Shown piece after piece: positions 1-64,000 of a DNA stretch of 64,000 bases. This stretch comes from Bacillota bacterium (GTDB taxonomy: Bacteria > Bacillota > Sulfobacillia > JACIYH01). The notes under the pieces were generated by a model. It was not told the DNA's origin. It was given only the letters and a program-made list of their open reading frames with translations, and did not search any database. Numbering within the stretch: position 1 is the stretch's first letter; each line of letters opens with the position of its first letter. The DNA lies in the NCBI GenBank assembly GCA_030019365.1, contig JASEFA010000003.1, positions 248,001 through 312,000 on the forward strand. The letters are read 5' to 3'. Position numbers and translations under genes: made by a program.

Positions 1-1
1 G

Positions 2-1312
2 GTACCGGTACTGGGGATTTGCTACGGCATGCAACTGCTCGCCTTCATGCTCGGGGGCGGGGTGGCACGGGGCGAAAGGTGTGAGTTCGGACGGGCCCAG
101 GTGGAGGTGCTGGACGAGGACGACATCCTGGCCGGCCTGGGCCCCGGTCCCCTGGACGTGTGGATGAGCCACGGCGACCTGGTGCGGACGCCCCCGACGG
201 GATTCCGCGTGCTGGCCCGCACGCCCGTCACGCCCGTGGTGGCCATGGCCGACAGCGGCCGTCACCTTTACGGGGTGCAGTTCCATCCCGAGGTGGTGCA
301 CACTCCGCGCGGGAAGGAAGTACTGGCCAACTTCCTGTTCCGGGTGTGCGGGTGCCAGGGGGACTGGACGACATCTTCCTTCATCGACAGCGCGGTGGAG
401 CGGGTGCGGGAGCAGGTGGGCGATGGGAGGGCGGTGTGTGCCCTCTCCGGAGGGGTGGATTCGGCCGTGGCCGCGGCCCTCACCCGGCGGGCCATCGGCG
501 AGCGCCTCACCTGCATCTTCGTGGACACCGGACTGCTGCGGGAAGGCGAGCCGGAGCAGGTGGTGAGCGTGTTCCGGGACGTTTTCGGGTTACCCCTCAT
601 TCACGTGCGGGCGGCCGGCCGCTTCTTCGCCGCCCTGCGCGGGGTGATCGACCCCGAGGTCAAGCGCCAGCGCGTCGGCGAACTGTTCGTGCGCATCTTC
701 GAAGAAGAAGCTGCCCGGCTGGGGCCGGTTGAGTTCCTGGTGCAGGGCACCATATACCCCGATGTGATCGAGAGCGGGACGGCCACGGCGGCCACCATCA
801 AGACCCACCACAACGTGGGCGGACTGCCCGAGCGCATGACCTTCCGGCTGGTGGAGCCCTTACGGGAGCTGTTCAAGGACGAGGTGCGCGCGGTGGGAGA
901 GGCTCTGGGACTGCCCGAGACCCTGGTGCGGCGCCATCCCTTTCCCGGGCCGGGACTGGCGGTGCGGGTGGTGGGGGAGGTAACCCCCGATAAGGTGGAG
1001 GTCCTCCGCCGGGCCGATGCCGTCGTCGCCGAGCAAATCCGGCAGGCCGGGTGGTACCGCCGGCTGTGGCAGGCGTTTGCGGTGCTGACGGACACCCGCT
1101 CCGTGGGGGTGAAGGGGGATGCCCGCGCTTACGGCTGGACGGTCGCCGTGCGGGCGGTGGAGAGCGAGGACGCCATGACCGCAGACTGGGCGCGCCTGCC
1201 CCACGACCTGATGGAAGCCATCTCGACCCGGATCGTCAATGAGATCCCGGCCGTCAGTCGGGTGGTGTATGACATCACGTCCAAGCCGCCCGCCACCATC
1301 GAGTGGGAGTGA
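2..1312 (+). CDS. guaA: GMP synthase (glutamine-hydrolysing), 5'-truncated by window edge
   Basis: Converts XMP, ATP and glutamine to GMP in the cytoplasm, the last step of guanine nucleotide synthesis. The reading frame is open from base 2, so the N-terminus lies outside the window. Visible in order: the class I amidotransferase nucleophile in GICYGMQ, the catalytic His/Glu in [11 protein letters not shown], the ATP-pyrophosphatase PP-loop SGGVDS (near base 460), and a C-terminal dimerisation domain ending in the family-typical [10 protein letters not shown]. No frameshift is seen. It lies about 7 kb upstream of the purine operon on the same strand, separated by minus-strand transporter genes, so it is probably transcribed separately. 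Identity is near certain. Confidence 0.97.
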
Positions 1313-1394
1313 CGGGACGATCCGGCCGTGGGAGCGACTGCCTGAGTGGCGGGCGGGAGTTGCCGGCCGGTTGCCCCGTTGGCTGGGGGGCGGA

Positions 1395-2684
1395 TCAGTG
1401 AGTATCGCTGATGTGGGGTTCCCGTGGGGCCTGCCCGTCCGGGAGAGTCCGCGCCGGCTCGCGTACGGCGATGGACACCCATAGCAGGTTGGCCAGCATG
1501 AGCAGGCCGGTGAACAGGAAGATGGCCCGCAGCCCGAACGTGGCCACCACCACGGCGCCCAGAACGGGTCCCAGGAAGTTGCCCATGAAGGTGGCGCTTG
1601 AGGTGAGGCCGTAGGCGGTGGCCCTGCGCCGGCGGGGAGTGAGGTGGCCCACCAGGGCATTGGCCGTGGGCAGGATGCCGCCCACGAACATCCCCAGGCC
1701 GAAGCGCAGGGCCGCCAGTTGCCAGACCTCACGGACCAGGGCCTGGGGGAGGACGAGCAGAACTGCTCCCGCCGTGGCCAGAGTTAGGGTGGGTTTGCAG
1801 CCCAGGGCATCGGCTCGCCTGCCCAGGAGAGGAGCGGCGAGAGCACTGCCCAGGCCGGCGGCGGCGAACGCTATGCCGGCCAGCGTGGCGGCCCGGTCGG
1901 GGTCGCCGGTGAGCTCCAGCACGAAGAGGGAAAGCTGGGGCCCGGCGCTGGAGTTGGCCACCTGGGCCATGAGCAGCACCCCGAATACCGCCAGCAGCCC
2001 GGGTACGGCGGCCACCCCGCGCATCTGGGCGCGCAGAGGTTCTGCCTGCTCACGCGCCACTGGCACGAAATGCTCCCGGACGAGGACTGCCATCAGCAGG
2101 CAGGCCCCCAGAGACAGGAGGCCCGTGATCAGGAATGTGCCGCGGTAGCCGATGGCCGCGGCCAGCACTCCCCCGAGCAGGGGGCCGAACACGATCCCGG
2201 CCAGCTGCCCGGTGGAGAGGATGCCGAGGGCGTACCCGAGGAGGTGGGGAGGGGTTCCTGCACCCACCAGGGCCACCGCAGCAGCGCCGAAGCCGCTGAA
2301 CAGTCCCATGAGGAGGCGTACCGCCAGCAGCTGATGGACGTTGCGCACCAGGGCAGCCAGCATGCTGAACACGCCCACGGCGGCGGCGGCCCGCAGGACC
2401 ATCACCTTGCGGCCGTGGCGATCCGCCAGCGCGCCCCACACGGGGGACATCAGCGCGGCCATGAGCATGCTGGCCGACTGGATCGCCCCCGCCCACAGTT
2501 CCACCCGGCGCATGTCCTGGATGCCCAGGTCCTCATGGATGAACAGGGCCAGGAAAGGCATGAGCAGCTGGATGGCCGCCATCAAGACGAACTGGCCGGC
2601 GCACGCCGCATAGAGGTTGCGCCGCCAGTGTGGAAAGCTGCCCCGTGCTTCAGTGGTTGCTCCCGCAGTTGTTCCGTTGCTCAT
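1395..2684 (-). CDS. MFS transporter, probable multidrug/drug-H+ antiporter
   Basis: A 429-residue integral membrane protein with about 12 hydrophobic segments in two halves. The loop after helix 2 reads GALADRHGRKVMV, the MFS motif A (G-x-x-x-D-R-x-G-R-K). The second half carries a weaker version, APLLGRRADALG. Length and motif fit the DHA1 drug:H+ antiporter group (MdtG/TetA-like). Substrate cannot be told from sequence. The start ATG at 2684 has a GGAG very close and a better AGGAGGAG about 35 bases upstream, so a nearby alternative start is possible. It is convergent with guaA (82 bp apart) and lies downstream of the liv genes on the same strand with a 93 bp gap, so it may be read through from them. 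Confidence 0.85.
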   Translation of the reverse strand: MSNGTTAGATTEARGSFPHWRRNLYAACAGQFVLMAAIQLLMPFLALFIHEDLGIQDMRRVELWAGAIQSASMLMAALMSPVWGALADRHGRKVMVLRAAAAVGVFSMLAALVRNVHQLLAVRLLMGLFSGFGAAAVALVGAGTPPHLLGYALGILSTGQLAGIVFGPLLGGVLAAAIGYRGTFLITGLLSLGACLLMAVLVREHFVPVAREQAEPLRAQMRGVAAVPGLLAVFGVLLMAQVANSSAGPQLSLFVLELTGDPDRAATLAGIAFAAAGLGSALAAPLLGRRADALGCKPTLTLATAGAVLLVLPQALVREVWQLAALRFGLGMFVGGILPTANALVGHLTPRRRRATAYGLTSSATFMGNFLGPVLGAVVVATFGLRAIFLFTGLLMLANLLWVSIAVREPARTLPDGQAPREPHISDTH

Positions 2685-2777
2685 GCTCCATAGAATACTT
2701 CGTGCGGCGAGATTTCTCCTCCTGATACGTGTTAACCCCCGCTGGCCGCGACCCCCGGTCCGGGTGTGGCGCGTCTC

Positions 2778-3488
2778 TCAGCCGCCCAGGTAGGCTTTCT
2801 TGACGTCGGGGTTGTCCAGGAGCTCCTGGGAGGTGCCGGCGAGCACCAGCCTGCCGTTTTCCAGCACGTAGCCCCTTTGGGCGAACTTGAGCGCCATGCG
2901 GGCGTTCTGCTCCACCAGGAGGATGGTGGTCCCCTCCCTGTTCATCTCGCCCAGGGCGTCGAACACGTTCATCATGAGCAGGGGAGCCAGGCCCATCGAT
3001 GGCTCGTCCAGGAGCATCATCCTCCGCCCGCTCATGAACGCCCTGGCCACGGCGAGCATCTGCTGCTCGCCGCCGCTCAAGGTCCCCGCTTTCTGGGAGA
3101 TCCTCTCTTTCAGGCGCGGGAAGATGGAGAAGACCCGCTCCAGGTCGCGGTCGATCTGCTGGTGGTCCTTGCGGGCGAAGGTGGCCAGCCTCAGGTTTTC
3201 CATAACCGTCAGGTTGTCGAAGAGGCGCCGCCCTTCGGGGACGTGGGATATACCCAGGTGGCTCACCACCCTTTCCGGCGGGTACCTGAGCAGGTTCTCC
3301 CCCCTGAACGCGATCTTGCTCCCCGGTTCTGCCGGCACCAGTCGGGAAATGGCGCGCAGGGTCGTGCTCTTCCCCGCCCCGTTGGCGCCGATGATGCACA
3401 CTATCTCCCCTTCCTCCACGTGAAAGGTGATCCCGTGCAGGGCGGCGATTCTGTCGTAGGAGACGCGCAGGTTTTCCACCGTGAGCAT
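2778..3488 (-). CDS. livF: Branched-chain amino acid ABC transporter, ATPase LivF
   Basis: A 236-residue cytoplasmic ATPase of the LivF subfamily. It shows Walker A GANGAGKST (about residues 33-41), the signature LSGGEQQMLAVARA and Walker B MMLLDEPSMGLAP, followed by the H-loop region ILLVEQNA in which the LivF-typical Gln-Asn replaces the usual His. Length is normal. The start codon overlaps the livG stop as TGATG (1 bp), which indicates translational coupling. It is the last transporter gene of the five-gene set. Substrate is likely leucine/isoleucine/valine or another amino acid or amide, since HAAT-family importers also carry urea and other amides; sequence alone does not decide. Confidence 0.94.
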   Translation of the reverse strand: MLTVENLRVSYDRIAALHGITFHVEEGEIVCIIGANGAGKSTTLRAISRLVPAEPGSKIAFRGENLLRYPPERVVSHLGISHVPEGRRLFDNLTVMENLRLATFARKDHQQIDRDLERVFSIFPRLKERISQKAGTLSGGEQQMLAVARAFMSGRRMMLLDEPSMGLAPLLMMNVFDALGEMNREGTTILLVEQNARMALKFAQRGYVLENGRLVLAGTSQELLDNPDVKKAYLGG

Positions 3489-4258
3489 CAGGTCACCACT
3501 TCCTTGCCCAGGTAAGCTTCGATCACCACGGGGTTATTGCGGATCTCCTCCGGTGAACCCTCGGCGATCACCTCTCCGAAGTTGAGGGTCTGGATGGTCT
3601 CGCACAGATCCATGACCACCCGCATGCGGTGCTCGATGAGGAAAACGGCCATCCCCAGTTCCCGGTGGATCCTGCGGATGATATCGACCATCTCCATCAT
3701 TTCTTCGGGATTCATACCCGCGGTGGGTTCGTCCAGGAGCAGCAGCTTCGGGTCTGTGGCCAGAGCCCGGGCGATTTCCACCCGGCGCTGGGCCCCGTAC
3801 GGCAGCTCGGTGATCACCTTTGGCGCGAACCGTTCCACCCCCAGCATCCTGAGCAGCCCGTACGACCTCTCTTCGATCTCGGCCTCCTGCCGGTGCCGGC
3901 GTGGGGTGGCCAGAAAGGCTCCTGCCAGGCCGTAGTTGATTTTGGAGTAGTGGGCCAGCCTGACGTGATCCAGGACGGTCATGTGCCTCCAGAGCATCAT
4001 GTTCTGGAAGGTCCGGCCTACACCCAGGGCGGCAATGCGGTGCGGGGGAAGGCCGGTTATGTTCCCGCCGTCGAAGATGATTTCCCCGCGGGTGGGCCGG
4101 AACACGCCCGTGATGAGGTTGAAGATGGTGGTTTTGCCCGCCCCGTTGGGCCCGATCAGTCCCTTGATCTGGCCCGTCTCGATGCGCAGGTGGTACTCGT
4201 GTACCGCCCGCAGCCCGCCGAAGTAGTGGGTCACGCCTTCAACGTCCAGGAGAGACAT
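3488..4258 (-). CDS. livG: Branched-chain amino acid ABC transporter, ATPase LivG
   Basis: A 256-residue ATPase of the LivG subfamily. Walker A is GPNGAGKTT (about residues 37-45), the signature is the LivG-type LPYGAQRRVEIARAL, and Walker B is LLLLDEPTAGMNPEE. A C-terminal extension after the H-loop (FLIEHRMRVVMDLCETI) is typical of LivG. A strong Shine-Dalgarno GGAAGGGGCGGG precedes the ATG. The gene overlaps the 3' end of livM by 20 bp and abuts livF, so the three are one transcription unit. It forms the ATPase pair with LivF beneath LivH/LivM. Confidence 0.95.
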   Translation of the reverse strand: MSLLDVEGVTHYFGGLRAVHEYHLRIETGQIKGLIGPNGAGKTTIFNLITGVFRPTRGEIIFDGGNITGLPPHRIAALGVGRTFQNMMLWRHMTVLDHVRLAHYSKINYGLAGAFLATPRRHRQEAEIEERSYGLLRMLGVERFAPKVITELPYGAQRRVEIARALATDPKLLLLDEPTAGMNPEEMMEMVDIIRRIHRELGMAVFLIEHRMRVVMDLCETIQTLNFGEVIAEGSPEEIRNNPVVIEAYLGKEVVT

Positions 4259-5573
4259 ATCCCGCCCCTTCCTCCCGCCTGCGCCTGGGGCCCAGGAGCT
4301 TGATGATATCGAAATCCCGGAAGGCGATGAGCCCGGTGGGGCGGAACACCATCACCAGGATGAGCAGGACCGGGATGAGCACCCACTTCCATACCTCCAG
4401 CGGGCGCAGGGCTTCGCTGAAGAGCGTGAGGCCCAGGCCGCCGGCGACGGACCCGACGACCGAGTTCAGCCCCCCGAAGTACACCATGGCCAGCACTTCC
4501 GCCAGCTTCTGCGCCCCGAAGGTAGCCGGGTTGATGTAGCTCACCACGTGGGCAAACAGCCCGCCTGCCACCCCCGCCCAGAAGGCGGCAAACAGGAAGG
4601 CCACGATCTTGGTGCGGCGGGTATCGACGGTCATGGCCTCCGCTGCCATCTCCCCGTCCCGCACCGCGTTCAGTGCCTTGCCCAGGGTCGATCGCACGAA
4701 GTTGCTGATCACGGCAATGCACAGGATCGTCCAGAGGAATATGGTGGGAAGGCCTGCCCAGTTGGGCTGGTTCATGAAGCCGCGCGGCCCTCCCACGATC
4801 TCCAGGTTTTCGAAGAGGCTCTTGACCACGAACGTGAAGGCCAGCGTGATCACGCCCAGGTAGTCCCCCCGGGCTCTGAACGAGGGGATGGCCACGGCCA
4901 GGGCTCCCAGGGCCGCCACCAGGCCGCCCGCCACCAGGGCGAGCGGGAAAAGGAAGGGGCCCAGGGCGGGCGGGAGCAGCGGCGCTCCGAACACGTCGTC
5001 TTCCACGAAGCACAGCACGGTGAGGACAGAGGCCGTGTACGCACCCAGGGCCATGAAGCCGGGGTGGGAGCAGGAGAACTCACCCATATAGCCGTTGACC
5101 ACGTTCAGGCTCAGGGTGAGCATGACCGCGATCAGGGCCAGCCGGGCCACCAGGTACCGGTAATCGCTGAGGCTGCACCACAGGTGAATGCTGGCGTACA
5201 GCAGGGCCAGGTGGATCACCATGCTGAGGGCCGGGCTGCGCAGCAGCCGGCCGGCCAGCTCGTCTGTTGCCTGCGCCGTGGCCAGGGCCACGGCGAACGC
5301 GGGCAGGAGATAGACGAGAAGCAGGTACACCAGCGTGCCGGGAATGTGCTGGGGAGCCTTGAGCATCACTTCGAACCCGAAGAGAACCGGGATGCGACCC
5401 AGTCCCAGGGTCAGGGCCAGGGGCAGGCCGAACAGGAACTCGGAGATGACCGCCGCCAGCGCCCCCAGCAGCCATCCCAGGAGGGGCACGTTCCCCAGCA
5501 GGCTCAGAGCCCTGCTTATGGTGGGGCGGGTTGACACGTCGGGCGTCGACAGATGCTGCGGAGGAATTGCCAT
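4239..5573 (-). CDS. livM: Branched-chain amino acid ABC transporter, permease LivM
   Basis: A 444-residue membrane permease, long for the family because of an N-terminal region of several extra hydrophobic segments (about residues 25-165) before the conserved core. The core begins near NVVNGYMGEFSCSHPGFMALGAY, the LivM-type permease motif region, and continues with the cytoplasmic coupling loop around STLGKALNAVRDGEMAAEAM. The start ATG follows GAGGGGATC. It is 25 bp downstream of livH and overlaps livG by 20 bp. The N-terminal extension resembles that of E. coli LivM in size. It works with LivH as the membrane channel of the importer. Confidence 0.92.
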   Translation of the reverse strand: MAIPPQHLSTPDVSTRPTISRALSLLGNVPLLGWLLGALAAVISEFLFGLPLALTLGLGRIPVLFGFEVMLKAPQHIPGTLVYLLLVYLLPAFAVALATAQATDELAGRLLRSPALSMVIHLALLYASIHLWCSLSDYRYLVARLALIAVMLTLSLNVVNGYMGEFSCSHPGFMALGAYTASVLTVLCFVEDDVFGAPLLPPALGPFLFPLALVAGGLVAALGALAVAIPSFRARGDYLGVITLAFTFVVKSLFENLEIVGGPRGFMNQPNWAGLPTIFLWTILCIAVISNFVRSTLGKALNAVRDGEMAAEAMTVDTRRTKIVAFLFAAFWAGVAGGLFAHVVSYINPATFGAQKLAEVLAMVYFGGLNSVVGSVAGGLGLTLFSEALRPLEVWKWVLIPVLLILVMVFRPTGLIAFRDFDIIKLLGPRRRREEGAGYVSPGR

Positions 5574-5598
5574 AGCATGATCCCCTCGCCTTCCCGCG

Positions 5599-6522
5599 TC
5601 ACAGCCTCAGGCGGGCACTGTACGGCTCTCCGAAGAAGCCGTAGGGCCTGAAGGTGAGGATTACCAGGATCACGGAGTACGCGATGAGATCGCGCAGCGT
5701 GGAGGGGAAGATCACCGCCACGAATATCTCGATGAAGCCGAGCAGGAAACCCGCCAGGGCCGCGCCCAGGACCGATCCCCTGCCCCCCAGGATGGCGGCC
5801 ACGAACGCCTTCCAGCCCACCAGCATCCCCATGTACGGTTCCAGCACGGGGTAGGCCTGGCCGAAAAAGACGCCTGCCACCGCGGCCAGGGCCGAGCCCA
5901 GGCCGAAGGTGAGGGCGGCCATGGTGTTTATCGGTACCCCCATGAGGGGGACGACGAAGATGTCGACTGCCATGGCCCGCATGGCCATGCCCCACTTGGT
6001 GCGTCGTACGAACTGATCCAGGGCGAGCATGAGGAGAAGGGAGATGACGACGATCATGATCTTGGTGTTGGTTATGCTGACGCCCGCCACCTGATACGAG
6101 GTGGCGTCGATGAGGGCGGGGAAGCTGCGCCTCTTGGCGCCCAGGAGCGCCAGGTTCAGCGTCTCGAAGGTGATCCCGATCATCAGGCCCGTCAGGGCTG
6201 CGGACGCCCGCGGCGCCCCGCGGAGCGGGCGGTAGCCCACTCTTTCCACGAGCATGCCCACCACGGCAGTGAGCAGCATGGCCAGGAGGAGGGTCAGCAC
6301 CAGGATGAGCCAGCCGGGCAGGGCCAGCGCCCCTGCCGAGCTCAGAACGAGCAATCCCGTGGCCACGAACAATCCCATGTAGGCACCCACCATGAAGATG
6401 TCGCCATGGGCGAAGTTGAACAGCATGAGCACGCTGTACACCATGGAGTAGCCCAGGGCGATCAGGGCGTAGAAGCTTCCCCATTGCAGGGCGTTTACCA
6501 CATGCTGCAGGAGGTAGGCCAT
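5599..6522 (-). CDS. livH: Branched-chain amino acid ABC transporter, permease LivH
   Basis: A 307-residue permease with about eight membrane spans. The N-terminal sequence MAYLLQHVVNALQWGSFYAL followed by LIALGYSMVY and NFAHGDIFMVGAYMG is characteristic of LivH. I chose ATG 6522 because AAGGAGG lies five bases upstream and family homology begins there; an in-frame ATG at 6585 would add 21 unrelated residues. The coupling loop RTKWGMAMRAMAVD lies mid-protein. It is 208 bp downstream of the binding-protein gene and 25 bp upstream of livM. Confidence 0.93.
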   Translation of the reverse strand: MAYLLQHVVNALQWGSFYALIALGYSMVYSVLMLFNFAHGDIFMVGAYMGLFVATGLLVLSSAGALALPGWLILVLTLLLAMLLTAVVGMLVERVGYRPLRGAPRASAALTGLMIGITFETLNLALLGAKRRSFPALIDATSYQVAGVSITNTKIMIVVISLLLMLALDQFVRRTKWGMAMRAMAVDIFVVPLMGVPINTMAALTFGLGSALAAVAGVFFGQAYPVLEPYMGMLVGWKAFVAAILGGRGSVLGAALAGFLLGFIEIFVAVIFPSTLRDLIAYSVILVILTFRPYGFFGEPYSARLRL

Positions 6523-6730
6523 CGCGTCCTCCTTCCCAGCTCCTGCCAGGCATCTCGGGCGGCCTGGCGGCACGGTGTCGGGCACCTTTCAGGTATCGCA
6601 CTGCCCGGCCGGCAGGGCCGCAGGGTGACAGCCCTGCCGGCCGGGACACGCACGCAACACGTGGGCAGGTCCTGCGGGCGGTCGGCCGGAGCCGCTGCTG
6701 TTGCTCGGGGACTCCGGGCCGGTGGCCCGC

Positions 6731-7918
6731 TCACTGGGGGCTGACGAACTTGTAGAACTCGAACTCCCCGGTATCGCTGATCCTGACGATCACCGCCGCC
6801 TTGATGGGGTCGCCCTCTTCCGTAAAGGTCATCTTGCCGGTGATGCCGTCGAAGTCCTTGATGGCGGCCATGGCGTCGCGCACGGCCTTCCGGTCGGCGG
6901 CCAGGTCGCCGGTGATCTTGCCGGCTGCTTTGATGGCTGCCTCCAGGATGCGTATGCTGTCCCAGGTCAGGGCGGCCACGTCGTCGGGGACTTCACCGTA
7001 CTTGGCCTGGAAGCGGTCGATGAACTCTTTGGTGGCCCCCTTGGCGCCGGCGGCCGCGTAGTGGGTGGTGAAGAAGCACCCGTGGCAGAGGGGTCCCGCC
7101 AGCTTGACCAGCTCGGGCGAGCCCCAGCTGTCGCTACCCACCACCGGCCTGGTGAAGCCCAGCTCCCGCGCCTGCTTGAGGATGAGGGGGACCTCGTCGT
7201 AGTACTGGGGGGTGAAGAGGAACTCCGCTCCAGAGGCGATGATCTTGGTCAGCTGGGCGCTGAAGTCCCTGTCCTTGGTCACGAAGCTCTCGAAGGCCAC
7301 CACCGAACCCGGGCCGTGTATTTCTTCCCATGCCTTCTTGAAGAACTCGGCCAGTCCCTTGGGGTAGTCGCTGGCCACGTCGTACAGCACCGCCGCCTTG
7401 GTGAACTTGAACTCCTCGGTGACGAAGCGCGCCACCACGGGGCCCTGGAAGTCATCCAGGAAGCAGGCGCGGAACACCCAGGGCCGGTTCTTGGTGGTGC
7501 GCGGGTTGGTGGACCAGGGGCTGATCATGGGGCACTTCTGGTTGTTGCACACTTCGCCCGCCGGTATGGCCACCTTGGAGGCGTTCGGCCCCACGATGGC
7601 CAGCACCTGGTCCTGGGTGATGAGCTTGGTGGCCGCTGCCGCTGCCGACTCCGGCTTGGACTCGTTGTCTTCGATCAGCAACTCCACCTTGTACTTCTTG
7701 CCGCCGACCTCCAGGCCGCCCGCCGCCTCGATGTCCTCCAGCCACATTTGGGCAGCCCGCTTGCAGCTCTCGCCGACCTTGGGAATGTCGCCCGTTAGCT
7801 CGGCGTTTACTCCGATCTTGATGGTGGGTGGGGCTCCGCGTCCGGCGCATCCCGTGCTTATGAGCGCGGCTGCCATGGTGAGGACGGCGAGGGCAATGAG
7901 CATCCTGCGCATACTCAT
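6731..7918 (-). CDS. Branched-chain amino acid ABC transporter, substrate-binding lipoprotein
   Basis: A 395-residue periplasmic-binding-protein fold I protein (Leu/Ile/Val-binding family). The N-terminus is a lipoprotein signal peptide: Met-Arg-Arg, a hydrophobic stretch and the lipobox STGC at about residues 22-25, so the mature protein is tethered to the outer face of the membrane. The mature part begins IKIGVNAELTGDIP, typical of the family, and contains IVGPNASKVAIPAGEVCN and the Tyr/Asp-rich ligand region. The start could be the first or third Met (7918 or 7912); GGAAGGGG precedes both. It is the first gene of the importer set and is followed by a 208 bp gap, so it may be made in excess over the permeases, as is usual. 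Confidence 0.93.
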   Translation of the reverse strand: MSMRRMLIALAVLTMAAALISTGCAGRGAPPTIKIGVNAELTGDIPKVGESCKRAAQMWLEDIEAAGGLEVGGKKYKVELLIEDNESKPESAAAAATKLITQDQVLAIVGPNASKVAIPAGEVCNNQKCPMISPWSTNPRTTKNRPWVFRACFLDDFQGPVVARFVTEEFKFTKAAVLYDVASDYPKGLAEFFKKAWEEIHGPGSVVAFESFVTKDRDFSAQLTKIIASGAEFLFTPQYYDEVPLILKQARELGFTRPVVGSDSWGSPELVKLAGPLCHGCFFTTHYAAAGAKGATKEFIDRFQAKYGEVPDDVAALTWDSIRILEAAIKAAGKITGDLAADRKAVRDAMAAIKDFDGITGKMTFTEEGDPIKAAVIVRISDTGEFEFYKFVSPQ

Positions 7919-7944
7919 CCCCTTCCTTCCTGTGGCAGTGATAT

Positions 7945-7973
7945 GCCCCTCTCGGGAGGGGCTGATCAGCCCC
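7945..7973 (-). promoter_or_regulatory. Two mutually exclusive hairpins in the leader of the liv operon
   Basis: Read on the minus strand, GGGGCTGATCAGCCCC (7973-7958, a perfect 16-bp palindrome) shares its GCCCC with a second perfect hairpin, GCCCCTC-CCGA-GAGGGGC (7962-7945). Only one can form at a time. The pair sits about 27 bases before the binding-protein ATG, inside the leader. It could be an attenuation or translation-control switch, or the 16-bp palindrome could be a dimeric repressor site. No T-box or known aptamer core is visible nearby. Confidence 0.4.
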
Positions 7974-8238
7974 TACCGATCGGTGTTGGTTCCTTTCCCA
8001 AGAGATGGACTGCGCGTGTGGTGACCCGCTGGCGGCCGCTGCGCAGTCGGATCCCCCACTGATGCTGTGCCGCCTACGCCCGAACTCTGGCCTCCTTCGC
8101 GCACGGCAGATTGACCCCCGTCAACCGGTTGCTCACTTACTGAACAGCGTGGTCAATGCATACCAATGCACCCTACTTCATGCATACGATTCGCCGCCCG
8201 CCCGGTGTTTCCTGCTTATGGCTATCCTGTCACTTGCC

Positions 8239-8268
8239 TTGACGGGGGCGGCGGGGCTGGGATATGAT
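8239..8268 (+). promoter_or_regulatory. Sigma-A type promoter of the purine operon
   Basis: TTGACG (8239-8244), an 18 bp spacer and TATGAT (8263-8268) form a near-consensus promoter. Transcription would start near 8275, about 30 bases before the ykkC-type aptamer and 280 bases before purE. Confidence 0.75.
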
Positions 8269-8303
8269 GTTCGTGGACAACCGCATCGTGGCGGGGGAAA
8301 GTG

Positions 8304-8496
8304 CGCCTAGGGTTCCGCGCCCACTCTGGCCCGCGCCGCACAGGGCAGGACCGGGAGCGGGCGGCCGTGACCGAGCGGCGCAGGCGCCAGCGGGGGTGGT
8401 GCCCGGTGACCGCGACTGGACGGCAGCGCGCCGCTCCGGGCTTACAGCCGGGCCCTCATCTTTGGGGCGCTACACCACGGGAGAAAAGCCCAGGTG
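8304..8496 (+). promoter_or_regulatory. ykkC-family riboswitch, probably PRPP-sensing (subtype 2b)
   Basis: The conserved ykkC-family blocks appear in order: CTAGGGTTCCG (8307-8317), GGACCGGGAG (8348-8357), then ACACCACGGGAGAAAAGCCC (8472-8491). The outer P1 stem can form between CGCCT (8304-8308) and AGGTG (8492-8496). The stretch between the second and third blocks is a long GC-rich insertion. In ykkC subtype 1 the ligand is guanidine, in 2a ppGpp and in 2b PRPP; a position directly before a full de novo purine operon is the classic context of 2b. PRPP is the substrate of PurF, so high PRPP would switch the operon on. The ligand is inferred from context. Confidence 0.85.
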
Positions 8497-8530
8497 GGTA
8501 GGTTTCCGCTCGCGAAACCTATCCCCTGGG
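8489..8530 (+). terminator. Terminator-like hairpin of the riboswitch expression platform
   Basis: CCCAGG...CCTGGG and GGGTAGGTTTC...GAAACCTATCCC fold into one long stem of about 17 bp with a single bulge and a GC-rich loop. The 5' arm re-uses the GCCCAGG of the aptamer's last block, so aptamer and hairpin exclude each other: ligand binding should prevent the hairpin, an ON switch as known for PRPP riboswitches. The T tract after it is weak (CTGTTT), so control by termination is likely but not certain. Confidence 0.65.
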
Positions 8531-8554
8531 CAAGCTGTTTAGGAGTTAGGAAGC

Positions 8555-9208
8555 GTGGTGAAGGGGAACACGGGGGGTGCAGGCATGGGTGGCGCAGGCA
8601 TGGGTGGCGCAGGCGACCGGCCCCGGGTGGCCCTCGTGGTGGGGAGCGACTCCGACCTCCCCCTCATGAAGGAAGCGTACGACTTGCTCACCGCCTGGGG
8701 GGTCGGCTGCCGGGTGCTGGTGGCTTCCGCCCACCGCACTCCGGACGAAGTAGCCTCGTTTGCCCGGGGGGCAAGGGACCGGGGATTTGAGGTGATCATC
8801 GCCTGCGCGGGGCTGGCCGCTCACCTTCCCGGGGTGATTGCAGCCCACACCACCCTTCCCGTGATAGGGGTGCCGCGGGCGGCGGGCGGCCTGGGGGGCC
8901 TGGACGCGCTTCTCTCCATCGTGCAGATGCCTCCCGGGGTGCCGGTGGCCTCCGTGGGCCTGGACGGAGCCAGGAACGCGGCTCTGCTGGCGGCTGCCAT
9001 CCTGGCCGTCAAGGATGACGGTGTCCGCCAGCGGCTGGAGTCCTTCCGCCGTGAGCAGGCGGCCGCCGTCCGGGAGAAGAACGCCCGGCTGGCGGACCTG
9101 GGGATGGCTCCCGCCGGAGGGGAGTTGCCGGCCGGCCCGGGCGTGGGGTCCCCCCGAGGGGAAGCGCCCGGTGGGTCCGGCGTGGGGCTCGCGGGGGTGA
9201 TGGGGTGA
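8555..9208 (+). CDS. purE: N5-carboxyaminoimidazole ribonucleotide mutase PurE
   Basis: Rearranges N5-CAIR to CAIR in de novo purine synthesis. The core GSDSDLPLMKEA, the SAHRTP motif and AGLAAHLPGVIAAHT match class I bacterial PurE. The GTG start follows AGGAG nine bases upstream. Both ends are extended: about 25 Gly-rich residues (with a repeated GGAGM) before the core, and about 35 Pro/Gly-rich residues after it, giving 217 residues against about 165 in typical homologues. It overlaps purB by 4 bp (GTGA). No purK follows; a class I enzyme normally needs PurK to make N5-CAIR, so purK is either elsewhere or absent. Confidence 0.95.
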   Translation: MVKGNTGGAGMGGAGMGGAGDRPRVALVVGSDSDLPLMKEAYDLLTAWGVGCRVLVASAHRTPDEVASFARGARDRGFEVIIACAGLAAHLPGVIAAHTTLPVIGVPRAAGGLGGLDALLSIVQMPPGVPVASVGLDGARNAALLAAAILAVKDDGVRQRLESFRREQAAAVREKNARLADLGMAPAGGELPAGPGVGSPRGEAPGGSGVGLAGVMG

Positions 9209-10548
9209 TCGCGCGTTACACCCGCCCGGAGATGGGGCGGTTGTGGTCCGATGAGAACCGGTTCCGCAAGTGGCTGGAGATCGAGGTGGCGGCCTGTGAG
9301 GCGTGGGCCTCCCTGGGAGTCGTCCCCGAAGATGCGGCCCGGCGCATCCGGGAGCGGGCCTCCTTCTCGCTGGATCGGGTGCGGGAGCTTGAGCGCCAGG
9401 TGGATCACGAGGTCATCGCCTTCGTCTCCGCGGTGGCGGAGACGGTGGGGGAGGACGGCCGGTACCTGCATTACGGTCTCACCTCTTCGGACGTGATGGA
9501 CACCGCCCTCTCCTCCCTCGTGGTGGAGGCCCTTGACGTCAGCCTGCAGGGCCTGGACGGGCTGGCGGGGGTGGTGCGGGACAAAGCCTTGCGTTACAAG
9601 GACACGGTCATCATGGGACGCACCCACGGGGTGCACGCCGAGCCCACCACCTTCGGCCTGAAACTGGCCCTGTGGTGGGCAGAGCTGGGCCGGCACCGGG
9701 AACGGTTGCTGGAGGCCCGGCGCCACATCGCCGTGGGCAAGCTCTCCGGGGCGGTGGGCAACTTCGCCCACCTGGACCCGCGGGTGGAGGAGTACGTCTG
9801 CCGGCGCCTGGGCCTGGAGCCGGCGCCCATCTCCAGCCAGGTGCTGAGCCGGGACCGGCATGCCCACTACCTGTGCACGCTGGCCAACCTGGCCGCCTCC
9901 ATCGAGAAGTTCGCCCTGGAGATCAGGGGTCTGGCCCGCAGCGAGGTGCGCGAGGTGGAGGAACCCTTCCGCCCCGGGCAGAAGGGATCGTCGGCCATGC
10001 CCCACAAGCGCAATCCCATTTTGTCCGAGCGCATGTGCGGGCTGGCCCGCCTGGTGCGCTCTTATGCCATGGCTGCCCTGGAGAACGTGGCGCTGTGGCA
10101 CGAGCGGGACATCTCCCATTCCTCCGCCGAGAGGGTGATCATCCCCGACGCCACCACGGTGGTCGACTACATGCTCCACACCTTCACCCGCGTGGTGGAG
10201 GGCATGCGCGTGTACCCGGAGCGGATGGCGGCCAACGTGTATGCGGGAGGCGGACTGGCCTTTTCGGAGCGTGTGCTCCTGGTTCTGGTCGACCGGGGGA
10301 TGAGCCGCGAGGAAGCCTATCAGGTGGTGCAGGAGCTGGCGCTGCGGGCCCTCGATACCGGGGCTTCCTTCCGGGAAATGGTGGAGGCTGACCCCCGCGT
10401 GATGCGGGTGCTGGATGCCTCCCGGGTGGCGGAGTGCTTCGACCTGCGGCCTTTCCTGGCCCGGGTGGACTACATCTTCCACCGCCTCGGCCTCCTGGAG
10501 GGACCCACGGGTGCTGTCGTGACGGGGGACGGCCACGGGTGGCGGTGA
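9205..10548 (+). CDS. purB: Adenylosuccinate lyase PurB
   Basis: Cleaves SAICAR to AICAR and adenylosuccinate to AMP, releasing fumarate. The 447-residue protein begins MIARYTRPEMGRLWSDENRF, typical of the Bacillus-type enzyme. It shows the substrate-binding TSSDVMDTA, the catalytic-His region GRTHGVHAEPT, and the superfamily signature GSSAMPHKRNP. The start is GTG inside the purE stop, so the two are translationally coupled. The stop TGA is followed immediately by the ATG of purC. Confidence 0.97.
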   Translation: MIARYTRPEMGRLWSDENRFRKWLEIEVAACEAWASLGVVPEDAARRIRERASFSLDRVRELERQVDHEVIAFVSAVAETVGEDGRYLHYGLTSSDVMDTALSSLVVEALDVSLQGLDGLAGVVRDKALRYKDTVIMGRTHGVHAEPTTFGLKLALWWAELGRHRERLLEARRHIAVGKLSGAVGNFAHLDPRVEEYVCRRLGLEPAPISSQVLSRDRHAHYLCTLANLAASIEKFALEIRGLARSEVREVEEPFRPGQKGSSAMPHKRNPILSERMCGLARLVRSYAMAALENVALWHERDISHSSAERVIIPDATTVVDYMLHTFTRVVEGMRVYPERMAANVYAGGGLAFSERVLLVLVDRGMSREEAYQVVQELALRALDTGASFREMVEADPRVMRVLDASRVAECFDLRPFLARVDYIFHRLGLLEGPTGAVVTGDGHGWR

Positions 10549-11598
10549 ATGCTGGCATGGAGGTGGGACGAGGTGAAGGTGCGGGAGCTGTACCGGGGCA
10601 AGGCCAAGGTCGTGTGGGCGACCGATGACCCCGAGCGGGTGGTGATGGAGTTCACCGATGCAGCCACGGCGTTCGACGGCGCCAAGCGGGGAATCATCTC
10701 TGAGAAAGGGCGCCGCAATGCCACCATGTCGGCCATCCTGTTCCGCTACCTGGCAGAGGAGGGGATTCCCACCCACCTGATCGACCAACTGGCCCCCAAC
10801 GAGTTGCTCTGCCGGAAGCTCACCATCGTCCCTCTGGAAGTGGTGGTGCGCAACATCGCGGCGGGCGGGATTTCCCGGAGGCTGGGGGTAGCGGAAGGGA
10901 GGCCGCTGGCCCGGCCGGTGCTGGAGTTCTCCTACAAGAGCGATGCCCTGGGGGATCCCCTGGTCAACGACGACCAGGCGCTGGCTCTGGGGCTGGCTAC
11001 CCCGCGCGACCTGGAGGAGATGCGGGATATGGCCCTCACGACCAATGCCCTGCTGCGCCGCTTCCTGGGGGTGCGGGGACTGGAGCTGGTGGACTTCAAG
11101 CTGGAGTTCGGCCGCTACGCCGACGGGAGCCTGCTGCTCGGGGACGAGATATCGCCCGACACGTGCCGCCTGTGGGATGCGAGCACCCGTGAGAAGCTGG
11201 ACAAAGATCGCTTCCGCCGCGACCTGGGCGGGGTGGAAGAAGCGTACGAGGAGGTCCTGCGCCGCCTGCAGGAAGAGCCACAGGGCGCTGGGGATCAGGC
11301 GGGGATCGCCCCCGGGCAGGGGGCTACGGACACCGGGCGGGTTTTTCTGGCGCTGGTGAGGGTCACCCTGAAGGAAGGGGTGCTCGATCCTCAGGGGCGT
11401 ACCATCGCGGGTGCCCTGCAGTCGCTGGGTTACCAGGGCGTGGAGGCGGTCCGGGTCGGCAAGCACATCCAGATCAGGTTGAGAGGGGCCGACTACGCCG
11501 AGGCCCGGCGCCAGCTCACCGAGATGGGGCAGCGCCTGCTGGCCAACCCGGTGCTGGAGGACTTCCGCTTTACGGTGGAACCGGGCACGGAGGCCTGA
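10549..11598 (+). CDS. purC: Fused SAICAR synthetase (PurC) and FGAM synthase subunit PurS
   Basis: A single 349-residue frame encodes two purine enzymes' parts. Residues about 8-245 are PurC, which joins aspartate to CAIR: YRGKAKVVW, GAKRGIISEKG, VPLEVVVRNIAAG and GDEISPDTCRLWD are all family hallmarks. After a Gly/Ala-rich linker (about 246-263), residues about 264-345 are PurS, the small third subunit of the PurL-PurQ-PurS complex: LVRVTLKEGVLDPQGRTI, ALQSLGYQGVEAVRVGKHI and the closing LLANPVLEDFRF. No stop, frameshift or start-and-ribosome-site pair lies at the junction. In most Bacillota purC and purS are separate adjacent genes. The start could be ATG 10549 or GTG 10573. Confidence 0.93.
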   Translation: MLAWRWDEVKVRELYRGKAKVVWATDDPERVVMEFTDAATAFDGAKRGIISEKGRRNATMSAILFRYLAEEGIPTHLIDQLAPNELLCRKLTIVPLEVVVRNIAAGGISRRLGVAEGRPLARPVLEFSYKSDALGDPLVNDDQALALGLATPRDLEEMRDMALTTNALLRRFLGVRGLELVDFKLEFGRYADGSLLLGDEISPDTCRLWDASTREKLDKDRFRRDLGGVEEAYEEVLRRLQEEPQGAGDQAGIAPGQGATDTGRVFLALVRVTLKEGVLDPQGRTIAGALQSLGYQGVEAVRVGKHIQIRLRGADYAEARRQLTEMGQRLLANPVLEDFRFTVEPGTEA

Positions 11599-11634
11599 CA
11601 CTGTGGGGCCGGCGGTGGGCCGGGGGGTCAAGAC

Positions 11635-12330
11635 GTGAAGTTCGGAGTGGTCGTGTTTCCGGGGTCAAACTGCGATGCCGACTGCTACCACGCCATCGGG
11701 GTGGCTACGGGGGCGCGGGTGGATTACGTGTGGCACCGGGATACGAAGATATCCGGGTTTGACTGCCTGGTGCTGCCGGGTGGCTTCTCTTACGGCGACT
11801 ACCTGCGCACGGGGGCCATCGCCAGGTTCTCGCCGGTCATGGGCGAGATTTCCCGCTTTGCGGCTGACGGCGGGCTGGTGCTGGGGATATGCAACGGCTT
11901 TCAGATTCTGCAGGAAGCCGGTCTCCTACCGGGAGCCATGCGTAAGAACGAGAGCCTCACTTTTCGCTGCCACTGGACCTGGCTGCGGGTGGATGACAGC
12001 GGCACCCCCTTCACCTGCCTGTGCCGGAAGGGACAGGTGCTGCGCATCCCCATCGCCCACTACGAGGGGAACTTCTACCTTCCTCCGGAGGAACTGGCTG
12101 CGGCGGAGGAGCGCGGGCAGGTGGTGATGCGGTACTGCACCCCGGCGGGCGAAGTGGTTCCCGAGGCGAACCCCAACGGCTCGGTGGGGAGCATCGCCGC
12201 GCTGCGCAATGCCGCCGGCAACGTCCTGGGCATGATGCCCCACCCGGAGCGGGCTGCGGAGGGAGTCCTGGGCAGTGAGGACGGCAGGCTGATCTTCCAG
12301 TCGGTGACGGAATGGCTCCGCCGCCGCTAG
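11635..12330 (+). CDS. purQ: FGAM synthase subunit I, glutamine amidotransferase PurQ
   Basis: Supplies ammonia from glutamine to PurL for the conversion of FGAR to FGAM. The 231-residue class I amidotransferase shows the opening [14 protein letters not shown], the nucleophilic Cys in GICNGFQIL (about residue 86), and the catalytic His/Glu in MMPHPERA. The GTG start is 36 bp after the purC/purS stop. It acts with the PurS domain fused to PurC and with PurL next door. Confidence 0.97.
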
Positions 12331-12361
12331 CCGCCGGCGACGGGGCCCGCGCCAGGGGAGG

Positions 12362-14719
12362 ATGAGGGGCGGGAAGATGGCTGGGTTGAGCCAGGACGAG
12401 AGCGAGGCCCGCCGGCCATGGCGGGAGCTGGGGCTGACCGACCACGAGTACAGGCTCATCGCGGACGGACTGGGGCGGGAGCCCAACTGGACAGAACTGG
12501 GGATGTTCTCCGTGCTGTGGTCCGAGCACTGCGCGTACAAGCATTCCCGGTTGCTCCTGCGCCAGCTGCCTTCACAGGGACGGCGGGTGCTGCAGGGGCC
12601 GGGCGAAAACGCGGGGGTGCTGGACATCGACGAACCGGTGGCGCTGGCCGTGCGCATCGAGTCCCACAATCATCCCTCGTTCGTGGAACCCTTCCAGGGC
12701 GCTGCTACCGGCATCGGGGGGATAGTGCGGGACATCCTGGCGGTGGGGGCGCGGCCGGTGGCCCTCCTGGATTCCCTGCGCTTCGGCGACCCCGCCTCCC
12801 CGCTCACCCGCTACCTGTTCGGCGGGGTGGTGGCGGGTATTGCTTCGTATGGCAACAGCATCGGGGTGCCCACCGTGGGGGGCGAGGTGGTCTTCGCCCC
12901 GGTATACCAGTACAATCCCCTGGTGAACGTCATGTGCCTGGGGCTGGTTTCCCGCCACCGCCTCATGAAGGGGCAGGCGGCAGGCCCGGGCAACGCCCTG
13001 CTCCTGGTGGGATCTCCCACCGGGCGGGACGGCATCCACGGGGCGGGGCTGCTGGCGTCCCGTACCTTCGACGACAGGGCCGCTGAGATGCGGCCGGCGG
13101 TCCAGGTGGGCGACCCCTTCATGGAGAAGACCGTGATCGAAGCGTGCCTTGAAGCCCTGGAGACGGGGGCGGTGGTTGGCCTGCAGGATCTGGGAGCGGC
13201 CGGCCTGACCTCGGCGTGTGCCGAGGCAGCCGCCCGGGCCGGCACCGGGGTGGAAATCGATATTTCCCTGGTGCCGCGCCGGGAACCGGGGATGACTCCC
13301 TTCGAAGTGATGCTGTCCGAGTCTCAGGAGCGCATGCTCCTGGTGATCGAGAAGGGCCGCGAGGAGGAAGTGTTGGGGGTGTTCCGGCGCTGGGACGTCC
13401 CCGCCACCATGATCGGAAGGGTGACCGGGGGAGGCACCTTCCGCGTGCGCGACGGGGATCGGGTGGCCGCCGAAGTACCGGCGTCCCTCCTGGCGTCGGG
13501 CTCGCCGGCATACACGCCCCCGCAGGAGGAACCGGAGGAAGCTGCCCGCGCCCGAGCGCAGGACCCCGCGGCCGTGCCGGTGCCGGCGGAGGAAGCCTTC
13601 CCGGCCATCCTGGAGAAGCTGCTGGCCTTGCCCGGCGTGGCCAGCAAGGAGTGGGTGTTCACCCAGTACGACCACATGGTGCAGATCAACACGGTGGTGG
13701 CACCGGGGGCCGACGCGGCCGTCCTGCGCCTCAAGGGGACGTCGCGGGGCATCGCCGTCTGCACCGACGGGAACGGCCGCTGGTGCTGGCTCGATCCCCG
13801 CGCGGGGGGTGCGGCCGCGGTGGCCGAAGCGGCCCGTAACGTGGCCTGCGTGGGGGCAGAACCTATCGGGCTCACCAACTGCCTGAACTTCGGGAGCCCG
13901 GAGGATGCCGGCGTGATGTGGCAGTTCGCCCGCGTCATCGAGGGGATGGCCGAGGCATCCCGGGAGCTGGGGGCGCCCGTCACGGGGGGAAACGTCAGCT
14001 TCTACAACCAGACCGGGAAGCAGGCGGTGTATCCCACCCCGGTGGTGGGGATGGTGGGGCTGTTGGGGGACGTGGCCCGGGTGGTAACCCCCGGGTTCAG
14101 ACGGGCGGGCGACATGGTGGTCCTGCTGGGGCCTCCCCTGCGCCCCGATACCGACCGGGGCTGGCAGGGCCTGGGCGGCTCCGAGTACCTGGCGGCGTGG
14201 CACGGCATGGTGGCGGGGCAGCCGCCCATCCCCCACTTCAAGGCAGAGAGAGCGCTGATTGCCCTGCTGGTGCAGGCGGCCCGAGAGGGTATCCTGGCTT
14301 CGGCCCACGACGTATCCGACGGAGGCCTGGCGGTGGCCCTGGCCGAGTGCTGCTTTGCCGCGGCCCCGGCCGGGGGCTGCCTCGACGCGGCCCGCCCGGC
14401 ATCGACCCCGGCAGACGGGGTCCTCCTGGGCGTGGAAGTGGACGTGCCGGCGGCGGGGGTGAGGCCCGACGCCCTGCTGTTCGGCGAGAGCACGGGGCGG
14501 GTGGTGGCGAGCTGCCGACCCGGCGACTGGCCCCGCCTCGATCATCTGTCGCGGGCGGTGGGAGTTCATGTCCAGCCGGTGGGCTGGGTGCGGGGTGAGA
14601 GTCTCTCCCTCGGTGTGAGTGGCCGGGTCCTGGTGGACGTGCCGGTAGCGCGCCTCTGGGACCTGTGGCGCGAGAGCATCCCTCGCCTGGTCGCCGGGCA
14701 CGACCCCGCCCCACCGTGA
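12362..14719 (+). CDS. purL: FGAM synthase subunit II, PurL (small type)
   Basis: ATP-dependent amination of FGAR to FGAM with PurQ and PurS. At 785 residues this is the small PurL without the fused amidotransferase, consistent with the separate PurQ and PurS here. Visible features are LFSVLWSEHCAYKHS near the N-terminus, ESHNHPSFVEPFQGAATGIG, the two repeated AIRS-like halves, and GGNVSFYNQT in the second half. The start may be ATG 12362 or ATG 12377; GGGGAGG lies directly before the first and better spaced for the second. The stop is 132 bp before the chosen purF start. Confidence 0.96.
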   Translation: MRGGKMAGLSQDESEARRPWRELGLTDHEYRLIADGLGREPNWTELGMFSVLWSEHCAYKHSRLLLRQLPSQGRRVLQGPGENAGVLDIDEPVALAVRIESHNHPSFVEPFQGAATGIGGIVRDILAVGARPVALLDSLRFGDPASPLTRYLFGGVVAGIASYGNSIGVPTVGGEVVFAPVYQYNPLVNVMCLGLVSRHRLMKGQAAGPGNALLLVGSPTGRDGIHGAGLLASRTFDDRAAEMRPAVQVGDPFMEKTVIEACLEALETGAVVGLQDLGAAGLTSACAEAAARAGTGVEIDISLVPRREPGMTPFEVMLSESQERMLLVIEKGREEEVLGVFRRWDVPATMIGRVTGGGTFRVRDGDRVAAEVPASLLASGSPAYTPPQEEPEEAARARAQDPAAVPVPAEEAFPAILEKLLALPGVASKEWVFTQYDHMVQINTVVAPGADAAVLRLKGTSRGIAVCTDGNGRWCWLDPRAGGAAAVAEAARNVACVGAEPIGLTNCLNFGSPEDAGVMWQFARVIEGMAEASRELGAPVTGGNVSFYNQTGKQAVYPTPVVGMVGLLGDVARVVTPGFRRAGDMVVLLGPPLRPDTDRGWQGLGGSEYLAAWHGMVAGQPPIPHFKAERALIALLVQAAREGILASAHDVSDGGLAVALAECCFAAAPAGGCLDAARPASTPADGVLLGVEVDVPAAGVRPDALLFGESTGRVVASCRPGDWPRLDHLSRAVGVHVQPVGWVRGESLSLGVSGRVLVDVPVARLWDLWRESIPRLVAGHDPAPP

Positions 14720-14851
14720 TTTGCCGTGGTGGTGCCGCGGCACCGGGTGGCGGCACCGGGCAGCCGGGGTGGCAGGGTGGCCGGACCGGGGGGCCGGACC
14801 GGGGGGCCGGGGTGGGGAGATTCCCGGGTAGTTGGGCGGGGAGGTGGCGGG

Positions 14852-16252
14852 TTGCGCGAGGAATGCGGCGTGTTCGGGATCTGGGGACATCCCCAGGCGG
14901 TGGAGCTGACCCACGTGGCCCTGTTCGCCCTGCAGCACCGGGGCCAGGAGAGCGCGGGGATAGCCAGCGTCAGGGACAGACACCTGCGGCTGCACAAGGG
15001 CATGGGCCTGGTGTCCGAGGTTTTCGGCGAGGCCGTGCTGCGCGACATGGCGGGAGAGGCCGCCGTCGGGCACGTGCGCTATTCCACCTTTGGATCATCC
15101 GACCCGGTGAATGCCCAGCCCCTGGTGATCCGCTACCACCGGGGTATGCTGGGCCTGGCCCACAATGGCAACCTGGTGAACGCCCCCCAGCTGCGGGATG
15201 AACTGGAAGCCCAGGGGTCCATCTTTCAGACCACCCTGGACACGGAGGTAATCGCCCACCTGATCGCGCGGCGTCCATCTCGTGAACTGGCGGAAGCGGT
15301 GGCGGGATCCCTGGCCGAGGTGAAGGGAGGCTATGCGCTCCTCTTCCTCAGCCCGGGAGCCCTGATCGGAGTCCGCGACTCCAACGGTATTCGTCCCCTC
15401 TGCCTGGGGAAGCTGGACGGGGCCTGGTGCCTGGCCTCGGAAACCTGCGCTTTCGATGCGGTGGGGGCCGAGTTCGTGCGGGAGGTGGAGCCCGGGGAGA
15501 TGGTGGCGGTCACCCCGGGGGGGATGGTCAGCCGGCATGTCACCCCGGCCGGTCGCCCCGCCCTGTGCGTGTTCGAGTACATCTACTTCGCCCGTCCGGA
15601 TTCCGACCTCGACGGGTTGAACGTGCATTCCGTACGCAAGCAACTGGGGAGGGTGCTGGCCCGTGTCCGGCCCGTACCGGCCGATCTGGTGACGGGGGTT
15701 CCTGACTCCAGCGTGTCCGCCGCGACGGGGTATGCAGAGGAGGCCGGCATCGCCTACGAGGTGGGCCTGGTGAAAAACCGCTACATCGGTCGTACCTTCA
15801 TCGAGCCCCGGCAGGAGGGGCGCGCTCGGGCCGTGCGCCTGAAGCTCAATCCCCTGCGGCGGGTGGTGGAGGGTAAGCGGGTGATCCTGGTGGATGATTC
15901 CATCGTGCGGGGGACCACCTCCCGGTACATCGTGGGCCTGCTGCGGGAGGCGGGCGCCCGCGAGGTGCACCTGCGCATATCCTCGCCGCCGTACCGCTTC
16001 CCCTGCTACTACGGCATCGACACCTCCGCCCACGGCGAGCTGGTGGCGGTTAACAGGGGCGTGGAAGAGATCCGCAGCCTGGTGGAGGCCGACAGCCTGG
16101 CCTACCTGCCGGTGGAGGGACTGGCCGAGGCGCTGGGACGGCCCCTCGACCGTTACTGCCTGGCCTGCTTCACCGGCGATTACGTGGTGCCCGTTCCCGT
16201 GCCCCTGGACAAGCTCTTCTTCGAGCGCGGCCGCCTGCCCCGGGAGGTGTGA
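14852..16252 (+). CDS. purF: Amidophosphoribosyltransferase PurF (4Fe-4S type)
   Basis: Catalyses the committed step, PRPP plus glutamine to phosphoribosylamine. I chose the TTG at 14852 because GGGGAGGTGG precedes it and it leaves a three- to four-residue propeptide before Cys in MREECGVFGIW, the N-terminal nucleophile exposed by self-cleavage; the frame is open upstream (GTG 14726), but that part is low-complexity. The PRPP-binding motif is VILVDDSIVRGTTSR. Four Cys matching the B. subtilis iron-sulphur ligands are present (ALCVFEYIYFA, RFPCYYGID, and CLAC near the C-terminus), so an oxygen-labile 4Fe-4S cluster is expected. Length is 466 residues, normal. The substrate PRPP is also the likely ligand of the upstream riboswitch. 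Confidence 0.95.
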   Translation: MREECGVFGIWGHPQAVELTHVALFALQHRGQESAGIASVRDRHLRLHKGMGLVSEVFGEAVLRDMAGEAAVGHVRYSTFGSSDPVNAQPLVIRYHRGMLGLAHNGNLVNAPQLRDELEAQGSIFQTTLDTEVIAHLIARRPSRELAEAVAGSLAEVKGGYALLFLSPGALIGVRDSNGIRPLCLGKLDGAWCLASETCAFDAVGAEFVREVEPGEMVAVTPGGMVSRHVTPAGRPALCVFEYIYFARPDSDLDGLNVHSVRKQLGRVLARVRPVPADLVTGVPDSSVSAATGYAEEAGIAYEVGLVKNRYIGRTFIEPRQEGRARAVRLKLNPLRRVVEGKRVILVDDSIVRGTTSRYIVGLLREAGAREVHLRISSPPYRFPCYYGIDTSAHGELVAVNRGVEEIRSLVEADSLAYLPVEGLAEALGRPLDRYCLACFTGDYVVPVPVPLDKLFFERGRLPREV

Positions 16253-16283
16253 CCGGTGCGGCAGTGCTTCCCCCGGGAGGTGT
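16238..16283 (+). repeat. Direct repeat duplicating the purF 3' end as the purM ribosome site
   Basis: CCCCGGGAGGTGT occurs at 16238-16250 and again at 16271-16283, a period of 33 bp, within a longer imperfect match. The first copy encodes the last residues of PurF (PREV, stop). The second ends a nine-codon open frame from GTG 16256 (MRQCFPREV) with the same last four residues, and supplies the GGGAGG that serves purM. Confidence 0.6.
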
Positions 16284-16288
16284 AAAGC

Positions 16289-17374
16289 GTGCGAAAGGGC
16301 GGCAGTTGCTCCGGCAGCAAGAGTGGTGGCGCCCCACCCGGTTCCCTCGACTACCGGAGCGCGGGCGTGGACGTCCAGGGGGGGAACCAGGCGGTGAAGC
16401 TCATCGCGCCCCTGGCCCGGGCCACCTTCCGGCCGGAGGTGCTGGGTGACATCGGCGGTTTCGGGGGGTTCTGCCGTCTCCCCGCCGGCTACCGGGAGCC
16501 GGTGCTGGTGGCGGGGGCCGACGGGGTGGGGACCAAGCTGAAAGTGGCATTTGCCCTGGGCAGGCACGACACGGTGGGCATCGACTGCGTGGCTATGAAC
16601 GTCAACGATGTCCTCGCCCACGGCGCCGAGCCCCTGTTCTTCCTGGACTACCTGGCGGTGGGGAAGCTGGACCCCAAGCAGGTGGCAGAGGTGGTGGCAG
16701 GGGTGGCGGAAGGCTGCCGGCAGGCAGGGTGCGCCCTGCTGGGAGGCGAGACCGCCGAGATGCCGGGGTTCTATGCCCCGGGCGAGTACGACCTGGCCGG
16801 GTTCGCCGTGGGGGTGGTGGAACGGTCGTGGCTCACCGATGGTTCCACCGTGCGCCCCGGAGATGTGGTGCTGGGGCTGGCCTCCTCGGGGCTCCATTCC
16901 AACGGCTTCTCCCTGGTCCGCCGCATCCTCCTTCTCGATACCCCGGGCGGGCGGGATCGGCTGAGCCGGCCTGCCGCTGAGTTGGGGGAAAAGACTCTGG
17001 GCGAGGTCCTCCTCGAACCCACGCGCATGTACGTGCGGCCGGTGCTGAGCCTGCTGGCGCAGGTACCGGTGCGTGCCATGGCCCACATCACCGGGGGAGG
17101 GCTGGTGGAGAACGTCCCCCGTGTCATCCCGCGGGGGTGCCGGGTGATCATCCGGAGGGACTCGTGGCGGATCCCGGAGATCTTTCACCTCCTTCGGCGG
17201 GAAGGGTGCGTCCCGGACGAGGAGATGTGGCGCGTGTTCAACATGGGCCTGGGATTCGTGCTGGTGGTCGATGCGGATGGGGCCGATCTGGCGACGGAAA
17301 TCCTCTCGCGGGCCGGGGAGCAGGTCTACCGGATCGGCTCAGTGGAGCCGGGCGACGGTCTTGTGCTGCAATGA
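16289..17374 (+). CDS. purM: Phosphoribosylformylglycinamidine cyclo-ligase (AIR synthetase) PurM
   Basis: Closes the imidazole ring, FGAM to AIR. The 361-residue protein has the typical [18 protein letters not shown] opening, preceded by about 20 extra Gly/Ser-rich residues from the GTG start, then [49 protein letters not shown] and [14 protein letters not shown]. The Shine-Dalgarno GGGAGGTG lies about eight bases before the GTG. It is 36 bp after purF. Confidence 0.96.
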
Positions 17375-17497
17375 TGCCCACTGATGGTCGCCCGCCGGGG
17401 AATCCGGCGCCGGAGTGAGGCCGGTCCCACGGTCGCTCCCGGGCGATGCGGCGCCGCGCGGTGGTCTTCAGATGCGGTGCGGCGGGGGGGAGGGGAC

Positions 17498-18127
17498 GTG
17501 CTCAATTTAGGGGTGCTCGCATCGGGACGGGGCACGAACCTGCAGGCGATCCTGGATGCCTGCGCCCGCGGGGAGATTCCCGCCCGGGTGGCGGTGGTGG
17601 TGAGCGACAACCCGGGAGCGGCGGCGCTCGTGCGCGCGCGACGGGCGGGGGTTCCGGCTCTGTTCGTGGATCCCCGCGGCAGGAGAAAGAAGGAATTCGA
17701 GGCAGAGCTGAGCTGTATCCTGAGGCAGCACGGCGTGGGGCTGGTGTGCCTGGCGGGGTACATGCGGATGCTGGGGCGGTCCTTCCTGGAGGAGTGGGAG
17801 GGAAGGGTGCTCAACATTCACCCCTCGCTCCTGCCCGCCTTTCCCGGCCTGGAAGCTCAGCGGCAGGCGTGGGAATACGGGGTGAAGGTAGCCGGCTGTA
17901 CGGTCCACTTCGTGGTACCCGAAGTTGACGCCGGCCCCATCGTGCTGCAGGCGGCCGTCCCCGTTCTGGGGGATGATACTCCCGAGACCCTGGCCGGTCG
18001 CATCCTCGAGCAGGAACACCGCATTTACGTGGAAGCCATCCGCCTGTATGCGGAAGGACGCCTGCGCATCGAGGGGCGCCGGGTGACTGTCCTGCCGCCC
18101 GCCGGCGAGCACCAGAGGAGGGGATGA
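17498..18127 (+). CDS. purN: Phosphoribosylglycinamide formyltransferase PurN
   Basis: Transfers a formyl group from 10-formyl-THF to GAR. I chose GTG 17498, which follows GGGGGGAGGGG and starts MLNLGVLASGRGTNLQAIL, the normal PurN N-terminus; the open frame extends 38 codons upstream without homology. The catalytic Asn-His-Asp set is visible in NIHPSLLPAFPG and the downstream VDAGPIVLQAAVPV. Length 209 residues is normal. It is followed within one base by purH. Confidence 0.95.
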   Translation: MLNLGVLASGRGTNLQAILDACARGEIPARVAVVVSDNPGAAALVRARRAGVPALFVDPRGRRKKEFEAELSCILRQHGVGLVCLAGYMRMLGRSFLEEWEGRVLNIHPSLLPAFPGLEAQRQAWEYGVKVAGCTVHFVVPEVDAGPIVLQAAVPVLGDDTPETLAGRILEQEHRIYVEAIRLYAEGRLRIEGRRVTVLPPAGEHQRRG

Positions 18128-18128
18128 G

Positions 18129-19775
18129 ATGGGAGAGCGGCCTTGGGCGCTCCTGAGCGTCTGGGAGAAGGCGGGGCTGGTGGATTTCGCCCGCGGCCTG
18201 GTCGACCTAGGGTTTGACATCCTGGCTTCCGGAGGCACGGCCGACCACCTGGCCCGGTCCGGGATACCGGTGAGCGGGGTCGAGGACATCACTGGCTTTG
18301 GCGCCCTGCTCGACGGCAGGGTGAAGACCCTCCATCCCCTGGTCCATGCCGGCATTCTGGCCCGCCGCGACAACGCTTCCCACATGGCCCAGTTGCGCGA
18401 CCGGGGTGCCCGTCCCGTCGACCTGGTGGCGGTCAACCTGTATCCGTTCCGTGAGACCGTGGCCCGGGGAGCCGGCCTGGACGCCACCCTGGAGATGATT
18501 GACATCGGCGGCCCCGCCCTGCTGCGGGCGGCGGCAAAGAACTTCCCCCATGTGCTGGCGGTGTGCCGGCCCGACCAGTACGCCGTGGTGCTGGCAGCTC
18601 TCCGCAGGAAGGCCGCGGGACGCCTCCCTCCGGACGAGGAAGGGTGGCTGCGCCGGAGCCTGGCCGGCGAAGCGTTCCGGCACACCATGGCCTACGACTA
18701 TCTGGTCAGCCAGTACCTCTCTGCCGCCGGCCAGACGGCCGCCGCGGTGGAGCCAGTTGCCGGTGCCGCCGCCGCGCCCACCGCGGGCGGCGTGGGCTTC
18801 CCGCGTGAGCTCCACCTGGGTTGGGAGCTGGTGCGCGCGTTGAGGTACGGGGAAAACCCCCACCAGAAGGCGGCTCTGTACCGTGCCCTGGGGGTGCCCG
18901 AGACGGGCCTGGCCGCGGCCCGGCAGGTTCAGGGTAAGGAGCTTTCGTACAACAACCTGGCGGACGCCAGCGCTGCCTGGGCCTTGGCCTGCGAGTTCGG
19001 CGATTCCCGGCCGGTGGCGGTGGTGGTGAAGCACGCCATGCCCTGTGCCTGCGCCACCGGAGCGGATGCGGTCGCCGCTTTCCGTTGCGCCCGCGAGGGA
19101 GATCCGGTTTCCATTTTCGGGGGAATCGTGGCGCTCAACGTGCCGGTGGACGAGGCCACCGCCGAGGAGATGGCCCGCATCTTCCTGGAGGTGGTGGTGG
19201 CCCCCGCCTTTACGGACGAGGCCCTCTGGCATCTCCGCCGCCGGCAGAACGTGCGCCTGCTCCAGGTGCCCGCCGCGGCCGCGGGCGATGTGGCATGGGG
19301 GCCGGCTGCACGGGGATGGTACCTGCGGCAGATCGAAGGTGGCCTGTTGGTGCAGGAGTACGACCGCCCGGTCGACGGCGACGATCCCGCCGGCTGGCGC
19401 ACGGTCACCGTTCGGCGCCCCACCTCCCGTGAGCTGGCCGACCTGGCCTTTGCCTGGAAAGTGGCCAGGCACGTCCGTTCCAACGCCGCCGTGCTGGCCA
19501 GGGACGAGGCTACCGTTGGGATAGGGCAGGGTCAGCCCAACCGGGTGGATGCCGCCCGCCTGGCCGTATCGCGGGCGGGTCCGCGCGCCCGTGGTGCCGT
19601 GATGGCTTCCGATGGATTCTTTCCCTTCCCGGACGCGGTGGACGAGGCGGTGCGAGCGGGCGTCACCGCCATCGTGCAGCCGGGCGGCAGCATGCGGGAC
19701 GGCGAATCCATCGCCGCCTGCGACCGGGCCGGCCTGGCCATGGTGTTCACCGGGGTCCGCCACTTCCTGCACTGA
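18129..19775 (+). CDS. purH: Bifunctional AICAR transformylase / IMP cyclohydrolase PurH
   Basis: Performs the last two steps to IMP. Residues about 1-200 are the cyclohydrolase (ILASGGTADHL, DGRVKTLHPLVHAGILARR, AVNLYPF, IDIGGPALLRAAAKN). The rest is the transformylase (LRYGENPHQKAALY, GKELSYNNLADASAAW, and the closing SDGFFPFPD...VQPGGSMRD). The catalytic Lys-His pair is present in KHAMPCACATG, but the family normally has Asn-Pro-Cys-Gly at the following positions; here Met replaces Asn and Ala replaces Gly. Length 548 is slightly above the usual 510-530, with Ala/Gly-rich linkers. The start follows purN by one base. Confidence 0.94.
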   Translation: MGERPWALLSVWEKAGLVDFARGLVDLGFDILASGGTADHLARSGIPVSGVEDITGFGALLDGRVKTLHPLVHAGILARRDNASHMAQLRDRGARPVDLVAVNLYPFRETVARGAGLDATLEMIDIGGPALLRAAAKNFPHVLAVCRPDQYAVVLAALRRKAAGRLPPDEEGWLRRSLAGEAFRHTMAYDYLVSQYLSAAGQTAAAVEPVAGAAAAPTAGGVGFPRELHLGWELVRALRYGENPHQKAALYRALGVPETGLAAARQVQGKELSYNNLADASAAWALACEFGDSRPVAVVVKHAMPCACATGADAVAAFRCAREGDPVSIFGGIVALNVPVDEATAEEMARIFLEVVVAPAFTDEALWHLRRRQNVRLLQVPAAAAGDVAWGPAARGWYLRQIEGGLLVQEYDRPVDGDDPAGWRTVTVRRPTSRELADLAFAWKVARHVRSNAAVLARDEATVGIGQGQPNRVDAARLAVSRAGPRARGAVMASDGFFPFPDAVDEAVRAGVTAIVQPGGSMRDGESIAACDRAGLAMVFTGVRHFLH

Positions 19776-19793
19776 CTCAGGGTGGGAGGGATG

Positions 19794-21164
19794 ATGGCCG
19801 TGAAGGTGATGGTGGTGGGAGGGGGCGGAAGGGAGCACGCCCTGGTATGGAAACTGGGTCAGGGGTCGTCGGTTAGCGGGCTTTTCTGCGCACCCGGGAA
19901 TGCGGGGACGGCGGCCCTGGCCACCAACGTAGACGTCGCCGCTACCGATCTGGAGGGCCTGTGCGCCTTTGCGTCTCGGGAAGGCATCGACCTCACCGTG
20001 GTGGGACCGGAAGAGCCCCTGGTGCGCGGCGTGGGAGATGCATTCAGGCGGGCGGGCCTCCTCCTCTTCGGCCCGGGTAGGGAGGCGGCCCGGATTGAGG
20101 GTAGCAAGGCTTTCGCGAAGGAGTTCATGGCCCGCCACGGGATCCCCACCGCTCCCTTCCGGATCTTCGATGATGCGGGCCGGGCGCGCGCGTACATAGA
20201 GTCCCGGGGCCGGCCCGTGGTGGTGAAAGCTGACGGGCTGGCCGCGGGCAAGGGTGCCTTCGTGTGCGCCTCGCCGGACGAGGCGGTGAGGGCTGCCACC
20301 GACCTCCTCGAGCACGGGACTCTGGGGGAGGCCGGAGGGGTGGTAGTGGTGGAAGACCGTCTCGAGGGAGAGGAGCTCTCCGTCCTCGCCCTCTGCGACG
20401 GTGAAAGCTGCATGCTGCTCCCCGCTGCCCGCGACCACAAGCGCGTCTTCGACGGCGACGCCGGTCCCAACACGGGCGGTATGGGCGCTTACGCTCCGGT
20501 GCCGCTGCCGGCCGGCCTGCTGGACGTCGTCCGGGACAGGATCATGGCGCCTGCAATCCGGGGGATGGCCCAGGAGGGTTTCCCCTACCGCGGGGTCCTG
20601 TACGCCGGGCTGATGCTCAGCCGGGACGGGCCGGCCGTGCTGGAGTTCAACTGCCGCTTCGGGGATCCCGAGACGCAGGTGATCCTTCCCCTCCTGGACG
20701 AGGACCTGGGAGAGTTGCTTGCCGCCGCCGCCCGGGGAGAGCTCCCCGGGCGGGAAGTGCGGCTTCACAACCGGTACGCCGTGTGCGTGGTGATCGCTTC
20801 GGGAGGTTATCCCGGGCCCTACCGGCGGGGAGTGCTCATCACCGGGCTGGACCGGGCGGCAGAAGTAGCCGGGGTGGTGGTCTTCGAGGCCGGCACGGCC
20901 TGTGACGCGGAGGGCAGGCTGGTCACCGCGGGCGGCCGGGTGCTGGGAGTGACGGGATGCGGGCAGAGCCTGGAGGAGGCCCGTGAGCGCGCGTACCGCG
21001 CCTGCGCCCGCATTTCCTTTGCAGGGATGCACTTCCGCCGCGACATCGCCGGCAGCGCCCCGTCCGCAGCCGCGCCAGGCCCGCCAGGCCGCGCCACGCC
21101 CCCGGCGCAATCGGGCCTGCACGGCGCGGTCCCATGGGTGAGCGGGCCGGGTGGGCAGCCGTGA
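19794..21164 (+). CDS. purD: Phosphoribosylamine-glycine ligase PurD
   Basis: ATP-grasp enzyme joining glycine to phosphoribosylamine. MKVMVVGGGGREHAL-type N-terminus, VVGPEEPLVRGVGDAF, VKADGLAAGKGAFV, DHKRVFDGDAGPNTGGMGAY and LEFNCRFGDPETQ are all present. Several in-frame starts (GTG 19782, ATG 19791, ATG 19794) surround the GGGAGGG; I give 19794 as a compromise. The C-terminus carries about 30 extra Ala/Pro-rich residues. It overlaps the queT-like gene by 4 bp. Confidence 0.95.
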   Translation: MAVKVMVVGGGGREHALVWKLGQGSSVSGLFCAPGNAGTAALATNVDVAATDLEGLCAFASREGIDLTVVGPEEPLVRGVGDAFRRAGLLLFGPGREAARIEGSKAFAKEFMARHGIPTAPFRIFDDAGRARAYIESRGRPVVVKADGLAAGKGAFVCASPDEAVRAATDLLEHGTLGEAGGVVVVEDRLEGEELSVLALCDGESCMLLPAARDHKRVFDGDAGPNTGGMGAYAPVPLPAGLLDVVRDRIMAPAIRGMAQEGFPYRGVLYAGLMLSRDGPAVLEFNCRFGDPETQVILPLLDEDLGELLAAAARGELPGREVRLHNRYAVCVVIASGGYPGPYRRGVLITGLDRAAEVAGVVVFEAGTACDAEGRLVTAGGRVLGVTGCGQSLEEARERAYRACARISFAGMHFRRDIAGSAPSAAAPGPPGRATPPAQSGLHGAVPWVSGPGGQP

Positions 21165-21700
21165 GCGCACCTGACCGGGAGTCCCGGCATGGCCAGGGGG
21201 GCGCGGCGCGCCCGGCGGCTTACTGGGGGCGGGTGGCTCTCATCGGTGCTGCGTACGCCGCCCTCACCCTGCTTCCCCCGTTGCGGGCGATAAGCTACGG
21301 CATGATCCAGGTGAGGGTGGCGGAGGCTCTCACCGTGCTGCCCTATGTCACCCCGGCGGCCATCTGGGGCCTGTTTGTGGGATGCCTGGCCGCCAATGTG
21401 GCTGGCGGCCTGGGCCCGGTCGACATGGTGCTGGGCAGCCTCACCACCCTGGCGGCTGCCTGGCTGACGTCCCGGGTGAGGCCCGCCTTGCTGGCGCCCC
21501 TGCCCCCTGTCGTCCTGAACGCTCTGGTGGTCGGCACCTATGTGCCCAGGCTGCTGGGCCTGAGTGTTCCCCTTCCCCTGGGTTGGGCGTGGGTGGGCCT
21601 GGGCGAACTGGCTGCCTGCTACGGCCTGGGCTACCCCCTGCTGGCCTACCTCTCCCGCCGCCAGCGTCTCCTGTCCCTCCTCCGGGGCACAGCAGGGTAA
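21161..21700 (+). CDS. queT: QueT-type queuosine-precursor transporter (ECF S-component)
   Basis: A 179-residue membrane protein with five to six hydrophobic segments. ISYGMIQVRVAEALTVLPYV, TPAAIWGLFVGCLAANVAGG and LPPVVLNALVVG match the QueT family, thought to import preQ0/preQ1-type queuosine precursors together with a shared ECF energising module located elsewhere. I chose GTG 21161, which overlaps the purD stop as GTGA; ATG 21134 upstream is also open. No preQ1 riboswitch is visible, as the gene is embedded in the purine operon. Substrate is inferred from family. Confidence 0.8.
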   Translation: MSAPDRESRHGQGGAARPAAYWGRVALIGAAYAALTLLPPLRAISYGMIQVRVAEALTVLPYVTPAAIWGLFVGCLAANVAGGLGPVDMVLGSLTTLAAAWLTSRVRPALLAPLPPVVLNALVVGTYVPRLLGLSVPLPLGWAWVGLGELAACYGLGYPLLAYLSRRQRLLSLLRGTAG

Positions 21701-21713
21701 CTTTGCCCGACGA

Positions 21714-23657
21714 CTACCGGCGGCCGGGGAGGTCAAACCAGTCGGAGGGGACGACGCGGATGGGTGGCTGGGTGGGCGCGCGGCCGGGTGAGATTTGGCC
21801 CTGGCGCTGCCCCCGCATCGTGGCTGTGGTCATGCTCTCTTGCCCTTTGTAGGGTGCGGTTGCGGAGAGCGAGCTTGCGAAGTGGGTGGTTGACGAGGTT
21901 CCTCCATCGAGGGGCGCGGCCACCTCCACTTGCGCCCGGGGCAGAAACCCTTCCTTCTCCAGGAGTTCAGACAGGACGGTGAGGTCCCCCTCGCGCAGGA
22001 TGAGGTCGCAGGGGGTGAGTTCCCCCGCCAGGTACGGCTGCAGGCGCGGTGAGGCTTTGAGGTGGGCGGCGGTCTCGGGGTCGGCGCAGCGCAGGAGGTG
22101 AAAGCGGGCCAGCCACACCCGCCCGTATGCGGCTGCCCATTCCCGGATCGAGGCCTCCACGTTCTGGGGGAGCGGATGCTCGCTGCCCTTCCCCAGCACG
22201 GCGAGCAAGGCCTCACCGTCCATCCCCGCCTTCATGGCCTGGTAGACGGAGCTGCGGTTGATCTGGAACAGCAGGGCCTGGTCGGCCTTGATCAGATCTG
22301 CGAGGGTGCCCACCTGCAGCAGGATACGGGGGTGCAGCGTGAAGGGAGCCACCACCTCGAAATTGGGTGCCACAATGAATGAGGTTTCGTCCTGGGGAAG
22401 CAGTTCTGCGAGAAAGGCTTCCGCGCCACCGAATACGGCTTCCAGATAAGCCCTCCCGAGGGGCGTGAGGCGCAGGGCAGTGAGCTTGTGGTCGGGGCCC
22501 TCTGCCTGTTCGAGTATACCGAGGAACTCCAGGCTGTGGATCCACTGGGTGAGGGGCTGCGCAGTGAGGCCGGCGGGGAGGGAACCGGTGCCCGGAACCG
22601 GCAAGGCGCGATGGACGGGGAGCCACCGGCCCGGGGGCACCCAGAACAGCATCTGGAGCAGGGTGAACACGTTCTGGTACCAGTTGGCGCCTCGGTGGAT
22701 GAGCTGCTCCACCATGTCCAGCCAGCGCTCGGCCCACGACAGGCCAGTCCACCTCTGCAGGACAGGGGTCACCGCCACCCCGTCGGGCTGGTCCTCTATC
22801 AGGTGGCGGGCGAGGGCGTAGTCCCAAAGGACGCTCATGCGGGCAGCCAGGCAGTCTTCCCGCGGGAGCCCGCTGTCAGTGGGACCCCAGCCGGGCCAGC
22901 CCAGCAGACGGGCCAGGCGCATCTGCTGGCGGCGGTAGATGTCACCCTGGCGGGTGAGCCTGATTTCCCCCCGGGTGACCGCCAGCAGGAACAGGTGCAG
23001 ATCGCGGATGGCGGTGGGCCGGTGCCCGGGACTCCGGTGCGCGGCTTCGGGCAGGGCGGCTTCCCCTATCACGGGGCGGAAGAATATCTCCTCTGCCGCC
23101 GCGCGCACGTCCCGGGGGATGAAGTACACGGCCCGGTAGTCGTAGTGGCCCACGAATACCAGGGCTTTGCGGCGCAGGGAATCAAAGGTGGGCTGAAAGC
23201 GCCGGTGGCGCTGGCCGGTGATTTCCCCCAGGGTGGCCCAGCACTGTTCCACGGGGATGCCCCTGCCCGCGTTGAGGGCTCCCACCAGCCAGAGGGCTGT
23301 TTTCTCCGGGGAATCGAGCCCCCCCAGCACCCCGGCCAGGTGCTCAGGTTCCAGGAGGGATCCCAGCACGTCCTCAAGGGAGCCCAGGGCGCCGTGGCGG
23401 GCGCGCAGCGAATCCAGGTACCAGGGAGGCGCCGCAGCCAGGCATTCGACCAGGGCAGGCGCGGCGGGAAGGAAGGTATCCAGGCCCCGCACCTGTATCG
23501 GCGCAGGACGGGTCCCGCCGTGGTGGTCTGCCGGGGGCTCATCCATGCGGGCCCGACCCGCTGGGGCGTCGCCTGCGGGGGTCTCAGCCATGCGGGTCCG
23601 GCCCGCCGGGGCGTGACCGCTGGTATTGGTGTTCCGCCTGACCGAAGTTGCGCTCAC
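21714..23657 (-). CDS. Helicase-associated domain protein (partner of XPB)
   Basis: A 647-residue soluble protein. The N-terminal 50 residues are a disordered Pro/Ala/Gly region with a repeated APAGR-x-RM segment. The middle and C-terminal part resembles the helicase C-terminal/XPB-N-like domain found next to bacterial XPB, with the stretch FIVAPNFEVVAPFTLHP, then FQINRSSVYQAMKAGMDGE and WAAAYGRVWLARFHLLRCADP. The GTG start has an excellent GGGAGGGAGG. It lies 40 bp downstream of the XPB gene on the same strand. In mycobacteria the same pair is adjacent. Biochemical role is unknown; a helicase accessory role in DNA repair is inferred. Convergent with the queT gene (13 bp). Confidence 0.75.
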   Translation of the reverse strand: MSATSVRRNTNTSGHAPAGRTRMAETPAGDAPAGRARMDEPPADHHGGTRPAPIQVRGLDTFLPAAPALVECLAAAPPWYLDSLRARHGALGSLEDVLGSLLEPEHLAGVLGGLDSPEKTALWLVGALNAGRGIPVEQCWATLGEITGQRHRRFQPTFDSLRRKALVFVGHYDYRAVYFIPRDVRAAAEEIFFRPVIGEAALPEAAHRSPGHRPTAIRDLHLFLLAVTRGEIRLTRQGDIYRRQQMRLARLLGWPGWGPTDSGLPREDCLAARMSVLWDYALARHLIEDQPDGVAVTPVLQRWTGLSWAERWLDMVEQLIHRGANWYQNVFTLLQMLFWVPPGRWLPVHRALPVPGTGSLPAGLTAQPLTQWIHSLEFLGILEQAEGPDHKLTALRLTPLGRAYLEAVFGGAEAFLAELLPQDETSFIVAPNFEVVAPFTLHPRILLQVGTLADLIKADQALLFQINRSSVYQAMKAGMDGEALLAVLGKGSEHPLPQNVEASIREWAAAYGRVWLARFHLLRCADPETAAHLKASPRLQPYLAGELTPCDLILREGDLTVLSELLEKEGFLPRAQVEVAAPLDGGTSSTTHFASSLSATAPYKGQESMTTATMRGQRQGQISPGRAPTQPPIRVVPSDWFDLPGRR

Positions 23658-23697
23658 GGTGGAACCTCCCTCCCGTGTGGGGGCAGCTGCACTCCAG

Positions 23698-25473
23698 TCA
23701 CCTCCGGCCCTTCAGCGGGGCCGCGCCCGCAGGGGGCGGCGGCTCGCTCGCCGGGGGGAGCGCGGCCCGTCCTGCCAGCACTTCCTGGTCGTAGTGGATG
23801 GAGTAACGGTAGCCCTGTTCGGTGAGGAAGAGCTGGCGCTTCTGTGCGAAATCCTGCTCCTTGGTCTCCCGGGACACCAGCGTGTAGAACGTGGCCGGGA
23901 TGCCCGAAGCCTTGGGCCGCAGGATGCGCCCCAGGCGCTGGGCCTCCTCCTGGCGCGACCCGAAGGTGCCGGATACCTGGATGGCCACGCTGGCCTCGGG
24001 CAGGTCCAGGGCGAAGTTGGCCACCTTGGACACCACCAGCAGGCGCAGGTCTCCCTCGCGAAACTGGCGGTAGAGCTTCTCGCGCTCCCGGTTGGGCGTG
24101 GTGCCGGTGATGAGCGGTGCTCCCAGGGATTCGGCGATCTGCGCCAGCTGCTCGAGGAACTGGCCGATCACCAGGATACGCTCCCCCGGGCCGCGCCCGT
24201 GGACCGTGCGGTTGCCCAGGTGGAGCTTCACCACATGGTGGACGAGGGGGATCTTGGCCGGATTCTCCGAGGCCAGGCGGAATCGGGACCGTTCGTCGGA
24301 GACGGCGTAGAGCAGGCGCAGGTCCTCCGGCATCCTCACCCTGATCTCGTGACAGGTGGCCTCCGCTATCCAGCCCTGTTTCTCCAGCACCTTCCAGGCC
24401 ACGTCGTACCGCTTGGGGCCGATGAGGGAGAAAACGTCGTCCTCCCGGCCGTCTTCCCGCACCAGGGTGGCGGTCAGGCCCAGACGCCGGCGAGCCTGGA
24501 TTTCGGCTGTGGCCCGGAACACCGGTGCTGGTAGCAGGTGCACTTCGTCGTATATGATGAGGCCCCAGTCCTCCCGGTCGAACAGCTTCAGGTGGGGGAA
24601 ATCCTCGCTCTTCCTGGGGTGGTGAGTCATCACCTGATAGGTGGACACGGTCACCGGACGAATCTGCTTCTCCTCACCCGTGTACTCTCCGATGTCGTCG
24701 GGCAGGAGCGAGGTCTTGTCCAGCAACTCGTCTCGCCACTGGCGAGCCGCGGTCACCCCCGTGCACAGGATCAGGGTGCGGGTGCGGGCCTGGGCCAGCA
24801 CGCTCAACCCCACGATGGTCTTTCCCGCCCCGCAGGGGAGCACGACCACCCCGCTTCCACCTGCCGGGCCCCCGCCCTTCCAGAAGCGATCGGCCGCCTC
24901 CCGCTGGTACGGTCGTAACGCGAAGGGGGAGCCCACCCGCGTCGCGGCGCGCAGGGAGATGTCCAGCGGGGCGCCGGGCGTGTAGCCGGCCAGGTCCTCC
25001 ACCGGCCAGCCCACCTTGATGAGGGCCTGCTTGAGGTGACCGCGGCGCCCCGGGGCGACGTAGATGCCGTCAGCGACCTGCTCCTCCAGGTAGGGTTGCA
25101 CCTGGCGCTGGTTCCATATCTGAGTGAGGAGCACGGGATCGCGGGAACGCAGGACCAGGCGGTCGCCGTCCCGGTGCAGTTGGAGTTGGCCGTAGCGGCC
25201 CACGTACTCGACGATATCCCGGCGCAGGTTCTCGGGCACCGGGTAGCGCGAATGGGCGTCGAGGACCCGCAGGATGTCATCGGCGGTGAGTCCCGCCGCC
25301 GCCGCGTTCCACAGGGAGAGGGGTGTGATGCGGTAGGTGTGGACGTGCTCGGGACTCTTCTCCAGGTCGGCGAAAGGGGCCAGCGCGTCGCGGGCATCCT
25401 CATACCGGGGATGATCTACTTCCAGCAATATGGTACGATCACTCTGGACGACCGCCGGTCCCTGCGCCGCCAC
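23698..25473 (-). CDS. DNA repair helicase XPB (bacterial type)
   Basis: Superfamily 2 3'-5' DNA helicase of the XPB/Ssl2 group, 591 residues. An N-terminal XPB-type domain (about 20-90: YRITPLSLWNAAAAGL, FVGRYGQL-like) is followed by the damage-recognition-like region, Walker A LPCGAGKT (about 211-219), the DEVH box (about 306), the RED motif in LTATLVREDGRED, and motif VI QRLGRILRPK. GTG 25473 was chosen because GGAGGGAG lies four bases upstream; the frame continues upstream but would run into the divergent GNAT gene. Bacterial XPB homologues unwind DNA and are thought to act in nucleotide excision repair. Confidence 0.9.
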   Translation of the reverse strand: MAAQGPAVVQSDRTILLEVDHPRYEDARDALAPFADLEKSPEHVHTYRITPLSLWNAAAAGLTADDILRVLDAHSRYPVPENLRRDIVEYVGRYGQLQLHRDGDRLVLRSRDPVLLTQIWNQRQVQPYLEEQVADGIYVAPGRRGHLKQALIKVGWPVEDLAGYTPGAPLDISLRAATRVGSPFALRPYQREAADRFWKGGGPAGGSGVVVLPCGAGKTIVGLSVLAQARTRTLILCTGVTAARQWRDELLDKTSLLPDDIGEYTGEEKQIRPVTVSTYQVMTHHPRKSEDFPHLKLFDREDWGLIIYDEVHLLPAPVFRATAEIQARRRLGLTATLVREDGREDDVFSLIGPKRYDVAWKVLEKQGWIAEATCHEIRVRMPEDLRLLYAVSDERSRFRLASENPAKIPLVHHVVKLHLGNRTVHGRGPGERILVIGQFLEQLAQIAESLGAPLITGTTPNREREKLYRQFREGDLRLLVVSKVANFALDLPEASVAIQVSGTFGSRQEEAQRLGRILRPKASGIPATFYTLVSRETKEQDFAQKRQLFLTEQGYRYSIHYDQEVLAGRAALPPASEPPPPAGAAPLKGRR

Positions 25474-25537
25474 GGTTCTCCCTCCGGTGCCGGCCACCCG
25501 GCCGCCATCTGCAATCCAGCCAGGAGCGGGCCCAAAT

Positions 25538-26035
25538 ATGTATCTTTTCTCTGCCCATATGCCCCCATCCTGCACGATCCAGGACGAGGGGCTGCAACTG
25601 GAAAGGGAAGCCGGGTTCTTCCTGGTCGAGGTGCCGTTTGCGGTTCGCCTGCCCGACGGCAGGCGGGTGGGCACGGTGGCCTACCGCAATCTCAGCCGGC
25701 GCCGGGCGAGTGCTGAGATCGGCATCGAGCTGTATCCCGATTATCGGGGTCAGGGCGTGGGACCGCGCGCCATCCGGGCCCTGCTCGGATACCTGTTCGA
25801 CACCCTGCATTTGCGGCGCGTGTGGCTGCGGGTGATGCCGGACAACGAACGGGCCATCCGCTGCTATGAAAAGTGCGGGTTCCGGCGGGCCGGATACGGT
25901 AAGGCGTACCTCTTCGTGCCCTGCCTGGTGATGGAGACCACCGCCGACGAGTTCCGCCGGGCACCCGTGCCGCCGCAAGGCGAGCGTTCCACCACGCCAT
26001 CCCGGGGTGAGCGTTTCACCGCCCCATCCCCGTGA
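25538..26035 (+). CDS. GNAT family N-acetyltransferase
   Basis: A 165-residue acetyl-CoA-dependent N-acetyltransferase of the RimJ/RimL-like group. The acetyl-CoA pyrophosphate loop is YRGQGVGPRAI (R/Q-x-x-G-x-G/A), preceded by IGIELYPD and followed by LRVMPDNERAIRCYEKCGF, the characteristic motif B. The C-terminal 20 residues contain a repeat (GERSTTPSR/GERFTAPSP). ATG 25538 follows AGGAGCGGG. It is divergent from XPB with 64 bp between starts. Substrate unknown. Confidence 0.88.
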   Translation: MYLFSAHMPPSCTIQDEGLQLEREAGFFLVEVPFAVRLPDGRRVGTVAYRNLSRRRASAEIGIELYPDYRGQGVGPRAIRALLGYLFDTLHLRRVWLRVMPDNERAIRCYEKCGFRRAGYGKAYLFVPCLVMETTADEFRRAPVPPQGERSTTPSRGERFTAPSP

Positions 26036-26071
26036 ACGTTCCCCAGTGCTATGCCGAGGTGAGGGTTGACG

Positions 26072-27829
26072 ATGGCAACGGCCGAGGATCTCAGGAGCAT
26101 CCTGCGACGCATTGACGGTCGCGGCTACAAGGCCTACCTGGACATCAAGGGAACCTACCAGTTCCCCGGATTCCGCCTGCACGTCGACCGCGTGCAGGGC
26201 GACCCGTTCGCTTCCCCTTCCGAGGTCCGGGTGGTGGTGCCGCAGGACCTGGCTCGCTTCCCCCAGGAGCTCTACCGGAGCCGGGCGCGCCGCCTGGGCC
26301 TGGAGGATTTTCTCCTGCGCACCCTGGCTGCCGCCCTGCGCCGGGAGGCCCGGGGCCACCGGGGCACGGGGACGAGTGGCCTCATGGCGGTAATGCCTTA
26401 CGGTCAGGAGATCCTGTGGCGGTCGGCCCTTTCCGTGAGCGCCGAGCGGGTGGAGGCCAGGCTGGCGGTGGGGCTTCCCGCAGCCGGTCGCACCGTGCTG
26501 GGGCGGGAGGCGGAGGCCATGCTCCTGGGGGAGCTGACCCGGGCGGTGACCGCGGCGCTGTACTGGGAGAGGGTCGATCGGGAGGGGGCGCAGCGCTGGG
26601 CCCGCCTGGCGGAGGACCAGGAGTACATAAGGTCCGAGCTACCCGGGCGGGGGCTGGTGGCCTTCGTGGCTAACGGTGCCATCCTTCCGCGCGAAAGCGG
26701 CGTCTCCGATCGCCCGCTCCGCCAGGGGCGGGTGATCCCCTTCGAGTCGCCCCCCTCCCTGGAGGTGGAGTTTGTGCTCCCCAACGGCGGCCCGGTGCGG
26801 GGGATGGGCATCCCGCGCGGCGTCACCCTCATCGTGGGGGGAGGGTACCACGGCAAGTCCACGCTCCTTCGCGCCCTGGAGCGGGGGGTCTACGACCACA
26901 TCCCCGGCGACGGCCGGGAACTGGTGGTGACGGTGGCAACGGCGGTCAAGATCAGGGCCGAAGATGGCCGCCGGGTCGAGAAGGTGGACATCAGCCCGTT
27001 CATCTCCTACCTGCCCTTCGGGCAGGACACCCGGTGTTTCTCCACGGAATCCGCCTCGGGGTCCACCTCGCAGGCGGCCAACATCGTGGAGGCCCTGGAG
27101 GCGGGTGCCGACGTCCTGCTTCTGGACGAGGACACCTCCGCGACCAACTTCATGATCCGGGATGCCCGCATGCAGATGCTGGTTTCCCGGGAGAAGGAGC
27201 CGATCGTCCCATTCCTGGATCGGGTGCGTTCCCTGTGGGAGCGCCTGGGAGTATCCAGCGTGCTGGTCATGGGGGGATCGGGTGATTACTTCGACGTGGC
27301 GGATACCGTCCTCATGATGGACGCCTACCGTCCCCACGACGTCACGGCCCGGGCGCGCGAGATCGCCGCAGGGGTGCCCAGCCGCCGCCGGCCCGAGGAG
27401 CCAGGCCCCATGGAGCGCCCGGCTCCCCGCATTCCCGTGGGAGATTCCCTGGATCCGACCAGGGGCGGTCGCATCAAGATCGCCGCCCGCGGCACCGAGC
27501 ACATACGCTTCGGCCGGGAGGACATCGTGCTGGACTGTGTGGAGCAGATCGTGGACGAGGGGCAGGTCCGCTTCATCGGTGATGCCCTGTACTGGATGGC
27601 CCGCAGCTGCCTGGACGGCCACCGCCCCCTGCGGGAGGCCCTCGGCGTTCTGGTCGCCCGCCTGGAGAAGGACGGCCTGGACGCAGTCGCCCCAGTCGGA
27701 CCGCCGCCCGGGGATTATGCCTGGGCGCGTCCCCTGGAGGTGGCTGCCGCCCTGAACCGGGTGCGCACCCTCCGCGCCCGCCTCACCGCGCCGGCGGCGC
27801 CTCCGGTGAGGGAGGAATACTTTGGGTGA
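26072..27829 (+). CDS. ABC-class ATPase (COG3044 family)
   Basis: A 585-residue soluble protein resembling the 'predicted ATPase of the ABC class' family. The N-terminal domain (GYKAYLDIKGTYQFPGF, RVQGDPFASPSEVRV) precedes an ATPase with Walker A VGGGYHGKSTLL (about 265-276), a signature-like SGSTSQAANIVEAL and Walker B ADVLLLDEDTSATNF. These atypical motifs are the family's hallmark; no membrane segment is present. A trypanosome relative (MRB1590) acts in RNA editing, and the bacterial role is not known. ATG 26072 follows GAGGTGAGGG; a TTG two codons earlier is also possible. It starts 36 bp after the GNAT gene. Confidence 0.85.
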   Translation: MATAEDLRSILRRIDGRGYKAYLDIKGTYQFPGFRLHVDRVQGDPFASPSEVRVVVPQDLARFPQELYRSRARRLGLEDFLLRTLAAALRREARGHRGTGTSGLMAVMPYGQEILWRSALSVSAERVEARLAVGLPAAGRTVLGREAEAMLLGELTRAVTAALYWERVDREGAQRWARLAEDQEYIRSELPGRGLVAFVANGAILPRESGVSDRPLRQGRVIPFESPPSLEVEFVLPNGGPVRGMGIPRGVTLIVGGGYHGKSTLLRALERGVYDHIPGDGRELVVTVATAVKIRAEDGRRVEKVDISPFISYLPFGQDTRCFSTESASGSTSQAANIVEALEAGADVLLLDEDTSATNFMIRDARMQMLVSREKEPIVPFLDRVRSLWERLGVSSVLVMGGSGDYFDVADTVLMMDAYRPHDVTARAREIAAGVPSRRRPEEPGPMERPAPRIPVGDSLDPTRGGRIKIAARGTEHIRFGREDIVLDCVEQIVDEGQVRFIGDALYWMARSCLDGHRPLREALGVLVARLEKDGLDAVAPVGPPPGDYAWARPLEVAAALNRVRTLRARLTAPAAPPVREEYFG

Positions 27830-27843
27830 CGTGGAATCCACCA

Positions 27844-27951
27844 GGGGCTGGTGGAGCAGCCCTGCCCGTGCGGTATAGGCCTGGGGCTGGTGGAGCAGCC
27901 CTGCCCGTGTGGTACAGGCCTGGGGCTGGTGCAGCGGCCCGGCCCGTGCGG
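27844..27951 (+). repeat. Three tandem 39-bp repeats, each with a hairpin
   Basis: Copies start at 27844, 27883 and 27922; the third is partial (about 30 bp). Each contains GGGCTG-N6-CAGCCC, a perfect stem; in copy 3 the right arm has changed to CGGCCC, which still pairs through a G-U wobble. The block fills the gap between the COG3044 ATPase and tldD. Confidence 0.8.
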
Positions 27952-27995
27952 CGAACGTTACCGCCGATGGGAAATGGGGAGACGGGGGTGATGGG

Positions 27996-29507
27996 ATGCG
28001 AGAAGTCGCGCGCAAGGCACTGGATGCGGCGCGCGCCCGCGGGGCGGCCTACGCCGACGCCCGCGTGGTGACCCGCCGCGAAGAAGATGTGGTCACCAAG
28101 AACGGTAAGGTCGAATCGATTTCCGCGTCGCAGTCGCGCGGCATCGGGGTGCGCGTCCTGGTGGACGGGGCGTGGGGCTTCGCCTCCAGTTCGGCGCTGG
28201 ATGACCGCGAGGTGATGCGCATCGCGGAGAAGGCGGTGGAAGTCGCCCGTGCCAGCGCCCTGGTGAGATCCGACCCGCCCGTCGAGCTGGCTCCCGTGGA
28301 TGCGGTGGAGGACCGCTGGGAGTCGCCGGTGAAGGAGGATCCCTTCTCGGTCAAGCTGGAGGACAAGATCGACCTCCTCCTGAAGGCGGACCGCCTGATG
28401 CGCAAGGATCCCCGCATCAGGGTGGCCCAGGGCTCGGTGTCGGTGTTCCGCGAGGACAAGGTCTTCGCCAGCACCGAGGGTACTTACGTGGAGCAGAGCA
28501 AGACGGAGACAGGTGCCGGGATCTCTGCCCTGGCCGCCGAGGCGGGCGAGGTGCAGCGCCGCTCCTATCCCTCATCTTTCGGCGGTGACTATGCCGCCAG
28601 GGGATACGAGTGCGTGCGGGAGATGGACCTGGTCGGCCACGCCGAGCAGGTGGCGGACGAGGCGCTGGCCCTGCTGCAGGCCCCGCAGTGCCCGTCGGGT
28701 ACCACCACCGTGATCCTGGGGTCGGGGCAGCTGGCCCTCCAGGTGCACGAGTCGTGCGGCCACCCCAGCGAACTGGACCGCGTTTTCGGCACCGAGGCCT
28801 CCTACGCCGGGACCAGCTTCATCACGCCCGACAAGCTGGGCAAGCTGCAATACGGCTCCGCGGCGGTGAACATTGTGGCCGACGCCACCATCCCTGGGGG
28901 CCTGGGCAGCTTCGGTTACGACGACGAAGGTGTCCCCGCCCAGCGCGTCCCCCTGGTGCGCAACGGTCTCTACGTGAACTACCTCACCTCGCGGGAGACC
29001 GTCGCCCGCCTCGCCCGCCACCTCGACCGTGGCGCGGCCGCCACGGCGGGCGGTGACGCAGCGACCGGCGCGCAGGGCGTCAGGGCCAACGGGACCATGC
29101 GGGCCGACGGCTGGAACCGATTGCCCATCATCCGCATGACCAACATCAACCTGGAGCCGGGGGACTGGAGCCTGGACGAGCTCATCCGCGACACCCGTGA
29201 CGGGATCTACATGGAGACCAACAAGTCCTGGTCCATCGACGACAAGCGCCTCAACTTCCAGTTCGGCACCGAGATCGCCTGGGAGATCAAGGACGGTTCC
29301 CTGGGGCGCATGCTCAGGAATCCCACGTACACGGGTATCACCCCGGAGTTCTGGGGCTCCTGCGACGCCGTCTGCGACCGCAAGCACTGGCACCTGTGGG
29401 GACTGCCCAACTGCGGCAAGGGCGAGCCCCCCCAGGCGGCCCACGTGGGGCACGGGACCGCGCCGGCACGCTTCCGCAACGTCAGAGTGGGGGTGGGAAA
29501 ATGGTAG
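27996..29507 (+). CDS. tldD: Metalloprotease TldD
   Basis: Zinc-dependent protease subunit of the TldD/TldE heterodimer, which degrades unfolded peptides and, in some species, trims modified peptides such as microcins. The 503-residue protein carries the metal-binding motif H-E-S-C-G-H at about residues 251-256, in LQVHESCGHPSELD, plus GTEASYAGTSFI and the C-terminal GTCGKxGQ-equivalent LPNCGKGEPPQAAHVGHG-like region with conserved Cys. I chose ATG 27996 (MREVARKALDAAR); the frame is open to 27909 but through the repeat block. It overlaps tldE by 7 bp. Confidence 0.93.
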   Translation: MREVARKALDAARARGAAYADARVVTRREEDVVTKNGKVESISASQSRGIGVRVLVDGAWGFASSSALDDREVMRIAEKAVEVARASALVRSDPPVELAPVDAVEDRWESPVKEDPFSVKLEDKIDLLLKADRLMRKDPRIRVAQGSVSVFREDKVFASTEGTYVEQSKTETGAGISALAAEAGEVQRRSYPSSFGGDYAARGYECVREMDLVGHAEQVADEALALLQAPQCPSGTTTVILGSGQLALQVHESCGHPSELDRVFGTEASYAGTSFITPDKLGKLQYGSAAVNIVADATIPGGLGSFGYDDEGVPAQRVPLVRNGLYVNYLTSRETVARLARHLDRGAAATAGGDAATGAQGVRANGTMRADGWNRLPIIRMTNINLEPGDWSLDELIRDTRDGIYMETNKSWSIDDKRLNFQFGTEIAWEIKDGSLGRMLRNPTYTGITPEFWGSCDAVCDRKHWHLWGLPNCGKGEPPQAAHVGHGTAPARFRNVRVGVGKW

Positions 29508-30838
29508 GCAAGGAGGCCGCACTGGCCCTGCTGGGGAAGGTGCTGTCCCTCTCCCCCGGGGACGCCACCGAGGCCATGGTCTACGGGGGTGACTCTTACC
29601 TCACCCGCTACGCCTGCAACTACATCCACCAGAACGTGGGCGAGCACAACACCAGCCTCACGGTGAAGGTGCGCTTCGGGCAGAAGGTGGGGCAGGCCAC
29701 CACCAACCGGCTGGACGATGCCTCCCTCGGGGAGGTCGTGCGCCAGGCGGCGGAGATCGCCCGCGTGCAGCCCGACAACCCGGAGCTGCCGCCCCTCCCC
29801 GAGCCGCGCGACATCCCGGTGGTGGATGCCTTCGTGCCGGCCACCGCGGAGTGCACCCCGCTCGACCGCGCGCGGGGGGCACGGGAGGTCATCGAGATCG
29901 CCCGTGCGATGGGATTTGAGGCTGCCGGCGCTTTCTCCACCACGGCCGCGGAGATAGCGGTGGCCAACAGCCGCGGCGTGCGCGCCTATCACGCCGGCAC
30001 CATGGCCGTCCTGTCGGCGGTGGTGATGGCCCCCGATTCCGCCGGGTTTGCGTCGGCCGCCTCCACCGACGTGGGGCGCGTCGACCCCCGCGCCGTGGGG
30101 CAGCGTGCTGCCGCCAAGTGCCGCGACAGCCGCAACAGCGTCAAGGTGGAGCCCGGCGAGTACGAGGTGGTGCTGGAGCCTCTGGCGGTGGCCGACCTGG
30201 TGGAGTACATTGGGCGGCTGGGCTTCTCCGCGGAGGCCTACCAGGAGGGGCGCAGCTTCGTGTGCGGCAAGCTGGGCGAGCAGATCATGCATCCCACGGT
30301 GACCATCTGGGATGATGGCGCCGACAGGCGCGGATTGCCCCTGCCCTTCGACGCCGAGGGGGTGCCCAAGCAGAAGGTGGTGATGGTAGGCGGCGGCCGG
30401 GCCAACGCGCTCGTGTACGACAGCCGCACCGCCCATCGCGAAGGCAAATCGAGCACCGGCCACGCCACCACGTGGGGATGGTGGTCGGGTCCCATGCCCA
30501 GCAACCTGTTCATGGCCCCCGGGGATGCCACCCTGGAGGAGATGATCGCGTCCACGCGCCGCGGCATCCTGGTGACCCGGTTCCACTACACGAACCCCGT
30601 GCATCCCGTGCGCGGCATCATCACCGGCATGACCCGGGACGGCACCTGGCTGATCGAGAACGGCGAGATCCGCACCCCGGTGAAGAACTTCCGCTTCACC
30701 CAGGGGCTGGTGGAGGCCTTCTCCGCCGTGGAGGCCATCGGGCGTGAGTTGGTGCTCGTCAGTGAAGGTTTTGGCAGCACCGTGGTGCCGGCGCTCAAGC
30801 TATCGCGCTTCAACTTCACCGGCGTCACCGAATTCTAG
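29501..30838 (+). CDS. tldE: TldE/PmbA-like partner of TldD
   Basis: The 445-residue partner lacks the HExxxH motif, as expected for TldE. It shows the family's N-terminal VKVRFGQKVGQATTNRLDD, a central VAVNSRG-type stretch AVANSRGVRAYHAG, and the C-terminal FHYTNPVHPVRGIITGMTRD and NFRFTQGLVEAFSAVEAIG. The ATG lies inside the tldD stop region (ATGGTAG, 7 bp overlap), so translation is coupled. Together they form the protease; no modified-peptide precursor gene is recognisable nearby. Confidence 0.92.
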   Translation: MVGKEAALALLGKVLSLSPGDATEAMVYGGDSYLTRYACNYIHQNVGEHNTSLTVKVRFGQKVGQATTNRLDDASLGEVVRQAAEIARVQPDNPELPPLPEPRDIPVVDAFVPATAECTPLDRARGAREVIEIARAMGFEAAGAFSTTAAEIAVANSRGVRAYHAGTMAVLSAVVMAPDSAGFASAASTDVGRVDPRAVGQRAAAKCRDSRNSVKVEPGEYEVVLEPLAVADLVEYIGRLGFSAEAYQEGRSFVCGKLGEQIMHPTVTIWDDGADRRGLPLPFDAEGVPKQKVVMVGGGRANALVYDSRTAHREGKSSTGHATTWGWWSGPMPSNLFMAPGDATLEEMIASTRRGILVTRFHYTNPVHPVRGIITGMTRDGTWLIENGEIRTPVKNFRFTQGLVEAFSAVEAIGRELVLVSEGFGSTVVPALKLSRFNFTGVTEF

Positions 30839-30884
30839 CCACCGCCGCAACCACCCTCCCCAATGAAATGATGCGGCCGGCATT

Positions 30885-31075
30885 GCGTCAAGAATGACGC
30901 AGCCAGGGCCTGGCTAATGCGTCAGGAATTGACGTGGCCAAGGCCGGGGTACCGAGTCAAGAAATGACCCCGGGCGGGCCCTGACGGCGGATCAAAAAAT
31001 GGCGCCGAGTAGGCTCGGATGGTGCATCAAAAACTGACGCGGCTACGGTAGGGATGCCACGTCAAAAAATGACGC
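30885..31075 (+). repeat. Six-unit array of interrupted palindromes, period 35 bp
   Basis: Repeats start at 30885, 30919, 30954, 30989, 31024 and 31059. Consensus is GCGTCA-(A/G-rich 4-5 bp)-TGACGC; copy 1 is 16 bp, the rest 17 bp. Copies 3 to 6 have one to three changes in the left arm, while the right arm TGACGC is best kept. Each 18-bp spacer holds its own inverted repeat of different sequence: AGCCAG-GGC-CTGGCT, GGCC-AA-GGCC, GGGC-GG-GCCC, CGAG-TAGG-CTCG, CTAC-G-GTAG. The period is not a multiple of three, so the array is not coding. The last copy overlaps the 5' end of the next gene. Confidence 0.9.
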
Positions 31076-31947
31076 CGGACCAGTCGGCGGGTCGGGGATG
31101 GGTAGGAGGAATTCGACAGGTCCCTGCCAAATATGTCAGTATGAGGAAGCTGCTGTCGGTGCCGGCCGGGCTGGCAAGCGACCGTTCGTTGCCATCCCCA
31201 GCCAAGGGAATCTACCTCGTGCTGGCGAACCTTGGTGCCCAGGAGCGACCGGACGAGCCGATCTGTGCGCGGCCAAAGACCCTGCTTGAGGCTACCGGAC
31301 TGAACCATCCCCTGACGCTCAAGCGGTGGCTGGCCAGACTCGAGCAGGCGGGGTGGATCCGGATTGAGCCTGCTGGTCGTGGCGCAATGTTGATCTCGCT
31401 CACCAGCCCGGGCCAGGTAGAACTAGCCGAGGTGATGAGGCGTCTGGAGTCAGCCGACTTCAAAGGTCAAGCCCTAACCCGGGAATGGGCGAGGCGGCTG
31501 GTGGTTGATCGGCCGTATCAGGAGAATGCGGAGCCTCCGTTCTTGGTGAATCCCCTGACCAGCTGCCCCCTGCAATACGACATTTACTTTCCACCGGATG
31601 TGGCCATCGAGTTCAACGGGCCCCAGCACTACGGCCCCACCGAGAAGTATCCGGATGCTGAGGCGGCCACCATGCGCAGGGCCCTTGACCTCATCAAGCT
31701 CGGCCTGAGCGTCAGGCACGGTGTGCATCTGGTGATCATTGACCCGGAGGACCTGACTCTGGAGCGGATGCGCGCTAAAATCAAGGGGCTGCTGCCCCTG
31801 CGCCCGGTCGAGGAGGATGACCCGGTCATACGGTACGTCGCCAGGGTCAGCAACGCCTACATCAGGCAGTGCAGGCGGGAACGTCGCCAGGAGTCCGCGG
31901 AGATGGGGTGGTCAGGGATGGGGAGGCGTGGCGCTCCGAGGGGTTGA
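31054..31947 (+). CDS. Winged-helix protein fused to a restriction-endonuclease-fold domain
   Basis: I do not recognise this 297-residue protein by name. Residues about 48-115 read as a winged helix-turn-helix (SPAKGIYLVLANLG, ARPKTLLEATGL, TLKRWLARLEQAGWIRI). Residues about 165-260 resemble the Vsr/DUF559-like restriction-endonuclease fold: YDIYFPPDVAIEFNGPQHY (acidic Asp, then E-x-N-G and Q-H), then a Lys/Arg-rich helix and GVHLVIIDPEDL. It may therefore bind DNA and cut or nick it. The start is unclear: ATG 31054 and 31069 lie in the last palindrome, ATG 31141 begins the conserved-looking part but lacks a ribosome site, and an AGGAGG at 31104 has no ordinary in-frame start after it. By eye it is less GC-rich than its neighbours. 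pcrA starts 26 bp downstream. Confidence 0.7.
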   Translation: MPRQKMTPDQSAGRGWVGGIRQVPAKYVSMRKLLSVPAGLASDRSLPSPAKGIYLVLANLGAQERPDEPICARPKTLLEATGLNHPLTLKRWLARLEQAGWIRIEPAGRGAMLISLTSPGQVELAEVMRRLESADFKGQALTREWARRLVVDRPYQENAEPPFLVNPLTSCPLQYDIYFPPDVAIEFNGPQHYGPTEKYPDAEAATMRRALDLIKLGLSVRHGVHLVIIDPEDLTLERMRAKIKGLLPLRPVEEDDPVIRYVARVSNAYIRQCRRERRQESAEMGWSGMGRRGAPRG

Positions 31948-31972
31948 TGCAGGGAAGTCAGGAGGCGGATTG

Positions 31973-34480
31973 GTGGGGGCACGGAAGCGAGAAGGCTGGG
32001 AGAGAGAACTGCTGGAGGGCTTGAATGAGGCGCAGCGGGAGGCGGTGACCTGGCCGGGGGGACCGCTGCTGGTGCTGGCGGGGGCGGGGTCGGGCAAGAC
32101 CAGGGTGCTGGCCTACCGCATCGCCTGGTTGATTGCCGGCAGGGTGCCGCCCGACGGCATCCTGGCCATGACCTTCACGAACAAGGCGGCGGGCGAGATG
32201 GCCCAGCGCGTGCAGGATCTGCTCCACCGGTGCTTCCCCGGGCTGGCGGGGCGTGCGGGCGAGGGTGGGGCCAGCCAGCAGCAAGCGGCCCCTGCCGGTC
32301 GCAGCGAGGCGCTCGGCGGCTGGGATGGCGCCGCCGGTGGTGGCGGGGTGCGCGGCGGCGGGGATGGCGCCGCCGGTGGTGGCGGGGGTGCGTGCGGCGG
32401 CGGGGATGGTGCCGCCGGTGGTGATGAGCGGGGGCGGCAGATGTGGATGGGGACGTTTCATGCGGTGTGCGTGCGTATCCTGCGCCCCCATGCCGAGAAG
32501 CTGGGGTATGGCAAACGCTTTGGGATAGCCGATGCCGACGACCAGGCTCAACTGGTGCGCGCCATCGTCCGCGACCTGGGGGTGGAGGAGACGCACAAGC
32601 CGGGTGGGGTGCTGGCGGTGATCGGGAGGGCCAAGGACCAGCTGGTGACGCCGGGGGAGTACGTGGCGCGGGCGCGAGGCTTCTGGGAGGAGAAGACGGG
32701 GGAGATCTACCGCCTTTACCAGGACAGGCTGCGGGAGTCCAATCTGATGGATTTCGATGACCTGCTGCTGAACACCGTGCGCCTCTTCGGCGAGCATGAC
32801 GAGGTGCTGGAAGGATATGCGCGGCGGTTCCTGCACATCCTGGTGGACGAATTCCAGGACACCAACCGGGTGCAGTACATACTGCTGCGACAACTGGCGT
32901 CCCACCACGGTAACCTCACCGTGGTGGGGGACGATGACCAGTCCATCTACGGATTTCGGGGGGCCGACCTCCGGAACATCCTGGACTTCGAGCATGACTT
33001 CCCCGGGACCCACGTGGTGCGGTTGGAGCAGAACTACCGGTCCACCCAGGTGATCCTGGACGCCGCCCACGGGGTGATCAAACACAACCGCGGCCGCAAG
33101 GGGAAGCGGCTGTGGACGGAACGGGATGGGGGGACCCCCGTGTTCCTCTACCGGGCCGAAAACGAGCACGACGAGGCGCGGTTCATCGTGCGGGAGGCCG
33201 AGCGCCTGGTCGAACAGGAGGGTCACCGCCTCTCGGACGTGGCGGTGCTGTACCGCACCCACGCCCAGTCGCGCGTCCTGGAGGAGGCCTTCCTCCGCCA
33301 CGGGGTGGCCTACGTGGTGGTGGGGTCGGTGCACTTCTACCAGCGCAGGGAGATCAAGGACGTCCTGGCCTACCTGCGGGCGGCCCTCAACCCCCGCGAT
33401 GACGTCAGCACGGAACGCATCATCAACGTACCCCGCCGCGGCATCGGGGAGGAGACGGTGCGCCGGCTCAAGGATTTCGCCCGGCGCGAGGGCATTGGCC
33501 TCCGGGAGGCGGCCGCGCACCCCGCCGACGCCGGATTGGGGAAGGCGGCGTGCCGCCGGGTGGAGGAGTTTGCCCACCTGCTGGATGAGGTCGAGCAGCG
33601 CCTGGATCGGCCCGTGCACGAGGTGATCGGCTGGGTACTGGAGCACACCGGGTATCTGGCCGAGTTGCAGGCGGAACGCACGCGCGAGGCCGGGGACCGC
33701 ATCGAGAACCTGCGCGAGCTGGTCAACTCGGCGGCAGAGTTCTCGCAGCGCTCGCCTGACTACAGGGCGGAGGCGTTCCTGGCCGAGGTGGCCCTGTTCA
33801 CCAGCGTGGACGCGACCCGGGCCGGAGGGCCCGCAGTTACCCTGATGACGCTGCACGCGGCCAAGGGCCTGGAGTTCCCGGTGGTGTTCCTGGCCGGGCT
33901 GGAGGAGGGGGTTTTCCCGCACACCCGCTCCTTCGAGAGCGAGGACGAGCTGGAGGAGGAGCGGCGGCTCTGCTACGTCGGCATGACGCGCGCCCGCGAC
34001 CGCCTCTACCTCACCCACTCGCGCCACCGCCAGCTCCACGGCGGCCGGGTGATGCCGTCCCGGTTCCTGGAGGAAGTCCCACGCCGCCTGGTGGAGGAAC
34101 TGGCATCCCCCGACGAGTTTTCGTATGTCGGAAGCGGGGCCCCGCACCGCGATGTGGCCGCCCCCACGCGCCGCAGGGGCCATGGTCGCACCCTCGATGG
34201 CTCTGCGGCCAGCGCCTCCGCTCGTGGGGCCTCTGCCGCTCTGGCCGGCGGTACCCCGGTGGATGAGGTGTCGGCCGGCCGGGGGGGGAAGTTATGGCGG
34301 GGAGAGCCCCTTGCGCCGGGGCGCAAAGTGAGGCATCCTCATTTCGGGACAGGCGTAGTGCTGTCCTGCCGGGGCGAGGGCGAGGACGCCGAAGCGAAGG
34401 TGGCGTTCTACGAGAACGGCGTCCGGACCCTGGTGGCGCGATACGCCCACCTGGACCTCGTCGGGGAAGATGGGAGATGA
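31973..34480 (+). CDS. pcrA: ATP-dependent 3'-5' DNA helicase PcrA/UvrD
   Basis: Superfamily 1A helicase acting in repair and replication-fork maintenance. The 835-residue protein shows the Q-motif LNEAQREAV, Walker A GAGSGKTRVLAYRI, motif Ia TFTNKAAGEM, motif II LVDEFQDTN, motif III GDDDQSIYGFRGA, motif IV RLEQNYRST, motif V TLMTLHAAKGLEFPVV and motif VI YVGMTRARDRLYL. The C-terminus has the PcrA-type Tudor-like end GRKVRHPHFGTGVVLS. GTG 31973 was chosen (GGAGG seven bases upstream). An insertion of about 70 Gly/Ala-rich residues sits between motif Ia and GTFHAVCVRILR, where homologues have a short loop. ligA follows 21 bp downstream, the usual pcrA-ligA arrangement. Confidence 0.95.
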   Translation: MGARKREGWERELLEGLNEAQREAVTWPGGPLLVLAGAGSGKTRVLAYRIAWLIAGRVPPDGILAMTFTNKAAGEMAQRVQDLLHRCFPGLAGRAGEGGASQQQAAPAGRSEALGGWDGAAGGGGVRGGGDGAAGGGGGACGGGDGAAGGDERGRQMWMGTFHAVCVRILRPHAEKLGYGKRFGIADADDQAQLVRAIVRDLGVEETHKPGGVLAVIGRAKDQLVTPGEYVARARGFWEEKTGEIYRLYQDRLRESNLMDFDDLLLNTVRLFGEHDEVLEGYARRFLHILVDEFQDTNRVQYILLRQLASHHGNLTVVGDDDQSIYGFRGADLRNILDFEHDFPGTHVVRLEQNYRSTQVILDAAHGVIKHNRGRKGKRLWTERDGGTPVFLYRAENEHDEARFIVREAERLVEQEGHRLSDVAVLYRTHAQSRVLEEAFLRHGVAYVVVGSVHFYQRREIKDVLAYLRAALNPRDDVSTERIINVPRRGIGEETVRRLKDFARREGIGLREAAAHPADAGLGKAACRRVEEFAHLLDEVEQRLDRPVHEVIGWVLEHTGYLAELQAERTREAGDRIENLRELVNSAAEFSQRSPDYRAEAFLAEVALFTSVDATRAGGPAVTLMTLHAAKGLEFPVVFLAGLEEGVFPHTRSFESEDELEEERRLCYVGMTRARDRLYLTHSRHRQLHGGRVMPSRFLEEVPRRLVEELASPDEFSYVGSGAPHRDVAAPTRRRGHGRTLDGSAASASARGASAALAGGTPVDEVSAGRGGKLWRGEPLAPGRKVRHPHFGTGVVLSCRGEGEDAEAKVAFYENGVRTLVARYAHLDLVGEDGR
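32316..32425 (+). repeat. In-frame tandem repeats inside pcrA
   Basis: Three imperfect units of 39-42 bp begin at about 32316, 32352 and 32394 and encode a repeated Gly-Asp-Gly-Ala-Ala-Gly-Gly block (DGAAGGGGVRGG, DGAAGGGGGACGG, DGAAGGDERG). Unit lengths are multiples of three, so the frame is kept. They form most of the low-complexity insertion in domain 1. Confidence 0.8.
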
Positions 34481-36526
<2,046 letters not shown>

Positions 36527-36535
36527 CTGCGGTTG

Positions 36536-37018
36536 CTAGAAGCTGATGTGAAAGACGGGTCCGCTCGGCCGCGCGTCGCTGCCGGGCGAACCCGCATCTT
36601 GGCGAGCCGCTGGCTGGAGCACGCCGGGTTGACGAGCCGCGGGTTGGGGCGCCCCAGGTTGGGGAACCGCCGGCCGGAGCACCGCAGGTTGCGGAGCCGG
36701 CGGGTAGAGGGCCGCGGGCGTGCGGGACGGCACCGGTGCGGCAGCGCATGGCTCCCGAGTGCCGGCGGCGAAATGCTCCTGCACTTCCAGAATACCACCC
36801 GGCTGGACGAACAGAGACCTGAACCGGGCCCCGCCGTGCACTCGCCCGGTGCGGAGAACCACCAGCCTCCCGGCTTCGACAGCACCCTTGACCTCACCGG
36901 CGACTTCCAGGTAGTCAGCCCTTATCCGGCTGCTGCAAAAGCCAGTGCTGGCGACCCGCACCTTCCCGGCACCGTATATGTCACCGTTGACCTTTCCGCG
37001 GATCTCGGCATGGACCAT
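36536..37018 (-). CDS. Bactofilin-like polymer-forming protein
   Basis: A 160-residue protein. Residues about 1-85 show the short repeating beta-helix pattern of bactofilins (IRGKVNGDIYGAGKVRVASTG, ADYLEVAGEVKGAVEAGRLVV, TGRVHGGARFRSLFVQPGG). Bactofilins self-assemble into filaments that organise cell-envelope enzymes or chromosome-segregation proteins. The C-terminal half is a Pro/Ala/Gln-rich tail with short repeats (PQPAVLRP, PQPGAPQP, ARQPGVLQP). ATG 37018 follows GGAGGCGAG. It is 43 bp downstream of the actin-like gene on the same strand, so the two probably form an operon. Confidence 0.8.
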   Translation of the reverse strand: MVHAEIRGKVNGDIYGAGKVRVASTGFCSSRIRADYLEVAGEVKGAVEAGRLVVLRTGRVHGGARFRSLFVQPGGILEVQEHFAAGTREPCAAAPVPSRTPAALYPPAPQPAVLRPAVPQPGAPQPAARQPGVLQPAARQDAGSPGSDARPSGPVFHISF

Positions 37019-37061
37019 TGCTGGTCTCGCCTCCGGGGGCGCCTGGGAGTGCCCGGGAGTG

Positions 37062-38054
37062 CTACTTCCACAGCCGGCGCGCCCAGGCCAGGTATCCCTT
37101 GCAGTTGGCGGTCACGGGGTCGGGCACCAGTTCCCCGTGGGACAGGTGGGGCAGGAGGTAGTTGCTGAGAGCCTGACCGCCTCCGCCGCTCACCAGCAGC
37201 CGGTCGAATTCAACCACCCGCCAGGTGGAGTTGAGCTCCACCAGGGCCTTGGCGGCCAGTTCCTTGAACGCCTGGTTCCTGATGTCGGTGATGTCCACCT
37301 CGCGGCCCGCCACTTTGATCTTGCCTGTGATCACTGCCTCATCCAGCGCGTGGGTTTCCCGTTCCAGGCCGTACCGGGCGAGCAGGTGGTCTGCCATTTC
37401 GGCGTAGGCGGTGGCCAGGCCAACGGCGATGGTCTTGCTCTTCTCGGGGATGAATTCCCCGTCCTCGATGGCGGCCAGGTCGGTGGTGCGGAATCCCACG
37501 TCAAGGACCCCGATGCGACCCTCCCATCTTCCTTCTACCGGTCGCCCCCAGGGGTCGAGACCCTGGGACCAGAATGTGCCCAGGGGCTGGGGCACCACCT
37601 CGATCTGGTCGATCTCGATTTCCACTTCGCGCGGCTGGTCCCCATCGTAGACGGTGAGGTGGCGCTGCTGCTTGAGGGCCCCGGACAGGACGGGGGCCAG
37701 GTGCATGTGGCCGGGCGGGACGCCGGTCACCACCTGGAGCCTGTTCGCACTGCCCCCGCAAAAGAGGCTCAAACCGGCCAGCAGGAGGGCTTCGAAATCC
37801 CCTCTTTCGGCGCGCGTGGGGGACAGATCCCGGAACGGCAGCCGGGAGTGGCGTATGGCCGCCTTCCCCACAAAGAGCACCCTGTTCCCCAGGCCGATCC
37901 GGAGGTAGTTCAGCGCGGAAGGCTGCTGTAGATCCGTGCGGAAGATCGGTTTGGTGTGGCCTTCACCCACCACGCTGGGGAAGACGTAACCCCTCTCACC
38001 GTCGGTCACCTTCACAAACCCGTAGCCCACATCCAGACCCAGGATCTGGCTCAT
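37062..38054 (-). CDS. ParM/Alp-like actin homologue
   Basis: A 330-residue actin-fold ATPase resembling the archaeal-type ParM/Alp family. The phosphate-1 motif is LGLDVGYGFVKV at the N-terminus, phosphate-2 is IGVLDVGFRTTDLAAI (about residue 180), and the adenosine motif is LLVSGGGGQALSNYL near the C-terminus. A GVPPGHM-like segment lies between. Family members form filaments that segregate plasmids or position cell structures. GGGAGGTG lies five bases before the ATG. No ParR-like DNA-binding partner is seen next to it; instead a bactofilin follows. Confidence 0.82.
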   Translation of the reverse strand: MSQILGLDVGYGFVKVTDGERGYVFPSVVGEGHTKPIFRTDLQQPSALNYLRIGLGNRVLFVGKAAIRHSRLPFRDLSPTRAERGDFEALLLAGLSLFCGGSANRLQVVTGVPPGHMHLAPVLSGALKQQRHLTVYDGDQPREVEIEIDQIEVVPQPLGTFWSQGLDPWGRPVEGRWEGRIGVLDVGFRTTDLAAIEDGEFIPEKSKTIAVGLATAYAEMADHLLARYGLERETHALDEAVITGKIKVAGREVDITDIRNQAFKELAAKALVELNSTWRVVEFDRLLVSGGGGQALSNYLLPHLSHGELVPDPVTANCKGYLAWARRLWK

Positions 38055-38428
38055 TCCAGCACCTCCCAGCCGCTGATCTGCACCGTCGCACGCCTGCCAG
38101 AGCGGACAGAGTCGGGGGTCGCCTTCGTGCCACCAGGGGTACGGCCAGAAACCGTGAAACCGACCGACCGGTCGGCCTCACCACTCGCTCCTGGGAATCC
38201 ATGGGTGACCGCGCTCGGATTCCCCGTCATCGCTACCGGTGCTCAGACCCCACCCCTGTCTGTCTAGGAAAGACTACCCAGTGGTCGCTTTCGACATGCG
38301 CCGGGAAACTCCTTCTCCCTTGCGGAGACGGGAGCCGGGTCGTCCCCGCGTGAAGCAAGCAGCATCCGCGCCCTGCGCATTCAACCGGAGCGGCCGAACA
38401 GGCGACCGGCGGGAGGCACAGTGAGGAG
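38055..38428. other. Intergenic region upstream of the actin-like gene
   Basis: No convincing coding frame. It holds the 12-bp palindrome at 38164-38175 and otherwise GC-rich unique sequence. It presumably carries the promoter of the actin-like/bactofilin pair, but I cannot place clear -35/-10 boxes. Confidence 0.4.
38164..38175. promoter_or_regulatory. Perfect palindrome, operator-like
   Basis: CCGACCGGTCGG is a perfect 12-bp palindrome, 110 bp before the actin-like ATG. ACCGACCGGT-type palindromes are common TetR-family operators. No TetR gene is in the window, so the link is only suggestive. Confidence 0.35.
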
Positions 38429-38866
38429 TCAGGTGGGGGAGGCGGTATCTTCCTGCGGTGCTGGTTCGGCTCGGGAGCGCTGGGCGGCGTAGTTGATGCG
38501 CAGGTCCGCGAGCAGCGACTGCAGGCGCCGGAAGCCGGCGGGGTCGATGTGCGAGGCCAGCAGGTCGGTCAGGGCGGCGACGGCATCGATGGCCAGGCGG
38601 GCGTCCTCGAAATCGCGCGTGATCTTGCCGGTCGCCGGGTTGGCCACCAGGCCCATGCGCTCCCAGGCTTTCTCCGCCAGGCCGGCGATGGTCCACTGGA
38701 TCATGTCGCCCGCCGACAGTGAGGCGATGTAACCGACCGCCTTCTGGGCCTCTTCGGCCAGGCGGGAAGCCGTCTCGGGGTCGGGAGGCGTGGTCTCCGG
38801 GTCGGGGGGTGCCGTCTCGGGGGCACCCGCCGCGTCGGCGGCATCACGATCGTCCGTGTCCGTCAT
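38429..38866 (-). CDS. DUF1844 domain protein
   Basis: A 145-residue protein. The N-terminal 35 residues are acidic and low-complexity with repeated PPDPET. The rest matches the DUF1844 pattern: a helix ending AWERMGLVANPATGKI, then DFEDARLAIDAVAALTDLL and LRRLQSLLADLRINYA. Members are small, widespread and of unknown function. The start has GGAGGG upstream. The start region is duplicated 28 bp away. Confidence 0.75.
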   Translation of the reverse strand: MTDTDDRDAADAAGAPETAPPDPETTPPDPETASRLAEEAQKAVGYIASLSAGDMIQWTIAGLAEKAWERMGLVANPATGKITRDFEDARLAIDAVAALTDLLASHIDPAGFRRLQSLLADLRINYAAQRSRAEPAPQEDTASPT

Positions 38867-38900
38867 GCCTGCATCCCTCCTCCGTGTCGGTCATGCCTGC
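38855..38900 (-). repeat. 28-bp-period duplication of the DUF1844 gene start
   Basis: On the minus strand GCAGGCATGACGGACACG (38872-38855) is repeated as GCAGGCATGACCGACACG (38900-38883). Both copies hold an ATG followed by Thr-Asp-Thr codons. The second would give a short alternative reading frame. Confidence 0.7.
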
Positions 38901-39250
38901 CAACCGTCTCTGGGCGCACCATAAGCGGCTGTCCCACCCAGAGAATACATCATCCCCAGAGGGGTGGGCAACGCTGGCCCGGAGGTGGACTTCGGCGGTT
39001 CCTTCCCTGCATGTGGTATTATGATCACCTCGGGATCTGCCTGGGCTGGCCTGCCCCTGCTGACGTGTGCGGAGCGGGAAGCAGCAAGGAATGACGGCGT
39101 ATGCATCTTCCCAGCACGAGGTGTGCTTGACGATACCGGGGAACAGGGAAGCCGAACCTGCGGAGGGAGGAAATCCCCGGTCAGGCAGGTACTGCCGGGC
39201 CGGGTGGCGAAAAACGTGCATACGGATTAACCCGACGGGGGCGGGCGGGT
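38867..39250. other. Intergenic region before the STAND regulator
   Basis: About 380 bp without a convincing gene. A TATTAT box lies at 39019-39024 without a good -35. CGTATGCA (39098-39105) and TGCATACG (39217-39224) form an inverted pair 112 bp apart; TGCATACG also occurs in the liv upstream region (8181-8188). No known riboswitch core is recognised. Confidence 0.35.
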
Positions 39251-42200
39251 TTGTCGGAGATCCTGTTACCGAGGTTGCAGGTGCCGGTGCCGCCGGCTGT
39301 GTACCGTCGGCCGCGCCTGGAGGCGCGGTTGACAGAGGCTCTTGCCCGCAGGGTGCTGGCGGTACGGGCGGGTCCGGGGTACGGCAAGACCACGCTGTTG
39401 GCAGACTTCGCAAACCGGTCCGGTCTCCCCGTGGTCTGGTTGCAGGTGGATGAACGGGATGGGGACCCGGGCCATCTGGCCCGGTACCTCTTGGAGGGGC
39501 TGGACCGCCTGGCCGCCGGAGAAGCTTCCGGCCGGGTTGCGCCGGGCGAGGACGGGCAGGCAGGGATTCCGCCCCGTGCCGGCGACGTCAGCAGCGAGGG
39601 CCTGCTGGCGCGGTTGCTGGATGCCCTGGTGCGGGCAGCCTCGGCGCAGGCGCGTGGCCCCCTGGTGATCGTCCTCAATGACCTGGATGTGGTCGGAGAA
39701 GCGCCCGAGACCGCCGGCCTCCTGTCGTCTCTGGTGGAATACCTGCCGGGCGGGACGGGCCTGTGGCTTACCTGCCGGACCATGCCGGCGCTTCCCCTGC
39801 CCCGCTGGAAGGCAAGGCGCCTGGCAACGGAGCTGGGAGAGGAGGATCTGGCCCTCTCACCCGAGGAGATTCGGGACTTCTGCCGGGAGATCCTGAATCT
39901 GGAGCTGGACGAGGCTGCCGCCAGGTTGGTGCACCGCGCCACGTTCGGCTGGGTGACGGGCCTGGTGCTGTTCGTGGAGTCCCTGCCCTCACCAAGAGCT
40001 GCGTCCCGGCCGACGCGCCGGGAGGCTGACCTGGTCCGGGCAGCGCGCCACCTCCTGCAGGTTCTGGGTGCGCGTCCCGGTGGTGCTCCTTCCGGAGAGC
40101 CGGGGCCCTCTGACGCGCGTGGGGCGCTGGCGGCCCTTTACCAGTACCTGGCGTCGGAGATCCTGCAGCGGTTGCGGCCGGAGTTGCAGCGGTTCCTGAT
40201 GCAGAGCGCGGTACTCCCCTTCCTGAGCGTGGACGGCTGTGCCTTCCTCAGCAAGGCTGTCGGATCCGCTGCCGGAGAGAAGCCCGTTCGACCAGGAGAG
40301 GCTGGCCCGGGGCATACCGAACCCTGGGAGGATGCGGCCGCGCTCCTGGAGGAGGCGGTGGAGAGGGTGCCCATGGTGTTTCCCCTGGGCGAGGGGCGGT
40401 ACACGTACCATCCCATGTTGCGGGTCTTCCTGGTAGACAAGCTCCGGGAGGTAGCGGGGAACCGGCGTTTCCAGATGCTGCAGCGGCGGGCGGGAGACTA
40501 TCTTGCCTCCCGCGGATGGCGCGAGGAGGCCCTTGATTGCTATGTGCAGGGCCGGGCGTGGAGCCGCGTGGCCCGGGTGCTCAGGGAACATGGCCGGACG
40601 TTCGTACGCAGTGGCTCCCTGCACGCCCTGGAAAGCTGGCTGGCACCTCTCCCTCCTGAGGTCCTGGGCCGCGAGCCCGAACTGCTTAACGTGCTGGCTG
40701 CCGTCCGGAGTGCGCAGGGGAAGGGTGATGCGGCCCTCGCGCTGTGGGAGAAGGCGGTAAGACTGAGCGAGGAGGCACTGGCCGGCACCGGGCAGGCAAC
40801 CGTAGGGGTCGAGGTGGCCCCGGGCGGCTCCGGGGAGGCAGCGGCCGGTTCGACGGGAGCCGCATGGCGCCCAAAGTACCCGCGAGCGAGGCTGCCCTCT
40901 CTCCTCGTGGATTGCCGCACCCAGATGGCGGATGTCTTCACCGACCGTGGGCAGGCAGAGCGGGCCCGTGACACCCTGGCGCCCCTGATAGAGCAGACGG
41001 ACGACGAAGTACCGGCGGATGCCCGCGCCAGGGTGTACCATTCCCTGGCGCGTGCCACCTGGATGAGCCTGGACTGGAATCGCACCCGGGTCCTGGTTGA
41101 GCAGGCTATGGAGCATTACGGGCGGGCCGGCGACCACCGGGGGCAGGCGGCCATGCTCAACGTCCTCGGGGCGACTGTTCACGAACCTCGGGGTGACCTG
41201 GAAAGGGCCCTGAGCGCGTACAGGCGGGCGCTGGAACTGGTTGAGGGAGAGCTGGCGTCTCCCCAGATGCTGCTGTACCGGGTCAACCGCGACCACATCC
41301 TGGCCGAGCTGGGCCTGACCGCGGAGGCCACGGCCGGGCTCGAGGAGACCGTGTCACTGGCGCGGCAGTGGGGCCTCGACAAGGTGCTGACCCTGGCCAC
41401 CCTGTTCCTGGGGGAGGCCTACCTGGACGCGGGGCGGGTGGCCGATGCCCTTGCCACCCTCGAGCGGGCGCTGGAGATGGCGGCCGAGTCGGGCGACAAG
41501 CTGCGGGTGGCGGGTGCGCAGTACGGTCTGGCCAACGTGCACCGGGCCCGGGGCGAGCCCGACCGGGCCCTTGAGGCTGCGCAGGAAGACCTCCGTTTGG
41601 TCCGAGAGATCGGCAACCCCTACTTCCTGGCTCAGTCTCTGACCAATCTGGCCTTTCTCCACCTGGACCGGGGCGAGGCGGCAGCCATCGCGTACCTGGA
41701 AGAAGCCGAGTGCTCACTCGCGCAGCACCCCAACGCCTGGGAGCAGGTGCGGGTTCACCTGGGGCTGGCCCTGGCCCATCGTGAGGATGACCCGTCCCGC
41801 AGCCGGCATCATCTGCAGCGGTGCCTGGAGATGTGTGAGGGGCGCAACTACACCATGATCTTCCGGCGGGAGCGGGACCTGTGTGCGCCGCTGCTGGCCG
41901 ATGCGTACCGCGACGGGGTCTGCCCCGCCACCGTATCGCGCATCCTGGCGGAACTCGGGGTGGGGATCCCTGAGTTGGGGTCGAGGGAGCCTGAGGCGCA
42001 TGAAGCAGCGGCCGGCGGCGGCTTCGGGCCGGTGCCCACCCGCGCAACTCCTGCGGCACTGCCGGTCCTCGGGGCTGGTGCCGGGGAGGCGCCCTGTCTG
42101 GCGGGCGTCGCGGTGCAGTGCCTGGGGTCCCTGCGCGTCTGGGTGAACGGTGAGGAGGTAGCGAGGTCCGCCTGGGGCAAGGCCAAGGCCCTCCGGCTTT

Positions 42201-42967
42201 TCAAGTACCTGCTGGCCCACCGCAGGCGGTGGGTAGCCCTGGAGGACGTCCTGGACGCCCTCTGGCCGGAGATGGAGGCCGACGCGGCAGCGGCCAACTT
42301 CCGGGTGCTCCTCCACCATGCGCGACGGGCCCTGTCGGGGACCGCGCCGCCGGCGGCGCGCCGGGCGTGCACGGTTGCGGCGACGCCGCTTTCTCCGGGG
42401 GAGCGAGGGTCGGCTGCAGGGCGTGCTGCGGAGCCGGCGGCGGTACTCCTGTACGCGTCCGGGCGTTGCCGGGTCGACTGGCGGGCGCTGGCCTGGGTGG
42501 ATGCGGACGAGTTCGCCCGTTGCGTAGAACAGGGGCGCGGCCTGGCACGGGAAGGGCGGGCGGAGGACGCGACCGCTCACTTTGCCCGGGCGGTCGACCT
42601 CTACCGGGGGGACTTCCTGGGGGAGGAGCCGCACGAGGAGTGGGCCGAGGCAGAACGGGAGATGTTGCGGGGGCTGGCCCTGGAGGCGCTGGAGTGGCTT
42701 TCCCGGCACGCTGCTGGCGGGGGCGATCACGGCCGGGCCGTCGCCCTGCTCCGGCGCGCCCTGGCCCTCGATCCTTACCGCGAGGATCTGCACCGTTTGC
42801 TGATGATTGAGCTGGTGGAAAGCGGTCGCCGGGCAGAGGCCCTGCAGCAGTACCGGCGCTGCGAAGAGATCCTGGCCCGGGAGCTGGATGCCGCCCCGGC
42901 GCCGGAGACGACTGAGCTTTACCGGCACCTGCTACGGGGCGCCGCGCGGCCGGCGGCCCTCGCCTGA
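39251..42967 (+). CDS. STAND ATPase / TPR / SARP-type transcriptional regulator
   Basis: A 1238-residue cytoplasmic regulator combining MalT-like and SARP-like parts. Residues about 1-290 are a STAND NTPase with Walker A GPGYGKTT (39-46) and a Walker-B-like VIVLNDLD. Residues about 400-870 are helical repeats of the TPR type (RRALELVEGE, ALATLERALEMAAESG, ARGEPDRALEAAQEDL). After a low-complexity linker, residues about 952-1040 form an OmpR-like winged helix (CLGSLRVWVNGEEV, LFKYLLAHRRRWVALEDVLDALWP), and about 1085-1232 the bacterial transcriptional activator domain (VDLYRGDFLGEEP, ALLRRALALDPYREDLHRLLM). Ligand and target are unknown. TTG start with a G-rich ribosome site. Confidence 0.88.
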   Translation: MSEILLPRLQVPVPPAVYRRPRLEARLTEALARRVLAVRAGPGYGKTTLLADFANRSGLPVVWLQVDERDGDPGHLARYLLEGLDRLAAGEASGRVAPGEDGQAGIPPRAGDVSSEGLLARLLDALVRAASAQARGPLVIVLNDLDVVGEAPETAGLLSSLVEYLPGGTGLWLTCRTMPALPLPRWKARRLATELGEEDLALSPEEIRDFCREILNLELDEAAARLVHRATFGWVTGLVLFVESLPSPRAASRPTRREADLVRAARHLLQVLGARPGGAPSGEPGPSDARGALAALYQYLASEILQRLRPELQRFLMQSAVLPFLSVDGCAFLSKAVGSAAGEKPVRPGEAGPGHTEPWEDAAALLEEAVERVPMVFPLGEGRYTYHPMLRVFLVDKLREVAGNRRFQMLQRRAGDYLASRGWREEALDCYVQGRAWSRVARVLREHGRTFVRSGSLHALESWLAPLPPEVLGREPELLNVLAAVRSAQGKGDAALALWEKAVRLSEEALAGTGQATVGVEVAPGGSGEAAAGSTGAAWRPKYPRARLPSLLVDCRTQMADVFTDRGQAERARDTLAPLIEQTDDEVPADARARVYHSLARATWMSLDWNRTRVLVEQAMEHYGRAGDHRGQAAMLNVLGATVHEPRGDLERALSAYRRALELVEGELASPQMLLYRVNRDHILAELGLTAEATAGLEETVSLARQWGLDKVLTLATLFLGEAYLDAGRVADALATLERALEMAAESGDKLRVAGAQYGLANVHRARGEPDRALEAAQEDLRLVREIGNPYFLAQSLTNLAFLHLDRGEAAAIAYLEEAECSLAQHPNAWEQVRVHLGLALAHREDDPSRSRHHLQRCLEMCEGRNYTMIFRRERDLCAPLLADAYRDGVCPATVSRILAELGVGIPELGSREPEAHEAAAGGGFGPVPTRATPAALPVLGAGAGEAPCLAGVAVQCLGSLRVWVNGEEVARSAWGKAKALRLFKYLLAHRRRWVALEDVLDALWPEMEADAAAANFRVLLHHARRALSGTAPPAARRACTVAATPLSPGERGSAAGRAAEPAAVLLYASGRCRVDWRALAWVDADEFARCVEQGRGLAREGRAEDATAHFARAVDLYRGDFLGEEPHEEWAEAEREMLRGLALEALEWLSRHAAGGGDHGRAVALLRRALALDPYREDLHRLLMIELVESGRRAEALQQYRRCEEILARELDAAPAPETTELYRHLLRGAARPAALA

Positions 42968-43030
42968 CCGCACTCGCGGTTCTCGCCGCCTGCGCACCCT
43001 GCAGCAGGAATACTTCCGTTTGGGTAACAT

Positions 43031-43144
43031 ATGGTTAACGCTCTGCTGCTATGCTTGGTGGGGGTGGCGGCGGGGGGTTGCTGGTTGGTAGCCCGCCCCC
43101 AGGGGCCCCTCGCCCTACCCACTTACATTGACCACTCCGCCTGA
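43031..43144 (+). CDS. Possible 37-residue hydrophobic peptide
   Basis: An open frame from ATG 43031 encodes MVNALLLCLVGVAAGGCWLV and a short polar end. It would be one membrane helix with two Cys. The ribosome site is weak (GGGTAAC), and its first codons coincide with a direct repeat that recurs at 45190, so it may be chance. Confidence 0.2.
   Translation: MVNALLLCLVGVAAGGCWLVARPQGPLALPTYIDHSA
43034..43064 (+). repeat. Left copy of a direct repeat flanking the AlbA_2 gene
   Basis: GTTAACGC-N8-TATGCTTGGTGGGGG, 31 bp. The same two blocks with the same spacing occur at 45190-45220, 2,156 bp away, on the other side of the AlbA_2 gene. The spacer between the blocks differs. Confidence 0.6.
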
Positions 43145-43343
43145 CGGCCTATCCCTGGCGGGTGACGCACAGGCGGGCGCAAGATCAGGCTCGGGAGAGC
43201 ACGACCCTGGGACATATGGGCTTCTCGGTCAAGGAGGACCGGTGGATCGGGCCGCGAACCGGCCGTCGGGCACAGGAGCGCGTTTTCGCCCGAATTGATT
43301 GGTGCGATGACGGGTTTAAGCAGGGGAATATCGCGTTATGCCA

Positions 43344-43373
43344 TTGCATTCCAGCCTGATTTACCCCTATAAT
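43344..43373 (+). promoter_or_regulatory. Sigma-A type promoter of the AlbA_2 gene
   Basis: TTGCAT (43344-43349), an 18 bp spacer and a perfect TATAAT (43368-43373), 38 bp before the GTG start. Confidence 0.7.
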
Positions 43374-43411
43374 CGTTGTTTAGAGGGGGTTCCGCGAGAG
43401 GGTGAACCGCT

Positions 43412-45061
43412 GTGGATGAGGTGACCTTGCGTAGCCTGGTGGCTAGAGGCGAGGGGGAACAGCTCGAGTTCAAGCGGGGGACGGCGGAGTTCTCGGACCT
43501 GGCGGAAGCGGTGGTGTGCCTGGCCAACCACCGGGGAGGATGGGTGCTCCTGGGGGTGGATGACAGAGGCCGCATAACGGGTTGCGACCACGACGTGGGC
43601 CTGCTCAAGCGGGCGATTTTCGACAGCACCCAGCCCCCCCTTACCGTGGATGTCGAGGAGGCGGAAGTTTCCGAAGGCCGGGTCCTCTGCATCCGGGTGC
43701 CCGAGACTCCCTGGGTGGTGGCGACGGCCCGGGGGCGGTACCTGCGCCGGTCGGGGACGGATTGCCTGCCGGTGCCGCCCACCGCCCTGTTGGAACTGAT
43801 GGTCTCCAGGGGGCAGGTGGACCTGTCCAGGTTAGTGGTGCGAGGTGCGTGCCTCCACGACCTGGATCCGGCCCAACTGGGTTCCCTCAGGGAATTGCTG
43901 CGCCTCAGAGGGCGGGCTCCGGACCTGGTGGCTCTGCGAGAGATGGACCTCATGGTGACACTGGGACTGGTCGAGCAGGCCGGGGATGAAGCCCGTCCCA
44001 CCGTCACCGGCATGGTGGCGCTCGGGTATCCCGCCGCCTTGACACGGTTTGTGACCCAGTGGGAGATCAAATACCTGCATTTTGATGCGTCGGGAAGGCC
44101 GGAGACGAGAGAAGAGATCCGGCTTCCCCTGGTGCTTGCTCTGCGCCGCCTGGAGGAATTGGTCGAACTGCGCAACAGCAGGGTTGCGGTGCCGGTGGGC
44201 ATGGCCCGGGTGGAGATCGCCGAGTTCCCGCCTGAGGTGTACCGCGAGGCGGTGCTCAACGCGCTGTGTCACCGCGACCTGAGCCGGGTGGAACCCATCT
44301 ACGTGTATCATCACCCCGATCGTCTGACCGTGAGCAGTCCCGGAGGCCTGCCCGGAGATATCACCCCCGACAACATCATCCGGCACCGCGCCTACCATCG
44401 CAATCCCACCCTGGCCCTGCTGGTGGAACGCCTGGGGTACGTGGAGCGGGCGGGCATCGGTGTGGACATGATGTTCCGCGTGTGCCTGGAACAGGGCAAG
44501 GAGCCGCCGGAGATACGTGCCACTCCCGATTCGGTGGAGGTTATTCTGCGCAACGGCAAGGTCGCCGCGTCCTTTGTGAGGTTCGTGCAGCGCCGGGTTG
44601 AGCAGGGGAAGTTGCTTTCTCTGGACGAACTGCTTGTACTCAACCATTTCCGCCGTCATCCTGAGATAGACCGGGCGGGAGCCGCCCGTGTGTGCCAGTG
44701 TTCTGATCGCGAGGCCGCCGACATCCTGGACGGCATGGTGAACCGGGGCCTGCTGGTGCGGCTGGGCCGCACGAGGGGAAGCACGTACCGGCTGCATAGT
44801 GCGGTGATCGGGGAACTGGGCGACTGGGCCGCCAAGGCGATGCCTCATCCGCCCTATCCCGACACGGCCGCGCTGCGCCTGGTGGCGGAAAGGGGATTTC
44901 TGACCGCGGGTGATTGCCGCCAGGTTCTTGGGTTGACGCCTGCCCAATCGCGCAGGTTCCTGAAGGCCCTGGTGGAAAAGGGATGGCTCGAGAGGCGTGG
45001 CACCGGGAGGGGAGCCCGGTACGTAAGAGGGCCGGTTCAGCCCGAACCCCAAGATCAGTGA
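43412..45061 (+). CDS. AlbA_2 (Schlafen-like) domain protein with RecG-C-like ATPase region
   Basis: A 549-residue protein. Residues about 1-115 fit the AlbA_2/Schlafen AAA_4 domain (GEGEQLEFKRGTAEFSDLAE, AVVCLANHRGGWVLLGVDD, GRYLRRSG). Residues about 250-370 resemble the HATPase-like domain seen in 'RecG C-terminal-like' regulators (PPEVYREAVLNALCHRDLS, VSSPGGLPGDITPDNI, RNPTLALLVERLGYVERAGIG). Two winged-helix segments follow (about 395-460 and 490-540). Such proteins are annotated as transcriptional regulators, and related Schlafen-type proteins occur in phage-defence settings; which applies here is unknown. GTG start with its own promoter. Direct repeats flank the gene. Confidence 0.82.
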   Translation: MDEVTLRSLVARGEGEQLEFKRGTAEFSDLAEAVVCLANHRGGWVLLGVDDRGRITGCDHDVGLLKRAIFDSTQPPLTVDVEEAEVSEGRVLCIRVPETPWVVATARGRYLRRSGTDCLPVPPTALLELMVSRGQVDLSRLVVRGACLHDLDPAQLGSLRELLRLRGRAPDLVALREMDLMVTLGLVEQAGDEARPTVTGMVALGYPAALTRFVTQWEIKYLHFDASGRPETREEIRLPLVLALRRLEELVELRNSRVAVPVGMARVEIAEFPPEVYREAVLNALCHRDLSRVEPIYVYHHPDRLTVSSPGGLPGDITPDNIIRHRAYHRNPTLALLVERLGYVERAGIGVDMMFRVCLEQGKEPPEIRATPDSVEVILRNGKVAASFVRFVQRRVEQGKLLSLDELLVLNHFRRHPEIDRAGAARVCQCSDREAADILDGMVNRGLLVRLGRTRGSTYRLHSAVIGELGDWAAKAMPHPPYPDTAALRLVAERGFLTAGDCRQVLGLTPAQSRRFLKALVEKGWLERRGTGRGARYVRGPVQPEPQDQ

Positions 45062-45364
45062 GTGCCGGTCGGCCGCCCTCCGCCCGTGAGGTGTCTCACC
45101 CCCCACCACAGCCCCGCCTGACCCCGTCGCCTTTGCAGAACAGGTAGGGGCGTGGCTTGCTCGTGTGCAGGGCGGGGCGTTAACGCCCCGTTAACGCCCG
45201 TCGGGTATGCTTGGTGGGGGATGGGTCCCCCGTCAGCCGATGACGGAGGAGGATTTACCTTCCTCGTGTGGTATTCTGCAGGTAGGCGACCCCCAGTTTT
45301 ACTGCAACATGCCGCCTACCTGTGGCCACGGGTTCCGGCCTGATGAAGGCCGGGGTGGAATGCC
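45062..45364. other. Intergenic region with GTTAACG palindromes
   Basis: About 300 bp without a recognisable gene. It contains GGGGCGTTAACGCCCC, a perfect 16-bp palindrome (45174-45189), directly followed by a second GTTAACGCCC (45190-45199), which begins the right copy of the direct repeat (45190-45220). Confidence 0.5.
45190..45220 (+). repeat. Right copy of the direct repeat flanking the AlbA_2 gene
   Basis: GTTAACGC-N8-TATGCTTGGTGGGGG, matching 43034-43064 in both blocks and in spacing. Confidence 0.6.
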
Positions 45365-45523
45365 ATGGACGGCGCTTCACTGGAAGTGGCACTGGTGGGG
45401 GTAGCGGCCGGGGTCGCGGTCGCTCTTGCTGTGGTGGCCGTGGTGTGGTTCGCACGTGGCTGGCGTTTCCGGTTGTGGAAGTACCGCGTCCGGCGCTGGT
45501 TCGGTCGGCGTTACGGCACCTGA
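45365..45523 (+). CDS. Small single-pass membrane protein, 52 residues
   Basis: ATG 45365 opens a 52-codon frame: a short acidic N-terminus (MDGASLE), one strongly hydrophobic segment of Val/Ala/Leu (about residues 8-30), then a highly basic aromatic tail (ARGWRFRLWKYRVRRWFGRR). GGGGTGGA lies about eight bases upstream. The charge layout predicts the tail inside the cell. It precedes the SLH-protein gene by 86 bp on the same strand. No family recognised. Confidence 0.6.
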   Translation: MDGASLEVALVGVAAGVAVALAVVAVVWFARGWRFRLWKYRVRRWFGRRYGT

Positions 45524-45609
45524 TCGGAGTCGCCCCCCGTTCGCCGGTCCTGCGAGCGCGGGGTTACTTACCACACAAGAGAATACACACGGAAAGGAGG
45601 TGAAAACGG

Positions 45610-47403
45610 ATGAGCACCATACGTCGCACAACTCTCGGGAACCTGGCCCTGGTCCTCTTCGTGGCCTTCCTGTTGCAGGTCGTGATGGCCACCGGCGGCC
45701 TGGTGGGCGACGCCCGCGCGGCTACGTCTCTCACCACCACCGGCGCCACGCTGTCCAAAACACCCGATGGGAAGGTGCACGTGACGGTCAGGTTGTCGCC
45801 CATCACAGCCGCCGATTTCAACGCTGGCTGGACGCTGAGGTTCAGCCTCCCGGGCCGCCAGGGCGTTGAGATCACCATGCCGGGCCTCACCTGGGACGTC
45901 GCTGGCCAGGTATACACTAGCGTGTACACAACTGGAGTCTACGCCAAGGTTTACGCCACGGTGTATGCCAACGTGTACCAGATGCTTCTCGCTCTGCACT
46001 ACCTGCCGAGCCCTGACGTGTACGTAGGCCCCGGCTATTACGTGCGCTTTACGCGAGCCGAACTCGACGGCACACCGCCCACGGTGTACCTTGAGGGCGT
46101 GTTCGAACCGCCGGAAGCGCCGCCGGTGACGCCGGTGCCCACCACGGTGCCGACCGACACTGGCGTGTTGCGCATCGACCCGGCGCGGGATGAGGCTGTG
46201 CTGAGGGTCGATGCCGCCAAGGTCGAGACGCTGTTGAAAGATCCCCAGGTGGCGGAGGTCCGGCTGGGCATCCCGGCCACGGTCGACGCCGGAACCCTGG
46301 CGGTGGACATACCGCCGGCCACGGTGACGGGCTCCGAGACATACCAGAAGCCCCTGGTGGCTGAACTGGGGGCGGCGGGGCAAATCGAATTGAGGCCGGG
46401 CACGGTCACGGCCGACGACCTGAAGTACACCGACGAGCGGGGTGTCGAGCGGCAGGGTAACCTGCGCATCGCCGCCTCCCGTCTCAGCCAGGATGAGGCT
46501 GCGCCGCTGCTGGCGACGGCAGACAGGTCCCAGTTCGGGAACCAGCAGCCGGTGGCCCAGGTGTACGAAGTCGAGGCCCAGGTGGTGGCCGACGGCAAGG
46601 TGGTAGGCACCGCGCCGCGAGCGAAGAAGCCCCTGGTCCTGGTGCTGACCTTTGACAAGGGCAAAGTGGACGCGTCCGGGGCACCCATCGAGACCACCAT
46701 GATCTACGTGTGGAACGAGACGGCCCAGACCTGGGATCCCTGCGCCAGCAAGGTGGACCCGGTTACCGGCAAGGTCACTACGGAGCGGCCTCGCCTGAGC
46801 AAGTACACCGTGATGGCATACAGGCGCACGTTCGCGGATATCGCGGGTCACTGGGCGCAGCGGGACATCGAGATCATGGCGGGTCGGTTGGTGGCCAGGG
46901 GTGTGACCCCCACCACCTTCCTGCCCGACGGTAAGGTGACCAGGGCGCAGTTCGCAGCCTTCCTGCAGCGGGCACTGGGCATCCCCGAGGAGAAGCCGGC
47001 GCAGCCGACCTTCTCCGACGTGGCTCCTGATGCCTGGTACTACGGCGCCGTGGAGGGTGCTGCCAAGGCCGGCCTGGTGCTGGGATGGGAGGGCAAGTTC
47101 CGGCCGGACCACCTGGTGACCAGGGAAGAGATGGCCACCATGGTGGTCCGCGGGATCGCCTACGACGGCAAGAAGGTGACCCTGGGTGAGCAGGAAGTGG
47201 CGACACTGCTGGCCGGGTTCACGGACCGTGGTTCGATCAGTGACTGGGCGCGCGATAACGCCGCCATAGCGGTGAAGGCCGGGATCGTCCTGGGCCGCAA
47301 GGTGGACAGCGAGCCGCCAGTATATGCTCCCAAGGACGATGCCATGAGGGCGGAAGCGGTGACCATGATCAAGCGCCTGCTCAAGTACCTGGGCTGGTTC
47401 TAG
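45610..47403 (+). CDS. S-layer-homology (SLH) domain surface protein
   Basis: A 597-residue exported protein. It has a signal peptide (basic RR, a hydrophobic core to about residue 30, cleavage likely after DARA). Three SLH domains fill the C-terminus (about 407-460, 467-520, 534-592): TFADIAGHWAQRDIEIMAGR, FSDVAPDAWYYGAVEGAA, FTDRGSISDWARDNAAIAV. SLH domains bind pyruvylated wall polysaccharide, so the protein is anchored on the outer face. Residues about 98-122 show a Val-Tyr repeat (VYTSVYTTGVYAKVYATVYA). The middle looks like beta-rich domains of unknown role. AAAGGAGGTGA, a full anti-16S match, precedes the ATG by about six bases. A terminator follows the stop. Confidence 0.93.
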   Translation: MSTIRRTTLGNLALVLFVAFLLQVVMATGGLVGDARAATSLTTTGATLSKTPDGKVHVTVRLSPITAADFNAGWTLRFSLPGRQGVEITMPGLTWDVAGQVYTSVYTTGVYAKVYATVYANVYQMLLALHYLPSPDVYVGPGYYVRFTRAELDGTPPTVYLEGVFEPPEAPPVTPVPTTVPTDTGVLRIDPARDEAVLRVDAAKVETLLKDPQVAEVRLGIPATVDAGTLAVDIPPATVTGSETYQKPLVAELGAAGQIELRPGTVTADDLKYTDERGVERQGNLRIAASRLSQDEAAPLLATADRSQFGNQQPVAQVYEVEAQVVADGKVVGTAPRAKKPLVLVLTFDKGKVDASGAPIETTMIYVWNETAQTWDPCASKVDPVTGKVTTERPRLSKYTVMAYRRTFADIAGHWAQRDIEIMAGRLVARGVTPTTFLPDGKVTRAQFAAFLQRALGIPEEKPAQPTFSDVAPDAWYYGAVEGAAKAGLVLGWEGKFRPDHLVTREEMATMVVRGIAYDGKKVTLGEQEVATLLAGFTDRGSISDWARDNAAIAVKAGIVLGRKVDSEPPVYAPKDDAMRAEAVTMIKRLLKYLGWF

Positions 47404-47419
47404 GGCAGAAGCGGAGCGC

Positions 47420-47460
47420 GGGGGTCGCCGGTTCCGCGGCGACCCCCGGTTCGTATTTCT
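47420..47460 (+). terminator. Rho-independent terminator after the SLH gene
   Basis: GGGGGTCGCCG (47420-47430) pairs perfectly with CGGCGACCCCC (47437-47447), an 11-bp stem with a six-base loop, followed by a T-containing tail (TTCGTATTTCT). Confidence 0.75.
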
Positions 47461-47483
47461 GGGGCAGCGATGCTCGCGCGGGG

Positions 47484-47536
47484 GGCGTCACGGGGCGATG
47501 GTCGCGGCGGCGGCGTCACGGGGCGATGGTCGCGGC
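47484..47536 (+). repeat. 25-bp direct repeat, period 28
   Basis: Two identical 25-bp copies, at 47484-47508 and 47512-47536, each beginning GGCGTCACGGGGCGATGG. They lie between the SLH terminator and the O-antigen-ligase-like gene. Confidence 0.85.
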
Positions 47537-47627
47537 CGGGGCGCCCGGTGCGAAGCAGTTTAGCGAGAGAGATGAAGTATTCAGGAGGCGCGGGGTAGAA
47601 CGCGCCGATGGCGGGGGAGGTCGGGTT

Positions 47628-50117
47628 TTGGCGGGTGTTGATGCGGCTCCACGCCCGCGCGACGGTGCGGCGGCGCGCGCGGGTGTGGGAGCCAGGCGGG
47701 TACTGAATATCGATACCGGGCCCCTGTACCGGGGCGGGCTGTACATATGCCTGGCCCTGGCTCCCTTTTTCCGCGGGCTGTTTTTCCCGGCCGAACTGTT
47801 GCCGGCTCAACTGGTGGTGGGGTTCCTCGGCCTCCTGTGGGTGCTGGACCACCTGGCCCGGGGGACGTCCCCCCTCGCGGAAGAGGCGGCGCTGAGGCCC
47901 TGGCACCGCCTGCAGGACTGGGGTGTGATCGCACTCTTTGCCTGCTATGCCCTCACGCTGGCCTGGGCGGTGGATGCCCAGGGGGCGGTGCGCGAGGCCC
48001 TCAAGGCGCTTACATACGTGCTGGTGTTCCTGATGGCGGCGGACCTGGCGGGGTCACCGCGGCGGGCGGAGGCCCTCCTGCAGGCGCTGGCGGTGGGTGG
48101 TGCCCTGGTGGCCCTGGTGGGGATCGGGGCCGCCTGCGGGGTGGTGGGCTTCCCGGGAGCTTTCGGCGGCAAGGCCATCATGTCCACCCTGCAGTACGAA
48201 AATGCCCTGGCCGGGTTCGCCATGGCGCTGAACATGGCGGTGGTGGGGTTGTGGGCCAGGCCCCTGGTGCGCCCGCGCACCCAGAGGGATCGCCGGCTGC
48301 AGGTGTTCTGGCGATTCGTCTACGCGGCCCTGGGTTACATGCTGGTGCTGGTGGTGGTGGGAACCCGTTCCCGGGGGGGATGGGTGATTTACCCGCTGGC
48401 GGCGGTGGCGGTGGTGGCCGGGATGGGGCGCGCCTACTTCTGGCGGGCCCTGTACAACCAGTTTCTGGTGTTCTCGGTGGCCATCCTGGTGGGCAAGCCC
48501 TTCTACGGGGCGGTCTTCTCCGGGGACGCGGCTGCCCGCCTGGGGGGCCTGCGCTGGTTCGGGGCCGGGCTGCTGGTGGTGCTGTTTGGTGAGGCTGCGT
48601 ACTGGCTGGCCGGCTGGCTGTCGGGTCGCTCGCGCATGACGGACCAGGTGCAGTCCGTCCTGCGCGGGCTGGGCATAGCCTACGTGGCCGTTGTGCTCAC
48701 GATCTACTTCTCGTATGCCGTGCGCGAGCTCCCCCTGGGGTGGAAGCAGGCCGTGCCCGTGCCCGTGGGGGAGACCCTGCCCACCGTGAGCCTGGAGGAC
48801 CAGAGCTTCCTCATCCGCATGTACGCAAACCGCGATGCCCTGCGCATCGTGCGCGATTACCCCTGGGGGACGGGCGGGGGCGGCTGGAACGTCCTCTATC
48901 ACCGGTACCAGAGCACCCTGTACTGGACCACCGAGGTCCACAACCATTTCTTGCAGGTGTGGGTGGAAGCCGGTACCGGCGGATTCCTCGCCTTCCTGGC
49001 CGTCTGGGTGGGTACCGGGATGGCTCTCTGGCGTCTGGGGCGGGTGGAGTCGGGGACCCCGCGCTGGCCCCTGGCCTGGGGGACGGGGGCGGCGGCCTTT
49101 ACGCTGGGGGCGCACAGCGCCCTGGACTTCGACCTCTCGCTCTCCGCCGTGGCCGTCTACCTGTGGGTGATGCTGGGGGTGGTGGCCGGCCTGGCGGGCC
49201 GCCTCTTCCAGCCCGCCGGCCGCGGTGTCCATCGCACCATCGAGCCTGCTGCCGGCGGGCACCGCATCGGTTACGCCAGGGTGGCCGCCATGGGGCTGGC
49301 GGCGGTGCTGGCGGTGGGGCTGATGTGGAGCTCGGCAAGGCTCTATGCTGCGGGGCGCCTGGGGGCGGAGGCGGCGCAGAGCATGGTCAAGGGCGAACTG
49401 GCCGACGCGGAGGAGAAGTTCCTGCGGGCGGCCGCCCTTGACCCCTTCACGGCCAGCTACGCCGCCGACCTGGCCCAGATCTACACCGCCGTCGGGGTGA
49501 TGTACCACGGCGAGGGGTCCTACTACGGGCAGGCCGACGAATGGCTGGGGCGGGCCCTCCGGGCGCAGCCCTGCTCCATCCGCCTGCGCATGGCGGCCTG
49601 CGATCTGCTCCTGCAGCGGGGCGAGGTGGATCGCGCCGCCCGCGAGGCGGAGGCGGTGCTGGACCTGGTGCCACTGGCCACCGAGTCCTGGGAGGGGGCG
49701 GCCCGCGCCTGGATGCTGGGGGCGCGCTTCCACCTGGACCGGGGTGCCCCGGCGGCGGCCCGAGCGCACATCGAGAAGATGCTGGAGCTTCCCGCGAGGA
49801 TGGAGAAGGTGAACGAGCGGCAGCAAGAGGTGCGCCGGGGATTGTACCGGGGTCCCTCGTGGACACCGGCCCTGCAACTGGCCCTGGGCCAGGCCCGGTT
49901 CCTGAAGGGCGACTTCGCCGGGGCGCTGCAGGATTTGGAGAAGGTGAAGGCTGACCGCAACCTGGGAGCGATGGCGCAGGCGTGGATGGCGGCCGCCCAG
50001 TACCGCCTGGGCCACCAGGCAGAGGGGGACAGGATTGCTCGCGACCTGACAGCGCGGGACGCGGGGCTGGGTGAGGAGATCAGACGACTGTGCGAGCAGC
50101 CCGTGGCCGGGTCGTGA
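47628..50117 (+). CDS. O-antigen ligase (Wzy_C)-like membrane protein with TPR tail
   Basis: About 829 residues. The N-terminal two thirds hold roughly 12-14 membrane segments with a large external loop that ends in the Wzy_C-type region (RDYPWGTGGGGWNVLYHRYQ, VHNHFLQVWVEAGTGGFLAF, HSALDFDLSLSAVA). The C-terminal 270 residues form helical TPR-like repeats (KFLRAAALDPFTASYAADLA, EAEAVLDLVPLATESWEGAA). Family members polymerise or ligate surface polysaccharides, or glycosylate proteins. I chose TTG 47628 because GGGGGAGG lies seven bases upstream; the frame is open from 47526, and a GTG at 47685 is possible. It heads the polysaccharide gene set; no glycosyltransferase is present. Confidence 0.82.
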   Translation: MAGVDAAPRPRDGAAARAGVGARRVLNIDTGPLYRGGLYICLALAPFFRGLFFPAELLPAQLVVGFLGLLWVLDHLARGTSPLAEEAALRPWHRLQDWGVIALFACYALTLAWAVDAQGAVREALKALTYVLVFLMAADLAGSPRRAEALLQALAVGGALVALVGIGAACGVVGFPGAFGGKAIMSTLQYENALAGFAMALNMAVVGLWARPLVRPRTQRDRRLQVFWRFVYAALGYMLVLVVVGTRSRGGWVIYPLAAVAVVAGMGRAYFWRALYNQFLVFSVAILVGKPFYGAVFSGDAAARLGGLRWFGAGLLVVLFGEAAYWLAGWLSGRSRMTDQVQSVLRGLGIAYVAVVLTIYFSYAVRELPLGWKQAVPVPVGETLPTVSLEDQSFLIRMYANRDALRIVRDYPWGTGGGGWNVLYHRYQSTLYWTTEVHNHFLQVWVEAGTGGFLAFLAVWVGTGMALWRLGRVESGTPRWPLAWGTGAAAFTLGAHSALDFDLSLSAVAVYLWVMLGVVAGLAGRLFQPAGRGVHRTIEPAAGGHRIGYARVAAMGLAAVLAVGLMWSSARLYAAGRLGAEAAQSMVKGELADAEEKFLRAAALDPFTASYAADLAQIYTAVGVMYHGEGSYYGQADEWLGRALRAQPCSIRLRMAACDLLLQRGEVDRAAREAEAVLDLVPLATESWEGAARAWMLGARFHLDRGAPAAARAHIEKMLELPARMEKVNERQQEVRRGLYRGPSWTPALQLALGQARFLKGDFAGALQDLEKVKADRNLGAMAQAWMAAAQYRLGHQAEGDRIARDLTARDAGLGEEIRRLCEQPVAGS

Positions 50118-50147
50118 CCCGGTGGTGAGGTGGGGGAGGGGTGGACG

Positions 50148-51479
50148 TTGGCAGTCTCCAGGAACGAAGTCATGGATCAGGGGGCGGAGCTACGGGAGGG
50201 TGAAATCGACCTCCGGCAACTCCTGCGAGTGCTGCGGAAGTGGTCGTGGGTGGTTGCCCTCATCACCGTGGTGGCAGTCATCAGCGCTGCTGTGCTCAGC
50301 TACTTCGTGCTCGACGCGGTGTACGAGGCCCAGGTCACCCTGATGGTCACTCAGGCCCTCCCCACCACCCAGCCCGGCGGGCAGCCCTTGCAGGGGCAGG
50401 GCCTGGAGCAGGTGATGGGCGTGCTGGCCCGGCTTCCCCAGATGACCCTGAATACCTACGTGGGTCAGTTGACCAGCGAGTCCCTCATGCAGCGGGTGCT
50501 GGACGCCCTGCACCTGGACCGCCAGGGGTACACGGCCCGCGGCCTGGCCGGCCTGGTGCAGGCCAAGAACATCAAGGACACCAACCTCATTCAGGTGACG
50601 GTTTCCCACACCGATCCCCACCTGGCGGCGGAAATTGCCAACGCCGTCTCCCGCCAGTTCGTCGACTTCGTGTCCGAACAGAACCGGGAGCAGATGGCCA
50701 AATCGGTGGAGTTCCTCGAGAAACAGAGCGCCGACGTAGAGGGGGAGCTCAAGGCGGCCCGGCAGAAACTCCACGATTTCCAGGTCCAGGCGCGCGGCGT
50801 GGCCGTGGTGCAGCAGGAGTTCGCCTCCAAGAGCGCGGACCTGGCGCGTATGCAGTCGGAAGCCGTCCAGCTCGGGGTGACCATCGACCAGTTGCAGGCG
50901 GGCGTGCGGGGGCTGCAGGGGACGCTGGCGTCGACGCCCAGGACGGTGGTGGTGGAGGAGGACGGCAAGAAGATCGAGCGGCTTAACGACGTGTACATCT
51001 CCCTGTCCCAGATGCTGGAGCAGAAGCAGGTGGAGCTTGCGGAGAAGCAGGCCCGTCTGGAGAGCACCCGCCGGTTCGTCGCCCAATTGGAAGCCGATCT
51101 GGCGGGCCTGCAGGCCGAACTGGTGGACAAGCAGGCCCGGGAGAGCGAACTGCAGGAGCGGGTCGATCAGCTGAACCAGACCTACCAGACCCTGCTGCAG
51201 AAGAAAACCGAGGTCCAGATCGCCCGTTCCATCAATCTGGGCGACACCTCCATCCTGCTGGTGTCCCCCGCGTACGTGCCTAGCCGCGCCGCCCGTCCCA
51301 ACCGGCAGCTCAATATGGCGGTCTCCGGGGTGCTGGGCGTCATGGTGGGGGTCATGCTGGCCTTCCTGCTGGAATACCTGGACAACACGGTGAAGAGCGC
51401 CGAGGACGTGCAGCGCGTGCTGGGGGCGCCGGTGATCGGCAACGTGCCGCTTTTCACCGGTGCCGATCGGGGGAGGTAG
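50148..51479 (+). CDS. Wzz/CapA-type polysaccharide co-polymerase
   Basis: About 443 residues. One membrane segment near residues 32-55, a long external region with heptad-rich coiled coils (about 190-370), and a second membrane segment near 390-410 preceded by the Pro-rich PAYVPSRAARPNRQ typical of polysaccharide co-polymerases. It controls chain length and in Bacillota activates the tyrosine kinase encoded next. I chose TTG 50148 (GGGGGAGGGG six bases upstream); ATG 50172 is possible. The BY-kinase start lies 4 bp after the stop. Confidence 0.86.
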   Translation: MAVSRNEVMDQGAELREGEIDLRQLLRVLRKWSWVVALITVVAVISAAVLSYFVLDAVYEAQVTLMVTQALPTTQPGGQPLQGQGLEQVMGVLARLPQMTLNTYVGQLTSESLMQRVLDALHLDRQGYTARGLAGLVQAKNIKDTNLIQVTVSHTDPHLAAEIANAVSRQFVDFVSEQNREQMAKSVEFLEKQSADVEGELKAARQKLHDFQVQARGVAVVQQEFASKSADLARMQSEAVQLGVTIDQLQAGVRGLQGTLASTPRTVVVEEDGKKIERLNDVYISLSQMLEQKQVELAEKQARLESTRRFVAQLEADLAGLQAELVDKQARESELQERVDQLNQTYQTLLQKKTEVQIARSINLGDTSILLVSPAYVPSRAARPNRQLNMAVSGVLGVMVGVMLAFLLEYLDNTVKSAEDVQRVLGAPVIGNVPLFTGADRGR

Positions 51480-51483
51480 GGCC

Positions 51484-52179
51484 GTGAACCTCTTACTTGT
51501 GAGTCACCGTCATCCCAAGTCGCCCGCCGCGGAGGCCTTCCGCACCCTGCGTACCAGCCTGGCCTTTGCCTCGCCCGAGCCGGTGCGCACCCTGCTGGTG
51601 ACCAGCGCCGCGCCCGAGGAGGGGAAGAGCACCATCGCCAGCAACCTGGCCGTGGCCCTGGCCCAGGCGGGGAAGCGGGTGCTGGTGGTGGACGCCGACC
51701 TGCGCAAGCCCCAGCAGCACCGCATCTTTGACGTGCCCAACCACCGGGGACTCACCAACATCCTGGTGGGGGAAGCCGAGGCGGGGGAGGTCTTGAACGC
51801 CACACCCGTGCCGGGGTTGGATCTGGTCAGCTCCGGCCCCATCCCTCCCAACCCGGCGGAACTGCTGGACTCCGAACGGGCGCGCTCCCTGTGGCCCGCC
51901 CTGGCGGCCCAGTATCAGTGTGTGCTGATAGATTCCCCTCCCCTGGTGGCGGTGGCCGACAGCGTCATCCTCAGCCCCCAGGTGGAAGGGGTGCTGGTGG
52001 TGGTGAGGGCGGGCCAGACGCGCACCGACCTCCTGCGGGAGTCGCGGGCCCTGCTGGAGAAGGCGGGGGCGCGGGTGCTGGGTGCCGTCCTCAACGAGGT
52101 GCGCCACGCCCCGCGCGACTACCGCTATTACTACTACTACCACAGCGAGCAGAAACGCCGTGCCTCAGAGGAGGAATGA
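51484..52179 (+). CDS. Tyrosine-protein kinase CpsD/CapB (BY-kinase)
   Basis: A 231-residue cytoplasmic kinase that autophosphorylates on C-terminal tyrosines and governs polysaccharide assembly. Walker A is SAAPEEGKST, Walker A' is VLVVDADLRKPQQH, Walker B is CVLIDSPPLVAVAD. The C-terminus carries the expected Tyr cluster YRYYYYYH. GTG 51484 follows GGGGAGGTAG. It pairs with the preceding Wzz-type activator and the following PHP phosphatase. Confidence 0.94.
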   Translation: MNLLLVSHRHPKSPAAEAFRTLRTSLAFASPEPVRTLLVTSAAPEEGKSTIASNLAVALAQAGKRVLVVDADLRKPQQHRIFDVPNHRGLTNILVGEAEAGEVLNATPVPGLDLVSSGPIPPNPAELLDSERARSLWPALAAQYQCVLIDSPPLVAVADSVILSPQVEGVLVVVRAGQTRTDLLRESRALLEKAGARVLGAVLNEVRHAPRDYRYYYYYHSEQKRRASEEE

Positions 52180-52209
52180 GGATCCGCAACGCAGCCGGGG
52201 GGTGCTCAG

Positions 52210-53007
52210 GTGGCAGCGCGTGCCAGAGGGGACGAGGCTACCGTGACGCGGGTCGGGACGGCAGCGGTGGGGGTTCAACCCGCGCGCGGGGCGACGCGGG
52301 TCGTCTGCGACATGCACGTACATGCGTTGCCGGGTGTGGATGACGGTGCCTCCGACTGGGACGAGAGCCTGGAGATGGCCCGCCAGGCGGCCGCCTGCGG
52401 AGTCACCCACATGGTGGTGACGCCCCATTACCTCCCCGGCGTGTACGACGCCGACACCTGCCTGGTGCGGAAACTTACCGGGGAGTTCCGGGAGCGCATC
52501 GCTGCGGTGGGGACACTCCTCGAGGTGCTGGAGGGTTCCGAGGTGTTCCTCTCCCTGGAGGTTCCCGACCTCCTGCGCAAGGGTGTCCTGATGACCCTGG
52601 GAGACGGTGGTGGCCACTTACTGGTGGAGATCCCGGCGGGCGAGTTCCCCGGCTGGACCGGCGAAGTTCTGTTTCGGGTGCGCGCACAGGGCGTGGTGCC
52701 CGTGTTGGCTCACCCGGAGCGAAACCGCGTCCTGCAGCAGAGGCCCGGCCTGCTGGGCGACCTGGTGAGGCAGGGAACGCTGGTGCAGGTGGAGGCGGGG
52801 AGCCTCACCGGGCTGCACGGCCGGCGCGCTCAGGCGGTGGCAGAACGCTGGATCCGGCAGGGGTGGGCGCACATGCTGGGGTCTGACGCCCACGGAGCGA
52901 CCGGTCCCCGGACGCCCGCGCTATTGCGGGATGCCCTGGCCAGGCTGGGGGGCCGTGGCGCTGGCCTGGCTTGCCCGCGCGGCGTGCTGAAGCCGTGTTC
53001 GGGTTGA
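52210..53007 (+). CDS. CpsB/CapC-type tyrosine phosphatase (PHP family)
   Basis: A 265-residue metal-dependent phosphatase predicted to dephosphorylate the BY-kinase. PHP motifs are DMHVHALPGVDDGA, TPHYLPGVY, VLAHPERN and GSDAHG. About 35 N-terminal residues before the first motif have no clear homology, so a later start (for example GTG 52243) is possible. It lies 30 bp after the kinase gene. Confidence 0.9.
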   Translation: MAARARGDEATVTRVGTAAVGVQPARGATRVVCDMHVHALPGVDDGASDWDESLEMARQAAACGVTHMVVTPHYLPGVYDADTCLVRKLTGEFRERIAAVGTLLEVLEGSEVFLSLEVPDLLRKGVLMTLGDGGGHLLVEIPAGEFPGWTGEVLFRVRAQGVVPVLAHPERNRVLQQRPGLLGDLVRQGTLVQVEAGSLTGLHGRRAQAVAERWIRQGWAHMLGSDAHGATGPRTPALLRDALARLGGRGAGLACPRGVLKPCSG

Positions 53008-53071
53008 CCTGCCCCGTAGCTCGTTGGAGGCGCCAACCTATCTGCGCGGGACGTGTTGAGGAGGATGTCGT

Positions 53072-53731
53072 ATGAGTCTGGTGCCTGACAGGACCGCGTC
53101 CATCCGGGTCCTGGTGATCGAGCCGGAGACCCTGGCGAGGGAAAGCCTGGTGCTCGCCCTGCAGAGGGCGGCTGGCTTTTCCGCCCGCGGCTGTCCCCCC
53201 GAGCCGCGCCAGGTGGTGGAGGCCGCTCGCGCCTTCACTCCCCATGTGGGTCTGCTGGCGGTCACGCCCGACGGGGAACGTGTGGTGGAAGCCCTGGCCG
53301 GCGGAGCCCCGGACGTGCGTATCCTGGGGGTGGCTCCCACCCCCGACCTCATCTCTGCTTACCGCCTGATGAAGCTGGGCGTGGCGGGACTGATCCCCAG
53401 TTCTGTCGACATCCACGAGATGCTGCTCGCCCTGCGGGCGGTCGCCTCCGGCTATGCCGTAGTGGCCCCCGACGTGCTGAACGGGCTCATGGAGCAACTT
53501 GCCTCCCGGGGTCGCGGCCGATTCTCAGCGGCTTCCCAGCGCCTGACCCCCAGGCAACTGCGTATAGTGGGGGCGGTGAGCCAGGGCCTCACCGATGCCC
53601 AGATCGGCCGAGCCCTGGGTATCAGCGCCTCCCTGATCAAAGCGGAGGTCAAGTCCATCCTGCGCAAGACGGGGGCTCGGAACCGGACGGAGGTGGTGGC
53701 CCTGGCCCTCCGCCGCGGCCTCATCTCCTGA
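53072..53731 (+). CDS. LuxR/NarL-type regulator with degenerate receiver domain
   Basis: A 219-residue regulator. The C-terminal helix-turn-helix is typical (LTPRQLRIVGAVSQGLTDAQIGRALGIS then VKSILRKTGARNRTEVVALA). The N-terminal domain has the receiver fold, but the acidic pair is EPET and the phospho-acceptor position reads VGLLAVTPD, with Ala where Asp is expected. It is therefore probably not controlled by phosphorylation. GAGGAGG precedes the ATG. Its place between the phosphatase and the second Wzz gene suggests it controls this polysaccharide cluster. Confidence 0.85.
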   Translation: MSLVPDRTASIRVLVIEPETLARESLVLALQRAAGFSARGCPPEPRQVVEAARAFTPHVGLLAVTPDGERVVEALAGGAPDVRILGVAPTPDLISAYRLMKLGVAGLIPSSVDIHEMLLALRAVASGYAVVAPDVLNGLMEQLASRGRGRFSAASQRLTPRQLRIVGAVSQGLTDAQIGRALGISASLIKAEVKSILRKTGARNRTEVVALALRRGLIS

Positions 53732-53768
53732 CCGCGCGGCCGCAGGCGCGCTCGCCCATGCACTCCGC

Positions 53769-53791
53769 CGTCACGTCCCGACCACGTGACG
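53769..53791. promoter_or_regulatory. Inverted repeat between the regulator and second Wzz gene
   Basis: CGTCACGT-N7-ACGTGACG, perfect 8-bp arms. It is 38 bp after the regulator stop. It could be a terminator (a moderately T-rich TGTTGTCTCCGTGTTG follows) or an operator. Confidence 0.4.
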
Positions 53792-53983
53792 CGCCCGTGT
53801 TGTCTCCGTGTTGTCGGCCGCAACCTCAGCGCTTGCGGTGCTAACGTTGTGCGCATTTCAGATCGATAATGCTTCCGGTATGAAAGGGGAATTGGCTGGC
53901 GCGTCGAATTCCCCGACGGGAGCGGGGCGAGCCCGGGGTGGTCCGGGCAAACCCTGCCTTTGCATTCCGGGAGGTTGGGCGAC

Positions 53984-55258
53984 TTGGATGAGGAGATCTC
54001 GCTGCGGGAGATGGTGGAGGCGCTCTGGCGGCGCCGGGTGATCGTGGCCGGCGTCACCGGGGTGGCCGTCCTGGCGGCCGCGGTCCTGAGCTTTTGGGTG
54101 TTGCCCCCCGTATTCGAGGCGCGGGTGGTCCTCGCCGTCAGTCCGCCGCGCGAACCTGCGGCACCGCCTGCGTCAGAGGCGGACGGGTTGCTGGACTCGG
54201 TGGGCGTTTCTCTCCCTTCCGGCCTCGAGGCATACCGCATCCAGCTCACGCATCCCGACGTGCTGCAGAATGCCATAGCTCGCGCCCACCTGGGTTTGAG
54301 TCCGGAGCAACTGGCGTCCAGTGTGGATGCCAGGGTGCTCAAGGACACCAACCTCATCGAGGTTAAGGTGAGGCGCGGTAGTGCCCAGGAGGCGGCGCTG
54401 CTGGCCAACGCCCTGGTGCAGGAGTATGTCGTCCACGTGGGTGCCTTCGGAGCGCAGCGATCCGACACCGCCGTGGCCTACCTCAAGGAGCGGATGGCAG
54501 AAACGGAGACGGCCCTGGGGGACGCCATGCAGAACTGGAAGAAGTTCCTGGAGTCACCCCGGGGCACCCAGGAGTTGAACGCTGAGATTCAGGCTTGCAT
54601 CCAGTCCCTGACGGGTGTCAAGCGGGAAGCGGAAAGCCTGGCGGTGGAGGCGGAGGGACTTTCGGCCGCGCTGGCCGAGGCCAGGTCCGTGGCGGAAGAG
54701 CAGCCACCTCTTCTGAAGGCGCGGCGTTCACTGGTGGAAGACGATGCCCTGCGGGAGTTCCTGGCCGGGTTGCCGGGCGGTAACCGCAGCGCTTTGGGCG
54801 CGGTATCGGTGGTCGACGAGGAAGTCAACCCCGCCCACGTGGAGGCCGTGAACCGCCTCAACGACCTGCGCGTCCGCCTGGCAGAGTGTGTCAGCCGGCG
54901 TAATGGCCTCCTCAAGGCGGCAACGTCGACCCAGCGTGAGTTGGAAGCCCTTCGCCTGGAGCTGGCGGAAAAGGAACTGGAAGAGGAACAACTGCAGACC
55001 CGCCTCCAGACGCTGAGGGACGCCTACCTGGGCCTGTCCAAACGTTACGAAGAAGTGCGCATGGCGGAGCCCGCCTGGCTCGCCCAGGCGAGCATCCAGG
55101 TGGTGGCTCCTGCCGTCGTACCGCCGGAGCCGGTGCGTCCCCGCAAGGCGCTGAACATCTCGGTGGCGGGAGTGCTCGGTCTCATGGCGGGTGTCTTCCT
55201 CGCCTTCTTCCTCGACTACTGGGAGCGCTCTGCCCCTGCCCGCGCTACCCCCGCCTGA
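53984..55258 (+). CDS. Second Wzz-like polysaccharide co-polymerase
   Basis: About 424 residues with the same layout as the first Wzz-type protein: a membrane segment at about 18-42, an external coiled-coil region (about 170-375) and a C-terminal segment at about 390-412 preceded by [16 protein letters not shown]. The two share the stretch [18 protein letters not shown], so they look like diverged duplicates. TTG 53984 follows CGGGAGG. No kinase gene follows. It may set a second chain length or serve a different polymer. Confidence 0.83.
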
Positions 55259-55298
55259 CCCCACCCCGCCCGCGTGCGCTCGCTGCCTGCCGCTGGGG

Positions 55299-55773
55299 TT
55301 ACAGGCGCGCCAGGATGGCTTCGGCCACCTTCTTGCCCGAGAGCAGCATCCCCCCGAAGATGGGGCCCATGCGGTGCCCGCCCAACACGGCGCTGGCAGC
55401 CATGCGCACAGTTAAACATCCTGGCCCCCGCCTTGATGGCTTTCGAGGTGATGGTGGTTATCGTTTCCACGGAATCAGCGGTATAATATCCCTCGACGTA
55501 GGGCCGGGTGCGCGCGCCGAATTCGTCCAGGGTGGCTTTGGCGTCCTCCTGCACGACGATGTGGTTGAACATCATGCCCCCCCACATGCCGCCACCTATG
55601 CTGAGACGGCTCTCGAAGACCGCCACCTTCCTGCCCGCCCGCGCCAGGTAGTAGGCGGCGACAAGACCGGATGGACCTGCCCCCACAATGGCCACGTCGG
55701 AGAGGTAAGAGAGCAGATCCTCCGTGTACCTCTCCACGCTGGCGCGTGACACCGTTACATCGTCGAGCCGCAT
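55299..55773 (-). pseudogene. thi4: thi4-type thiazole synthase remnant with internal deletion
   Basis: The first 120 or so codons from ATG 55773 match Thi4 (thiazole precursor synthase): [20 protein letters not shown] is the FAD/NAD dinucleotide-binding loop, followed by [18 protein letters not shown]-type sequence and [10 protein letters not shown]. There the match stops. The typical C-terminal end resumes at once in another frame ([30 protein letters not shown]) and stops at 55299. About 100-110 residues of the middle, including the catalytic region, are missing and the frame is shifted. The gene is broken; sequencing error alone would not remove that much. Confidence 0.85.
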
Positions 55774-55917
55774 CCCCTACACCTCCCCGTCGTCGGTTGC
55801 ACCCTGGTCCCCGCCGGCCGCCCGTGCCCGCCCCGTACCCCCCTGCTCACCGTGTGCGCCCGTGCCCACCGCCTGCCCCCGCGTGCTCACCGCCTGCCCG
55901 CCCTGCGAGGGATGACC

Positions 55918-56391
55918 ATGACACCGGACACCAGGGAAGATAGCCTGCCGACCGGTGAGGGCCAGCTTGCCCGCCTGGCCGTAAGCGCGGCCGTGTTCGA
56001 CGGCCAGGGGCGCGTGCTGCTCGTGCACCAGACCTATGGATCGCGCTGGTGGGCCCTGCCGGGCGGCTGGGTGGACCCCGGCGAGGACCTGGCCCAGGCG
56101 GCACGCCGGGAATTCCGCGAAGAGACGGGATATGAAGTACGCATCCTGCGTCCCTCCGGGATCTACTGGCGCCTGCCCAGGCGGCTCCTGGTCGTGGTCT
56201 TCCTGGGCGTTATCACCGGGGGATCTCCCCGCCCCAGCCCGGAGACGGACGGCTGCGCCTTCTTTGCCCTGGACGCCCTGCCCTCGCCCCTTTCTCCCTG
56301 CCTGGAGGAACGCCTGCGCGATGCCCGCGAGGTCGGCCTGGGCGGCCCTGCCCGCTACCGCCTCCAGATGAACCCGGAGCCCGCCCCGTAG
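55918..56391 (+). CDS. Nudix hydrolase
   Basis: A 157-residue pyrophosphohydrolase. The Nudix box is complete: GGWVDPGEDLAQAARREF followed by REETGYEV (G-x5-E-x7-R-E-x2-E-E-x-G). The strand before it, RWWALPGG, is typical of small Nudix enzymes acting on nucleotides. ATG 55918 or 55912 follows GCGAGGG. It lies on the opposite strand between the thi4 remnant and a TPP riboswitch. Some Nudix enzymes hydrolyse thiamine pyrimidine diphosphate intermediates, but the substrate cannot be read here. Confidence 0.9.
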   Translation: MTPDTREDSLPTGEGQLARLAVSAAVFDGQGRVLLVHQTYGSRWWALPGGWVDPGEDLAQAARREFREETGYEVRILRPSGIYWRLPRRLLVVVFLGVITGGSPRPSPETDGCAFFALDALPSPLSPCLEERLRDAREVGLGGPARYRLQMNPEPAP

Positions 56392-56404
56392 TGAAGGCGG
56401 GCTC
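56377..56404. terminator. Hairpin spanning the Nudix stop codon, possibly bidirectional
   Basis: GAGCCCGCC pairs perfectly with GGCGGGCTC across a 10-base loop that contains the Nudix TAG stop. A weak T-containing tail (TCTCGTTCCC) follows on the plus strand. It could also stop minus-strand transcripts coming from the TPP riboswitch. Confidence 0.5.
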
Positions 56405-56466
56405 TCGTTCCCGACGGGTTCCCGTTCCCGGCCGGACTGCCGTTTCCGGGGGCTCCTTCTCCCGGG

Positions 56467-56568
56467 TCGCCCTCCCTACGCTGGCATTGCCCGGATCAGG
56501 TTCCAAGGGTTGAGCGGGGTGCTCTCCCAGCTCGCAGTTCTCTCCCCACCGCGAGCACCCCTGGGCGA
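56467..56568 (-). promoter_or_regulatory. TPP (THI-box) riboswitch, orphan
   Basis: On the minus strand the textbook core GGAACCTGATCCGGGCAAT-GCCAGCGTAGGGA is intact, with GGGGTGCTCGC and the GGAGAG joining segment upstream. P1 closes as TCGCCC/GGGCGA (56568-56563 with 56472-56467). Reading direction is leftwards, but no intact gene lies downstream on that strand: first comes the antisense of the Nudix gene, then the broken thi4. Confidence 0.93.
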
Positions 56569-56657
56569 TTCGCTTTGCTCCAATGTGACACGGGTGAGCC
56601 CCGGCGGCAATACCGGTCGGGTCCGGCAGGCGGGCCAAACGACTTGTCAGGAGCGCC

Positions 56658-57098
56658 CTACGTTTCCCGCTCACCTTCTCCGGGGGACCCGTCCGAGGAA
56701 AGCAGGGCGGTGACCACTGCGACAACATCGGCCGCAAGTTCGACTGCTTCCGAGGCCGCCTTGCGGTTATACACGAGGGCGGGGATGCTGTCCGGGAGGC
56801 CGCTGGGATATCTCGTCGGGATGTAGTAGCCGTCGAGTATCGCCCAGGACTGACGCTTTTGGGCAACTCGCGCATCATGCTGCTCTGCCTTCTCGGCCAG
56901 CACAGTCACCGAGTGGCCGAGGACCAGGCTTTCTCCTTTCGCATACAGGAACCCCTTGATAGCTTTCTCCGCTACCTGTTGGGCCAGGAAGCACGCGAGG
57001 TGGTAGCCTCCCTCATCGGCCAGCCGCCGGGCCCACTTCAGGTCCTCTCTGGCCTGATCGAGCCAGCGGCGGCCTTCCTCGACGCCCGGTTTTCTCAT
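56658..57098 (-). CDS. HEPN domain protein (toxin of a HEPN/MNT pair)
   Basis: A 146-residue all-helical protein. WLDQAREDLKWARRLADEGGYHLACFLAQQVAEKAIKGFLY is the HEPN helix pattern, with the YYIPTRYPSGLP segment common in this subfamily. HEPN partners of MNT proteins are RNases or their relatives; the canonical R-x4-6-H near the C-terminus is not evident here. ATG 57098 follows GGGAGGG. It starts 86 bp inside the MNT gene in another frame. Confidence 0.85.
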   Translation of the reverse strand: MRKPGVEEGRRWLDQAREDLKWARRLADEGGYHLACFLAQQVAEKAIKGFLYAKGESLVLGHSVTVLAEKAEQHDARVAQKRQSWAILDGYYIPTRYPSGLPDSIPALVYNRKAASEAVELAADVVAVVTALLSSDGSPGEGERET

Positions 57099-57486
57099 AG
57101 AGCACCCTCCCTTCTCGCAGCACTTGCTGCCCGAATGGCCGGTCCTGCATCCGTTCCCACTCGCCCGGGGTGTACACCAGGATGTCGGCTGCCACGCGGG
57201 GCACGATGCGGCGGTACACTTCCGCCGTCCGTTCTACGAACGGCAGCTCACTGTCCATGACCACCACCAGGTCCAGGTCGGTGAGCGCATCCGCCCGTCC
57301 GCGGGCATACGAACCGAAGAGAATGATTTTCCGGGCGCCCATTTGCCGGAACTGGTTTGCGATCCGGTGCAGTTCGCTCTTAAGGAGGTCCGCGTGGTCG
57401 CGACCATCGCTCGAGGGCTGCCCTACTTCGCGGCCGGGCGCGGCCTCGCACCCGTTGGGATGCTGAACACCGGTGGAGTTGGTCAC
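57013..57486 (-). CDS. Minimal nucleotidyltransferase (MNT antitoxin-type)
   Basis: A 157-residue nucleotidyltransferase. The motif GSYARGRADALTDLDLVVV gives the G-S and D-x-D metal ligands, and ADILVYTPGEW supplies the third Asp. In type VII toxin-antitoxin systems such enzymes AMPylate and silence the HEPN partner. About 40 N-terminal residues lack homology, so a later start is possible. The usual family end (REGRVLYEK) is followed by 20 extra residues that read through the HEPN gene start in a different frame. Confidence 0.87.
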   Translation of the reverse strand: MTNSTGVQHPNGCEAAPGREVGQPSSDGRDHADLLKSELHRIANQFRQMGARKIILFGSYARGRADALTDLDLVVVMDSELPFVERTAEVYRRIVPRVAADILVYTPGEWERMQDRPFGQQVLREGRVLYEKTGRRGRPPLARSGQRGPEVGPAAGR

Positions 57487-57816
57487 TGTACTGTCAGTCT
57501 CCCTATTGCCAAACCGTGCCTGCGCAGCTTCTGACGGTTAGGCCGTGTGGTTGGACAGCCTTATTCTACCTTCCGGAAGCAGTTGCCAGCAACCGGTCGA
57601 GCCGTGCCGAACCGGCAGTGGGAGGTCGAGTACCCCAACGGGCCCCAGCAGCCTCGGATACCCGGCACCGCGCGCTCGTCGTGCATCTGCGGTTCCTGCG
57701 GTTCGGTATTCTGTACCGCAACTGCGGTTCCTGCGGTTCAGTATTTCGTACCGCGCGGGCCCGTCAACTGCTGAACCCGGAAGCGGCTACCGGCAACCGG
57801 ATCAATGGCGAACATA
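57487..57816. other. Divergent intergenic region between MNT and dnaE2
   Basis: About 330 bp with no convincing gene. It holds the two 33-bp direct repeats at 57688-57755. A promoter for the MNT/HEPN pair should lie here, but I cannot place it clearly. Confidence 0.4.
57688..57755 (+). repeat. Two 33-bp direct repeats, period 35
   Basis: Copies at 57688-57720 and 57723-57755 share TGCGGTTCCTGCGGTTC, then GTATT and GTACCGC, with a few changes and one internal shift. Within each, GCGGT...ACCGC forms a short inverted repeat. Their place in a divergent promoter region suggests operators. Confidence 0.75.
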
Positions 57817-57845
57817 TTTACGAAGCCCCCCCTGTTTGGTATACT
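57817..57845 (+). promoter_or_regulatory. Sigma-A type promoter of dnaE2
   Basis: TTTACG (57817-57822), 17 bp spacer, TATACT (57840-57845). The start of transcription would be near 57851, which supports the downstream GTG start for the polymerase. Confidence 0.7.
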
Positions 57846-57850
57846 GGGGG

Positions 57851-57864
57851 TGAACGGAGGTTTG
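57851..57864 (+). promoter_or_regulatory. LexA (SOS)-box-like site at the dnaE2 start of transcription
   Basis: TGAACGGAGGTTTG matches the Bacillus-type SOS box CGAAC-N4-GTTYG at nine of ten fixed positions. It lies just after the -10 box, where a repressor would block transcription. DnaE2-type polymerases are often SOS-controlled. It also contains an SD-like GGAGG, so chance is possible. Confidence 0.45.
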
Positions 57865-57882
57865 AGTCGGAGGGGGCAGGTC

Positions 57883-60800
57883 GTGTTCGTTCACCTGCAT
57901 GTGCATTCTCCGTTTTCTTTCCTCGACGGGGGAAGTCGGCTGGAAGAGCTGATTCGCACCGCTGCCGGGTATGACATGCCGGCACTGGCCATCACCGATC
58001 ACCACACCGTTTCCGCCGCCGTGAGGTTCCGGCGTCTGGCGGAGGCGGCGGGGATCAAGCCCATCATAGGTGCCGAGGTGGAGGTGGAGGCCGCCGTGCC
58101 CCTCGCCGGCGGTACCCCGGCTCCCGTGACTGGCGGCAGCCCGGCTCCCCTCGCCGGCGGTCGCGGGGTGGGAGGCGCCGGTGACGCCTACCGTGGGGGC
58201 CACCTGGTCCTCCTCGCGCGCGATGCCGTGGGGTACGCCAACCTGTGCCGGCTGCTCACCGCCGCCCACCTGGGCAACCAGCGCGGGCAGCCGCTCGTGC
58301 GCTGGGCCGACCTGGAGCGCTATCATGAGGGGCTCATTGCCCTGTCGGGGTGCCGGCGGGGGGAGATCCCCCGACTCATCCTGGCGCGGCGCTACCGGGA
58401 GGCAGAGGAGGTGGCGCGGCGCCTGCAGGCCATCTTCTCCGGTCGAGCGCTCGCCGGGCTCGCTGATGGCCCGGCCGGTGCTACGACCGGTATCTCAGGC
58501 GGCACTCCGGGCGGCAACTTGGGGGAGAGCGACCTGGCCGGTAGCGTCCGCGCTGCCCGGGACGCGGCCACCGGGATCTGCAGTAGCGTGGGTGCCGGTG
58601 AGGCCGGCTTCTACATGGAGCTGCAGGGGAACCTGCTGCCCCGGGAGATGGCCCTCAACCGCGCCCTGGCCGAGCTGGGCAAGCACCTGGGCATTCCCCT
58701 GGTGGCGTCGGCGGATGTCCACTACGCGCGGCGCGAGGACTTCCCCGTCCACGACCTGCTCACCTGTGTGCGCACCCTCACCCGGGCGGATGACGTCCAC
58801 CCCGAGCGGCGGCTCAACGCCCAGAACTACCTGCGCTCCCCCGCCGAGATGGAGGCCCTGTTCGCGGAGTGGTCCGAAGCCCTGAGCAACACCCTGGAGA
58901 TCGCCGCCCGCTGCCAGCCCGCCCTGGAGGGCGTGATCCCCGGCCGCCGGGCACCGGCGGATCTGGAAGGCGTGGCCTCCGGCGCGTCCGCTGCGCGGCG
59001 AGGTGGCCGGGCGCCGGCGGGGGAGGGCTGGCTGTATCCGGCGTTCCCGCTGCCGCCGGAGGCGCCGGCGGGGATGACGGCGGCCGGGTTCCTGCGCCAG
59101 CAGGTGTACGAGGGTGCCCGGCAGCGCTACGGCACGGTGGCGGACCGCATCAGGGAGCGGCTGGAACACGAGCTGGACATCATCTGTCGCCTGGGGTTCG
59201 AGGATTACTTCCTTCTGGTGTGGGACGTGGCGCGCTTCGCCCGCGAGCGGGGTATCCGCTACGCGGGGCGGGGATCGGCGGCCGATTCGGCGGTGGCCTA
59301 CTGCCTCTTCATCACGGAGGTGGATTCCATCCGGCGGGGGCTGCTCTTCGAGCGCTTCATGAGCCCGGAGCGGGCGGAGAAGCCCGACATCGACATCGAC
59401 TTCGACGCCCGCTACCGGGACGAGGTCACCCGCTACGTGTACGAGAAGTACGGCGCCGACCACGTGGCCGGGGTGGCCACCTACAACACCTTCGGGGCAC
59501 GGGCGGCGGTGCGCGACCTGGGCAAGGCCCTGGACCTGCCCCCGGCCGAGATCGACCGCTTCGCCAAACGGGTGCCCTACTACCTGGACGCCGACGACCT
59601 GGACCGCGCCTTTGCCAGCGTGCCGGAACTGCGCGATTCCGGCCTAGATCCGCGCCGGTTCCGCCTGCTCATCGAGATCGGGCGCCGGGTGGCCGGTTTC
59701 CCCCGCCACCTGGGCACCCACCTGGGCGGGGTGGTGATCAGCCGCCGTCCCCTGGTGGAGGTGAGCCCCCTGCAGATGGCGGCCAAGGGGATCACCATCG
59801 TCCAGTTCGACAAGGACGACGTGGAGACCCTGGGGCTGGTGAAGCTGGACCTCCTCTGCCTGCGCACCATGGGGGCCATCGAGGAAGCCTGTCGCAGCAT
59901 TGCCGGCCGCGACCCCGGCTTCCGATACGGGGACATCCCTCTCGATGATCCTGCCACCTTCGAAATGATCAACGAGGGGCGCACCATCGGGGTGTTCCAA
60001 CTGGAGAGCCCCGCCCAGCGGGCCCTGCAGGCCCGCCTGGGGGCTTCCTGCCAGGAGGACCTGGTGGCCAGCGTGGCCCTCATCCGACCGGGGCCCGTCA
60101 AGGGGAACATGGTGGAACCCTTCATCGCCCGCCGCCAGGGGAAGGAGCCCCCCCGGTACCTGCATCCCGCCCTGTGTCCCATCCTGGAGAAGACCTACGG
60201 GGTGGTGCTCTTCCAGGAGCAGGTGATCGAGATCGCCACCGCCGTGGCCGGCTTCACCCCCGGGGAGGCCGATCGCCTGCGCCGGGTGATGACCCACGCC
60301 CGCTCCCAGCGGGAGATGGAGGAGATCGGCCGCCACTTCGTGGAGAAGGCCCGCGCCCGCGGGGTGGAAGAGGAGGTGGCCCGCGCCATCTTCGCCCAGA
60401 TCGCCGGCTACGCCAGCTACGGCTTCTGTGAGGCCCACGCCGCCGCCTTCGCCGACATCGCCTACCGCACCGCCTACCTGGTGCGCCACCATCCCGCCGA
60501 CTTCTTCGCCGCCATCCTCACCCTGCAGCCCATGGGCTACTACCCGCCCGAGACGGTGGTGGTGGAGGCCCGGCGCCGGGGCATCCCCGTGCTGGGGCCG
60601 GACATCAACCGCAGCGAAGACCACTTCACCGTGGAGCCCCCGGCGGCATCCCCGCCCGCGGCTGCACCGGGGGCCGGACGCGAGCCGGGGTCTGGGTGTG
60701 AGCCTGGCCCCGAGTGCGGGGCCGGGCCTGCCGGGGGGCGGCTGGTCGTCCGCACTTCCCTGCGGGCGGTGAAGGGCATGCCCGAAAGGGGTCTTGAGGC

Positions 60801-61530
60801 CGTCCTGGAAGCCCGCCGCCGGGACGGCCCGTTTACCTCCCTGGAGGACTTCTGCCGCCGCCTGGTCCGCCCGCGTGACACCGCGGGTGTACGCGACGCC
60901 TGCGGTGTGTCACCGGGCGATGGCGCCGGTAGGGAGGTGGGCCCCGCCGGGCTCGATCAGGACGTGATAGAGAATCTCATCCTGTGCGGGGCCTTCGATT
61001 CCCTGCATCCGAATCGGCGCTCCCTCATGTGGGCGTTGCCGGCGCTGCTGCAGGGATGCCGTGGTGACCTCCTTCCCGGCCTCGCCCCGGGGCTCCCATC
61101 CGCGGTGGGCATGGCGTTGGCGGCCGATTTCACGCCGTTGGAGAAGCTGGCGTGGGAGCACGAGATCCTGGGGTTCGGCGTAAGCGGGCACCTCATGGGA
61201 CACCTGCGCCCGTACCTGAAGCGGCGGGGGTATATGTCCAGCCGGGAGGTAGCCGGTATGCCCGAGGGCAGCCGGGTCAAGGTGGCCGGTGCGGCCATAC
61301 GGCCCCACCGACCTCCCACGAAGAGCGGCCGCATCGTGGTGTTCCTGTCCCTGGAGGATGAGTTCGGCCTCGTCGACGTAACCGTTTTCGAAAGCGTGTA
61401 CCGGCGCTATGGGGCCCACATCTTTGGAGAAGCAGTGCCGCCCCTGGCGGCCGGGGGAGTTCTCGAGCGCCGGGGGCGGGCGGTATCGGTCAGGGCGCGG
61501 TGGATTGTACCGCTGCCCCGCCTGAGGTGA
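57883..61530 (+). CDS. dnaE2: Error-prone C-family DNA polymerase DnaE2 (ImuC-type)
   Basis: About 1215 residues. An N-terminal PHP domain (VHLHVHSPFSFLDG, ITDHHTVSAA, SADVHYARREDF), the catalytic Asp triad in PDIDIDFD (about 502-508), IVQFDKDDVETLGLVKLDLL, then features of the DnaE2 branch: VALIRPGPVKGNMVEPF, GYGFCEAHAAAFADIAY-type sequence, and LQPMGYYPPETVVVEARRRG. An OB fold ends the protein. DnaE2 polymerases perform translesion synthesis. Low-complexity Gly/Pro-rich inserts interrupt the PHP domain (about 65-95 and 185-220) and the C-terminal third. GTG 57883 follows GGAGGGGG and lies after the predicted transcription start. No imuA/imuB gene is next to it. Confidence 0.88.
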   Translation: MFVHLHVHSPFSFLDGGSRLEELIRTAAGYDMPALAITDHHTVSAAVRFRRLAEAAGIKPIIGAEVEVEAAVPLAGGTPAPVTGGSPAPLAGGRGVGGAGDAYRGGHLVLLARDAVGYANLCRLLTAAHLGNQRGQPLVRWADLERYHEGLIALSGCRRGEIPRLILARRYREAEEVARRLQAIFSGRALAGLADGPAGATTGISGGTPGGNLGESDLAGSVRAARDAATGICSSVGAGEAGFYMELQGNLLPREMALNRALAELGKHLGIPLVASADVHYARREDFPVHDLLTCVRTLTRADDVHPERRLNAQNYLRSPAEMEALFAEWSEALSNTLEIAARCQPALEGVIPGRRAPADLEGVASGASAARRGGRAPAGEGWLYPAFPLPPEAPAGMTAAGFLRQQVYEGARQRYGTVADRIRERLEHELDIICRLGFEDYFLLVWDVARFARERGIRYAGRGSAADSAVAYCLFITEVDSIRRGLLFERFMSPERAEKPDIDIDFDARYRDEVTRYVYEKYGADHVAGVATYNTFGARAAVRDLGKALDLPPAEIDRFAKRVPYYLDADDLDRAFASVPELRDSGLDPRRFRLLIEIGRRVAGFPRHLGTHLGGVVISRRPLVEVSPLQMAAKGITIVQFDKDDVETLGLVKLDLLCLRTMGAIEEACRSIAGRDPGFRYGDIPLDDPATFEMINEGRTIGVFQLESPAQRALQARLGASCQEDLVASVALIRPGPVKGNMVEPFIARRQGKEPPRYLHPALCPILEKTYGVVLFQEQVIEIATAVAGFTPGEADRLRRVMTHARSQREMEEIGRHFVEKARARGVEEEVARAIFAQIAGYASYGFCEAHAAAFADIAYRTAYLVRHHPADFFAAILTLQPMGYYPPETVVVEARRRGIPVLGPDINRSEDHFTVEPPAASPPAAAPGAGREPGSGCEPGPECGAGPAGGRLVVRTSLRAVKGMPERGLEAVLEARRRDGPFTSLEDFCRRLVRPRDTAGVRDACGVSPGDGAGREVGPAGLDQDVIENLILCGAFDSLHPNRRSLMWALPALLQGCRGDLLPGLAPGLPSAVGMALAADFTPLEKLAWEHEILGFGVSGHLMGHLRPYLKRRGYMSSREVAGMPEGSRVKVAGAAIRPHRPPTKSGRIVVFLSLEDEFGLVDVTVFESVYRRYGAHIFGEAVPPLAAGGVLERRGRAVSVRARWIVPLPRLR

Positions 61531-61589
61531 TCAGGTGCCGCGCGGCATAACCATGCTGCCCCGCCTGAAGTGATCAGGTGCCGCGCGGC
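61512..61589. repeat. Duplicated 35-bp segment at the dnaE2/hxlR junction, period 43
   Basis: Copies at 61512-61546 and 61555-61589 differ by one base in their shared GCTGCCCCGCCTGA-x-GTGATCAGG...GCGCGGC. Each has the inverted repeat CCTGA-N5-TCAGG. Copy 1 contains the dnaE2 stop; copy 2 contains, on the other strand, the hxlR stop. The two convergent genes thus each end in one copy. Confidence 0.85.
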
Positions 61590-61909
61590 GGTAGCCACCG
61601 CTGTCCATACTGTCCGAGGAAGTTGACCAGGGGTAGCAGCGCCCTGCCCTTCTCCGTAAGCCTGTACTCCACCCGCGGAGGGACCTCTGCATATACGTGG
61701 CGGGAGATAATTCCCAGACCGTCCAGCTGATGCAGGCGGTCGGAGAGAGTCTTGGGGCTGATTCCGGAGAGGTTGCGCTGAAGCTCATGGAAGCGCATGG
61801 GGCCCCTGGCCAGATGGCTGATGATGAGGAGTGTCCACTTTGCCGCCACCAGCCTGGCGGTGCGAGCTGCGGCGTCGCTTTGCGCGGAGTCGCTGTCCGG
61901 GGAGGTCAT
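61574..61909 (-). CDS. HxlR family transcriptional regulator
   Basis: A 111-residue winged-helix regulator. AAKWTLLIISHLARGPMRFHELQRNL followed by GISPKTLSDRLHQLDGLGII and the wing PPRVEYRLTEKGRALLPLV are characteristic of HxlR. Members respond to aldehydes, quinones or redox stress. The Cys often used for sensing near the N-terminus is absent. The start has AGGAG immediately upstream. It is convergent with dnaE2 and divergent from hppA. Confidence 0.92.
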   Translation of the reverse strand: MTSPDSDSAQSDAAARTARLVAAKWTLLIISHLARGPMRFHELQRNLSGISPKTLSDRLHQLDGLGIISRHVYAEVPPRVEYRLTEKGRALLPLVNFLGQYGQRWLPPRGT

Positions 61910-61980
61910 CTCCTATCTCTCCTCGCGGATGCGGGCCCGCAGGTGGTGCTGAGCAAATGAGGCCCGGTGTCTTGCCTGTT

Positions 61981-61991
61981 ACATAATATGT
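61981..61991. promoter_or_regulatory. Palindrome upstream of hxlR, possible operator/-10
   Basis: ACATAATATGT is an 11-bp palindrome centred on A, 72 bp before the hxlR start. It stands out as AT-rich in this GC-rich region. HxlR regulators often bind such sites in their own promoters. Confidence 0.4.
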
Positions 61992-62095
61992 GGGCGCGGG
62001 TGCCGCCGTCACCGCACGCACAGTCCCGCGCGCCGTCGTGCTGCAGGCCGGTGGTCACCCCTCGCCGGCGTCCCGCGCAAGGCGCTGTATTCCCT

Positions 62096-62124
62096 TTGAC
62101 ACCGTTTTGCGCCCCGACTATACT
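62096..62124 (+). promoter_or_regulatory. Sigma-A type promoter of hppA
   Basis: TTGACA (62096-62101), 17 bp spacer, TATACT (62119-62124): a near-perfect promoter, about 54 bp before the TTG start. Confidence 0.85.
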
Positions 62125-62177
62125 GGTTGCGGTTGTACGCAGGAAATGCGACGTGCGTCGTAGGGGGGATAGCTGAG

Positions 62178-64000
62178 TTGACCTGGCCGTTGGTGTCTCT
62201 CCTGGTGGGGGCGGTGGCGCTGGTTTTCGTGGCCTTTCTGTGGAGCAGCCTGTTGCGGATGCCCGCCGGCAGCGAACGCATGAGAGAGATCTCGGAAGCC
62301 ATCCACGAGGGGGCGCGGGCGTTCCTGCTGCGCGAGTATCGCACCATCGCCGTCTTCGCGGTGGCGGTGTTCGTCGTCCTCGGGCTTGCGCTGTCCTGGA
62401 AGACCGCCGTGGCGTACCTGATCGGCGCCTCATGCTCGGTTCTGGCCGGCTATTTGGGGATGAGTGCGGCCACCCGGGCCAACGTGCGTACCACGGAAGC
62501 AGCGCGCGCCGGGCAGGTTCAGGCCCTGCGCGTTGCCTTTTCCGGCGGATCCATCATGGGCCTGGCGGTGGCGGGCCTGGGGCTCATCGGCCTGGCGGTA
62601 GTCTTCATGCTGTTTCCTGATCCCGTAATCGTAACAGGTTTTTCGTTTGGGGCCAGTTCCATAGCCCTGTTCGCCCGCGTGGGGGGAGGCATTTACACCA
62701 AGTCGGCGGACGTGGGCGCCGACCTGGTGGGAAAGGTGGAGGCCGGCATCCCCGAGGACGACCCCCGCAATCCGGCCGTGATCGCCGACAACGTGGGCGA
62801 CAACGTGGGTGACGTGGCCGGCATGGGTGCCGACCTCTTCGAGTCCTACGTGGGCTCGGTGGTAGCCGCCATGGTGCTGGGCGCGGGTCTCAGCCCGGGT
62901 CACACCATTCTGCCCCTGGCCCTGGTGGCGACCGGGACGGTGGCCTCCTTCCTGGGTGTGGTGTATGTGCGCGCCCTGAGCGGGGCCAACCCCCAGGCGG
63001 CCCTGCGCTGGGGGACCTACGTGGCGGCGGGCGCCTTCGCCCTGCTGGCCTGGTGGCTGTGCGTGGCCCTGACCGGCAGCGTGGTCCTGCTGGGGGCGGT
63101 GCTCGCCGGCCTGATAGCGGGTATCCTGATCGGTCTGATCAGCGAGTACTTCACCTCCGGTCCTCCTATCAAGGGAGTGGCCCACTCCTGCACCACCGGG
63201 CCGGCCACCAACATCCTCACCGGCCTGGCCCTGGGGATGCGCAGCACAGCCCTGCCCGTGATCGCAGTGGCGGTGGCCATCTATGTGGCTTATTCCCTGG
63301 GCGGGCTCTACGGCATCGCCCTGGCGGGGGTGGGTATGCTGGCCACCATCGGGGTGGTGATGTCCGTGGATGCTTACGGCCCGGTGGCAGACAACGCGGG
63401 CGGCATCGCCGAGATGTCCGGCCTGGGCGAGGGCGTGCGCCGCATCACGGACCGCCTGGATGCCCTGGGGAATACCACCGCGGCCATCGGCAAGGGCTTT
63501 GCCATCGGATCGGCCGCCCTCACGGCCCTGGCCCTGTTCTCGGCGTACTCCCACAGCGTCGGGCTCAGCACCATCGACCTGAGCAGGCACACCACCCTCA
63601 TCGGCCTCCTCATCGGCGCGCTGCTGCCCTTCCTGTTCGGTGCCATGGCCCTGGATGCGGTAGGGCGGGCGGCCCTGCGCATGGTGGAAGAGGTGAGGCG
63701 GCAGTTCCGCGAGGTGGCGGGCCTCATGGAAGGCCGGGCCCGGGCCGACTACGCCCGCTGTGTGGACATCGCCACCGCGGCCGCTTTGAAGGAGATGGTC
63801 GCCCCCGGCCTGCTGGCGGTGATCAGCCCCATCGTGATCGGCTTGCTGCTGGGCAGGGAAGCCCTGGGCGGGATGCTGGCCGGTTCCCTGGCGACCGGCT
63901 TCCTCATCGCCGTGACCATGGCCAACGCGGGTGCGGCCTGGGACAACGGCAAGAAGTTCATCGAGGCGGGTAACCTGGGTGGCAAGGGTTCTCCCGAGCA
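62178..64000 (+). CDS. hppA: Membrane-bound ion-pumping pyrophosphatase HppA, 3'-truncated
   Basis: Hydrolyses pyrophosphate to drive H+ or Na+ across the membrane. 607 codons are in the window; the C-terminus lies beyond it. The catalytic segment is [19 protein letters not shown], followed by [13 protein letters not shown]. The K+-dependence marker reads [10 protein letters not shown] (about residue 432), with Ala at the position that is Lys in K+-independent enzymes, so K+ dependence is predicted. Multiple membrane spans alternate with acidic loops. TTG 62178 follows GGGGGG. Whether it moves H+ or Na+ cannot be settled by eye. It recovers energy from pyrophosphate made by biosynthesis. Confidence 0.95.

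What the first reader, a model, noticed from the sequence alone, without database searches (positions are those of the whole stretch)
30885..31947. 35-bp-period palindrome array abutting a winged-helix/nuclease-fold gene
Six copies of GCGTCA-N4/5-TGACGC recur at a 34-35 bp period, and each 18-bp spacer contains a hairpin whose arms differ in sequence from spacer to spacer yet keep pairing. The array runs into the start of a gene whose product combines a winged helix with a Vsr/DUF559-like nuclease fold. The layout recalls iterons with a replication initiator, or REP palindromes with their RAYT nuclease, but matches neither. A protein that binds the array to regulate itself, or that nicks it, would be a new kind of element. 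The array and the domain patterns are seen; the functional link is inferred.
Basis: partly seen in the sequence, partly recalled or inferred. Interest (0 to 1): 0.8.

Follow-up and report, generated by a model that had tools for sequence, protein, structure and literature searches.

The report
Nuclease gene with its own repeats
A little-known bacterial protein that joins a DNA-binding head to a DNA-cutting domain tends to sit beside its own private array of mirror-image DNA repeats, and in at least one related species such repeats have spread to more than twenty places in the genome, which suggests a new kind of repeat-and-nuclease partnership.

Summary
The array is real: six degenerate palindromes (consensus GCGTCA-[A-rich 4-5]-TGACGC) at 34/35/35/35/35 bp, window 30885-31075. 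The spacer hairpins are not better than shuffled DNA. The gene starts at 31141 (268 aa), not inside the array. AlphaFold (pLDDT 93) gives an initiator/MarR-like winged helix plus a Vsr-like, homing-endonuclease-type (EDxHD) domain. The family is patchy and multi-copy (up to 11 per genome) across the phylum. About 44% of homologues have a tandem array just upstream, against 9-13% of controls (p=9e-8; partly independent set p=0.001), usually with a different sequence per locus. Array plus gene are absent together from the same site in a sister species. In one relative (G024, apparently Symbiobacterium thermophilum) the inverted motifs of two gene-linked arrays recur 64 and 108 times, in about two dozen extragenic arrays; convergent pairs keep a fixed 32- or 35-bp spacing although the spacer sequences are unrelated. 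A sister species carries a variant motif, again at 32 bp. Best reading: the protein recognises, and probably cuts, its own inverted repeats, working like REP/RAYT but with an unrelated nuclease. The window copy lacks satellites and has E110Q and R148I, so it may be a decayed member. Binding and cutting are inferred.

The parts
30885..31075 (.). array of six degenerate palindromes, GCGTCA-(4-5 A/G-rich)-TGACGC, 34-35 bp apart; equivalently five 30-bp inverted repeats TGACGC-N18-GCGTCA joined by 5-bp A-rich linkers
   Evidence: direct reading; coordinates and spacing; more dyads than in any of 1000 shuffles; unique in genome
31141..31947 (+). gene of the wHTH-nuclease protein (268 aa, ATG start; the longer 297-aa ORF from 31054 would start inside the array)
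   Evidence: ORF; homologues align from this Met
31141..31413 (+). N-terminal winged helix (residues 1-91), initiator/MarR-like
   Evidence: AF2 model pLDDT 93; best match RepA initiator N-domain 4pql Z 11.9, rmsd 2.0, 89 aligned; Pfam wHTH families in homologues
31459..31800 (+). C-terminal Vsr-like / EDxHD homing-endonuclease-type nuclease domain (residues 107-220)
   Evidence: domain model pLDDT 94.8; 3r3p I-Bth0305I Z 8.9, Vsr 1cw0 Z 8.2; sequence matches to phage homing-endonuclease families in 46 of 47 members
31468..31470 (+). residue 110, Gln here, Glu in 41 of 48 family members (putative catalytic E)
31579..31584 (+). D147 (47 of 48) and I148 (Arg in 44 of 48)
31609..31629 (+). E157-F-N-G160-P-Q162-H163, invariant E, G, Q, H
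31687..31698 (+). D183 (47 of 48) and invariant K186
29501..30838 (+). left neighbour, PmbA/TldD-type metalloprotease; flank of the empty site
   Evidence: Pfam PF19289; adjacent to pcrA in sister genome G001
32018..34480 (+). right neighbour, PcrA/UvrD helicase; flank of the empty site

Best explanation
The gene belongs to a family of free-standing proteins that join a winged-helix DNA reader to a homing-endonuclease-type (Vsr-like, EDxHD) cutter. Each member recognises a private inverted-repeat motif, and an array of that motif usually lies directly upstream of its gene, where it is also placed to control it. Cutting or nicking in the motif would drive local duplication of the array and, in some genomes, seeding of motif pairs elsewhere, so array and gene behave as a small self-linked, probably selfish or partly domesticated unit that works like a REP/RAYT pair but with an unrelated nuclease. 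Shown by computation: fold, patchy multi-copy distribution, array enrichment, joint absence from a sister genome, dispersed motif families with fixed pair spacing, and a species-specific motif variant next to an orthologue. Inferred: binding of the motif by the cognate protein, cutting, and spread by the protein. The window copy looks like a solitary, possibly decayed member.
For: Fold: wHTH closest to RepA initiator N-domain; C-domain 3r3p Z 8.9 and Vsr Z 8.2; PHROG homing-endonuclease families hit 46 of 47 members; invariant E157, G160, Q162, H163, K186. Distribution: 36 of 154 class genomes, up to 11 copies; 29 of 398 genomes in the phylum. Array enrichment: gaps of 300 bp or more with an array, 27 of 62 focal against 11 of 129 control (p=9e-8); out-of-class set 15 of 34 against 8 of 62, p=0.001. 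Joint presence/absence: pmbA-pcrA gap without array or gene in G001; a second locus absent from G001 and G002. Motif families in G024: 64 and 108 exact copies, reversed-pattern control 0, 0-2 in the six other genomes searched; convergent pairs 32 bp in 18 of 19 and 35 bp in 14 of 14; spacers 37-38% identical between arrays, 80-100% within; arrays extragenic and without the gene. G135, whose protein is 70% identical to the G024 one, has the variant GGCARAATGTGCA 12 times against 2 in G024, again paired at 32 bp.
Against: More than half of the homologues have no array found by TRF. The window array has no satellites, and the window protein departs at two conserved sites (E110Q, R148I). Only G024, and more weakly G135, show clear dispersal. 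No biochemical evidence exists. Array sequences differ even between the window gene and its 56%-identical orthologue L033, so co-evolution is shown for only a few pairs. Association does not prove direction: the gene may have settled beside repeats.
Confidence: 0.6

Rival explanations
1. The array is only an operator: the winged helix binds the palindromes at the promoter and represses its own gene; the nuclease acts elsewhere (for example on invading DNA) and neither cuts nor spreads the array.
For: Array lies just upstream, over the likely promoter; wHTH of MarR/RepA type; palindromes at a regular 35-bp pitch.
Against: Does not explain about two dozen extragenic arrays of the same motif without the gene in G024, or arrays of large, recently duplicated units.
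Confidence: 0.2
2. Reverse causality: repeat arrays arise for other reasons and the nuclease gene, a free-standing homing-type gene, tends to insert next to them.
For: Empty sites; nuclease domain of homing type; arrays without the gene.
Against: Arrays lie mostly on the upstream side, and both G024 motif families sit directly upstream of different paralogues; the motif variant follows the orthologue between species.
Confidence: 0.1
3. Coincidence: ordinary tandem repeats in roomy, weakly constrained intergenic DNA of horizontally acquired genes.
For: About 9% of comparable gaps also have arrays; the window array is unique and degenerate.
Against: Length-matched and independent-set enrichment; fixed 32/35-bp geometry with unrelated spacers.
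Confidence: 0.07
4. Relic of a replicon: an initiator with iterons captured in the chromosome.
For: wHTH best match is the RepA initiator of staphylococcal plasmids; HTH_36 is also used by the pPR9 initiator (PMC5703833); regular array.
Against: Chromosomal between pmbA and pcrA; no match in 72,556 plasmid records; C-domain is a nuclease, not a primase-contacting domain; arrays differ at every locus.
Confidence: 0.03

Closest known systems
REP/REPIN repeats with RAYT (TnpA-REP) nucleases, 'REPtrons' (PMC3116915, PMC8266576)
   Same: single-copy nuclease gene beside a cluster of its own inverted-repeat motif; the same motif dispersed as inverted pairs in extragenic DNA, with conserved pair spacing; each nuclease with its own motif; local tandem arrays
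   Different: nuclease is wHTH plus Vsr-like, not a Y1 HUH enzyme; large tandem arrays dominate; several members per genome, many without satellites; no evidence that single-stranded hairpins matter
EDxHD / Vsr-like homing endonucleases (I-Bth0305I)
   Same: catalytic fold and most catalytic positions; I-Bth0305I dimerises on a target of nearly 60 bp (PMC3943268), and the G024 motif pair spans 45 bp (family B, 13+19+13) to 49 bp (family A, 14+21+14)
   Different: N-terminal initiator-like winged helix; not in an intron or a phage gene; coupled to a repeat array
RepA_N / HTH_36 plasmid initiators with iterons (PMC5703833)
   Same: winged-helix fold; repeated binding sites close to the gene; A/T-rich tracts in sites
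   Different: nuclease domain instead of a host-contact domain; no replicon context
Vsr very-short-patch-repair endonuclease
   Same: nuclease fold (1cw0 Z 8.2)
   Different: no DNA-reading winged helix; mismatch-specific nicking; no repeat partner

Membership tests
REP/RAYT (REPtron) | cognate nuclease is a Y1 HUH transposase | tested here: not met
   invariant residues are E157, G160, Q162, H163, K186, with no HUH pair or conserved catalytic Tyr among them; both domains positively assigned to other folds
REP/RAYT (REPtron) | repeat cluster adjacent to the nuclease gene | tested here: met
   window array; enrichment across homologues
REP/RAYT (REPtron) | same repeat dispersed as inverted pairs in extragenic space | tested here: inconclusive
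   met in G024 (64 and 108 copies, extragenic, fixed spacing) and weakly in G135; not met for the window array
EDxHD / Vsr-like nuclease superfamily | Vsr-type nuclease fold | tested here: met
   pLDDT 94.8; 3r3p Z 8.9, rmsd 2.9, 93 aligned; 1cw0 Z 8.2; PHROG sequence matches
EDxHD / Vsr-like nuclease superfamily | catalytic E, D, H, D set | tested here: inconclusive
   family has E110, D147, H163, D183, assigned by position only; the window copy has Q110
EDxHD / Vsr-like nuclease superfamily | metal-dependent DNA cleavage | not testable with these tools
   needs purified protein
homing endonuclease gene | gene interrupts the site that its product cuts | tested here: inconclusive
   empty sites exist, but they are intergenic and the exact junctions and target are not defined
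iteron replicon | array plus initiator supports replication | not testable with these tools
   chromosomal context; no plasmid match
CRISPR array | near-identical repeats with unique spacers and cas genes | tested here: not met
   repeats are degenerate 17-bp dyads; neighbours are pmbA, pcrA, ligA
structured RNA array | significant conserved folding of units | tested here: not met
   spacer and unit folding not better than shuffles; no Rfam match there

The most novel reading that the evidence does not exclude
A new class of selfish or domesticated repeat system: a winged-helix/homing-endonuclease-type protein that creates, maintains and spreads its own double-stranded inverted-repeat pairs as tandem satellite arrays, with each gene lineage evolving a private motif; an independent counterpart of REP/RAYT built on a different nuclease.
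Probability: 0.45. Interest if true: 0.88.

Novelty: new variant of a known kind. Interest (0 to 1): 0.76.

Why it matters
Most dispersed bacterial repeats have no known maker; REP/RAYT is the main worked case. A second, unrelated nuclease family tied to private inverted-repeat arrays would show that repeat-and-nuclease partnerships arose more than once, would explain many extragenic arrays in Symbiobacterium-like genomes, and offers a natural set of DNA readers of changing specificity paired with their likely sites, so specificity rules become directly testable. It also gives a name and a testable role to a large unannotated family: no Pfam or NCBIfam family covers the nuclease domain.

Tried and rejected
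Hairpin/RNA reading: spacer folding not significant, no Rfam match in the array. Array as a dispersed repeat of the window genome: unique; GTCA-N-TGACG sites elsewhere only about twofold over the reversed control and without the A-rich centre. A shared A-rich core (GAAA/GAAT) in all locus motifs: attractive by eye, but only 42% of top words against 20% background, and control arrays show it too; kept as a hint only. Searching random control DNA of the same genomes for the gene-linked words gave no excess; the 160 kb sampled in G024 is too little. First focal-versus-control repeat scan was confounded by arrays next to the focal gene in the control list; replaced by length-matched gaps from other regions. 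Defence context: PADLOC hits are weak and mostly to CARF/Csa3-type models, which I take to be the shared wHTH. Plasmid match: none. Literature: nothing found that describes the family or the arrays; the S. thermophilum genome paper is not held.

Full report
OBSERVATION. Window 30885-31075 holds six dyads at 34, 35, 35, 35 and 35 bp. They are degenerate copies of GCGTCA-[AGAA/GGAAT/AGAAA/AAAAA/AAAAC/AAAAA]-TGACGC, so the array can equally be read as 30-bp inverted repeats TGACGC-N18-GCGTCA joined by A-rich linkers. The number of dyads exceeds all of 1000 shuffles (8 against a maximum of 7, mean 1.8). The spacer hairpins do not exceed shuffles (p=0.07-0.19), and the spacers still resemble one another (49% against 30%), as expected of an old tandem duplication. 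Blastn finds the array nowhere else in its genome or in 40 relatives.

GENE. The product is best taken from ATG 31141 (268 aa); the 31054 start lies inside the sixth repeat and homologues align from 31141. Pfam and NCBIfam name nothing except weak wHTH models. AlphaFold2 with 48 homologues gives pLDDT 93. Residues 1-91 match the N-domain of the RepA initiator of staphylococcal multiresistance plasmids (4pql, Z 11.9, rmsd 2.0, 89 aligned). The C-terminal domain modelled alone (pLDDT 94.8) matches the catalytic domain of the EDxHD homing endonuclease I-Bth0305I (3r3p, Z 8.9, rmsd 2.9, 93 aligned) and Vsr (1cw0, Z 8.2); these Z values are modest but head the list, and phage homing-endonuclease families match 46 of 47 members by sequence. 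Invariant residues are E157, G160, Q162, H163 and K186; near-invariant ones include D147, R148 and D183. The window copy has Q at 110 (E in 41 of 48; 6 other members also have Q) and I at 148 (R in 44 of 48), so it may be weakened.

DISTRIBUTION. The family is patchy and multi-copy: 36 of 154 class genomes, 3 copies in the window genome, up to 11 in others; 29 of 398 genomes drawn from the phylum. In sister genome G001 pmbA and pcrA are adjacent, with neither array nor gene. A second locus (L036) is likewise missing from G001 and G002. A third locus is conserved in all three species, and its members carry a similar palindrome (GTCAGC..GCTGAC) upstream (by eye). The orthologue in G002 at the window's site (about 56% identical) has a different array with a 35-bp period.

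ARRAYS BESIDE HOMOLOGUES. In 80 class homologues plus the window, tandem-repeat coverage is 12-15% in the 800 bp upstream of the ORF and 1-2% beyond 1.2 kb. Large arrays occur at 40 per 100 kb there against 2 per 100 kb in 0.8 Mb of other DNA from 14 of the same genomes. Because upstream DNA is non-coding, I compared intergenic gaps of 300 bp or more: 27 of 62 focal against 11 of 129 control (Fisher p=9e-8). In 40 out-of-class homologues, 15 of 34 against 8 of 62 background windows (p=0.001); a few of these loci had been seen earlier, so this set is not fully blind. Motifs are usually private to a locus; credible sharing is mainly between close relatives (94-100% identical proteins, and L049/L052 at 70%, L178/L186 at 71%), the remaining cross-matches being low-complexity G+C words.

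SATELLITES. In G024 (one 3,566,135-bp contig, the size I recall for Symbiobacterium thermophilum; not verified) the motifs of two gene-linked arrays recur elsewhere: GGCGRAATGTGCA 64 times and CGCGCARAAYCTGA 108 times, reversed-pattern control 0, six other genomes 0-2. The ten satellite arrays examined in full are entirely outside called genes, and no nuclease homologue lies in the flanks of the twelve places fetched. Convergent pairs are spaced 32 bp in 18 of 19 cases and 35 bp in 14 of 14. Arms are 88-96% identical between arrays (partly by choice of pattern), inner spacers 37-38%, and 80-100% within an array. So what is kept is two arms at a fixed distance, as for a protein dimer, while the DNA between drifts. 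In G135, whose protein is 70% identical to the G024 one, the dominant form is GGCARAATGTGCA (12 against 2 in G024), with the same 32-bp spacing.

INTERPRETATION. The most economical account is that each protein reads its own inverted-repeat pair through the winged helix, with the nuclease domain acting on it. Local arrays would come from repeated breakage and repair, and dispersal from occasional seeding. This works like REPIN/RAYT (PMC3116915, PMC8266576) but is not a member: the nuclease is of another fold. I-Bth0305I itself dimerises on a target of nearly 60 bp (PMC3943268), comparable with the 45-49-bp motif pairs. Binding, cutting and spread are inferred, and the operator-only rival stays alive for loci, like the window's, that have no satellites.

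LIMITS. TRF misses diverged arrays and counts chance ones; gene calls were home-made; the taxonomy of numbered genomes is not given; dispersal is shown clearly in one genome and weakly in a second.

Noticed in passing
window 56456-56572 (-) and 38161-38246 (-): TPP riboswitch and c-di-GMP-II-GAG riboswitch, both above Rfam gathering scores.
   Followed up: no
window 32314-32423 and 27844-27951: 39-bp-period tandem repeats: one inside the pcrA/uvrD reading frame, extending a linker of the helicase (the G002 orthologue has a 39-bp array at a like place), and one at 27844-27951 at the start of the 532-aa ORF.
   Followed up: partly
L304-L313 (numbered genome G024): Two large families of extragenic tandem arrays with inverted motifs (64 and 108 motif copies) in what appears to be Symbiobacterium thermophilum; I found no description of them.
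   Followed up: yes
L327 and L330 (G466:C43 and G466:C3): Two paralogues in one out-of-class genome have upstream arrays with similar units (GGATAATGCTAACCATTA / GGACAATGCTAACCACTA), possibly another dispersed family.
   Followed up: no
L065, L074, L078, L093: Some homologues have the array directly downstream of the gene instead of upstream.
   Followed up: no
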